Below are positions 1 through 35,606 of a stretch of DNA of 35,606 bases, one piece after another. Made by a program: the position numbers and the translations under genes. Source of the DNA: Candidatus Yonathbacteria bacterium RIFCSPHIGHO2_02_FULL_44_14 (GTDB taxonomy: Bacteria > Patescibacteriota > Minisyncoccia > Phycocordibacterales > UBA1550); NCBI GenBank assembly GCA_001823535.1, contig MHUT01000018.1, forward strand, positions 1 through 35,606, given 5' to 3'. The notes beneath the pieces were generated by a model that saw nothing but the letters and a program-made list of their open reading frames with translations, did no database searches and was not told where the DNA came from. Positions within the stretch are counted from its first letter, which is position 1. Every line of letters begins with the position of its first letter.

Positions 1-17
1 GTAACAACTGAATACAA

Positions 18-89
18 GGCGTGGTAGCCAAGTGGTAAGGCAGTGGTTTGCAAAACCTCTATACGCGAGTTCGATTCTCGCCCACGCCT
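18..89 (+). tRNA. tRNA-Cys (GCA)
   Basis: Cloverleaf: acceptor GGCGTGG pairs with CCACGCC, followed by discriminator U, as is usual for tRNA-Cys. The T-arm GAGTTCGATTCTC is canonical. The anticodon loop TTGCAAA gives anticodon GCA. The anticodon stem has one apparent U-U mismatch. No CCA is encoded. Confidence 0.93.
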
Positions 90-124
90 CAATAATTGAA
101 AAACAATTATTCGTGAGTAGATAT

Positions 125-205
125 GTCCGGGTGGTGGAATGGTATACACAGGAGACTTAAAATTTCCCGCCGCAAGGCTTATGGGTTCGAGTCCCATCCC
201 GGACA
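125..205 (+). tRNA. tRNA-Leu (UAA)
   Basis: Acceptor GTCCGGG pairs with CCCGGAC. The anticodon stem GGAGA/TTTCC encloses loop CTTAAAA, giving UAA. A class II variable arm is present and the T-loop is TTCGAGT. CCA is not encoded. A perfect terminator hairpin follows directly, and the 3' end of this gene recurs twice downstream (255-275 inverted, 371-382 direct). Confidence 0.94.
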
Positions 206-206
206 C

Positions 207-252
207 AAAATTAAAGACCCAAAAAACGAATGCTTTTTGGGTCTTTAATTTT
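207..252 (+). terminator. Terminator after tRNA-Leu(UAA)
   Basis: Perfect 19-bp inverted repeat, arms 207-225 and 234-252, loop ACGAATGC. The AT-rich flanks give U-runs on both strands. It continues directly from the tRNA 3' end. Confidence 0.85.
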
Positions 253-254
253 GT

Positions 255-275
255 AGTCTGGGATGGGACTCGAAA
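255..275 (-). repeat. Inverted copy of the tRNA-Leu(UAA) 3' end
   Basis: GTCTGGGATGGGACTCGAA is the reverse complement of the tRNA-Leu T-arm and acceptor (about 186-204) apart from one C/T change. Together with the terminator between them it makes an extended inverted repeat of about 90 bp that includes the 3' part of the tRNA gene. Confidence 0.85.
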
Positions 276-311
276 GCCGGAGCCGGTATACAAGACGAGT
301 GCAGTGAGTGC

Positions 312-370
312 TTGTCGGCGAGGCGGGGTCGAGATACTTATGAGCGTAGCGAATTAGTAACTCGTGACCA
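312..370. repeat. Spacer module A, related to module at 807-880
   Basis: The stretch between tRNA-Leu and tRNA-Lys contains GGCGGGGTCGAG, ACTTATGAG, GCGAATTAGTAAC and TCGTGACCA. These resemble, in the same order, GCCGGGGTCGCGAG, ACTTACGTAG, GCGAGTA and CTTGTGACCA in the spacer after tRNA-Lys. No coding potential is evident. It may be a degenerate repeat or a structured RNA; the function is unknown. Confidence 0.5.
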
Positions 371-382
371 AGTCCCATCCCG
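371..382 (+). repeat. Short direct copy of the tRNA-Leu T-arm/acceptor
   Basis: AGTCCCATCCCG repeats tRNA-Leu positions 190-201 in the same orientation. It ends the spacer segment that begins with the inverted copy at 255-275. At 12 nt it would be weak alone; its position mirrors the longer Lys direct copy. Confidence 0.6.
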
Positions 383-425
383 TAAAAATTTGAGGATTTA
401 TCATTTTTATGATAACATCACTCAC

Positions 426-450
426 ATGCGCCCATAGCTGTTTTGGTAGA
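426..450 (+). pseudogene. tRNA-Lys 5'-half fragment
   Basis: ATGCGCCCATAGCT is identical to the sequence at the start of the intact tRNA-Lys, and GGTAGA of the D-arm also matches (about 21 of 25 positions). The sequence diverges at once after the D-arm and has no anticodon arm, so it is a tRNA remnant and not a working gene. Confidence 0.7.
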
Positions 451-492
451 TATAGAAGATTTACCACGATGGTCATTAGCACGGAGTATTAT

Positions 493-565
493 GCGCCCAT
501 AGCTCAGTTGGTAGAGCAGCTCGCTCTTAACGAGACGGTCGTAGGTTCGAATCCTACTGGGCGCA
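493..565 (+). tRNA. tRNA-Lys (CUU)
   Basis: Acceptor GCGCCCA pairs with TGGGCGC. The D-arm is AGCTCAGTTGGTAGAGC, the anticodon loop CTCTTAA gives CUU, and the T-arm is GTAGGTTCGAATCCTAC. CCA is not encoded. It is flanked by its own fragments (5' half at 426-450, 3' half at 713-732, inverted 3' half at 613-636). Confidence 0.95.
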
Positions 566-567
566 CA

Positions 568-609
568 ATAACAAAAAATAAAGGGTATCTCCCCTGTCTT
601 TTTTGTTAT
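568..609 (+). terminator. Terminator after tRNA-Lys
   Basis: Arms ATAACAAAAAA (568-578) and TTTTTTGTTAT (599-609), with an inner AGGG/CCCT pairing and a U-run. It sits inside the larger inverted repeat formed by the tRNA 3' end and its inverted copy. Confidence 0.75.
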
Positions 610-612
610 CAA

Positions 613-636
613 TGTGTGCTCAGTAGGATACGAACC
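613..636 (-). repeat. Inverted copy of the tRNA-Lys 3' end
   Basis: TGTGTGCTCAGTAGGATACG plus AACC matches the reverse complement of tRNA-Lys positions 544-567 at 21 of 24 positions. Two of the three differences are C-to-T and would still allow G-U pairing in a transcript reading through from the tRNA. Confidence 0.85.
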
Positions 637-645
637 GAAGGCCCA

Positions 646-687
646 CCATTTTGGCGATGAGAGTATCCTCGAATCGCTACAAAATGG
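646..687. repeat. Cruciform-forming inverted repeat in tRNA spacer
   Basis: CCATTTTG (646-653) pairs with CAAAATGG (680-687), and GCGAT (654-658) with ATCGC (673-677), leaving a 2-nt bulge and a 14-nt loop. There is no T-run, so it is unlikely to be a terminator. Confidence 0.7.
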
Positions 688-712
688 ATGGTCTCGACTG
701 CAAGGAGAGAGG

Positions 713-732
713 CGAATCCTACTGGGCGCACA
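713..732 (+). repeat. Direct copy of the tRNA-Lys 3' end
   Basis: CGAATCCTACTGGGCGCACA is identical over 20 nt to tRNA-Lys positions 548-567, which cover half the T-arm, the acceptor and two flanking bases. Direct repeats of a tRNA 3' end are what site-specific integration would leave (attL/attR), but only about 145 bp separates the copies and no integrase is present. It may instead remain from a tandem tRNA duplication. Confidence 0.85.
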
Positions 733-743
733 AGCGTTAAGAA

Positions 744-880
744 AGTCTGCCAAATGGCAGGCTTTTAGCTTGTGCGAGGCGCAACGATGTTTTGTCAGCA
801 GACAAAACCGTGAGCCGGGGTCGCGAGCACTTACGTAGATTGCGAGTACTCGAAGCAATATACTTAGTGACTTGTGACCA
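744..880. other. Non-coding spacer with hairpins and module B
   Basis: After the direct tRNA-Lys copy the spacer holds the hairpin GTCTGCC-AAAT-GGCAGGC (about 745-762, followed by TTTT), the hairpin TTTTGTC-AGCA-GACAAAA (about 790-807), and module B (807-880), which resembles module A at 312-370. I see no start codon with a ribosome-binding site and no recognisable RNA family. Confidence 0.5.
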
Positions 881-910
881 CACGCAAATTAGTGTACCTT
901 GTACTCATAT

Positions 911-995
911 GCCGGGGTGGCGAAATTGGTAGACGCACCTGCCTTAGGAGCAGACGGGGCAACCCATGGAGGTTCAAGTCCTCTCCCCGGCACCA
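911..995 (+). tRNA. tRNA-Leu (UAG)
   Basis: Acceptor GCCGGGG pairs with CCCCGGC, the loop CTTAGGA gives UAG, and a class II variable arm is present. It is the only one of the five tRNA genes here that encodes its CCA end (993-995). Confidence 0.94.
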
Positions 996-1008
996 ACATA
1001 AACATGGA

Positions 1009-1035
1009 CACCTTTTGTAGGTGTTTTTGTTTTTT
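1009..1035 (+). terminator. Terminator after tRNA-Leu(UAG)
   Basis: ACACC and GGTGT form a short stem around TTTTGTA, followed by a long T-rich tract. The short stem makes it weaker than the other terminators in the cluster. Confidence 0.6.
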
Positions 1036-1057
1036 GTGCTAAAATATGGCACTGCCT

Positions 1058-1139
1058 GAGCGTGTGGCGGAATTGGTATACGCGTGCGTCTCAGAAGCGC
1101 ATGGAGTGATCCTTGGGGGTTCAAGTCCCCCCACGCCCA
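1058..1139 (+). tRNA. tRNA-Leu (CAG)
   Basis: Acceptor GAGCGTG pairs with CACGCCC with one A-C mismatch at the second pair. The anticodon stem TGCGT/GCGCA encloses loop CTCAGAA, giving CAG. A long variable arm and the T-arm GGGGGTTCAAGTCCCCC follow. CCA is not encoded. Confidence 0.92.
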
Positions 1140-1185
1140 CATATTTAGCTCCTTTTTATAAGCCTTTCCTGCCATTCGCAAGGGC

Positions 1186-1214
1186 TTGACTTTTTTGATA
1201 AAATTAGCTATAAT
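1186..1214 (+). promoter_or_regulatory. Sigma70-type promoter of the SPFH operon
   Basis: TTGACT (1186-1191), a 17-nt spacer and TATAAT (1209-1214). This is close to consensus and lies about 50 nt upstream of the first start codon. The Shine-Dalgarno AAAGGAGA (1253-1260) then fits the ATG at 1266. Confidence 0.85.
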
Positions 1215-1265
1215 TTATTAAGTATCGGTCTTTGACAATTGCAAATTAACTTAAAGGAGAGTGTC

Positions 1266-2309
1266 ATGGGAACTATTATAGTTATTACTGTCGCAGCAAT
1301 AATAGCTCTTCTTGTATGGCTGCTCTATTTTGGAGCGAAGTATGAGAAACAAACTTGTTACGTACCAACTGGAGAGATAAAATTTGTGGTGGCGGGAGAA
1401 TCCTGTGTAAAAGTACTTCCCAATCTTGATGGTACAAATTATCATTACGATTACGATACGGGGCTTACTGTTGAGGGAGAAAGAGGAATTATTTATCCCC
1501 CACACAGTATCCTTGGTGTCTATTTGGTAAGTCTGCTCTACCCACTCAAGGAAATCCATGTGTATCAATATGAGTGGGATAAGCTACGCAAGGGTGACCC
1601 CACCAAAGGCGAAAAAGACTATGTCATTGACCATCATCCTTTGGAGTATGTAAATTCATTGTATTTGTTTTATACATACCCCATTCTTGCAGAAGAAGTT
1701 GAACTCGAAGGAAATTTGAGAATCAACATTCTCGTTAATGTCACGTTTCGCATGGTAAATCCGATTCTTGTTGTTTTTGTCTTCAAGGCAAAATGGCCGC
1801 GCCTTGTGAACGCAACTGTAAAAGGTGCTATCGCTACTTTCGGACAGGGAAAAACCCTCGATGCATTCCGCAAGGAAGATAAGGAGGGTGGGGACAGCGC
1901 TTTTTCGATGGCAGTAAAACAAATCAATGACTCAACGAACAATATGCCAGGGATTATTGAGAATTATGGTGTAGCTGTTCATGCAGTTGATTTCGTAAGT
2001 TACGATCCCGTAATAGGAAGTCCTGAAGAGCAGAAAGCAATCACAGCTCTGGAAATCGCAAGATTAGAAGCAGATGCTGACACAGAAAGAGCGCGCGGTA
2101 TCACCGTAATTGGTACGGCTCGTGCTGAAGCTCTTGGTGCACGTTTAAAGATTGCTTCTGATCATGACGGTGGCACTGGGGTTCTTCAGCAAGAAATATT
2201 TACTGATGGATTGGAAAAGTTTAAAGGCGACATACTGAGCCTAGGTGGCGATAGAATGCCACTCGCAATCACCCAACCGCAAAGCAAACCTAAGATTGAA
2301 AGGATATAA
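1266..2309 (+). CDS. SPFH/band-7 (stomatin/prohibitin-like) membrane protein
   Basis: The 347-aa product has one N-terminal membrane segment (about residues 4-22, IIVITVAAIIALLVWLLYF) followed by a cytoplasmic or membrane-apposed SPFH domain. Features include a beta-rich stretch with the RINILVNVTFRMVNP segment and a C-terminal Ala/Glu/Arg-rich helix (ALEIARLEADADTERARG), typical of the oligomerising coiled coil of prohibitin, stomatin and HflK/C proteins. Such proteins form ring-like scaffolds that organise membrane domains; the exact role here is unknown. The ATG at 1266 is chosen because AAAGGAGA lies 5 nt upstream and the membrane segment starts there; a TTG 27 nt upstream is less likely. 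It forms an operon with the next gene, 1 nt away. Confidence 0.85.
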   Translation: MGTIIVITVAAIIALLVWLLYFGAKYEKQTCYVPTGEIKFVVAGESCVKVLPNLDGTNYHYDYDTGLTVEGERGIIYPPHSILGVYLVSLLYPLKEIHVYQYEWDKLRKGDPTKGEKDYVIDHHPLEYVNSLYLFYTYPILAEEVELEGNLRINILVNVTFRMVNPILVVFVFKAKWPRLVNATVKGAIATFGQGKTLDAFRKEDKEGGDSAFSMAVKQINDSTNNMPGIIENYGVAVHAVDFVSYDPVIGSPEEQKAITALEIARLEADADTERARGITVIGTARAEALGARLKIASDHDGGTGVLQQEIFTDGLEKFKGDILSLGGDRMPLAITQPQSKPKIERI

Positions 2310-2310
2310 A

Positions 2311-3081
2311 ATGGGACTAATACGGAAAGTTGATGTACTGAACAAGAAGCAAGCAATCTCAATGCTCGCGAAAGATGACGTCAAAGGACTTACTTTCCCA
2401 AAAATTGGAACGTTTGGTCTAAATGGGTGGTGGGCAAAAAGAGATGGCGATGGAAAAAGATTCTTTTGGTACATCGTCGTTATCACTCTTGCTTACGCCG
2501 CTAGTTACATAGCACCGGAGGGAAAAGAAACAATCTATCGAGGTGCAGTAGCGCTCATTGGTGTCCATATCATATGGACGTTCCTCTCGACAGGGAAAAT
2601 AAGCACACTTACTTGGACCGTTGTTTTTGGAATGCTCGCCTATTTTGTTTTGGCATGGGGTTACCCGAAGGATGCGCCGAGAATTTTCGACGCTAGTTGG
2701 GGTCTTTCCAAGAAAGTGATGGCGAACGTAGGTGACGTAATGGAATCTGCTGACAAAAACTACGGAAAGGAGCCTAAAGCAACCACAGCACCGCCACATG
2801 TAGCACAAGCGCCAGTGGCCTACCAGCCGCAAACGCGGACAATCGAAGTGGTTGCCACAGAGGAAAGATTTACGGAGGTAAAAATACCCTCTGGAGTTCA
2901 TTTCTCGATTGACTGTCCTGATGGTGGGCTTGCAAAAGTCTTTCATCGCGACGAGCCGCAAGGGGTGATCTACGATTGTGCCAACAGTATCGAAGTCGGA
3001 GAAAATCTACACAATTTCCGCATCGGTTTTTCTTCAAAAACGGAAACACCAATAAAGATAAGAATAAAGATTACTTCTTAA
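2311..3081 (+). CDS. Three-helix membrane protein with C-terminal beta domain (SPFH partner)
   Basis: The 256-aa product has no family I recognise. After a basic N-terminus it has three hydrophobic segments (FFWYIVVITLAYAASYIA, a segment around AVALIGVHIIWTFL, and TWTVVFGMLAYFVLAWG). A Pro/Ala-rich linker and a beta-rich C-terminal domain of about 75 residues follow, with two Cys (in SIDCPDGG and YDCANS). It starts 1 nt after the SPFH gene, with GAAAGGA upstream, and ends before a strong terminator. The two are therefore co-transcribed, and it may be a partner of the SPFH scaffold; that is inference from position only. An upstream in-frame ATG inside the SPFH gene is rejected because it has no ribosome-binding site. 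Confidence 0.8.
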   Translation: MGLIRKVDVLNKKQAISMLAKDDVKGLTFPKIGTFGLNGWWAKRDGDGKRFFWYIVVITLAYAASYIAPEGKETIYRGAVALIGVHIIWTFLSTGKISTLTWTVVFGMLAYFVLAWGYPKDAPRIFDASWGLSKKVMANVGDVMESADKNYGKEPKATTAPPHVAQAPVAYQPQTRTIEVVATEERFTEVKIPSGVHFSIDCPDGGLAKVFHRDEPQGVIYDCANSIEVGENLHNFRIGFSSKTETPIKIRIKITS

Positions 3082-3102
3082 GTTATATTTGCAATTAAAC
3101 TC

Positions 3103-3137
3103 AAAAGCCTTACAGCGTTCTACGCTGTAAGGCTTTT
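3103..3137 (+). terminator. Terminator of the SPFH operon
   Basis: 15-bp perfect stem AAAAGCCTTACAGCG / CGCTGTAAGGCTTTT with loop TTCTA, then a T-run. Confidence 0.9.
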
Positions 3138-3140
3138 TTT

Positions 3141-3182
3141 TAACCAAAAAACCAACGTTGTAAAACGTTGGTTTTTTGGTTA
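3141..3182. terminator. Second, bidirectional terminator between convergent operons
   Basis: TAACCAAAAAACCAACG pairs perfectly with CGTTGGTTTTTTGGTTA around an 8-nt loop. It lies between the plus-strand SPFH operon and the minus-strand pilin cluster and can serve either direction. Confidence 0.8.
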
Positions 3183-3203
3183 AAAAGCGGATTTAAAGAA
3201 CTT

Positions 3204-3443
3204 TTAAGAAAATCCAAGTACGAAGGAGTTGATCATATTGAGTATTCCCCACACGCTAACTATGATAGCAAGACCGATAGTTCCCCACAACATGTGCTTC
3301 TTTCCCTCTCCTTGAGCTTCTTCACTGTTTTGATCTTTTACGAACATCATAACCCCAAATAGGAAATACGCCACAGCGGCCGCCATAATAAGTGAGACTA
3401 ATGGCTGAAGGATGCCGTCAATAACTCTCTGCATGATGTTCAT
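3204..3443 (-). CDS. TrbC/VirB2-like pilin-type small membrane protein (1)
   Basis: The 79-aa product has two membrane segments, around residues 12-35 (LVSLIMAAAVAYFLFGVMMF) and 53-72, with a charged loop (KDQNSEEAQGEGKK) between. This topology and the WG motif of the second helix match the TrbC/VirB2 pilin-like families common in Patescibacteria. No cleavable signal peptide is visible, unlike three of its paralogues. It is the last gene of a five-gene array of related proteins, 22 nt after the preceding one, before the bidirectional terminator. No ATPase or other secretion component is in the window, so whether it forms a pilus, a channel or another membrane assembly is open. Confidence 0.72.
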   Translation of the reverse strand: MNIMQRVIDGILQPLVSLIMAAAVAYFLFGVMMFVKDQNSEEAQGEGKKHMLWGTIGLAIIVSVWGILNMINSFVLGFS

Positions 3444-3465
3444 AACAAAGCAGTTCTAGTGATAA

Positions 3466-3813
3466 TTAAAGTGACAACCCAGGTGCTGACTTCACTGATG
3501 TATCGAGTTTTGCTGAAGTTGTAAAGAAGTTTACGAGACCCCAAATCGACACCATTACCGCAATGCCGATAACACCGTAGATAATACCGCTCTGCTTCTC
3601 TGCGCGCTTCTCTGGCTCACCTGCAGACATTACATATCCGAATACGTTCCACAAGAAATACACGACAGCCGCCGCGAGGATAATCACCGTTGCGGTGCTA
3701 AGAAAGTCCTTCAAAAAACTAATAAGGCCTCCTACCGTGCTGGCACCTTGCGCAATTTGCGCTGATGCCATGAATGGTGCAAATAGAGCACCGAATGCAA
3801 TAACTTTTTTCAT
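3466..3813 (-). CDS. TrbC/VirB2-like pilin-type protein with signal peptide (2)
   Basis: The 115-aa product starts with a signal peptide, likely cleaved after MASA. Two membrane helices (around VIILAAAVVYFLWNVFG and IIYGVIGIAVMVSIWGLVNFF) flank a charged loop rich in Glu/Lys. The second helix and the following SAKLD tail are clearly related to the protein at 3971-4255 (GLVNFFTGSLKLD), which shows recent duplication. It has its own promoter (3919-3947) and a leader of about 100 nt containing a GC-rich hairpin (3832-3863), so it can be expressed separately from the upstream array members. Confidence 0.78.
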   Translation of the reverse strand: MKKVIAFGALFAPFMASAQIAQGASTVGGLISFLKDFLSTATVIILAAAVVYFLWNVFGYVMSAGEPEKRAEKQSGIIYGVIGIAVMVSIWGLVNFFTTSAKLDTSVKSAPGLSL

Positions 3814-3831
3814 ATGTGATTTTACAAAATT

Positions 3832-3863
3832 ACGTCGCGCAGTGTCGATTGAAGCGCGACGCT
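3832..3863. other. Hairpin in the leader of pilin gene 2
   Basis: CGTCGCGC and GCGCGACG form an 8-bp stem around AGTGTCGATTGAA, followed on the plus strand by CTTTT. On the minus strand it lies in the 5' leader of the gene at 3466-3813, so it could be an attenuating or stabilising structure or a remnant terminator. Confidence 0.55.
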
Positions 3864-3918
3864 TTTAATGATTAATAATGCTTACGTACGATTTGATAAT
3901 AAAGATCGTATGTTTGTA

Positions 3919-3947
3919 ATTATACGAAACCTCTGCAAAAACTACAA
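3919..3947 (-). promoter_or_regulatory. Promoter of pilin genes 2 and 1
   Basis: On the minus strand TTGTAG (3942-3947), a 17-nt spacer and TATAAT (3919-3924). It lies in the 157-nt gap between two pilin genes, so the two promoter-distal paralogues can be expressed independently. Confidence 0.75.
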
Positions 3948-3970
3948 GGGAAAACTCAATAAGTTGAAAG

Positions 3971-4255
3971 CTATATTGTATTGAAGCGCTGCAGATCCAA
4001 AGGAGTAGCGGTGTCTAATTTCAGCGATCCGGTAAAGAAGTTAACCAGCCCCCACATAGACACCATCACCGCGATGGCAACAACGCCCCAAATCGCCTTT
4101 TCCTTCATTTTTGCAAGCTCTTCCGGCTGAGCGCTCTTTTGGATTACCCCCATGATGTTCCACAAAAAGAACACGACCGCCGCAGCAAGGAAAAGCGAGA
4201 ACAGTGGTGTTATAAGACTGCTAATTATAAAATCTATAAATTCTTCAAAATCCAT
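3971..4255 (-). CDS. TrbC/VirB2-like pilin-type small membrane protein (3)
   Basis: The 94-aa product has two helices (FSLFLAAAVVFFLWNIMGV and AIWGVVAIAVMVSMWGLVNF) and a basic/acidic loop QPEELAKMKEK. It is a close paralogue of the protein at 3466-3813 but has a short acidic N-terminus (MDFEEFIDFI) in place of a signal peptide. The start codon follows the upstream gene after 6 nt with no evident Shine-Dalgarno, which suggests translational coupling. Its role is presumably that of a membrane or pilus subunit, as for its neighbours. Confidence 0.75.
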   Translation of the reverse strand: MDFEEFIDFIISSLITPLFSLFLAAAVVFFLWNIMGVIQKSAQPEELAKMKEKAIWGVVAIAVMVSMWGLVNFFTGSLKLDTATPLDLQRFNTI

Positions 4256-4261
4256 AGTAGG

Positions 4262-4666
4262 TTATTGTGTTATCGTCGATATCGTTTCGCCAATAATCTG
4301 CGCGAAGCCCCACGAACCAAGCAGAATGAACGCGCCAATCACGCTGTACCAGATTGCAGTTTTTGCTTCCGCCAATTCTTCTTTATTTCCTTGTGCCTTT
4401 ACAAAGAGGAACCCGGAATAAATGAAAGCAAGGACGATGAATGGCATCAAAACCTTAACTGCAGTCTCGATAACAGCAGCTGCAAATTCAGAAAATGTAT
4501 CATAATTTAAAGGATTCTCTATTTTGGCGTTTGCCGAGAGTGCTGAAGGTGCAGTGCTTCCAGGAGACCCTGTTGAACCAGTGATTTGCTGCGCTACTAC
4601 AAATGTCATCGGAAGAAACAGAACGGTCATCGCAATAACCCCCAAAGTCTTTTTTATAGTATTCAT
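4262..4666 (-). CDS. TrbC/VirB2-like pilin-type protein with signal peptide (4)
   Basis: The 134-aa product has a signal peptide ending near FVVA-QQ, then a Ser/Thr/Gly/Pro-rich segment. Helix one lies around VLMPFIVLAFIYSGFLFV, a charged loop KAQGNKEELAEAK follows, and helix two is AIWYSVIGAFILLGSWGFAQ. The loop and second-helix pattern match the TrbC/VirB2-like family. A TATAAT box ends 7 nt before the ATG on the minus strand, so a leaderless transcript from an internal promoter is possible alongside readthrough from upstream. Confidence 0.78.
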   Translation of the reverse strand: MNTIKKTLGVIAMTVLFLPMTFVVAQQITGSTGSPGSTAPSALSANAKIENPLNYDTFSEFAAAVIETAVKVLMPFIVLAFIYSGFLFVKAQGNKEELAEAKTAIWYSVIGAFILLGSWGFAQIIGETISTITQ

Positions 4667-4693
4667 ACTGTGTATTATATATTATCTTATTAA

Positions 4694-5101
4694 TTATTGA
4701 AACATAAACTGCATAAAAGCGACCTGATCGTTGCTCAAAAGCGCAAAAAGGATGGTTTTGATCAAAATATACGCCCCGAGCATCATAAAAAAACCGGTAG
4801 CAATATACCCCAGCCCAGCTTTTGCTTCTGTCCAAGCACCTTCTTTATTTTGATTGATTACCAATTTTGCACCCATAAACATGAATCCGAGTGCAGCGAG
4901 CGGTACTGCAACCTTGAACATGAGAAATTTTATGATGTTGTTTATGAGAATTATTAGGTCATCAAAACCGCACATTTTTTGGCCAGCAGCTATATCGCCA
5001 CACGGAATTCCTACCTGCGCCCACACGAACACGGGAACCGCAAAAAAACCGACTGCTAATATTGTTGCAAAAGTTTTTTGATTGATTATTTTCATATTCA
5101 T
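4694..5101 (-). CDS. TrbC/VirB2-like pilin-type protein with signal peptide (5)
   Basis: The 135-aa product has a signal peptide likely cleaved after VFVWA, two Cys in the mature N-terminus (IPCGD and KMCGF) that could form a disulfide, and two membrane segments (VAVPLAALGFMFMGAKLVI; LGYIATGFFMMLGAYILIKT) separated by NQNKEGAWTEAKAG. It is the most diverged of the five paralogues and starts 5 nt after the solute-binding protein gene, so it is probably co-transcribed with it. The charged loop followed by a WT-EAKAG element is shared with many Patescibacteria pilin-like proteins. Confidence 0.76.
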   Translation of the reverse strand: MNMKIINQKTFATILAVGFFAVPVFVWAQVGIPCGDIAAGQKMCGFDDLIILINNIIKFLMFKVAVPLAALGFMFMGAKLVINQNKEGAWTEAKAGLGYIATGFFMMLGAYILIKTILFALLSNDQVAFMQFMFQ

Positions 5102-5106
5102 TGTTT

Positions 5107-6420
5107 CTAATAATCCTGTAAAAGATTCCCTAGGCTGTTGTGCGCAACCGAAAGTGCTTCGCTCATATTGCTTCTGCCAGAATTTACGCTTTCAATCATA
5201 TTCATAAAAATCTGATTTGTTTCTGCAGACGATGGGTCGTACCAAGCGCGCGAAATGAGCGCAGAGTCGTAGAATACCGAAGATGCCGGGTCCTTTGGAC
5301 GAAGACTGATAAGATCACGGCGCACAGGCGGAAGGAACGTCAAGGCACTAATCCCTCCAATAACACCGCTCCCCGACAAAAGGGTCGTTGCGCGCATGGC
5401 TCCCGCTTGATTTTGACTTGCTTTCACAAGTGCAACACCGTACATACGGCCAAAAGTGAGTTTAGTTGCCGTTCGGCTCACCTGTGGCACCACTGCTACA
5501 TCAAAGTTGAGGTGCGGGTTCTTTTGCTTTATCGACTGATACTCGCTTGCGTAACCAAAATAAAGCGCGAGGTCGCCTGCCTCAAACATCGAGCGAGATT
5601 GTGGCAACGATCGGTTCCACGAATAGGAGTCTTTGTTAGATTTTGAAAATTCTGTGAAGAAACGTACCGCGGTGATAACGGGATTTTCAATATCTGTCGG
5701 TCCTTGAGTAACGAGTGACGCCCTAAGTGCGCCATTCTTACTTTCAACGACAGGGCTTCCTGCCTGCATCAAGAGAATAGAGAGCAATTCCTTTACATTT
5801 GAGATGTTGCGATACTCGCCAAATGAAACGAAGCTTCTGGTAATATTTCCCGACTGATCTCGAACGGTGATCTTTGGCGCAAGACTATAAAATTCTGACC
5901 ACAACGATGGTGGTGCTGCAAGGAGCGCGCTAGTAAAGATGTCGCGATTCCAATACATCACGATTGGATCTATTATAAACGGCATCGCTACCATCCCTTC
6001 TGGACGCAAAAACATTTCCCCTTCTTCTATAAAAGTATTTTTGAAATCGCGTTCGAGTATTGTTCCATATGGGATAACGCTAAGCTTGTTGAGGTTTTTA
6101 ACAAGCTCGTCTTGAGGAAGTATCACCATATCGGGGCCATTACCAGAAGCGAGCGCTTCTACAAAGTCACTGCTAAAAGTTTCCGCTCTTTTTTCAACAT
6201 ATTTAATGCTAACGCTTTTTTCAGCACGGAGATTGTCGGTAATGAGTGTCTGCATTGTTGCTTTTGGTACACTCCCCCACAATGTTACCTCGCCATAATT
6301 AACATCGCTTTTGCTTGTAGGCAAAAAAGGGAGCTTGCCGGAAAAAGCAAGAAAACCGAGAATGAGCAAAATTACGAAAAAACCAATAACGACTATTTGA
6401 AAAAGTTTTGGCTGCTTCAT
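5107..6420 (-). CDS. Extracellular solute-binding protein, membrane-anchored
   Basis: The 437-aa product has an N-terminal hydrophobic segment (about residues 9-28, VVIGFFVILLILGFLAFSG) without a lipobox Cys, so it is probably anchored by an uncleaved signal. A periplasmic-binding-protein type II fold of family-1 (sugar-binding) type follows: a VTLWGSVP first strand, GNGPDMVILPQDEL, PFIIDPIVMYWNRDIF and the MFEAGDLALYFGYASEY segment are typical. Solute-binding proteins normally serve ABC importers, but no permease or ATPase gene is adjacent. Instead it leads directly into the pilin array, so it may act with that envelope assembly, or work with a transporter encoded elsewhere. The ligand cannot be told. 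Confidence 0.82.
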   Translation of the reverse strand: MKQPKLFQIVVIGFFVILLILGFLAFSGKLPFLPTSKSDVNYGEVTLWGSVPKATMQTLITDNLRAEKSVSIKYVEKRAETFSSDFVEALASGNGPDMVILPQDELVKNLNKLSVIPYGTILERDFKNTFIEEGEMFLRPEGMVAMPFIIDPIVMYWNRDIFTSALLAAPPSLWSEFYSLAPKITVRDQSGNITRSFVSFGEYRNISNVKELLSILLMQAGSPVVESKNGALRASLVTQGPTDIENPVITAVRFFTEFSKSNKDSYSWNRSLPQSRSMFEAGDLALYFGYASEYQSIKQKNPHLNFDVAVVPQVSRTATKLTFGRMYGVALVKASQNQAGAMRATTLLSGSGVIGGISALTFLPPVRRDLISLRPKDPASSVFYDSALISRAWYDPSSAETNQIFMNMIESVNSGRSNMSEALSVAHNSLGNLLQDY

Positions 6421-6436
6421 GATAATAAGATGGTGA

Positions 6437-6976
6437 TTATGATTTTAACATTATAAAGCCGTAATGATGCGCTCCAACAGGAACTTCATTTTTAAGAACA
6501 AATCCCTCTGCTTCGCACATCGTGCGTGCCACATCTTTTGTAATAATCATTCTAGGCGACGGCCCTAAGTTATTGAACGAATCGCTCCAGTCGACAAGGA
6601 GTAGCTTTCCTCCGGTCTTTAGGATGCGCTTTGCCTCACGGAGAAGCCCTAGTCTGTCCTCGGCTAAAAATAGTACATTAGAAATTACCACAACATCTAC
6701 AGCTCCATCTTTGATTTTTGTTCCCCCCACATGCTCGATGTCGCCCCATAATAGTTCCACGTTTTTGAGCCCGCGCGCAACAGCTTCATTTTTGATATTC
6801 GTAAGTAAGTCCTTTTGCACCTCAACAGCATACACACGCCCAGTCTCACCAACTTTCTCTGCAAGTGGAATCGTATACGCGCCTATTCCTGCGCCGAGAT
6901 CGGCGATAACCATCCCCTCATAGATTCCGAGCGCCTTGATATTGTCTTCTGGGTTTGTAAATGCAGGAAGTTCCAT
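6437..6976 (-). CDS. Class I SAM-dependent methyltransferase
   Basis: The 179-aa product is a compact Rossmann-fold methyltransferase. Motif I DLGAGIGAYT lies at residues 26-35, the acidic post-I residue is in VYAVEVQKDL, and VVVISNVLFL is motif IV. The LKTGGKLLLVDW segment near residues 120-131 is typical of the UbiE/Methyltransf_11 group. The substrate cannot be deduced. It ends 16 nt upstream of the solute-binding protein and could be read with it; a strong terminator separates it from gyrA. There is no clear Shine-Dalgarno; a TATACT box lies 13 nt upstream of the ATG. Confidence 0.85.
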   Translation of the reverse strand: MELPAFTNPEDNIKALGIYEGMVIADLGAGIGAYTIPLAEKVGETGRVYAVEVQKDLLTNIKNEAVARGLKNVELLWGDIEHVGGTKIKDGAVDVVVISNVLFLAEDRLGLLREAKRILKTGGKLLLVDWSDSFNNLGPSPRMIITKDVARTMCEAEGFVLKNEVPVGAHHYGFIMLKS

Positions 6977-7016
6977 AAATATACTTTATAGTATACCTTG
7001 CGCGGGAACCGCACGC

Positions 7017-7059
7017 AAACTAAAAGTCCGCCGTTCGGAGAACGGCGGACTTTTAGTTT
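7017..7059 (-). terminator. Terminator of gyrA
   Basis: 19-bp perfect stem (7017-7035 with 7041-7059) around a 5-nt loop, with a GTCCGCCGTT core flanked by A/T runs. It sits just after the gyrA stop on the minus strand. Confidence 0.9.
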
Positions 7060-7063
7060 TATA

Positions 7064-9532
7064 TTAGAGACAAGAAAGGCTTGCGATACTATCCCCTTCT
7101 CTAAGCTTCATAATGCGCACCCCTTGCGTATCACGTCCGAGAGTTGGCACATCTTTCATGGTAATGCGAATCACCTGGCTATTTTTTGAGATAGCAACAA
7201 GTTCGGTAAATGCCGGAGTAACTACCTTTGCTACCATAAGCTGTCCAATCTTTGCGGTTACCTTCGCGGTCTTGATACCTGAACCGCCACGCTTCTGCAC
7301 TTTGTATTCTTTTACAGCTGTTTTCTTACCGTAGCCGTTTTCACTCATCACCAAAAGCTCCGGCTTTTCAGCATCTTTTTTGATAACATCAGCGCCAACA
7401 ATAAAATCTCCCTTACCAAGCTTCATGCCGCGCACACCACCGGCTGCGCGTCCCATTTCGCGTGCATCAGACTCCTTGAAACGAATCGCTTGACCTTTGG
7501 CAGTCGTTAGAATAATGTCATCGCCTTTTTCAGTAAAGAGCGCCGCGATGAGCTCGTCCCCTGCTTCAAGTTTAATGGAAATAATGCCGTTCCTTCTCAC
7601 GTCCTTAAAGCTCTCTGCGGAACATTTTTTCACGGTGCCTTGTTTAGTCACCATAAAAAGTGAAGGCTTCGAATCCTTGAGTGACTTCGGCATCGAAAGG
7701 ATTGAGGTGACCTTTTCCTCACCCGAAAGTGCAATGAAGTTCATTATAGATTTGCCACGCGTTGCGCGCTTACCTTCGGGAATATCATACATCTTGATCT
7801 GGTATGCCTTGCCTTTGTCTGAGAAAAAGAGCATGTCACTATGCGTTGTTGCCGACATAAAGAGCGTAATGAAGTCCTCCTCTTTTGTATCCAGATCAAC
7901 AACACCCACACCACCGCGGTTTTGTTGGCGATACTCACCCGGGTTTGTGCGTTTGATATAGCCGCCCTTTGTGTAAACGAGCATCGACTCTTCGTCGGGA
8001 ATCATGTCCTCAAGAGAAATAGACCCAGCAGCCTGACGCACGACACGTGTTCTCCTTGCATCGCCGTATTTCTCCTTCATTTCACCGAGCTCCTTTTTCA
8101 CCACCGCCAAAATTTTCTTTGGGCTTGCAAGAAGGTCTTTGCACTCTTTTATAAAATCCTGCTTCTCTTTGAGCTCTAGTTCGACATTCTTGCGCTCAAG
8201 ACCAGCGAGCTTTTGCAGTTTCATTTCGAGAATTGCCGACGCCTGCAAATCAGAGAACTTGAATTCCTTCATCAAGTTTGCGTGCGCAGTCGCAGTGTCT
8301 TTTGATCCGCGAATAATCGTGATGACCCGATCGATATGATCAAGTGCTTTTTTAAGACCAAGCAAAATATGCTCACGTTCTTCCGCTTTACGGAGGTCAT
8401 ACTCAGTGCGACGGCGAACGACGACTTGTCGGTGTCCAATGAAATTTGAAAGTACTCCTTTGAGCGATAGCGTTTGTGGTACGCCGTCCACAAGAGCAAC
8501 CATATTATAATGAAAAGTGGACTCGAGCTCAGTATGCTTGTATAAATAATTCAACACAACTTGCGGATATGCGCCGTTTTTGAGGTCAATAACCACGCGA
8601 ATATCTCTTGTGGATTCATCACGAAGTCCGCGAATACCTTCGAGTTTTTTCTCGCGCACGAGATCTGCAATCTTTACAATGAGACTTGCCTTATTCACAC
8701 GAAAAGGAAGTGAGGTAATAATAATCTGGTTGAGATTCTTGTCTTCAATAATTTCCGCCTCGCCACGCACAACAACACCGCCACGCCCAGACGAGTACGC
8801 ATGCTTGATATCTTTTTCTCCAAATACGATTCCGCCCATCGGGAAGTCTGGCCCTTTTACAAACTTAACGAGGTCATCTGATGTTGACTCTGGTTCGTCA
8901 ATAAGGTAGCTGGTTGCATCTACGAGCTCACCAAGATTGTGCGGAGGGAAATTTGTTGCCATACCCACCGCAATACCGAGAGTTCCATTCAAAAGAAGGT
9001 TTGGAAGTGTCGCAGGAAGCACCACTGGCTCCTTCTTTGTACCATCATAGTTTGGCTTGAAATCTACTGTCTCACGATCAATATCATTCAAAAGTTCACC
9101 AGAAATGCGCGACATTTTCGCCTCGGTATAGCGGTACGCTGCGGCTGAGTCTCCATCTATAGAACCGAAGTTACCTTGTCCAATTACAAGCGGGTAGCGA
9201 AAAGAAAAGTCCTGTGCCATTTTTACCATCGCTTCGTATACAGAAGAATCTCCGTGAGGGTGGTAGTTACCGAGAACATCTCCGACTACTGTCGCAGACT
9301 TCCTAAACTTTGCATTGAAGGTCAAGCCCTTCTCGTGCATAGAAAAAAGAATACGGCGATGAACCGGCTTCAAACCATCACGCACATCAGGAAGTGCACG
9401 ATCAGTAATAACCGACATAGCATAGTCAATAAAACTTGTGCGCATTTCACTCGAAATGTCCTGTGGGATAACGTTAATTCGCTCTTCAGGAGCGAATGCG
9501 GGTATCTCTTTTTCTTCTTTTTTACGCGCCAT
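7064..9532 (-). CDS. gyrA: DNA gyrase subunit A
   Basis: The 822-aa product is the DNA-breaking and rejoining subunit of gyrase, which introduces negative supercoils with GyrB (not in this window). The winged-helix breakage-reunion domain is complete: [18 protein letters not shown], the quinolone-region [10 protein letters not shown] at 91-100, and catalytic Tyr135 in YRYTE. The C-terminal beta-pinwheel carries the GyrA box QKRGGSG at 746-752, which separates it from ParC. The equivalent of E. coli Ser83 is Ser96; that of Asp87 is Glu100, a residue found naturally in many bacteria. The ATG lacks a Shine-Dalgarno and lies 8 nt after an extended -10 box, so the mRNA is probably leaderless. Confidence 0.97.
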
Positions 9533-9540
9533 ATTAAACT

Positions 9541-9549
9541 AGTCTAGCA
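9541..9549 (-). promoter_or_regulatory. Extended -10 promoter of gyrA (leaderless)
   Basis: TGC-TAGACT on the minus strand ends 8 nt before the gyrA ATG, so transcription should begin at or next to the start codon. No convincing -35 box. Confidence 0.6.
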
Positions 9550-9564
9550 CAATTTCCGTTACTA

Positions 9565-9951
9565 TTAAAGTCCGGCAGAGGTGCTCGTTGCCTTTGTTGT
9601 GGTTGCTGATTGGTCGATTATGACCACTCCAGAAAGGTCGAAGCTGTCAGTTGGGGTTGTGGTGGCAGTTTTGCTGTTTGCTTCCATAAATGATGGGAGT
9701 TCGGACATTCTTTCTTTAAGTCCCTCCACAAATCCACCGAACATTGACGCCACCCCGTCCACAGGAGAGACTGTTTTTTCACGGACTTCAAGCTCGCTCG
9801 AACGCGCATCCCATGAAGAAACCCATACGAACAGGATACCGGAGGAAATTGCAAGCGTAAGAACGATAGATATAATCTGTTTTATGTGACTCGGTTTCGC
9901 CCTCAAGCGAATCAGTAGATTCGTGGCTTGGCCATGAAATTGAGTATTCAT
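9565..9951 (-). CDS. Small single-pass membrane protein, unknown
   Basis: The 128-aa product has one transmembrane segment (about residues 24-45, QIISIVLTLAISSGILFVWV) and a Ser/Thr-rich C-terminal region ending in Ala/Thr repeats. No family is recognised. It starts 8 nt after the metallo-beta-lactamase-fold gene and is probably co-transcribed with it. Codons for residues about 5-14 (FHGQATNLLI) are encoded by a copy of the dispersed 31-bp palindromic element (9909-9939), so the extreme N-terminus may derive from a repeat insertion. Confidence 0.7.
   Translation of the reverse strand: MNTQFHGQATNLLIRLRAKPSHIKQIISIVLTLAISSGILFVWVSSWDARSSELEVREKTVSPVDGVASMFGGFVEGLKERMSELPSFMEANSKTATTTPTDSFDLSGVVIIDQSATTTKATSTSAGL
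9909..9939 (+). repeat. Dispersed palindromic element, copy 1
   Basis: GAATCAGTAGATTC followed by hairpin arms TGGC and GCCA around TTG. The first 14 nt are identical to the copy in rpsA (11121-11151); 24 of 31 positions match overall. Four of the seven differences are two compensatory base-pair changes in the hairpin. Confidence 0.7.
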
Positions 9952-9959
9952 TATTGTAA

Positions 9960-10589
9960 TTAAGCTGACTTGAGAATCACCACCCCGCCCTCCTTATCTT
10001 CGAGGTCTTTCTTTTTGAATGTAAACTTTTCCATTGTTTCGGCATTCTCGCCAGACTCTTTGACAAATGTCTCGAGGCTTCCTTTTGTGTGCTCATAGTC
10101 CATGGGGATGACAACCTTTGCGTCTACTGCAAGGGTTAGCTTGTACGCATCGGGGGCAGAGAGTGTGTCTCCCCCGCCAATAGGCGCAAACAGGACATCG
10201 ATTTCTCCTAGACCTTCTTTGACTTCGCGCGAGAGTGCGTCTACAGACGAGAGTGATCCCAAAAAGCAAAGGTTGATACCCTCGAACATTACCGAGAAAA
10301 CAGTGTTTATCTTTTTCTCTTTGTCGTATGTTGTGTCGGTACCGAAACCTTTAATAAAAATTCCTCCTACTTCATACTCGCCCGGCCCAGAAATAACAAA
10401 CGGCTGACGCTCACCATAGGCGCACTGATCTGCGCCATTGAAATCTGGATGACGAAGTGACGAGAGGACAATGTCCGCCCCAAAGCGCGACCCTTTTTCT
10501 TTTGAGTCTTTGCCGATGGGGTTGTAGGCGATGGTGCGGTCGCCGAGCTGAATCTTGAAATACTGCTTTCCGTAATATGTGACAATCAT
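9960..10589 (-). CDS. Metallo-beta-lactamase-fold protein with degenerate metal site (COG2220/UlaG-like)
   Basis: The 209-aa product resembles the short Zn-dependent hydrolase-like proteins of the UlaG/COG2220 group: N-terminal YYGKQYFKIQLGDRTIAYNP, an ISGPGEYEVGGIFIKG segment, and CFLGSLSS where the fold normally has a His motif. The usual HxHxDH metal motif is replaced by SSLRHPDFN around residues 43-51, with one His, so metal binding and hydrolysis may be lost. This may be a structural or regulatory relative. A divergent promoter pair lies directly upstream, and the -10 box ends 10 nt before the ATG, so the mRNA is leaderless or nearly so. Confidence 0.78.
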   Translation of the reverse strand: MIVTYYGKQYFKIQLGDRTIAYNPIGKDSKEKGSRFGADIVLSSLRHPDFNGADQCAYGERQPFVISGPGEYEVGGIFIKGFGTDTTYDKEKKINTVFSVMFEGINLCFLGSLSSVDALSREVKEGLGEIDVLFAPIGGGDTLSAPDAYKLTLAVDAKVVIPMDYEHTKGSLETFVKESGENAETMEKFTFKKKDLEDKEGGVVILKSA

Positions 10590-10599
10590 GATAAAACGC

Positions 10600-10632
10600 A
10601 GTATAGCAAATTTTAAGCCTGCTTGCTATACT
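10600..10632. promoter_or_regulatory. Divergent, mirror-image extended -10 promoters
   Basis: TGCTATACT is present on both strands: minus strand 10600-10608 reading toward the MBL-fold gene, plus strand 10624-10632 reading toward the small ORF and rpsA. The region forms an imperfect inverted repeat AGTATAGCAA / TTGCTATACT. Both lack a clear -35, as extended -10 promoters can. Confidence 0.7.
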
Positions 10633-10749
10633 ATTGTTAGTTTCAACCACGGGAAAGGCAGGTGATCCAGTCCTTGTTCGACCCTCGAGCTGCCGTGAGG
10701 TAACCTTGAGAAAGCACGCTATCCAAACTGTACTTTTTAGGAGGATATA

Positions 10750-10824
10750 ATGAAAAAGAAGACGAATGCCACATGTGATGGCAGCCTGAATAGTATCATG
10801 AAGGACGAAGCCTGGGAGGATTAA
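10750..10824 (+). CDS. 24-codon small ORF with strong Shine-Dalgarno
   Basis: ATG at 10750 lies 5 nt after a perfect AGGAGG (10739-10744) and encodes 24 residues, MKKKTNATCDGSLNSIMKDE followed by AWED, then TAA. A possible hairpin terminator follows 22 nt later. It may be a real micropeptide or a leader peptide of the rpsA transcript. No family is recognised. The evidence is the ribosome-binding site and promoter arrangement, not homology. Confidence 0.5.
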   Translation: MKKKTNATCDGSLNSIMKDEAWED

Positions 10825-10846
10825 CCATCCCAGAATCACCAACCAC

Positions 10847-10878
10847 AGGGGTTCCAAAAGAGCCCCTTTACTTTTTAC
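10847..10878 (+). terminator. Weak terminator after the small ORF
   Basis: AGGGGTTC pairs with GAGCCCCT (one G-U) around CAAAA, followed by TTACTTTTT. It could end or attenuate transcription before rpsA. Confidence 0.5.
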
Positions 10879-11102
10879 CCATTTCCCAGTATATTAGACG
10901 AGTTAATAACAAGCCGAACTGAAGTAACCCTCTTGGGTTCCGACACGACCGATACCAAGAGACCTAAAGCTCACATATCCCGCTTGTCCTACGTTACGTA
11001 GGTTTGATGGGATTTTTATTTTATTTTCAAACGAGTGAGCGAAACAAAAATACCAATTTTTATTTCCGAACGAGTGCAGAAAATATTGTACCCAGTTATA
11101 TT

Positions 11103-12224
11103 ATGAAAAAAGATACAGATGAATCAGTAGATTCACGTCTTGGACGCGAACAAGTAGACGCTCCGTTGTCATTCATGGCGACACTCATGGCAGATGTGAA
11201 AGCATTGCCAGAGAACGACTCCCTCGTAGAGGGCCCGGTAATTAGCGTTGCAAAATCATGCGTGTATGTGAACCTTGGACCTATCGGCACCGGTATCATT
11301 TATGGACGTGAGTTTATCAATGCGCGCGATGTCATCAAGAAGTTGAACATCGGTGACACTATTACCGCAAAGGTTGTCGATACGAACAATGAGGACGGCT
11401 ACATTGAGCTCTCGCTCAAGGAGGCGCGCCAAGCTATTATCTGGAGCGAAGCAGAAGAAGCTATCAAGTCAAAGAAAACTCTTGAGCTCCCAGTAAAGGA
11501 GGCAAACAAGGGCGGACTCATTATGGAGTGGCAAGGGATTCAAGGTTTCCTCCCTGCTTCACAGCTTAAGAGCGAGCACTACCCTCGCATTGATGACGGC
11601 GACAAGGACAAGATTCTCAGCGAACTCAAGAAGCTTATTGGCAAGCGCATTGCGGTGACCATCATCGGCGCATCACCAAAAGAAGGAAAGCTTATCTTCT
11701 CGGAGAAAGAACAGGGCGTGAAAGAGAAACGCGAGATTTCTGGCAAATACTCAAACGGCGATGAACTCGATGGTACTATCTCAGGGATCGTAGACTTCGG
11801 AGTATTCGTGAAGCTTGAGGATGGTATTGAAGGCCTCGTACACATTTCTGAAATTGGCTGGGGACTCGTGGATGATCCACGCAAGATGTTCAAGCTTGGC
11901 GAGAAGGTTCGTGTAAAGGTTATCGAAATCAAAGACGGCAAGATTTCACTTTCCCTCAAAGCTCTCAAAGAGAACCCATGGAAAGATGCTGAGAAACGCT
12001 ACAAAAAGGGCGACACGGTAACAGGTATTGTTATCAAGTTCAACAACTATGGCGCGCTCGTGTCTCTCGAAGAAGGGATTGCAGGACTCGTGCATGTGTC
12101 TGAATTTGGCACAGAGGAGGAGCTCAAGAAGAAGCTCGAACTTGGCCGCACATACTCGTTCACGATTACCCTCTTTGATGCAAAGGATCAAAAAATGACT
12201 CTCTCGTACACAGAGAAGAAGTAG
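11103..12224 (+). CDS. rpsA: 30S ribosomal protein S1 (four S1 domains)
   Basis: The 373-aa product has four S1/OB-fold RNA-binding repeats. The first begins at about residue 40 (VEGPVISVAKSCVYVNLGP) and the second is degenerate (LPVKEANKGGLIMEWQGIQG). The third and fourth are canonical (DGTISGIVDFGVFVKLEDGI; VTGIVIKFNNYGALVSLEEG, each followed by GLVHISE or GLVHVSE). It is shorter than the six-domain E. coli S1, as in many bacteria. It binds mRNA on the 30S subunit. The start at 11103 is preferred over in-frame starts near 11004 because the added residues do not look like S1, but neither has a Shine-Dalgarno. Codons 7-17 coincide with the palindromic element. Confidence 0.92.
   Translation: MKKDTDESVDSRLGREQVDAPLSFMATLMADVKALPENDSLVEGPVISVAKSCVYVNLGPIGTGIIYGREFINARDVIKKLNIGDTITAKVVDTNNEDGYIELSLKEARQAIIWSEAEEAIKSKKTLELPVKEANKGGLIMEWQGIQGFLPASQLKSEHYPRIDDGDKDKILSELKKLIGKRIAVTIIGASPKEGKLIFSEKEQGVKEKREISGKYSNGDELDGTISGIVDFGVFVKLEDGIEGLVHISEIGWGLVDDPRKMFKLGEKVRVKVIEIKDGKISLSLKALKENPWKDAEKRYKKGDTVTGIVIKFNNYGALVSLEEGIAGLVHVSEFGTEEELKKKLELGRTYSFTITLFDAKDQKMTLSYTEKK
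11121..11151 (+). repeat. Dispersed palindromic element, copy 2 (in rpsA)
   Basis: GAATCAGTAGATTC, itself a GAATC/GATTC hairpin, followed by arms CGTC and GACG around TTG. It encodes the non-conserved N-terminal stretch ESVDSRLGRE of S1. Its last 21 nt are identical to 14480-14500 in the DEAD-box gene. Confidence 0.75.
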
Positions 12225-12246
12225 TCACTTAGAAAGACAGCGAATA

Positions 12247-12285
12247 CAAAAAGCCCCGATGTTCAGAGAACATCGGGGCTTTTTG
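12247..12285. terminator. Bidirectional terminator between rpsA and the Ca-binding-repeat protein
   Basis: 17-bp perfect stem (12247-12263 with 12269-12285), core GCCCCGATGTT, with A/T tails on both sides; the flanking genes converge. Confidence 0.92.
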
Positions 12286-12286
12286 T

Positions 12287-13279
12287 TTACCTATCCCAAA
12301 CACGCCCTAGAGTAGAGCGAGCAAGACGATACAAGATATATAAGAAGACACTGTAAAAAATAATCTGCCATTCGAAGAAATATTGAAGCACTGCAAAGAA
12401 TGCATATTTCACATAAGCAAATGGTTTTTCAACAGAACTTGAAATCGCATCCTTCGCATTATTTGTTTTCTGCGACCCAAGGACTCGTGCTTTTAAAGCA
12501 GTAATCTCTTGTGCCACCTCTCCTTTTGCGAGGCGCGCTTGATACCCTTCGCCTACACGAAAACGCTCAAGCACATTCATGCCGTCTGTCGCACTTGTCT
12601 TTATTGGAACAGGGATGGCATTTTCAACTTTTTTTATAATGCCGATGATTGTTCCCGCCGACTCTTTGTTCCCCGACAGAAGCTTCTCCGCCTCTGCTTT
12701 ATTTTTTACGGCAATTTCAAGCTCCTTACCGTCAGAAACACCATCTCCGTTGGTATCTTTATTAAGTGGATCTGTACCACCCCGCAATTCCTCCACATCA
12801 GGGATGCCATCATTATCGTCATCGGTATCATCAGTATTACCAACCCCATCAATGTCTGTATCAAGATCTACGATACGCTCGCTTTTCCCTGTCGCGGTGT
12901 TGTCGAGCTCAATTGGGCGCTTTGCACCGCCTGCGAGCGAGGCTGTTGTACTCGCAAGACGCACGGTTACGGTATGTTTACCCTCTTTAGCCGTCCAATC
13001 AACCCAGACATCACGCACACGACCTCCAGAAGCCAAAGAGAAATTAGTTTTTGCAATGAGCGCATCGTTGTCTAAAAATTCGACAGTGCCTTCAATATCA
13101 TAATTGCTCCCGTTAAAAATAACCGTATAAACACGTATTTTTTCACCGGCAAAAAATGGATCCTTCGAATACCAAATATTCGAAGGAACAAATCCCGCGT
13201 TCTTTATTGGCGGCTCGCTGGCTTCTACAAACGATGCCCCTGCTAATGCAAACAAAATAATGAAAAGAAAATTCTTCAT
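12287..13279 (-). CDS. Exported, membrane-anchored protein with thrombospondin type 3-like calcium-binding repeats
   Basis: The 330-aa product has a signal peptide (MKNFLFIILFALAGASFVEA-S) and an Ig-like/CARDB-type domain of about 100 residues (AGEKIRVYTVIFNGSNYDIE). An Asp-rich region (about 138-185) with repeated DTDIDGVGN, DTDDDNDGIPD and DTNGDGVSD motifs binds calcium in thrombospondin type 3 repeats. A C-terminal membrane segment (IIFYSVFLYILYRLA) ends in basic residues. Such surface proteins are frequent in Patescibacteria; a role in adhesion or envelope structure is inference. The ATG lies 6 nt after TGC-TAAAAT, so its mRNA is probably leaderless. An 11-bp palindrome lies early in the gene (13161-13187). 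Confidence 0.82.
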   Translation of the reverse strand: MKNFLFIILFALAGASFVEASEPPIKNAGFVPSNIWYSKDPFFAGEKIRVYTVIFNGSNYDIEGTVEFLDNDALIAKTNFSLASGGRVRDVWVDWTAKEGKHTVTVRLASTTASLAGGAKRPIELDNTATGKSERIVDLDTDIDGVGNTDDTDDDNDGIPDVEELRGGTDPLNKDTNGDGVSDGKELEIAVKNKAEAEKLLSGNKESAGTIIGIIKKVENAIPVPIKTSATDGMNVLERFRVGEGYQARLAKGEVAQEITALKARVLGSQKTNNAKDAISSSVEKPFAYVKYAFFAVLQYFFEWQIIFYSVFLYILYRLARSTLGRVWDR

Positions 13280-13285
13280 TACGTT

Positions 13286-13294
13286 ATTTTAGCA
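13286..13294 (-). promoter_or_regulatory. Extended -10 promoter (leaderless) of the Ca-binding-repeat protein
   Basis: TGC-TAAAAT on the minus strand ends 6 nt before the start codon; no Shine-Dalgarno is present. Confidence 0.55.
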
Positions 13295-13296
13295 TA

Positions 13297-13330
13297 AAAA
13301 CAGCGCACGGTTATAACCGTGCGCTGTTTT
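13297..13330 (-). terminator. Terminator of the DEAD-box helicase gene, loopless 34-bp palindrome
   Basis: AAAACAGCGCACGGTTA is followed immediately by its exact reverse complement, giving a perfect 34-bp palindrome with no spacer. It overlaps the promoter region of the next gene by a few bases. Confidence 0.85.
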
Positions 13331-13337
13331 AATAAAT

Positions 13338-14744
13338 TTATCCAATAAAGGTGAGCGCTTTACCCTTCTGACCTGCGCGGCCAGTACGACCGATGCGATG
13401 TACGTAGTCATCGTAGGTTTCAGGAATATCAAAGTTAATCACGTGGGACACTCCAGCAATGTCGAGTCCACGCGCCGCAACGTCTGTTGCCACGAGAATC
13501 TGAGCCATACCCTTTTTGAACGTATCAAGTGCGCGCTGACGCTGTCCCTGATTCTTGTCTCCGTGAATTGATTGCGCTTTGAAGCCTTTCTTCCCGAGAG
13601 CAACTGCGAGCTTTTCTACGCCGTGCTTGGTTCGTCCAAAGATGAGAACTTTTTTAAATTCTGGCTGAATCAAAAGATCATGAAGCACTTCGAGCTTGTC
13701 CTCCCCTGCTTTAATCTTTACCACATCTTGCTCAACATTCTTTGAAGTGTCTTGTGTTTTCACAGAAACCATCACTGGCTCCTTGAGGAAATCTTTAATA
13801 AGCACTGCGATTTCTGGAGAGAGCGTTGCTGAGAAAAAGAGAGTGTGTCGTTCCTTTGGCATAAGCGCAAGCATGTAACGCATGTCATTAATAAATCCCA
13901 TATCTAGCATTCTGTCCGCTTCGTCTAGTACTACTGATTTGAATTCAGCAAGGTTGATACACTTGCGCTCAATGAGGTCCTTGATACGACCTGGTGTACC
14001 AATAATGAAATTATGTTGGTAACGAAGGTCAGAGATCTGGCGTCCAATAGCCGCACCACCTACACAGCACACCGAAAAGATTTTGAATCCTTTTACAAAA
14101 CCCTTGAGTTCCATCTCTATCTGCTGAGCAAGTTCGCGCGTTGGCGCCATTACAATAACCTTCTCTTTTGGATTCTTGAGGACCTTGTCGATGAGTGGAA
14201 CAAGGAATGCTGCCGTTTTGCCAGTACCCGTGTTCGCAATACCCACAAGATCGTGTCCATGCAAAATGTGCGGGATTACGCGATCCTGAATCGGTGTTGG
14301 CGCTTCGTAGCCCTTACCGATAATGTTTGTCTTCAAGCGCTCGTCGATGATGAAATCCTTGAACAAATGTTCAGGGGTAAAAACCACCGCCTCTTCCGTA
14401 ATGACAGTTTTATTGATGAATTTTGAAATATCGATATGCTGACCTTTTCGTGGGCCGCGCTTGCCGCCTGAATTACCAAATTCACGTCTTGGACGCGAAC
14501 TAGATGAACCCCCACGCGATGTGTTAAAACTGCGACCAAGCGGCGGACGCGAAGAAAAAGGACGGGGACTTGATGGTCGTGGTCCTGAAAACGAGCTTGA
14601 GCCGGTTCTTGGTCGTGAGCTCGAAGATGAGCTTGCTGATGAAGTACGGGGACTTGAGCTCGAGCTCGAACTAGCAAATTCGCGTCTTGGACGCGAATTT
14701 GCAGATGAGCCAGCTCCCCTGCTAAATGATTTTTTTGGTTCCAT
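13338..14744 (-). CDS. DEAD-box RNA helicase (RhlE-like) with Ser/Arg-rich N-terminal tail
   Basis: This 468-aa ATP-dependent RNA helicase has all core motifs: Q motif (GYEAPTPIQ, 145-153), motif I ANTGTGKT (170-177), PTRELAQQ, GTPGRI, DEAD, SAT, ATDVAARGLDI and HRIGRTGRAG. Unusually, the low-complexity basic tail is at the N-terminus (residues 5-105, Ser/Arg/Pro-rich with SRPRREF at 17-23 and 83-89), and the protein ends just after motif VI and KALTFIG. Such tails bind RNA or drive condensation in other DEAD-box proteins. A consensus promoter lies about 150 nt upstream, so the mRNA has a long leader, as is common for autoregulated or cold-induced helicase genes (inference). Confidence 0.93.
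   Translation of the reverse strand: MEPKKSFSRGAGSSANSRPRREFASSSSSSSPRTSSASSSSSSRPRTGSSSFSGPRPSSPRPFSSRPPLGRSFNTSRGGSSSSRPRREFGNSGGKRGPRKGQHIDISKFINKTVITEEAVVFTPEHLFKDFIIDERLKTNIIGKGYEAPTPIQDRVIPHILHGHDLVGIANTGTGKTAAFLVPLIDKVLKNPKEKVIVMAPTRELAQQIEMELKGFVKGFKIFSVCCVGGAAIGRQISDLRYQHNFIIGTPGRIKDLIERKCINLAEFKSVVLDEADRMLDMGFINDMRYMLALMPKERHTLFFSATLSPEIAVLIKDFLKEPVMVSVKTQDTSKNVEQDVVKIKAGEDKLEVLHDLLIQPEFKKVLIFGRTKHGVEKLAVALGKKGFKAQSIHGDKNQGQRQRALDTFKKGMAQILVATDVAARGLDIAGVSHVINFDIPETYDDYVHRIGRTGRAGQKGKALTFIG
14480..14500 (+). repeat. Palindromic element core, copy 3 (in DEAD-box gene)
   Basis: 21 nt identical to 11131-11151 in rpsA, read on the plus strand. The GAATCAGTAG part is missing. It encodes SRPRREF (83-89) on the minus strand. 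Confidence 0.65.
14676..14700. repeat. Palindromic element core, copy 4 (in DEAD-box gene)
   Basis: AAATTCGCGTC-TTG-GACGCGAATTT: a perfect 11-bp inverted repeat with the same CGTC-TTG-GACG core as copies 2 and 3. It encodes the first SRPRREF (residues 17-23). Confidence 0.65.
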
Positions 14745-14895
14745 ATATTGTTCTAAAAGACCTGATTTTGCAGGCTTAAATTAATTCTTCGTTAATTTCT
14801 CTGAAGCCTCTGTGCGATACGAAGAATGTTCTTTTAGGACAGACCCTTTCAGGGCAAGGCCCTGGACAAAAACTCTATGAGATGAAGGTAAAACA
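14745..14895 (-). other. Long 5' leader of the DEAD-box helicase mRNA
   Basis: About 150 nt between the promoter and the helicase ATG. It contains several possible stems, for example CCCTTTCAGGG, GGGCAAGGCCC, and AGGCTT...AAGCCT spanning about 14772-14810. A structured leader fits post-transcriptional control, but no known riboswitch is recognised. Confidence 0.45.
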
Positions 14896-14924
14896 AGTAT
14901 ATACTACTTAGACCTTTTTGTCAA
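14896..14924 (-). promoter_or_regulatory. Consensus promoter of the DEAD-box gene
   Basis: Minus strand TTGACA (14919-14924), a 17-nt spacer, TATACT (14896-14901). It is the closest match to the sigma70 consensus in the window. Confidence 0.88.
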
Positions 14925-14931
14925 CAACAAA

Positions 14932-14984
14932 AAAGCCCAGAATCAGTTTACGTCCGAGACGTGAATCTGCTGATTCTGGGCTTT
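14932..14984 (-). terminator. Terminator built around a palindromic element
   Basis: Outer 15-bp stem AAAGCCCAGAATCAG / CTGATTCTGGGCTTT directly at the stop codon of the gene at 14984-15364, followed on the minus strand by TTTTGTTG. Its 23-nt loop contains most of copy 5 of the palindromic element. Confidence 0.85.
14946..14976 (-). repeat. Dispersed palindromic element, copy 5 (in terminator)
   Basis: Read on the minus strand it matches the rpsA copy at 27 of 31 positions (GAATCAGCAGATTC, then CGTC-TCG-GACG). It lies in a non-coding terminator, whereas the other copies lie in genes. Confidence 0.75.
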
Positions 14985-15364
14985 CAATCTTTTTCAAACG
15001 GCAGAATTACTGCATTTTTTGGTTCTAATGTTTCCAATAATTCCTTTGTACTGTGGCATACTTTTACCATCTGGTTTACCGCGAAAACAAACCCGTCGTC
15101 TGCATAAAATTGTCTCCACATCATTTTTTGCAGACGAACCATCGCATCGATTGGATTCTTTGCGCGCCTTCTTTCCATATCAATACGCCACTGGAGCTGG
15201 CGCAACTCCTGTTGACGCTCTGGATTTGCGCTTAAAATAACTTTTTCGATTTCCGCCTCTCTCTCTGCCTCAAAGCGCTCTGGGTCAGTTTTTGCGAGAT
15301 GTGCTCTGTAGTCAAACAATTCATTCGGAGTGAAATAGTCACTATCATTACTCGCGGTAATCAT
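14984..15364 (-). CDS. DUF3135-like small protein
   Basis: The 126-aa product is soluble and charged. The segment LAKTDPERFEAEREAEIEKV, then QLQWRIDMERRRAKNPIDAM and VRLQKMMW, resembles DUF3135, a small family of unknown function known mostly from Proteobacteria. The family match is from memory of its pattern (xDPExFExxR ... LQxxIDxxRxxAKNPxxA). A strong AAAGGAGAG precedes the ATG. The gene stands alone between two hairpin terminators. Confidence 0.65.
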   Translation of the reverse strand: MITASNDSDYFTPNELFDYRAHLAKTDPERFEAEREAEIEKVILSANPERQQELRQLQWRIDMERRRAKNPIDAMVRLQKMMWRQFYADDGFVFAVNQMVKVCHSTKELLETLEPKNAVILPFEKD

Positions 15365-15432
15365 GATGCTCTCCTTTTAAAAGAATTAACCTTACACAAT
15401 ACTACGCCTGTGCTAAGGGGTTGTCAAACAAA

Positions 15433-15463
15433 AACCGCGAGCGAAGTTACTTCGCTCGCGGTT
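15433..15463 (-). terminator. Terminator of the unknown 284-aa protein gene
   Basis: 15-bp perfect stem AACCGCGAGCGAAGT / ACTTCGCTCGCGGTT with a single-base spacer, so it is nearly a loopless palindrome. Confidence 0.8.
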
Positions 15464-15489
15464 AAAACTACATATAATAGATCATATTT

Positions 15490-16344
15490 TTAGGACTGCG
15501 CGCGAAGCCCACCCCGCACCATTTGCCAAACGTTTGCTATTCCCACAAGGAGATTGAATTGCTGGGCTACCGTATCAACATTGTGACTCAAAAGCGAATA
15601 TCCTCTGTCGCCAAAATCCTTAGGCTCTGTTCCCATGCAGGCGCAATTTCCGCGGGTGTTCAAATGCAACACACCATACTCACGTAAACGTATCACAAAG
15701 TCACCATGCCACGCTCTGTTTCGGAATTTTTCATCTGCATATGGCATGAAGAAATGCTCCTTCATTGATTCCATCGCACCGTCAAGATCAACCCCTTTTC
15801 CAAGACTCTCAAGATACTTCCGAGCAACTGGAGACAGTGAAAGTCCAAGCCCCGCCCCATGAAACTGTCCAGGCTCTCGTGCCACAATAGTTTCGAGCAC
15901 AAACAACTGCGAACCAGCAGGCTTCGTGTCTAGGACCGGAGAGCTCTCTTGTTCCGCTACATCTTTTTTTCCTTCATCTGCATCGTGCAATATATGTTGC
16001 AGAATAAACAAAATACTAGAAAGCGTATGACCAAGGTCTCTCATCCCAACTATCTGATTTTCATCATCGGGGTTTTCAAGAAATGCCGGTACTTCGATAA
16101 CCGCCGAGCGCCCAAGTGTCTTTGAAAAACGCGCGCAACCATGTTGCCCAAATGATCCACCCAAGACAGAAGGCGGAACATATGCTTGACCCTGATCCGA
16201 AGCATACTGTGTTTCTTTCCCGGTAAGATTGACAAATTGAACCCAATACATAAAGGGTATCAAAATTTGAAAATGCGTACCGTTATAACCAAAATGATAA
16301 ACCTCTGGCAGCTTTTTGCCCATTACTACTGAATGGAATGTCAT
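15490..16344 (-). CDS. Unknown 284-aa soluble protein
   Basis: I do not recognise a family. There is no signal peptide or membrane helix. It has a Cys pair in NCACMG near residue 235, a GFG/GSFGQHGCARFSK segment near 65-77 and several aromatic/His-rich stretches. AAGGAGAG lies 7 nt before the ATG, one of the best ribosome-binding sites in the window, so it is probably translated well. It stands alone between two palindromic terminators (15433-15463 and 16409-16462), as an independent unit. It could be recently acquired, but nothing in the sequence proves this. Confidence 0.75.
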   Translation of the reverse strand: MTFHSVVMGKKLPEVYHFGYNGTHFQILIPFMYWVQFVNLTGKETQYASDQGQAYVPPSVLGGSFGQHGCARFSKTLGRSAVIEVPAFLENPDDENQIVGMRDLGHTLSSILFILQHILHDADEGKKDVAEQESSPVLDTKPAGSQLFVLETIVAREPGQFHGAGLGLSLSPVARKYLESLGKGVDLDGAMESMKEHFFMPYADEKFRNRAWHGDFVIRLREYGVLHLNTRGNCACMGTEPKDFGDRGYSLLSHNVDTVAQQFNLLVGIANVWQMVRGGLRAQS

Positions 16345-16408
16345 GGTACCTCTCCTTAATTAATGTCCTCTTTGAGACTACCTAAAAGCCTCTAGAAACA
16401 CAAGGGGT

Positions 16409-16462
16409 ACTCACACCATCACGTAAAAGAAGTCATGACTTCTTTTACGTGATGGTGTGAGT
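16409..16462 (-). terminator. Terminator of the ABC-F gene, 54-bp perfect loopless palindrome
   Basis: Two 27-nt arms that are exact reverse complements with no spacer (centre AGTCA|TGACT), followed by T-rich sequence on the plus side. It lies between the ABC-F gene stop and the promoter region of the 284-aa gene. Confidence 0.8.
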
Positions 16463-16478
16463 TTTAATTTCAAGATAT

Positions 16479-17951
16479 CTACTTCCCCAGATCCAGCACT
16501 TCATCGATACGAATTTGCTTTACAAATTCAGGAACGTGGGAAACGAGAATCATTGCGCCTTCGTATTGATCGAGCGCTTTTGCAATGATGGGCAAATGAC
16601 GGAAGTTGATGTGGTTAGTCGGCTCGTCCAAAATGAGAAGGCCTGGTTTCTCTAGCACAAGCTGTGCAAATGCCACAAGACCTTTCTGTCCCTCTGAAAG
16701 ACTCCCAATCTTTGTATAAATAACGTCAGAGGTGATAAGGAAGCTCGCCGCAACCGCGCGCATGCGTTCCTCATCAAGTTTGCCGTCTACCGCCTGCGCT
16801 GCGCGCGCAAGCGACTGATACACCGTGTCATTAAAGTCGAGTGTAGAAAAATCCTGACGGTAGTAACCAATACGCACACCCTCGGCAATCTTTGCGCCTT
16901 TTGCTTTTCCCGTTGCGATAGACTCAAGGAGTGTGGACTTTCCGATACCGTTCGGTCCAGATAGAAGAAGGTGAAACTTTTTCTTGAGTGAAAGTTTTGT
17001 TTCGCGCTCTACAGGTTTATGGTTTTTCAAAACAGAGAACGATGTAATCTTCAAAAGCTCCCCGGGAAGCTCAGGTTGTGAAGGAATGGTGAACGCGCGA
17101 ATGGTTTTGTCTTCCTTGCGAATATCTACTTTCGCTTCTTCCATCTCCTCAGCTTTTTCACGCATACGCTTTGCGACCATACGCATCTGCCCTCCTTTCA
17201 TCGCAAAGAAGTTTGCTTTGTCTTTGTTCGCCTGAATTTCTTTTGCAAGCTGAGCATTTTTCATGTTTTCCTTTTCAATCTGCGCCGTAATCTGCTTTAC
17301 CACCGCGAAATAGTCACCGACATAGTTTTCAATCTTACGCGTATAAATATTCAAATAAAGAACTCCTTCAGTAAATGAGTTGAGGAACTCCGCATCGTGA
17401 GAAATAACGATAACAGTCTTTTTGTATTCTTTTAGGAAATCAGTAAGGTGCGCGATGCCTGCCTTGTCGAGGTTGTTGGTAGGCTCATCAAGAAGAAGAA
17501 CATCTGGATCCTGAATGAGCGCTGAAGCAAGGAGGAGGCGCGCCTGCTGACCACCAGAAAAAGACTTGATGATGCGATCGTGCATTTTCTCGTGACCTTT
17601 CAGGTTTACCACTTCGAGCACATCGTCGATTTTCGGATCGAGGTCGTAGATTTTCTTTGGAAAACATTTCTCAAAAAATTCACGCACTGTGAGCTCGAGT
17701 TGATCACGAGGAACAACTTGCTTGGAAATAGCAATGGATACACCTTTTCCAATGTGGATATCTCCATCCTCGGGTTTGTTCGCACCCGTAATGAGCGCGA
17801 AGAGTGATGACTTGCCAGCACCGTTTTGCCCCATAAGTGTAAGCTTTGCGCCACGACGCACAGTAAAAGACACATCGTCCAAGATGGGTTTATTGTGCCC
17901 GTATTCAAACGATACATTTTCAAATCGTACGATAACTTCTCCTTGAGCCAT
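16479..17951 (-). CDS. ABC-F family ATPase (translation-associated)
   Basis: The 490-aa product has two ABC ATPase domains and no membrane segments, the hallmark of ABC-F proteins (Uup, EttA, antibiotic-resistance ABC-Fs) that act on the ribosome. Domain 1 has Walker A GQNGAGKS (41-48), signature SGGQQ and LLLDEPTNNLD. The linker is rich in Lys/Glu/Met (ENMKNAQLAKEIQANKDKAN). Domain 2 has GPNGIGKS, signature LSEGQKG (Glu for the second Gly) and LLILDEPTNH. GGAGGA precedes the ATG. The subgroup cannot be told by eye. Confidence 0.92.
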   Translation of the reverse strand: MAQGEVIVRFENVSFEYGHNKPILDDVSFTVRRGAKLTLMGQNGAGKSSLFALITGANKPEDGDIHIGKGVSIAISKQVVPRDQLELTVREFFEKCFPKKIYDLDPKIDDVLEVVNLKGHEKMHDRIIKSFSGGQQARLLLASALIQDPDVLLLDEPTNNLDKAGIAHLTDFLKEYKKTVIVISHDAEFLNSFTEGVLYLNIYTRKIENYVGDYFAVVKQITAQIEKENMKNAQLAKEIQANKDKANFFAMKGGQMRMVAKRMREKAEEMEEAKVDIRKEDKTIRAFTIPSQPELPGELLKITSFSVLKNHKPVERETKLSLKKKFHLLLSGPNGIGKSTLLESIATGKAKGAKIAEGVRIGYYRQDFSTLDFNDTVYQSLARAAQAVDGKLDEERMRAVAASFLITSDVIYTKIGSLSEGQKGLVAFAQLVLEKPGLLILDEPTNHINFRHLPIIAKALDQYEGAMILVSHVPEFVKQIRIDEVLDLGK

Positions 17952-17998
17952 TAGTCCTCCACCTTACCGCATTTTAGACAAAAAACAAAATAACACAC

Positions 17999-18027
17999 AA
18001 AAGAAGTGTTGTGAACACCTCTTCTCT
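17999..18027 (-). terminator. Terminator of the SDR gene
   Basis: AAAAGAAGTGTT / AACACCTCTTCT stem with one mismatch around GTG, located just before the stop of the SDR gene's downstream neighbour; moderate strength. Confidence 0.55.
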
Positions 18028-18048
18028 AATATCCGACAACCCACACAA

Positions 18049-18810
18049 TTACGCAGCGAGCCAACCGCCGTCTACATAAAGTGTCGCGCCGGTAACATAG
18101 CTTGCTTCTTCTGATACGAGAAAGACCACCGCCGCGGAGACCTCTTCGGGGCGACCCATACGTTTAAGTGGCACTCCCGCAAGCATTGCGTCCATAACCT
18201 CTTTCGGAAGTTGCGCCGCGCTTACCATTGGTGTATCAATAGCGCCTGGGCCAATTGCGTTTACGTTGATGCCAAGAGGAGCGAGCTCAACAGCGAGTGT
18301 TTCCGTCATTCCTATAATGCCACCTTTTGATGCGGTGTAGTGCGCGCCCCCTGCTATCCCGACTCCAACACCGCCCGAAGCAATAGAAGCAATGTTCACA
18401 ATGCGACCCCACTTATTTTTCGCCATCTCTTTTGCGGCGCGTTGCGCGCAGAAAAAGTATCCTTTCAAATTGATATCAATAGTTCTATCCCATTCTTCCT
18501 CAGTCATTTCTAAAAACGCCTTTGACTGATAGATGCCTGCGTTGTTTACCAAAATATCCAAGCGTCCGTATTTCGCAATGACTTGGTCAAACACATTATC
18601 CACATCTGCTTTGTTTGAAACATCCATCTTAAAACAGATCACATCTCCACCGTTTGCGCGCACTTCATCAGCAACAAGCTCGCACTCTGCAAGGTCAATA
18701 TCAGTAATGACAACCTTCGCCCCCTGCCCCGCAAGAGCGAGCGCGTGCGTCCTACCCATTCCCCTGCGCGCACCTGTCACGAGAGCAACTCTTCCTTGTA
18801 GATTAAACAT
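18049..18810 (-). CDS. Short-chain dehydrogenase/reductase (FabG-like)
   Basis: The 253-aa classical SDR oxidoreductase has nucleotide-binding TGARRGMG (12-19), NNAG (89-92), and catalytic Tyr158 and Lys162 in YTASK; the Ser is in NIASIASGG. The Asp at position 37 (VVITDID) favours NAD(H) over NADP(H). The C-terminal GATLYVDGGW is typical. The substrate is unknown: it resembles 3-oxoacyl-ACP reductase and related alcohol dehydrogenases, but no fatty-acid genes are nearby. It stands 28 nt downstream of the AlkD gene. Confidence 0.9.
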   Translation of the reverse strand: MFNLQGRVALVTGARRGMGRTHALALAGQGAKVVITDIDLAECELVADEVRANGGDVICFKMDVSNKADVDNVFDQVIAKYGRLDILVNNAGIYQSKAFLEMTEEEWDRTIDINLKGYFFCAQRAAKEMAKNKWGRIVNIASIASGGVGVGIAGGAHYTASKGGIIGMTETLAVELAPLGINVNAIGPGAIDTPMVSAAQLPKEVMDAMLAGVPLKRMGRPEEVSAAVVFLVSEEASYVTGATLYVDGGWLAA

Positions 18811-18837
18811 GATGATGTATAAATTAATTACTAATAT

Positions 18838-19566
18838 CTACATTGTACCAAATAAATACTTTTTGCGCTTTGGTTCAGGGAAACGCTCGATGGCGTAGCG
18901 GAGCATGGTGCGTGGCATTGTTTTATAGCGCGATTTCTCAAGTAAAAATGATTCGAGAGTTCCAAGGTCGCGTTTACCGACCTCACGTAGCATCCAACCG
19001 ACTGCCTTGTGAATGAGGTCATGCTTGTCAGCGATAAGACGCTCGGCAATATCAAGCGTCGGCACAAATTCTCCATGCTTGATGAAGTAAGAAGTGGCGA
19101 CGATTGAAGCGCGGCGTTCCCAGAGGTTTGAGGATGAAGAAAGTTTAGAGAAGAGGGTGCGCATCTTTTTGGGACAACTTACCATTTGCCTAAAAAGCTG
19201 CGCACCTAAAATCTTGTCCGCCGACAAGTCCACCAAGTCCCAATTATTTGCGCATTTCAAGTTCTTTATATAAAACTCAAAAACTTTTTTACGCAGAGTT
19301 GTATCCCCTTTTTGGTACTGTTCTACAAGAATGAGCAGCGCGACAAGACGCTCTTCATGTATCGGTGAATCAAGAAGCTTCTGAATATGAACAAAGGGAA
19401 GATTTTCATACTTTTTTGCGACAATACGAGACTGTGGCACCATTACCCCAAGAAAAATATCCCCTTCGCCGTATTGCCCCCTGCCTGCTTTAAAAAACCT
19501 CGAAAGGGCTTTCGCTTTTTCTTTTTTTGCCACCTTACGAAGGTCCTTTTTAAGTTTACTCAACAT
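18838..19566 (-). CDS. DNA alkylation repair protein, AlkD-like
   Basis: The 242-aa product is an all-helical HEAT-like repeat protein of the AlkD DNA glycosylase family, which removes positively charged alkylated bases such as 3- and 7-methylpurines. Recognisable family segments are AGRGQYGEGDIFLGVMVPQSR, ALLILVEQY, NNWDLVDLSADKIL (with Trp and Asp of the active cleft), WERRASIVATSYFI and KAVGWMLREVGKRD. The length is normal for the family. It starts 3 nt after the preceding membrane-protein gene and is probably co-transcribed with it. Confidence 0.92.
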   Translation of the reverse strand: MLSKLKKDLRKVAKKEKAKALSRFFKAGRGQYGEGDIFLGVMVPQSRIVAKKYENLPFVHIQKLLDSPIHEERLVALLILVEQYQKGDTTLRKKVFEFYIKNLKCANNWDLVDLSADKILGAQLFRQMVSCPKKMRTLFSKLSSSSNLWERRASIVATSYFIKHGEFVPTLDIAERLIADKHDLIHKAVGWMLREVGKRDLGTLESFLLEKSRYKTMPRTMLRYAIERFPEPKRKKYLFGTM

Positions 19567-19568
19567 AA

Positions 19569-20192
19569 TTAGTCACGCTTAAAATACAAGTACACCATGC
19601 CGGAGAGAATTGCCGCGAAGAAACACCATACTGACTCGTAAGACGCAGTATAAAAATAATACGCTATCGTCAAGGATAGTGTTGCGATAATCCCAAGCAT
19701 GTTTATTATTCTGTAACTAGAAAAAAGACAACTGATGCAGGTCGCTAGCACATACGATGCCACCAAAAGAACACCATATTTTATTGGTGCTGTGTACGCA
19801 ATACTCTCGTTCACGATTAACGAAGATATTGGGTGCGTCAAGATAAAATATAGGAGGTAAAGACCCGTAGCAGAGCCAATAAATTGGAATAAAAAGAGTA
19901 TTTTTTTACGATGGATATCAGGCTCCATAAACCCTATCGAAAACGGAATGAGTATCGGCCATAAAACATACGCAAAAATCACGAATGAGTAGGTTGCTAT
20001 CTGATTTAGAAATGGCAGACCATACTGAAATGACAACCAGACGGTACCCTCAATGATTTGCTGCACACCAAACAAAAGCGGTATTGCCGCAAAGGCGCGC
20101 TCTTTTTTTATATTTACTTTCTTGAGAGTTGCTACACCTGCCACTGACAAGGCTGTTCCTGCCACAAAACTTGCTGTTGCTGAAAAACACAT
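19569..20192 (-). CDS. DUF6629-like multi-pass membrane protein
   Basis: The 207-aa product begins with MCFSATASF, the hallmark of the DUF6629 family (integral membrane, function unknown). About six or seven hydrophobic segments span the protein. A TGA-TACACT box ends 9 nt before the ATG and there is no Shine-Dalgarno, so leaderless expression is possible. It is followed directly by the AlkD gene. Confidence 0.8.
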   Translation of the reverse strand: MCFSATASFVAGTALSVAGVATLKKVNIKKERAFAAIPLLFGVQQIIEGTVWLSFQYGLPFLNQIATYSFVIFAYVLWPILIPFSIGFMEPDIHRKKILFLFQFIGSATGLYLLYFILTHPISSLIVNESIAYTAPIKYGVLLVASYVLATCISCLFSSYRIINMLGIIATLSLTIAYYFYTASYESVWCFFAAILSGMVYLYFKRD

Positions 20193-20238
20193 AATAATAC
20201 TAGTGTATCATACGAGGAGACAAGAACCTTCTCAATAC

Positions 20239-20268
20239 AAAAAATACCGCACGAATGCGGTATTTTTT
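20239..20268 (-). terminator. Terminator of the 20288-22797 operon
   Basis: 13-bp perfect stem AAAAAATACCGCA / TGCGGTATTTTTT around CGAA, a stable tetraloop-type hairpin. Confidence 0.9.
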
Positions 20269-20287
20269 GAACGATCAGAAATTTACG

Positions 20288-21223
20288 TTATGCGCCACAA
20301 GCACCGCCGTCTTGTTGTTTCGACAAGGTAGCACGGGAAGCAATTTTTGCATATCCAGAGGCGCTTGAATAATCGATTCCGAGCATTTCTTCTGGAAACA
20401 CATCTTTCCACTCAACTCCCTTGTTCTGCATGTAAGTTGCGATAGTAAGATAGGTATCAGGGAACCAATAAGAATTGACCGTCAAAGCAGTCTTCCACAT
20501 ATCCTGTTCGCTCACGCCCTGCGACGCCATAAGCTCAAGGAGTCCCAGCATCGCCATGCCGTGATTACAATCAGGAAAATGTGTTGAGTTCCCGCAACAT
20601 GGACGGTATATACCTCTCGACACTTTATCCACGAGCGCCTGCTGTACGGCGGTCAACGCGAAGAAACTGTGCCTGCTGTAGTGATCCATAGAATTTCCTT
20701 TCGCAAGAGTCCACCCACCCGTTGATGCAAAGTTTCCAGCGCCACCGTATACCTTGTCTGTCATCTCACCCGAATCTAGGATAGGATTCTTGCTTGCAAG
20801 ACCGAGTGCCCAAAACAAATTCAGCAGATAGCCAGCATTGTCTTTTGTTATTGTAAGCTTGCCATCGCTTTGCCAGAGAAGTAGCGTTTCGTACTCTTTG
20901 GTAAATGCTCCTCTCTGCTCATACATCGCCTTAAACTTGTCGACATCAATCGCTCCAGCTTTGACAAGCCGTGAACCACGATTGCCCCATGCTACGGGCA
21001 AGACAACGCCTTTGGACGGCAAAACTTCCTCCTCCAACACGGATGCTTGCGCCTTCCCCACACCTTGCTCAGTGAGAACTGGGTCGCTTGACCCTGTCGA
21101 ATAGATTACCCCGGCAAGAATTATTGACGAGACAAGAATACTGAGAGGGAGCAAGTAGTTTTCTCTATTCTGTCCAATGCGCGTAGAATCTCCAGCTATT
21201 TTATCTTGTGTTTCGTTTTCCAT
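20288..21223 (-). CDS. Membrane-anchored extracytoplasmic protein with PCCGNSTHFPDCNHG motif
   Basis: The 311-aa product has one N-terminal membrane segment (about residues 25-44) and a large outside domain. Near residues 207-222 it has a cluster of three Cys and two His (PCCGNSTHFPDCNHGM), and further His earlier (MDHYSRHSFF). This looks like a metal or redox site, but I know no characterised family. It begins 11 nt after the beta-propeller/DUF1573 gene and ends at a terminator, so the two form an operon. The nearby copper ATPase, DUF302 and oxidase genes make a copper or redox role plausible; that is inference. Confidence 0.75.
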   Translation of the reverse strand: MENETQDKIAGDSTRIGQNRENYLLPLSILVSSIILAGVIYSTGSSDPVLTEQGVGKAQASVLEEEVLPSKGVVLPVAWGNRGSRLVKAGAIDVDKFKAMYEQRGAFTKEYETLLLWQSDGKLTITKDNAGYLLNLFWALGLASKNPILDSGEMTDKVYGGAGNFASTGGWTLAKGNSMDHYSRHSFFALTAVQQALVDKVSRGIYRPCCGNSTHFPDCNHGMAMLGLLELMASQGVSEQDMWKTALTVNSYWFPDTYLTIATYMQNKGVEWKDVFPEEMLGIDYSSASGYAKIASRATLSKQQDGGACGA

Positions 21224-21234
21224 AATTTTATTTC

Positions 21235-22797
21235 TTACGGAGTAACATTGATATCAAGCTCCAGTTTTAATGTCGGAGTTGTTGCCGAGTCAGTATCGAT
21301 GTAGATAATTTTTTTTGCCGGTCCGGTGCCTTGCGGCCCATGCGCCGCCGGGTCCACCAACACTTCAATGCTTACCACTTCACCCGGACCAACCAACTCG
21401 CTTAGGCTCGACAATCCACTGTGTCCAGGCATACCAAACGGTCCCTTGCGAGATGCGCCATTTACCAATGTCGCTTCCGTGCACATACAAGAAGTATAGA
21501 TTTTAAAAATCTTTACCGATGTGCTTCCGGTATTTCTTACCTTGAACGAATGCTCAACTTTACCCTTCGCCATTGATACGATGCCAAAATCAAAAGATTT
21601 TTCTTCTGATACGAGCGCGCTGTAATTCCCGTTGCCGGAAACCCCTGTACCGCCATACCATACACTGATTCCATTCGGCGCTGTGCCCACTTTTATCTTT
21701 GCAACTTCTTTTTCGGTAGCTGTGTCGATTACCGACACATCATCGCTCTTGAGATTAGTCACATACACAAATTTTCCATCTCGGGAAACAATCACACCAT
21801 GCGGAGCCGACCCACCCTTAATTGCCCTTACTACCTTCATTTCCTTTAGGTCAATCTTGTAGACTGTGTCGCTGATTGGCTGATCAAAATAGAACCCTTG
21901 ATCAGCCACATACACGAAACGAGAATCGGGTGTCGGATAGAGCTGCACCGGTCCCTTCGCCTCTTTTGGCAGATCAATGTAGCTCAGCTTGGTGGAAGCA
22001 ATATCATACACCGCCAAGCTTTTTGCATCATACACCGAAGCGAGCGCGTACTTCCCATCCGGCGTAACTCCTGTCTGTACTGCCGCGCCCCTGAGTGAAA
22101 TATCTTTCATGCTGAAACTTGCGATATCAAGAACCCCCAAACTCTTTCCTCCGAGCATTGCGATATACGCAGTCTTGCCGTCTGGTGAAATACGAAGTCC
22201 ATGAGGTCCGCCGCCTTTCTTTGTGGCAACCTCTTTTTCTACGGCAAACGAAGCTGTGTTTATCTTGTATATGACTCCCTTCTCCTGCGATGCGACAATA
22301 GCATAAGAACTGTCTGGTGTCAGAGAAACATGCGATAGGTGTAGCTCTTGCCCAATCTCAATCCTTTTTATAACCACATCTGAGAACGGATCAATGACGA
22401 TTACCTCATCGTTACTTTTCCCCGTATCTGCTATCTCGTCACCATGCCCCGCACTCGCCTCGGCTCTCGGTATAATCCGAAGGGACATTTTCATTTTCTT
22501 GTCATCTGCGTTGGCTGTCACCCACACACTTTTATTGTCGGGGGAAACCTGCACATTGTGTGGCATATAGCCAACCGTTGCTTCGCCTTTATCTTCAGAC
22601 AAATCAATTCTTTTCAAAACTTGCCTTGTCCGCGCATCAAGCACTACAATCTCTCCAGAGCCCTCGATAGCAACATACACTTTTTCTGACATTTTAGAAG
22701 AAATCTTTTCATTTTTCTGATTTCCGCTCCCGTAAAAAACAAGAGTGGCAACTCCCGTGATTGCGATTACCGCAATCAAAATTTTTATATTTTTCAT
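21235..22797 (-). CDS. YVTN-type beta-propeller fused to a C-terminal DUF1573 domain, exported
   Basis: The 520-aa product has an N-terminal signal/anchor (residues 4-22). Residues about 38-380 form repeated blades of the YVTN/cytochrome-d1-like propeller: SPDNKSVWVTAN, SPDGKTAYIAML, TPDGKYALASVY, SRDGKFVYVTNLKSDDVSVI. A linker WYGGTGVSGNGNYSALV leads into DUF1573 (about 395-520), with FDFGIVSMAKGKVEHSFKVRN and the Cys motif TSCMCTEA. DUF1573 is an Ig-like domain found in envelope proteins. A His/Asp-rich insert (SAGHGDEIADTG) lies near residue 115. This fusion is unusual; a metal or redox sensing or binding role is inference. Confidence 0.85.
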   Translation of the reverse strand: MKNIKILIAVIAITGVATLVFYGSGNQKNEKISSKMSEKVYVAIEGSGEIVVLDARTRQVLKRIDLSEDKGEATVGYMPHNVQVSPDNKSVWVTANADDKKMKMSLRIIPRAEASAGHGDEIADTGKSNDEVIVIDPFSDVVIKRIEIGQELHLSHVSLTPDSSYAIVASQEKGVIYKINTASFAVEKEVATKKGGGPHGLRISPDGKTAYIAMLGGKSLGVLDIASFSMKDISLRGAAVQTGVTPDGKYALASVYDAKSLAVYDIASTKLSYIDLPKEAKGPVQLYPTPDSRFVYVADQGFYFDQPISDTVYKIDLKEMKVVRAIKGGSAPHGVIVSRDGKFVYVTNLKSDDVSVIDTATEKEVAKIKVGTAPNGISVWYGGTGVSGNGNYSALVSEEKSFDFGIVSMAKGKVEHSFKVRNTGSTSVKIFKIYTSCMCTEATLVNGASRKGPFGMPGHSGLSSLSELVGPGEVVSIEVLVDPAAHGPQGTGPAKKIIYIDTDSATTPTLKLELDINVTP

Positions 22798-22898
22798 ATT
22801 CTCAATTAGTTACACCCTCCCTAACCAATGCTTTCCGCTATTTTGGAGGATTGGCAGAATTGATTAGTTGGGAATGGTATTGATCTGTTAAAAACAAA

Positions 22899-23312
22899 CT
22901 AAATGAGAGATGGACTATTTATCAAAAGCGACAGCCAGCGAATAATTGCCTGCGGTCTGTAAAGATTCGCGTTAAAATTGCGGTGCAGGCGAAGAGAAAC
23001 AACTAAAAGAAGTGCGTTTAGCAAAACGACGTATCTACCCAAGAACGCGTACGCGATGACTGCAAATAGGAGAAACACCATCGACACTTCTGTTATGACA
23101 GAAGAAACAATGCCATCAGTAAACGACTGGTACATCGAAATGTAATGCTGCGCTACAGGCAAGACACTGTCGGGGCAGACCGAAGTATGGAGAGACGCAA
23201 TAGAGCACTGCCCGTTCGTAGAGTGAGCGCTATTGTGATTCATCACAAAAAGACCAGAGACTGCGCCTCCAGCGAACCAAATAACCAATAGTGAAATCAG
23301 AAACTTTTTCAT
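22899..23312 (-). CDS. Small membrane protein with Cys-containing extracytoplasmic loop
   Basis: From the ATG at 23312 the 137-aa product starts MKKFLISLLVIWFAGGAVSG, a signal-like hydrophobic segment. A loop follows with Cys in NGQCSIA and SVCPDS and several His, then two close hydrophobic segments (SMVFLLFAVIAYAFLG; VVLLNALLLVVSL). An in-frame ATG at 23333 would add seven residues; a -10-like TATACT (23350-23355) permits either. The family is unknown. It lies between the DUF1573 fusion and the DUF302/copper ATPase pair on the same strand. A gap of about 100 nt separates it from each. Confidence 0.65.
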   Translation of the reverse strand: MKKFLISLLVIWFAGGAVSGLFVMNHNSAHSTNGQCSIASLHTSVCPDSVLPVAQHYISMYQSFTDGIVSSVITEVSMVFLLFAVIAYAFLGRYVVLLNALLLVVSLRLHRNFNANLYRPQAIIRWLSLLINSPSLI

Positions 23313-23450
23313 ATATTCCCATACTAACACCATTTCTTTTAAAAATTCAAGTATACACCCTATTCAAATTTATCGCACAAATGCTCTTAAAAAGAGAGTA
23401 TCTCAACCTCCCATATCTGCATATATTGTAAGAGTATTTTTTTGTTTTTA

Positions 23451-23834
23451 CTACTTTGCATTATCAATGATATTTCGAATAATCTGATCAATCTCTTTCG
23501 GCATCTCGCCCAAGTCGGCGTGCGGGAAAAACTGAGATAAAACGATAGGACGCATGCCGGAGATAAAAGCTTCCCCATCTTTAACATACACATTTATCTT
23601 GCACGGCATACAGAGACCGATTTTGATATCAGCATTCAAAAACTCATTTGCGTACTTGGCGTTGCAGAATTCAACGATTTTAAACTGGTCTCTTTGAAAA
23701 CCCTTTTCAACCAAAGACTTCTGTACATCGTGAACATACAAAACGCGCATGCCAGCCTTTACTATCTCCTCTTCCACCGCAAGAACCGCAACGTCAAAAG
23801 GTTTTATAGTAGTCATTGTATAGTCAAATTCCAT
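23451..23834 (-). CDS. DUF302 domain protein
   Basis: The 127-aa product matches DUF302: an acidic N-terminal helix, VEEEIVKAGMRVLYVHDV, KIVEFCNAKYANEFL, and IGLCMPCKINVYVKDG with the conserved CxPC-type pair. The family's function is unknown, though it is often found with metal and sulfur redox genes. It lies 5 nt after the copper ATPase and is probably co-transcribed with it. The start at 23834 is chosen because a longer frame would overlap the ATPase by 170 nt; AGGT lies 5 nt upstream. Confidence 0.88.
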   Translation of the reverse strand: MEFDYTMTTIKPFDVAVLAVEEEIVKAGMRVLYVHDVQKSLVEKGFQRDQFKIVEFCNAKYANEFLNADIKIGLCMPCKINVYVKDGEAFISGMRPIVLSQFFPHADLGEMPKEIDQIIRNIIDNAK

Positions 23835-23839
23835 TGTAC

Positions 23840-25966
23840 CTATATTATACTCAAACTTCTCCTCCGAAGCAATAACGCATTCAAAGCCACAATCACCGTC
23901 GACGCACTCATGAATACCGCTGCGACAGATGGCTGTAAAATGACACCCTTGGAAGCAAGCGCGCCAGCAGCAAGAGGGAGTGCAATAATGTTGTACCCCG
24001 TTGCCCAAAAAAGATTTTGTATCATCTTTGTATAGGTGAGTTGTGAGAGGCGAATGATTTTAGGAATATCGCGCGGGTCATTTTTGACGAGAATAATTCC
24101 CGCCGACTCAATGGCAACATTTGTCCCCGCACCGATAGCGATGCCGAGATCTGCTTGCGTGAGTGCGGGCGCATCGTTCACCCCGTCCCCTACCATCGCG
24201 ACCTTGTGTCCTTTTGCCTGAAGCATTTTTACCTTCTCTGATTTTTCATGCGGGAGCACGCGCGCAAAATATTCGTCGATGCGAAGCTCATGCGCAACCC
24301 ACTTTGCAACATCAGGAGAATCACCGGTAATCATTGCTGTGCGAATACCAAGCTCACGAAGCGCCTCTATCGCCTCTCGTGATTCCTCCCGAATAGTATC
24401 TGCAAGAGCGATAGCGCCGACAAGCTGACCCTTTGATGCCACAAAAATCACCGTCTTACCTTCACTTTCGAGCGCATGAGTTTTTAAAATAATCTCTGGT
24501 GCGAGAATAATCGTCACTTCGTTCATAAACGCTTCATTCCCCACAAGCACCGTCTCCGAATTACCAAATTCGCGGCTTGACCCCACATCTCCACGCGCGC
24601 CTTTGCCTGCGACGCGTTCAAAACTTTTCATTGCGGGAAGTGTAATCCCGCGCTTATGCGCCTCGGTGACAATCGCTTTTGCAAGCGGATGCTCAGAGCC
24701 TTGATCCAGTCCCGCTCCTTTTTGAAGAACTTCACTCTCGGTAAAAGACGATGCGGGAATAATTGCGTGAACACCGAACGCGCCTTTGGTGAGCGTCCCC
24801 GTTTTATCAAAAAGCACGATGTCGATGGTGCGTGCCGACTCAAGCGCTATACGCTTGCGCACAAGGAACCCATTACGCGCTGCCATTGTGGTGGATATTG
24901 ATGCCACGAGTGGAACCGCGAGTCCAAGCGCATGGGGACAGGTAATCACGAGCACCGCAACCAAACGCTCGGTAGCAAACACAATTCCCGCGTCTAGAAA
25001 AATCCATGCAACAAATGTAGCAGTGCCCGCCACGACTGCAACAACCGTCAAATAGAGCGCCGCGCGATCAGACAAAATTTGAAGTCGCGACTTGCTCGCT
25101 TCTGCCTCGGCAACCAAACGCATCACCCCTGCGAGGAAAGTTCCTTCGCCAATCTTTTGAACTTCTATTGTGAGGCTCCCATCGCCATTAATAGACCCCG
25201 CGATTACTTCCGTACCAACAACTTTTAAAACAAGTTTTGATTCACCGGTAATTATTGATTCATTAAGCTCTGAGCGTCCTTCGACAACCACGCCGTCGGC
25301 GGGAACCTTCGCACCGGGACGCACGAGTATGCGTTCACCTACGCGAAGCTCTGCGATTGAAATCGTTTGAGTAGTGCCATCACGCATGACCTCTGCGGTA
25401 TCCGGCAAAAGTTTTGCAAGTTCCTTGAGCGCGCCCTGAGCACCCCTGACCGCTTTCATCTCTATCCAATGCCCCAAAAGCATTATTGCGATAAGTGTGG
25501 AAAGCTCCCAAAAGAGCGTGTGTTCACGACCTGTCAAAACCGAAAACACACTGAACGAATACGCTGCGGTGATTGCAAGCGCGATAAGCGTCATCATCCC
25601 GGGAAGCCCTGCGCGGAGCTCGCGATATGCGCCAAGGAGGAACACCGAACCGCCGTAAAAAAATATGATTGAGCCAAGTGCGAGTATTACATAGGGTAAC
25701 CCTATGTAATTGTAGTATGGCGGTTGCCACGTGAACGCCTGCGCAAAAATTTCAGAATACACGAGAATAGGAATCGTGAGTGCAAGCACTACCCAAAACT
25801 TTTTCAAAAAATCTTCCGTATGGTGTCCCGCGTGCTTATCAATAATATCGTGTTCTTTGTGCTCCTCTCTTTTTACAGGCACGAGCGTCATCCCGCACTC
25901 GGGACACATCCCATGCGCTTCACGCACGATGTTTGGGTGCATGGGACAGGTATATAGCGTTGCCAT
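23840..25966 (-). CDS. copB: Copper-type heavy-metal P1B ATPase (CopB-like, CPH motif)
   Basis: The 708-aa metal exporter has an N-terminal heavy-metal-binding domain of the YHS-like type (CPMHP near 7-11, then GMCPECGM) and His-rich stretches ([14 protein letters not shown]), in place of the CXXC MBD of CopA. Eight or so membrane helices carry TGES (240-243), CPH (343-345), DKTGTLTKG (387-395), the HP motif in GSEHPLAKA, and [10 protein letters not shown]. The CPH intramembrane site and His-rich N-terminus mark P1B-3/CopB-type ATPases, which export copper or silver. The start at 25966 is preferred because TATAAT ends 6 nt upstream; an ATG at 25981 overlaps the promoter. Confidence 0.92.
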
Positions 25967-25972
25967 ACACTT

Positions 25973-25978
25973 ATTATA
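25973..25978 (-). promoter_or_regulatory. -10 box (leaderless) of copB
   Basis: TATAAT on the minus strand, 6 nt before the ATG at 25966, so transcription should start at or near the start codon. Confidence 0.5.
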
Positions 25979-25983
25979 CACTA

Positions 25984-27651
25984 CTATTTCTCATTTTTTG
26001 GCGTGTACCCCAGAAGAGCGCGGGCGAGGCGGATATGTAAGAATGAGACATTCGGGCCAACTTTGTTCTTTATCGGCGTAAGTAGCAAAAGTTTATTTTC
26101 TTTCAAAAGTTCCTCTATCGCTTTCTCTATTTTCAAAAAATGCGGACGGGAAATTTCGTATTTCAAATACTCCATACCCACTTTTGATTCTTCTTCAATT
26201 AGTTTTTCAATGTGAGAAATGATAGTCTCGGCAGTCATTCCCCTCGCTTCCGCAATTTCTGCCAAACTTTTTTTCTCCGCAATCAAAAGCTCGGTTTCTT
26301 TGTGTGTGGCGAGCTTCTTTTCTTTTTGTGGAGGGCGAGAGCGCGCGAGAAATTCCTCCTGTATACGAGCGAGTTCTTTTGCGTCCATCTTTTTCAATTC
26401 CTCTCGCGCTACTTTTGAAAGCTCCTGAAAATCCTTGTCCAATTCACGCACCTCTTTATGCACCCGAAGCGCATTTTCGTTTATTCCCAAAATTGTAAGT
26501 CCCTCTAGCGATCGCACGCGAGAAAGCGCCACGTATCCCATCCCCGGTTCAAACGATTTTGAAAGATCCACTTCCACCGCATCCAAACTCATCCCCTGAC
26601 TTTTGTGCACAGTAATAGCCCACGCAAGACGAAGCGGGTACTGCAAAATTTCCGCTTTCACTTTTCCATCTTCCTCTACTTTCCACGAGGCGCGCGGAAT
26701 AACTATTCGTTTTCCTGATACGGTTTTAATCACTGGGTCTTCCATTTCGTCACACGACACCACCACGCCAAGCGTGCCGTTTACATACCCTGCTTCAAAA
26801 TTGTTCTTCACGCACATCACGCGTGCACCCGGCTTCAGACGGAGTGTTTCAGGTGCGAGGCACGACTTTTTTAGCGCAGTGGCTATTGCTTCCTTGCCAC
26901 GACTCTCCATCATATACGTTGCAATTTCATCGCCCTCAATTCTCTCAAGCTCGGTGTCATTCAATGTATCCACGTCGGCGTTGTGTGTAAAAAGTTTTGT
27001 GGAGGTTGTGAATTTCGGCGAACGCACGTTATGACGCGAACGAAGGTGCTCGCGCGCATCATCAGACACCTCGCCTGAGCGAATTTCATTGAGTATTGAA
27101 ATGGTAACATCGTCCTCTTGGCGAAACTGCCCCGAAAGATAGCAGATGGTAAATTCTGCCTCACGCCATGCGTCGCTCTTGTATATAAAATGAGTTTCAG
27201 GTTCCCCCGCGCGCGAAACTGGCGGTAGCTGAAAAAAGTCCCCGCATAAAATTACCTGCACACCGCCAAAAGGCTTATCGCTGTGTTTCATTGTCTTAAG
27301 CACAGTATTCACAAGATCAAGACGAAAATGATGAAGCATTGAAACTTCGTCAATGATAAGCACCTTCACTTTTTCAAATCGCTTGTAGAGGTATCCTTTT
27401 TCAAGCATAGCCTCAAGTTCGTAAGGCGACAAATGCGAGGCGATACCAATCCCTGCCCACGAGTGAATCGTTACGCCCCCCATGTGGGTTGCCGCAATAC
27501 CTGTCGACGCGGTAATGCCGATATCGATGTCATGCTCGCGTAAGTACGTAATATAGCGGTTAATAAGGTGCGTTTTACCGCTTCCCGCAGGTCCAGTCAC
27601 AAATACATTGCGTCCAGTTTTCAGTATTTCAAATGCTTCATCTTGGGTCAT
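25984..27651 (-). CDS. Pif1-like DNA helicase with C-terminal HTH/HRDC-type region
   Basis: The 555-aa superfamily 1 helicase has Walker A GPAGSGKT (20-27), TASTGIAATHMGG, the HSWAG motif, Walker B LIIDEVSM (98-105), GDFFQLPPV, the LSGQFRQ segment and the VHKSQGMSLDAVEVDL motif VI region. This is the Pif1/RecD-like group that unwinds DNA, including G-quadruplexes and stalled replication structures. The C-terminal third (from about 400) is Lys/Glu-rich and ends in a helix-turn-helix segment of the kind found C-terminally in RecQ and Pif1-like proteins (LAEIAEARGMTAETIISHIEKL). It ends 17 nt upstream of the copper ATPase start. Confidence 0.88.
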   Translation of the reverse strand: MTQDEAFEILKTGRNVFVTGPAGSGKTHLINRYITYLREHDIDIGITASTGIAATHMGGVTIHSWAGIGIASHLSPYELEAMLEKGYLYKRFEKVKVLIIDEVSMLHHFRLDLVNTVLKTMKHSDKPFGGVQVILCGDFFQLPPVSRAGEPETHFIYKSDAWREAEFTICYLSGQFRQEDDVTISILNEIRSGEVSDDAREHLRSRHNVRSPKFTTSTKLFTHNADVDTLNDTELERIEGDEIATYMMESRGKEAIATALKKSCLAPETLRLKPGARVMCVKNNFEAGYVNGTLGVVVSCDEMEDPVIKTVSGKRIVIPRASWKVEEDGKVKAEILQYPLRLAWAITVHKSQGMSLDAVEVDLSKSFEPGMGYVALSRVRSLEGLTILGINENALRVHKEVRELDKDFQELSKVAREELKKMDAKELARIQEEFLARSRPPQKEKKLATHKETELLIAEKKSLAEIAEARGMTAETIISHIEKLIEEESKVGMEYLKYEISRPHFLKIEKAIEELLKENKLLLLTPIKNKVGPNVSFLHIRLARALLGYTPKNEK

Positions 27652-27660
27652 TGTGCGTTT

Positions 27661-27669
27661 AGTCTACCA
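27661..27669 (-). promoter_or_regulatory. Extended -10 promoter (leaderless) of the Pif1-like helicase
   Basis: TGG-TAGACT on the minus strand ends 9 nt before the ATG. Confidence 0.55.
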
Positions 27670-27718
27670 CAGAACCCTTGTCGATAAAGCTGTGTTTGAA
27701 CTGAAGGTTGCATGCAGT

Positions 27719-28369
27719 CTATATATCAATATTTGCTGGTACGATATCGGCAAGGAAAACAGGGTCACTTACGAAAATCCTAGAGGTCTCCCTACCAGAA
27801 CCCGCAACTATATCGCATATCCCATCAGCACAAGGAATATACTTGTAGCTGGTATTCCAGTTATATGTGTATGTCTGTAATTTGTCGTCTTTAATTCGAA
27901 AGTATCGCCGTGTACCAGAATAAGGAGCCTCGTCTATTACAAAAACAAGGTGATAATTTTTGTAATTAACATCAGTTCGCATTCCATCGACCCATCCATG
28001 ATTAGCAAGAGTTTTTTCGTCGACGAAAACTGGTAAATCTCCTTCCTTTATCTGACGCTCTTTCAAAAAGTATTCTTTCCCGGAAAAATTAACGTCTTGG
28101 TGGAAAAAGATATCTTTTTCTGTCCTCCAAATCGCTGCCCTTACGCCCAGTGAATTACTTGTGGCGACACTCCAGTTAACATTTTTCAAAAAAAGGTGGT
28201 TCACATCGTTGAAATCGAATGATTGATCATTAGCATCACGAATAGTGTCAGTAAGTTTAATCTTTGTATTCGTAGAAGCAATAGGTATTGAAACATTACT
28301 TTGTGTTTGTCGCCATACCCAATACCCTCTCGCCACCGCTGCAACAAGGATAATTACTCCCGTCACCAT
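27719..28369 (-). CDS. Membrane-anchored exported protein, unknown
   Basis: From the ATG at 28369 the 216-aa product has an N-terminal anchor (MVTGVIILVAAVARGYWVW) and a beta-rich outside domain with a Cys pair (IPCADGICDIV). No family is recognised. An earlier in-frame ATG at 28438 is rejected because the extra codons are the terminator hairpin of the preceding gene. No clear ribosome-binding site. The gene follows that terminator, so it is a separate unit or depends on readthrough. Confidence 0.7.
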   Translation of the reverse strand: MVTGVIILVAAVARGYWVWRQTQSNVSIPIASTNTKIKLTDTIRDANDQSFDFNDVNHLFLKNVNWSVATSNSLGVRAAIWRTEKDIFFHQDVNFSGKEYFLKERQIKEGDLPVFVDEKTLANHGWVDGMRTDVNYKNYHLVFVIDEAPYSGTRRYFRIKDDKLQTYTYNWNTSYKYIPCADGICDIVAGSGRETSRIFVSDPVFLADIVPANIDI

Positions 28370-28405
28370 TAGTATTTTTTCATACAAAAAGTATATCACA
28401 ATGTA

Positions 28406-28432
28406 AAAAGCCCGCACAAAGTGTGGGCTTTT
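28406..28432 (-). terminator. Terminator of the 28448-30440 operon
   Basis: AAAAGCCCGCAC / GTGTGGGCTTTT stem with one mismatch (G-U on the minus strand) around AAA. Confidence 0.8.
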
Positions 28433-28447
28433 AAACAAGATATGCGG

Positions 28448-28957
28448 TTACTTATTCCACGGCATGAGCTCAAGAAGGTATGCGAGCAAGCAGTATCCAG
28501 TTGCACCCGAAAAAGTGAGTCCGGCACCGACGAGCGCCGAAAGAATTACCCAGTACGGATGCACAAAATATGCGAAGAGTACGCCAAGTAAAATAAGGAG
28601 TCCGGCGACTAGCATCACTTGGCGGATAATCGGTAGGCGGTTGCCGTTTCCCTTCACCGCAAGTCCACTGTGCTGCCACGCACTCAATCCTCCCTCTAAA
28701 TTCACTACGTGTACCCCTTGGGATTCAAGAATTTCACACACTTTTTTACTGCGCATACCACTCGCGCAGTGCACATAAACAGTTCCGTACTTCTTCAGTT
28801 GATCTACCGCGCTTCCTATTTCACCAGCAGGAATATTTTCTGCTTCAGGGATAGCGCGGTCTTTGTACTCAGCCGGCTCGCGCACATCCACGAGGATCTC
28901 GTCATGATCATCGTCATGCAAAAGCTCATTCAATTTTTTTGAGCTGATATTTTCCAT
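28448..28957 (-). CDS. Membrane rhodanese (YgaP-like; rhodanese plus DUF2892)
   Basis: The 169-aa product has a rhodanese domain (about 1-100) with catalytic Cys64 in CASGMRS, and VDVREPAEY, then two C-terminal membrane helices of the DUF2892 type (VMLVAGLLILLGVLFAYF; VILSALVGAGLTFSG). This arrangement matches E. coli YgaP, a membrane-bound sulfurtransferase. A TGG-TAGAAT box ends 7 nt before the ATG, inside the 3' end of the SGNH gene, so it can be expressed from its own promoter as a leaderless mRNA. Confidence 0.9.
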   Translation of the reverse strand: MENISSKKLNELLHDDDHDEILVDVREPAEYKDRAIPEAENIPAGEIGSAVDQLKKYGTVYVHCASGMRSKKVCEILESQGVHVVNLEGGLSAWQHSGLAVKGNGNRLPIIRQVMLVAGLLILLGVLFAYFVHPYWVILSALVGAGLTFSGATGYCLLAYLLELMPWNK

Positions 28958-28962
28958 ACTTT

Positions 28963-29580
28963 TTATTCTACCACACTAGCAAGCGTGGGATAGATACGCT
29001 CGGCTATTATCCCGTAACCGGCATTATTAGGATGCACTGCGTCCGACATGTACTGCGAATTCCCAAAAATCCCACCAAGTACATCAGTTACAAAAGCGGT
29101 GCGGTAGACATCTCGCAAGTTCTCAAACTCGGTATCAAAACGGTCGTTAAAAAGACCGCCACGAACCCCCAACAAAATTACTATTGCTCCGCGTGCTTGA
29201 ATGTTTTCAATAAGGACTGCGAGATTTTTGTGCGTGTCAGAAAGAGGAATCTTTTTTAAGTGGTCATTTCCACCAAGCAGCAGAAGTACTACTTTAGGAT
29301 TATAGTTGTCGAGCTGACTAATGCGCGCAATCCCATCCGCCGTTGTATCTCCTGCATGCCCCATGTTGATAATTGGTAGCCCAATTTTTTTAGAGAGCAA
29401 GGACACGAAGTCGTTCCCCTCTGTAGACCCAACTCCTTCAACAAGACTATCGCCAAAGGCGATGACATCCGTCCCTTTTGATGGATAATTCGTGATTGGT
29501 GTAGTACGCAAAAAATAGTAAATACTAAGCGTAACAAGCGCTACTAAAAGTACACCGAGAATTATCATTCGAAGTTTCAC
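28963..29580 (-). CDS. SGNH/GDSL hydrolase, membrane-anchored
   Basis: The 205-aa product has an N-terminal membrane segment (about 5-24) and the SGNH blocks: block I FGDSLVEG with catalytic Ser45, Gly in NMGHAGDTT, block III LLGGNDHL with Asn105, and block V SDAVHPN with Asp180 and His183. It is a TesA-type esterase or lipase acting outside the membrane; the substrate is not known. It begins with GTG at 29580 (or ATG at 29568), 20 nt after the preceding exported-protein gene, and is probably in one operon with it and the rhodanese. Confidence 0.9.
   Translation of the reverse strand: MKLRMIILGVLLVALVTLSIYYFLRTTPITNYPSKGTDVIAFGDSLVEGVGSTEGNDFVSLLSKKIGLPIINMGHAGDTTADGIARISQLDNYNPKVVLLLLGGNDHLKKIPLSDTHKNLAVLIENIQARGAIVILLGVRGGLFNDRFDTEFENLRDVYRTAFVTDVLGGIFGNSQYMSDAVHPNNAGYGIIAERIYPTLASVVE
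28965..28973 (-). promoter_or_regulatory. Extended -10 promoter (leaderless) of the rhodanese gene
   Basis: TGG-TAGAAT on the minus strand, 7 nt before the ATG and overlapping the stop region of the SGNH hydrolase gene. Confidence 0.5.
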
Positions 29581-29600
29581 TTTTTTCTTAACATAAATCT

Positions 29601-30440
29601 TTATCGAATCCCCGTATCACAAGAAATATCAACCGAGGTCGTGGCGGTTTGCAAGTGAACAGCTACTGGCGAACAGCTTGGATGAATAGTCTCTGTTCCT
29701 GCTTCTATTTTATAAAACCCGAATGGAAGCACAACAGAGAAAGCTCCGTCACTCCCCGCCTGTGTTGTTTTAATCAACTTTCCACTTTCTGAAGAAAATA
29801 CATCTATCTTTGTTTGATATGGCTTTGGTGCGCACTTTGGGTCTGGTGGCATTCGTTCTACGGGGCATATTGGTGAAAGCGTTACTCGTCCACTAATAGT
29901 GCCTATACTTCCCGAATCTTTTTTTACATCCTTAGCAACATGAAAAGTAATGCGGTAGTCGTTCGCTATAATCTTTTCTCTACTCTTTGGCGCAGGAAGA
30001 ACGGTAATAATTGATACGATATGACCGTCGAACGAGTACGGCGCTTCAATTGATGACATGTTTCTCGTTTCAGATTTTGAGGCGCCTACAAGAGTGACGT
30101 TAGCTTTGAACTCTCCCTCCCAAATACACTGTACGTCCATTGGGCAACGGCTGTCCGATACAAATGAATTAACAGTGATGTTTAGATCGTCTACTTTTCC
30201 TTTTTGCCCCACACCAAGAACTACGTCACCCGTTGTTGGAATAGGTTGCGCCACCTCATCGGGGCACGCGGTAAATTCACAATTTGGGCCAGTACGACCC
30301 ACAGCGCTTCCGTCAGGGCAGAGCTTTGCTTCCATCGTGCAGGCAACAGGCTGCACGTCATTATTGTTCACATTCAACAAAACTGCGCCAGCAACAAGTA
30401 TGACCACCGCTGACAAAAACAAGATGAGCATTTTCCACAT
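29601..30440 (-). CDS. Exported Cys-rich protein with C-terminal carboxypeptidase-regulatory-like domain
   Basis: The 279-aa product has an N-terminal signal/anchor (MLILFLSAVVILVAGAVLL). A short Cys motif (ACTMEAKLCPDGS ... RTGPNCEFTACP) follows, of a type seen repeatedly in Patescibacteria exported proteins. A beta domain contains SDSRCPMDVQCIWEGEF, and a C-terminal region of about 85 residues (SGRVTLSPICP onward) resembles a carboxypeptidase-regulatory beta-sandwich (GAFSVVLPFGFYKIEAG). Ten or more Cys suggest disulfides outside the cell. It is probably an envelope protein. TGA-TATAAT ends 6 nt before the ATG: a leaderless mRNA. Confidence 0.78.
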   Translation of the reverse strand: MWKMLILFLSAVVILVAGAVLLNVNNNDVQPVACTMEAKLCPDGSAVGRTGPNCEFTACPDEVAQPIPTTGDVVLGVGQKGKVDDLNITVNSFVSDSRCPMDVQCIWEGEFKANVTLVGASKSETRNMSSIEAPYSFDGHIVSIITVLPAPKSREKIIANDYRITFHVAKDVKKDSGSIGTISGRVTLSPICPVERMPPDPKCAPKPYQTKIDVFSSESGKLIKTTQAGSDGAFSVVLPFGFYKIEAGTETIHPSCSPVAVHLQTATTSVDISCDTGIR

Positions 30441-30446
30441 AACTTC

Positions 30447-30455
30447 ATTATATCA
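30447..30455 (-). promoter_or_regulatory. Extended -10 promoter (leaderless), minus strand
   Basis: TGA-TATAAT ends 6 nt before the ATG at 30440, with no Shine-Dalgarno. Confidence 0.65.
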
Positions 30456-30477
30456 AAAAAATTAAACTAAGTGTCTA

Positions 30478-30506
30478 TTGTCCAAGCAACCCAACTCTGT
30501 CATAAT
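30478..30506 (+). promoter_or_regulatory. Promoter for the transglutaminase-like gene (leaderless)
   Basis: TTGTCC (30478-30483), a 17-nt spacer, CATAAT (30501-30506), with the ATG at 30513 only 6 nt downstream. It is divergent from the promoter at 30447-30455, in a 72-bp intergenic region. Confidence 0.65.
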
Positions 30507-30512
30507 TGAGTG

Positions 30513-31139
30513 ATGTTCGGACTATCTCACGAAGAACTCTCAGTCTTTAAGCGACTCTCTACACCGCACAAGATACAGGACTTTCTCGACACTCTCCCTG
30601 TCAATCTCGACAAAAAAGGTGGGACATGTTTTTCTCCGAGAATGGTTCTGCAAAAAGGAAAGGCGCACTGTATTGAAGGTGCATTCATTGCTGCGGTGGC
30701 ACTCTGGCTTCATGGAGAAAAACCGCTTCTCCTCGACCTCAAGGCTTTAAGCATTGATTACGACCACGTAGTGGCACTCTACAAAAAAAACGGTTACTGG
30801 GGAGCAATTAGTAAAACGAATCATCCAGTGCTCCGCTTTCGTGACCCTATTTACAAAAGCCCTCGCGAAATTGCGCTATCTTACTTCCATGAATACACGC
30901 TTCTTAAGACGGGGCAAAAAACATTGCGGAGTTATTCTCGCCCGTTTTCACTAAAACGCTTCGGGGTCAGTTGGATCACTTCAGAAAAAAGTTTGTGGGA
31001 CATCGCGCAAGCGCTTGATGAGTCACCACACTTTCCCCTTGTACCAAAAGGTCACGAAAAACTTATTCGACCACTCTCTGCAATTGAACTTCGTGCAGGA
31101 AATCTTGCGGAATGGGACCACGTGGACCCAAGAACATAA
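30513..31139 (+). CDS. Transglutaminase-like fold protein (probable), unknown
   Basis: The 208-aa product has CSP-type segments CIEGAFIAAVALWLHG (Cys near 52), LDLKALSIDYDHVVALY (His near 83) and NHPVLRFRDPIYKS (Asp), the order Cys-His-Asp of transglutaminase-like cysteine proteases. I do not recognise a named family, but similar uncharacterised proteins occur in many bacteria. The substrate is unknown. No signal peptide or membrane helix. The start at 30513 fits a promoter directly upstream (-10 ends 6 nt before the ATG); a GTG three nt upstream is the alternative. Confidence 0.72.
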   Translation: MFGLSHEELSVFKRLSTPHKIQDFLDTLPVNLDKKGGTCFSPRMVLQKGKAHCIEGAFIAAVALWLHGEKPLLLDLKALSIDYDHVVALYKKNGYWGAISKTNHPVLRFRDPIYKSPREIALSYFHEYTLLKTGQKTLRSYSRPFSLKRFGVSWITSEKSLWDIAQALDESPHFPLVPKGHEKLIRPLSAIELRAGNLAEWDHVDPRT

Positions 31140-31158
31140 ATTTCATACACTAAATTAT

Positions 31159-31220
31159 TATTTCTTTCATCGTCACACAATAGATGCTATAGCATCTATT
31201 GTGTGACGATGAAAGAAATA
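31159..31220. terminator. 62-bp perfect loopless palindrome after the transglutaminase-like gene
   Basis: Two 31-nt arms that are exact reverse complements with no spacer (centre GCTA|TAGC). It follows the gene by 20 nt and is followed by a normal terminator hairpin. The T-run is short, so it may be a transcription stop, an mRNA 3' stabiliser, or an element of another kind. Confidence 0.75.
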
Positions 31221-31222
31221 CA

Positions 31223-31259
31223 AAAAATCCTCGCAAACTTTTAGTTTGCGAGGATTTTT
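31223..31259 (+). terminator. Terminator after the 62-bp palindrome
   Basis: 17-bp perfect stem AAAAATCCTCGCAAACT / AGTTTGCGAGGATTTTT with loop TTT. Confidence 0.9.
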
Positions 31260-31415
31260 GAGATTTTATTTTTACTTTACCTCGATTCTTGTTTAACGTG
31301 TGGTACCGGCAATATTATGCAAGCGAAGCGTGTTTTTTATTATCATTTATGATAATCTTAAAGTTGGCTAGTAGTATTTTTAACATAATTATTTTTACAA
31401 GCGAAAGGAGCAGTC
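31260..31415 (+). other. Intergenic region before the 68-aa protein
   Basis: AT-rich, about 155 nt, with the inverted repeat ATTATCATTTATGATAAT (about 31338-31355). No clear consensus promoter was found; CGAAAGGAGCAGTC precedes the next ATG. It presumably holds that gene's promoter. Confidence 0.4.
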
Positions 31416-31622
31416 ATGGGCAACAGAGTTATGTCTGACGCTGAACGCAAAACATTAGAAGCATGGTTTCATAAGTTGATAAATTCGCCTGCAATACAAA
31501 ATAGTTTAATAAGAAGGTGTAAAAACCCAGACCCAAACGACGGGGACACACGCCCAGAATTCAATCCCAAAATGCCTACACTGGAGCGGATTGATTCTAT
31601 GATCAAAGCACTTAAATCGTAA
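31416..31622 (+). CDS. Small 68-aa protein, unknown
   Basis: Short charged protein with a helical N-terminus (MSDAERKTLEAWFHKLIN) and a Pro/Asn-rich middle (KNPDPNDGDTRPEFNPK). No family is recognised. AAAGGAG lies 7 nt before the ATG and a hairpin terminator follows the stop, so it looks like a real small gene. Its own unit lies between two terminators. Confidence 0.65.
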   Translation: MGNRVMSDAERKTLEAWFHKLINSPAIQNSLIRRCKNPDPNDGDTRPEFNPKMPTLERIDSMIKALKS

Positions 31623-31645
31623 TTCGCAGTTACAACCTTCGCGCC

Positions 31646-31675
31646 AAAATGCGGACTGAACCTAGTCCGCATTTT
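31646..31675. terminator. Bidirectional terminator between the 68-aa gene and the cyo operon
   Basis: 12-bp stem AAAATGCGGACT / AGTCCGCATTTT, loop GAACCT, with T-tract on the plus strand and A-tract on the minus strand. It ends both convergent units. Confidence 0.85.
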
Positions 31676-31678
31676 TTC

Positions 31679-32536
31679 TTACCACAAAAGACTCTCTGCA
31701 GAAATTATCACGCAAAATACCACTAAAATCACAATTGAATAAACGAACATATCGCGCGCCCATGAAATATTGTCGCTCACATAAAAACCTATTGCCACAA
31801 TTCCAAGCCACACGAGACCGAGCAAAGTCATCACAAAAAAATACGCGTAACCGGCATAGCTAAACACGGGAAGCATTAGTGTTGCGATAATAAACAGTGC
31901 GATATAGACAAGCATGTGCATCTTCGTGATACGGATACCCTTTTTCACCGGCAACACGGGAATCTTTGCTTTTGTGTAATCACTCAGCCTGTAGATAGCG
32001 ATTGCAAGGGAGTGCGGTATCTGCCAAAATGCAAGGATGAAAAATAAAATGACAGCACCCATATCAACGGTATTGTTCACTGCTAAATAACCAACAACTG
32101 GAGGAACTGCCCCAGAAATACTTCCCACAATAGTTCCATACACAGAATTTCTTTTAAGCCACAGACTGTATACGATAACGTATACAAAAAGCCCCACGAG
32201 TGCAATGATACTCGTTAATAAATTTGTATAAAAAAATAAAATAAAAAAACCGAGCACTCCAAGATGTGTGGCATAGATGAGCGCGCTTCGAGGAGAAATA
32301 ATTCCCTTCACGAGAGCGCGATTTTTGGTTCTTTCCATGCGCCCATCGATATCACGGTCGATGTAATTATTAAAAACACACCCTGACGCAACAACAAGAG
32401 AGAGTCCGACGAGCGTGACAAATAAAAGCAACCAATCAATAGACTTTCCTGATGCAAGAAAAAAACCAGCAATAACAGTTATGGCATTACCGCCAACTAT
32501 CCCCGGCTTCGTGATGAAGTAGTAATCTTTTATCAA
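31679..32536 (-). CDS. cyoE: Heme O synthase (protoheme IX farnesyltransferase)
   Basis: The 285-aa UbiA-family membrane enzyme transfers a farnesyl group from farnesyl diphosphate to heme B, giving heme O for the bo3 oxidase. It has about seven to nine membrane helices and the Asp-rich motif NNYIDRDIDGRMERTKNRAL (about residues 56-75). The C-terminal segment after the NDxxD-type site is shorter than usual. The start is a TTG at 32536 (MIKDYYFITKPGIVGGNAIT fits the family start); TATAAT ends 8 nt upstream. It is the last gene of the operon, 16 nt after cyoD. Heme B must come from import or elsewhere. Confidence 0.9.
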   Translation of the reverse strand: MIKDYYFITKPGIVGGNAITVIAGFFLASGKSIDWLLLFVTLVGLSLVVASGCVFNNYIDRDIDGRMERTKNRALVKGIISPRSALIYATHLGVLGFFILFFYTNLLTSIIALVGLFVYVIVYSLWLKRNSVYGTIVGSISGAVPPVVGYLAVNNTVDMGAVILFFILAFWQIPHSLAIAIYRLSDYTKAKIPVLPVKKGIRITKMHMLVYIALFIIATLMLPVFSYAGYAYFFVMTLLGLVWLGIVAIGFYVSDNISWARDMFVYSIVILVVFCVIISAESLLW

Positions 32537-32552
32537 ATTTGCTTATTATAGT

Positions 32553-32930
32553 TTATTCAGGTATATATCCTTCGTTTGAATTAAAAGGAGAAACTTCGGT
32601 CATATTATAATTCAAATTATACATAACCCATAGAGACCCAGCCACTAAAATAATGACGATCAATATCGTAAAAATAAAAACGATTAGGTTCCAATGTGGC
32701 TTGGATTTTTTGTGTAAATGGAGGAAGAACACTACCTGCACCAAGAGCTGAACGAGCGCGGAACCAACCACCGCAAAAACAGCAGTCTGGTTCACCATGA
32801 GATGCTTCACGACAATAAAATACGGAATGAGCGTGAGGATAATCGACAACACAAACCCGATCACATACGATCGCAGGGCTTTACGTCCCGCTTCGTATTG
32901 CTCATCAATTACTTTAAAATCGTTTATCAT
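32553..32930 (-). CDS. cyoD: Cytochrome bo3 quinol oxidase subunit IV
   Basis: The 125-aa product has three membrane helices (YVIGFVLSIILTLIPYFIVV; VFAVVGSALVQLLVQVVFFL; LIVFIFTILIVIILVAGSLWVM) with HLHKKSKPHWN between helices two and three, and the C-terminal WVMYNLNYNM as in the CyoD/COX4-like family. This small subunit assists assembly. Its gene lies 12 nt after cyoC. No clear Shine-Dalgarno. Confidence 0.92.
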   Translation of the reverse strand: MINDFKVIDEQYEAGRKALRSYVIGFVLSIILTLIPYFIVVKHLMVNQTAVFAVVGSALVQLLVQVVFFLHLHKKSKPHWNLIVFIFTILIVIILVAGSLWVMYNLNYNMTEVSPFNSNEGYIPE

Positions 32931-32942
32931 ATCCAGGTATTT

Positions 32943-33542
32943 TTATATTGCACCAATTAAATACACAAACGTGAAAATAAATATCCATACAATGTCAAGG
33001 AAATGCCAGAACAAACCCAAGACTGAAATTTTTGACATTGTCGCCTCAGTAATTCCGCGGTAGAGAACCTGGATGATGAGACCTCCCATCCAAACAAGCC
33101 CTGCAGTCACATGGAGTCCATGTGTACCAACAAGCGTAAAGAATGCGGACAAGAACCCGCTTCTCTGCCAACCGTTTCCTTCGCTCACAAGCTTCGTAAA
33201 CTCAGAGATCTCCATCCCCAAGAACAAAGCGCCTAGCAGAAACGTTACCAGCAACCACGCCAGAACTTTACGCTTGCTGTTGTGATGGTGCGCATAGAGA
33301 GATGCAAGTCCGTATGTAAAACTGCTTGCAAGAAGAATGAGGGTTTCCGTTAAAACAAACGGCATACTGAAAAGCTCACCCGCCGAAGGTCCACCGTATG
33401 TATTATTGCGAAGTACCGCGTACGTTGCAAAAATACTTGCAAACAAGAGTGCATCGCTCATAATGTACACCCAAAATCCAAAGAGGGATTTTGGGGTGCT
33501 GCGATGATGCTCCTTGTGGTGCGCTAGAATTTCAGTGCTCAT
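32943..33542 (-). CDS. cyoC: Cytochrome bo3 quinol oxidase subunit III
   Basis: The 199-aa product has five membrane helices. FGFWVYIMSDALLFASIFATYAV with the acidic residue of helix I, the EISEFTKLVSEGN loop, THGLHVTAGLVWMG (Gly-x-His) and the final LFWHFLDIVWIFIFTFVYLIG are signature segments of COX3/CyoC. It lies 6 nt after cyoB on the minus strand. Subunit III stabilises the core enzyme. Confidence 0.95.
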   Translation of the reverse strand: MSTEILAHHKEHHRSTPKSLFGFWVYIMSDALLFASIFATYAVLRNNTYGGPSAGELFSMPFVLTETLILLASSFTYGLASLYAHHHNSKRKVLAWLLVTFLLGALFLGMEISEFTKLVSEGNGWQRSGFLSAFFTLVGTHGLHVTAGLVWMGGLIIQVLYRGITEATMSKISVLGLFWHFLDIVWIFIFTFVYLIGAI

Positions 33543-33548
33543 ATAATT

Positions 33549-35504
33549 TTAATTTCTCGCTGCTTCTATTTTTGCAATCTCTTCTGCCGACACGCGATAC
33601 TCCGTATCGTAATCAAACGACCGAATCATGAGCAGAGCAACAACACCGAGCAACCCCGTCGTTGCAAGCCACCAAATGTGCCATATCAAACCAAAACCCA
33701 AAAGGAAGCTCGCGCTGGCAATATAAAGTCCCATTGCGGTATTTTTTGGCATATGAATATCCTCATAGTACAGTTTCTCGGGTTTCGCGCCGGTGCCGTA
33801 CTTCATATCCCAAAATGGATGTCTCCCGTGCACCGTGGGGATGATCGCGAAATTGTAAAACGGTGGCGGTGATGATGTCGACCATTCCAGTGTCCTGCCA
33901 CCCCATGGATCCCCCGTCGTGTCCATATTTTCCTTGCGATCCCTAATACTCACCACAACTTGCAATATTTGCAATACCACACCAATACCAATAATGAAAG
34001 CACCAGCGCCTGCAACATAGAGGAGAGGGTCCCAACCTGTACCCGCATCAATGTGGCTCAAACGTCTCGTCATTCCCATGAGTCCAAGTATGTACAACGG
34101 CACAAAAGTAACAAAGAACCCAACAATCCAGTGCCAAAATGCAACCTTACCAAGACGTTCATTCAACTTGAATCCAAAAATCTTTGGAAACCAATAAGTG
34201 AGCCCTGCAAAGTAGCCAAACACCACCCCACCGATGATTGTATTATGAAAATGCGCAATCAAAAATAGGCTATTGTGCAACTGGAAATCAGCAGCGGGCA
34301 CCGCAAGTAAAACTCCCGTCATACCACCGAGCGTGAAGGTTACAATAAAACCAATCGTCCATAGCATCGGTGATGCAAAAATAATGCGTCCGCGAAACAT
34401 TGTGAATAACCAATTAAACACCTTCACTCCCGTAGGAATTGCGATAATCATTGTCATAATTCCAAAAAATGCATTTACGTTTGCGCCTGCGCCCATCGTA
34501 AAAAAGTGATGCACCCAAACAACGAATGAAAAAAATGTTATTGCTACCGTTGCCCATATCATGGTGGTGTAGCCAAAAAGTTTTTTCTGCGAGAAAGCAG
34601 CGACCACTTCAGAAAAGATACCAAATGCAGGCAACACGAGAATATACACTTCCGGATGCCCCCATGCCCAGATGAGGTTCACATACATCATTGCATTACC
34701 GCCAAAGTCTGAGGTAAAAAAATGCATACCAATGAGGCGATCCAGAGAAAGCATGCCGAGTGTTGCCGTGAGAATTGGAAAAGAAATAATCACGAGCGCC
34801 ATTGAGGAAAAAACGGTCCAAACAAACACCGGCATTCTCATAAGCGTCATTCCGGGGCAACGCATCATTAGAATAGTAACAAAGAAGTTAATGCCCGATA
34901 TCAAACTCCCCGCTCCCGCAATCTGCAAAGCCCAAATATAATAATCCACTCCAACGCCTGGGCTATACAATATCCCCGAAAGTGGCGGGTATGCAAGCCA
35001 TCCTGTCGCCGCAAACTCCCCCACGACGAGCGATAGGTTTACAAGCATTGCACCCGCGACGGTGAGCCAAAGGCTCAGCGAATTGAGAAACGGGTACGCA
35101 ACATCACGCGCGCCAATCTGGAGCGGTACCGCCAAGTTGATCAACCCAAACATAAGCGGCATCGCAACAAAGAAAATCATGATCACGCCGTGCGCGGTAA
35201 ATATCTGGTCGTAATGCTCCGGTGGCAAAAACCCCACTGAATCGCCGACGGACAAAACCTGTTGCAAGCGCATCATCGCTGCATCGGAAAATCCACGAAG
35301 AAGCATCACAAAAGCAAGAATGATATACATCACCCCAATCTTTTTGTGATCAACTGACGTGAGCCACTCTGTCCATAACCACTTCCATTTTTTGAAATAG
35401 AACAAAGCGCCGATAACGCTGAGCGCAACAACGCCCATAAAAAAAGCCGCTCCAACAACGATTGGTTCATGAGGCAACGCTGATAGTGTCAAGTTTCCAA
35501 ACAT
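33549..35504 (-). CDS. cyoB: Cytochrome bo3 quinol oxidase subunit I
   Basis: This 651-aa heme-copper oxidase catalytic subunit reduces O2 to water using ubiquinol and pumps protons. Heme b ligand His105 (FTAHGVIM), CuB/Tyr site [19 protein letters not shown], and AHFHNTIIG with heme ligands are present. The D-channel Asp134 (GARD), the Glu in WGHPEVY and the K-channel region [12 protein letters not shown] are present. The quinol-site residues of E. coli CyoB (Arg71, Asp75, His98, Gln101) appear as Arg70, Asp74, His97 and Gln100. It is the first complete gene of the operon in the window; cyoA should lie beyond the right edge. Similarity to proteobacterial CyoB is high by eye, which suggests lateral transfer. 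Confidence 0.97.
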
Positions 35505-35555
35505 AGTTATTTTAAAGAGTTTTCAAGTTATCGTGCTGAAAGAGATACGGGAGAA

Positions 35556-35606
35556 TTATTTTTGTCCTTTGCCCTCTCTTTTCGTCCTCAAGTACGCCCG
35601 TACGAT
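35556..35606 (-). CDS. Possible 3' end of the gene upstream of cyoB (cyoA expected)
   Basis: On the minus strand one frame is open from the window edge and ends at a TAA (35556-35558) with the tail IVRAYLRTKREGKGQK. It could be the C-terminus of cyoA, by operon convention (cyoABCDE). A second frame is open to 35512. Only 17 codons are visible, so this is position-based inference. Confidence 0.35.
   Translation of the reverse strand: MVRAYLRTKREGKGQK

Follow-up and report, generated by a model that had tools for sequence, protein, structure and literature searches.

The window analysed here, 35,606 nucleotides of contig MHUT01000018.1 from Candidatus Yonathbacteria bacterium RIFCSPHIGHO2_02_FULL_44_14, starts with tRNA genes that ARAGORN places in the order tRNA-Cys, Leu(UAA), Lys(CUU), Leu(UAG) and Leu(CAG). 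How did the third of these genes come to be surrounded by partial copies of its own ends, one of them inverted? A sequence-only reading had described four pieces around tRNA-Lys(CUU), and all four are present: a copy of the 5′ end (426-450, identical to 491-515 at 22 of 25 positions), the gene itself, an inverted copy of the 3′ end matching at 21 of 24 positions and a direct copy matching at 21 of 21. It had ascribed them to a single process acting at tRNA ends, with an inserting REP-like element or a tRNA-associated RNA as the agent. We compared the locus with others in the window genome (G000; 757 kb in 22 contigs) and in its relatives.

Layout of the tRNA-Leu and tRNA-Lys loci

We use X for a tRNA 3′ end and its direct copy, X′ for the inverted copy, and body for the conserved middle part; all features given below lie on the forward strand. 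The first 3′ module belongs to tRNA-Leu(UAA) (125-206; ARAGORN, Rfam RF00005). Its spacer is a perfect 21-bp terminator-type hairpin (205-254, inverted repeat I3), followed by X′ ending in the T-loop (256-274, repeat analysis), a body of family A (275-370; match to model R2 at 272-371, 64.1 bits) and X (371-382, repeat D5). The layout at tRNA-Lys matches that of this neighbour, as had been noted.

tRNA-Lys(CUU) is intact (493-566; ARAGORN, RF00005 72.1 bits) and carries three inserted modules, two downstream in tandem and a mirror-image 5′ module upstream. The downstream order is X, terminator hairpin, X′, body, X, repeated once with a different body. In the first module the spacer (567-612) holds a terminator-type hairpin (568-585/592-609, inverted repeat I5) that is absent from the empty site in the relatives G013 and G003. 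It is followed by X′ (613-636; 21/24, repeat analysis and direct reading), a body of family B (637-709; profile match 632-709, E 7.6e-25) and X (713-733, repeat D3), all 21 nucleotides of which are identical to 548-568. Body B is also found at Lys(UUU), Asn and Arg(GCG) of the same genome. The second, weaker module (734-889) had been missed. It consists of a hairpin spacer with a short inverted arm, TTGTGCG (734-776, by direct reading, the hairpin also being detected separately), a body of family A (777-879; R2 match 774-879, 65.4 bits) and a short right arm, ACACGCAA (880-889, direct reading). Upstream of the gene, what had been taken for a loose fragment is a complete 5′ module (426/428-492, repeat D2), present in G003 and absent from G013. 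Its parts are a copy of the tRNA-Lys 5′ end (428-439), a body termed D and new upstream sequence adjoining the gene, with the junction in the D-loop. When folded as single-stranded DNA, the tRNA end, spacer and X′ together were far more stable than shuffled sequences at both loci (z = -10.1 for Lys and -14.6 for Leu).

The arrangement recurs at tRNA genes and a few other genes

The proposal of one process at tRNA ends was supported, and the arrangement recurs at many tRNA genes of this genome and its relatives. About half of the tRNA genes of G000, in the 36 tRNA neighbourhoods taken, have a downstream module; a separate tally gave 18 downstream modules, some of which belong to the following tRNA. 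The order of parts is constant (X, then a spacer, in most cases a terminator-type hairpin, then X′, body and X), and three body families, A, B and C, were distinguished. On direct reading, both junctions of the body in 3′ modules fall within the T-loop. Partial copies of the 5′ end were found upstream of 21 of 109 tRNAs. These are mostly mirror-image 5′ modules, in which a copy of the tRNA 5′ end is followed by a body and then by new sequence adjoining the gene, the junction lying in the D-loop.

Within the order, 44 of 61 genomes contain bodies, among them all 16 of the genus, and two of the three families are also found in other classes of Patescibacteria. A tRNA gene lies upstream of the body, on the same strand and within 600 nt, in 74 of 95 cases (106 of 137 in a larger set). 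A scan of 84,980 species genomes for the exact C pattern returned 32 stretches, titled as Parcubacteria-type lineages, Patescibacteria or unclassified bacteria; the one exception, in a Thermoplasmatales coding region, is a chance match. In a phylum-wide set of 287 genomes, covariance models detected family C in 21 genomes and family A in 27. Among the C loci fetched from this survey, 17 of 20 had a tRNA and most showed the zigzag order of parts; all seven A loci fetched from other surveyed genomes were at tRNAs. The genomes are mostly metagenome assemblies, and the limits of body families within the arms may be off by a few bases. The pattern is unlikely to be an artefact of assembly, because it recurs in dozens of independent assemblies, near-complete ones included.

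Hosts are not restricted to tRNA genes. We take the hosts at further loci to be tmRNA (L125, L139, L141, L145), the 3′ end of rpsI (L088, L130, L158) and the 5′ end of a glycosyltransferase gene (L083, L119, L129, L143, L159, L163), with the 5′ end of dnaX (L269) and the 3′ end of another gene (L084, L270) as probable hosts; gene names are our reading of the translated sequence. At rpsI, the glycosyltransferase gene and tmRNA, the arms are copied from the respective host. The earlier suggestion that tRNA 3′ ends are used holds, but not as a restriction, since tRNA 5′ ends, tmRNA, rpsI and a few protein genes are used as well.

Modules arise by insertion

Comparison of relatives demonstrated that modules arise by insertion, the unit being present or absent at the same site. 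At the Lys locus, G013 has no module: tRNA-Lys is separated from tRNA-Leu(UAG) by a 10-nt gap, Lys-AGGGCGAAGT-Leu(UAG). G003 differs from G013 by an 82-nt 5′ module, which separates the gene from the old promoter-like region. Of the 3′ modules, G004 carries only the first, with body B, and G000 has body B followed by body A. At Val(GAC), G013 is again empty, reading tRNA-AACTTTTT-ATG, and G000 has a terminator, X′, body A and X before the same gene (76% identical between the two over 779 nt). At Gly(UCC), the unit in G008 sits between the tRNA and a terminator that in G013 directly follows the tRNA. The 3′ unit starts at the tRNA 3′ end, and the copied stretch runs from the T-loop to that end. 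Every insertion at a 3′ end adds a unit made up of a terminator hairpin, X′, a structured body some 75-130 nt long, and X once more in direct orientation.

These filled and empty sites at Lys(CUU), Val(GAC) and Gly(UCC) also indicate that the unit carries its own spacer hairpin. Snap-back at the host's own terminator was rejected as the source of the spacer: there is no terminator at the empty sites of Lys(CUU) and Val(GAC), and at Gly(UCC) the native terminator is retained on the downstream side of the unit. In the window the insertions (567-910) separate the Lys-Leu(UAG) pair, which in G003 and G013, with 10 nt between the genes, is probably a single transcript.

The modules might instead be decayed tandem duplicates of tRNA genes, their middles replaced by unrelated sequence. 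Pieces resembling tRNA are indeed present in 5′ modules, for example what is left of an anticodon arm in Ile(GAU), and units in tandem occur. Decay of a tandem duplicate, however, does not produce an inverted copy or explain why different tRNAs and rpsI share bodies, and the empty sites indicate insertion in one step. As a full explanation this is the least probable of those weighed here.

Arms follow the target, and bodies move

In three genomes with nearly all tRNAs, each arm was compared with about 36 tRNA ends. The module's own tRNA was the best match of X′ in 22 of 39 modules and of X in 26 of 39, against about 1 expected by chance, so the match between arm and own tRNA is not accidental. 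The nearest relative of a body tended to lie in the same genome (A, 15 of 61 against 4.6 expected, p 0.0006; C, 5 of 35 against 0.94, p 0.007). At the same tRNA the excess was smaller for A (9 cases, 2.4 expected) and absent for C (1 case, 1.6 expected), and some of these same-tRNA pairs were likely inherited at the same locus. As the arms fit their own tRNA best and the bodies resemble bodies at other tRNAs of the same genome, bodies therefore move and arms are made anew from the target.

Two of the three differences in the inverted copy at Lys keep G-U pairing, and the sequence-only reading had seen in this mild support for pairing of the tRNA 3′ end with X′ at the RNA level, allowing that substitutions which break pairs as often as they keep them would speak against it. 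In 68 modules covering 677 sites, 41 single changes break a pair and 19 keep G-U. Only two sites were changed in both arms, both of them unpaired, with 1.4 expected if the arms vary independently. No compensatory change between X and X′ was found. On the terms set by the sequence-only reading itself, RNA-level pairing of the arms is thus rejected, and the arms are copies and not a maintained stem.

Strong covariation sits instead in conserved helices of the body. Pairs changed on both sides numbered six in C and eight in A; none or 2 of 500 shuffles scored as high, and slid controls were far lower. Over the body helices, two-sided changes were found in 288 cells and one-sided changes in 45. 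An earlier, small count of G-T against A-C pairs (9:8) had at first suggested DNA. In the larger model-fitted alignments the ratio was 45:16, compared with 76:13 in tRNA stems (p = 0.09).

This covariation, the excess of G-T over A-C pairs and the position of bodies on the tRNA strand would suit a structured RNA useful to the host, in which X′ and X form an acceptor/T-stem-like helix with the tRNA 3′ end, the transcript is processed like a tRNA and the arms are under selection. The arms, however, show no compensatory change, the presence of a module at a given tRNA turns over within one genus, and many hosts are not tRNAs. G-T pairs are also rarer in bodies than in tRNA stems (2.1% against 3.6%), and no body matched any Rfam family at gathering score. 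We therefore regard a host-useful RNA as distinctly unlikely.

Another rival explanation is a site-specific cassette that a tyrosine recombinase integrates at tRNA ends, X being the attachment core, much as phages or ICEs integrate. The 3′ ends of tRNA, tmRNA and rpsI genes are classic integrase sites, and the insert is bracketed by direct repeats of the tRNA 3′ end. Such an element would nevertheless bring a fixed attachment sequence defining one target; here the arms fit each target, the bodies do not cluster by tRNA, and the same bodies are found at many targets. The 5′ modules and the 5′ site in the glycosyltransferase gene do not suit a recombinase cassette, and no A or C body was found in phage records or, as an exact pattern, in IMG/VR. 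A recombinase cassette is accordingly highly improbable. Carriage by phages or plasmids was likewise rejected: exact A or C patterns had no match in IMG/VR, neither A nor C matched phage records, and A had no match in plasmid records.

Candidate enzymes

Single-strand transposition would place the junctions where they are seen, in hairpin loops. A REP-like element mobilised by a RAYT (Y1 HUH) transposase could insert the body hairpin as single-stranded DNA into the T- or D-loop, leaving host repair to make the inverted copy. Of six Y1 matches in G000, five are RAYT-like proteins, and two copies scanned against NCBIfam matched REP_Tyr_transpos below the cut-off. A RAYT gene is present in G000 and in most relatives. 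Across 41 genomes, 25 had modules and Y1, 6 modules only, 2 Y1 only and 8 neither, an association confounded by kinship and assembly gaps. Against this, six module-bearing genomes have no Y1 match, and the idea that bodies are part of RAYT elements was rejected: none of A, B or C was found around 20 Y1 loci at E below 0.9, the RAYT genes being bordered by short palindromes of their own instead. We consider RAYT-driven insertion unlikely.

The palindromes of RAYT-like Y1 genes lie mostly on both sides of the gene and differ from gene to gene, for example AAAGGACCGTCCTTT, GGAAGTCAGACTTCC and CACTTGGAGG..CCTCCAAGTG (L165-L169, L171, L173, L176, L178, L182-L184). Two other sources of activity were set aside. 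tRNA-primed or target-primed reverse transcription is disfavoured, as reverse transcriptase PF00078 is absent from G000, from G001, a genome of the same genus, and from G013, all of them module-rich. A casposase was rejected because G000 has no Cas1; one was found in 1 of 41 relatives.

A template-switching model

Our preferred reading, to which we give a probability of about one half, is that the modules are short non-coding mobile DNA hairpins, inserted at the ends of tRNA genes and of a small number of other conserved genes, which would spread by template switching without an enzyme. X, spacer and X′ form one continuous palindrome, with return to the same template, a feature of template switching. 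The path X, spacer, X′, body, X would be a zigzag left by a double turn-around of DNA synthesis. The nascent strand may turn back at the spacer hairpin and copy X backwards as far as the T-loop. It could next switch to a body elsewhere in the genome via T-loop sequence common to all tRNAs, and return to the original tRNA through the same short homology. T-loop and D-loop, shared by all tRNAs, would be possible landing homology for a body copied from another tRNA. The 5′ modules would be the mirror image, with promoter-like sequence as the spacer.

The terminator or promoter within the unit probably survives as a shield of the intact tRNA from its own antisense copy, keeping expression. The hairpin spacer probably keeps RNA polymerase out of X′ and so prevents pairing of X′ with the tRNA.

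Inverted copies of this sort are a product of DNA template switching, which also explains paired changes without G-U intermediates (PMC8794818). As such a pattern has been reported for it (PMC8794818), we count the 288 two-sided against 45 one-sided body changes in its favour. Several points weigh on the other side. Template switching is normally local, and copying a body of about 100 nt from elsewhere would need a long-range switch or an enzyme. The model leaves the spacer unexplained, because the spacers at two filled sites were not copied from the empty-site sequence. The rpsI and glycosyltransferase sites have no T-loop homology of the kind proposed for the second switch, which counts against the model. 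An enzyme may be involved, since many of these genomes have RAYT-type Y1 transposases, whose presence roughly follows that of modules.

A broader proposal is somewhat more tentative: that these are phylum-wide selfish DNA without fixed ends, perhaps without an enzyme of their own, in which conserved hairpin bodies spread by template switching in replication and rebuild terminal inverted repeats from each target, T-loop and D-loop serving as universal landing homology.

Comparison with known elements

The earlier suggestion of an inserting REP-like element was supported, the modules being inserting elements that resemble REPs or MITEs. REP and BIME sequences with RAYT (TnpA_REP) are likewise short, non-coding, structured, multicopy and intergenic, in genomes with RAYT genes; in contrast, the bodies here are 75-130 nt long and are not found next to RAYT genes. 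REPs are not known to sit at gene ends between arms copied from the target, and no tRNA-gene targeting was found in PMC3733652. MITEs and Rickettsia palindromic elements share small size, lack of an open reading frame, inverted-repeat ends and a direct target repeat around the insert. The modules are similarly short, non-coding and dispersed, with direct repeats of 12-21 nt, but the end repeats of MITEs are fixed and the element's own (PMC10969869), whereas here the arms are copied from each local target.

Quasipalindrome template-switch mutations resemble the modules in their inverted local copies, palindrome extension and paired double changes without G-U intermediates (PMC8794818); such mutations are local, whereas in the modules many sites have received a conserved body some 100 nt long. 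Casposons (family 2) and tRNA-targeting integrases insert at tRNA 3′ ends and duplicate that end, by 14-15 bp for a casposase (PMC6614799), but casposons are large and coding, and have TIRs and a Cas1 of their own. TRE5/TRE3, Skipper-2 and Ty elements of amoebae and yeast insert close upstream or downstream of tRNA genes (PMC5911963). These retrotransposons, however, use Pol III factors, and their insertions lie outside the gene; G000 lacks a reverse transcriptase.

We know of no mobile element that leaves one forward and one reversed copy of the target gene end at each insertion, and no description of the arrangement was found in the open-licence literature. The elements lack the defining feature of each known kind of mobile element that was tested. 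Mobile elements are classed by their fixed ends and their enzyme. An element whose ends are written afresh from each target, and for which no enzyme is evident, would spread in a different manner. The elements crowd the tRNA genes of one of the largest bacterial radiations, the tiny and mostly uncultured Patescibacteria; by breaking up tRNA operons and supplying new terminators and promoters, they shape how tRNAs are expressed in otherwise minimal genomes. In addition, they provide a natural record in which the role of template switching in the evolution of bacterial genomes could be tested.

Variant and nested modules

Besides duplicating the tRNA 5′ end, 5′ modules bring new promoter-like sequence (window 428-492; L057, L064, L099, L121, L131), and at L057 (Asn) and L131 (Cys) the whole 5′ unit, promoter included, is in tandem repeat. 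At least one further body family with the same zigzag arms, GAAAACGA.TACGGG..GGGCCGAGAAATTTTT..TTCTTGGC, occurs in G001 at tRNA-Val(GAC), Val(UAC) and Ser(GGA) (L229 and neighbours). At tRNA-Gln(CUG) of G000 (L052, C18:43613-43684), the last 26 nt are perfectly repeated 43 nt downstream, with neither an inverted copy nor a known body. Bodies also contain nested insertions of more hairpin elements, often in the hairpin loop, such as CCGATTT..AAATCGCAGTGTCC (L049 at about 10564-10730; L073; L128; L151). Inside several module loops (L049, L061, L071, L239) lies a genus-level repeat, GAATCAGCTGATTC, together with GTCTTGGAC or its complement.
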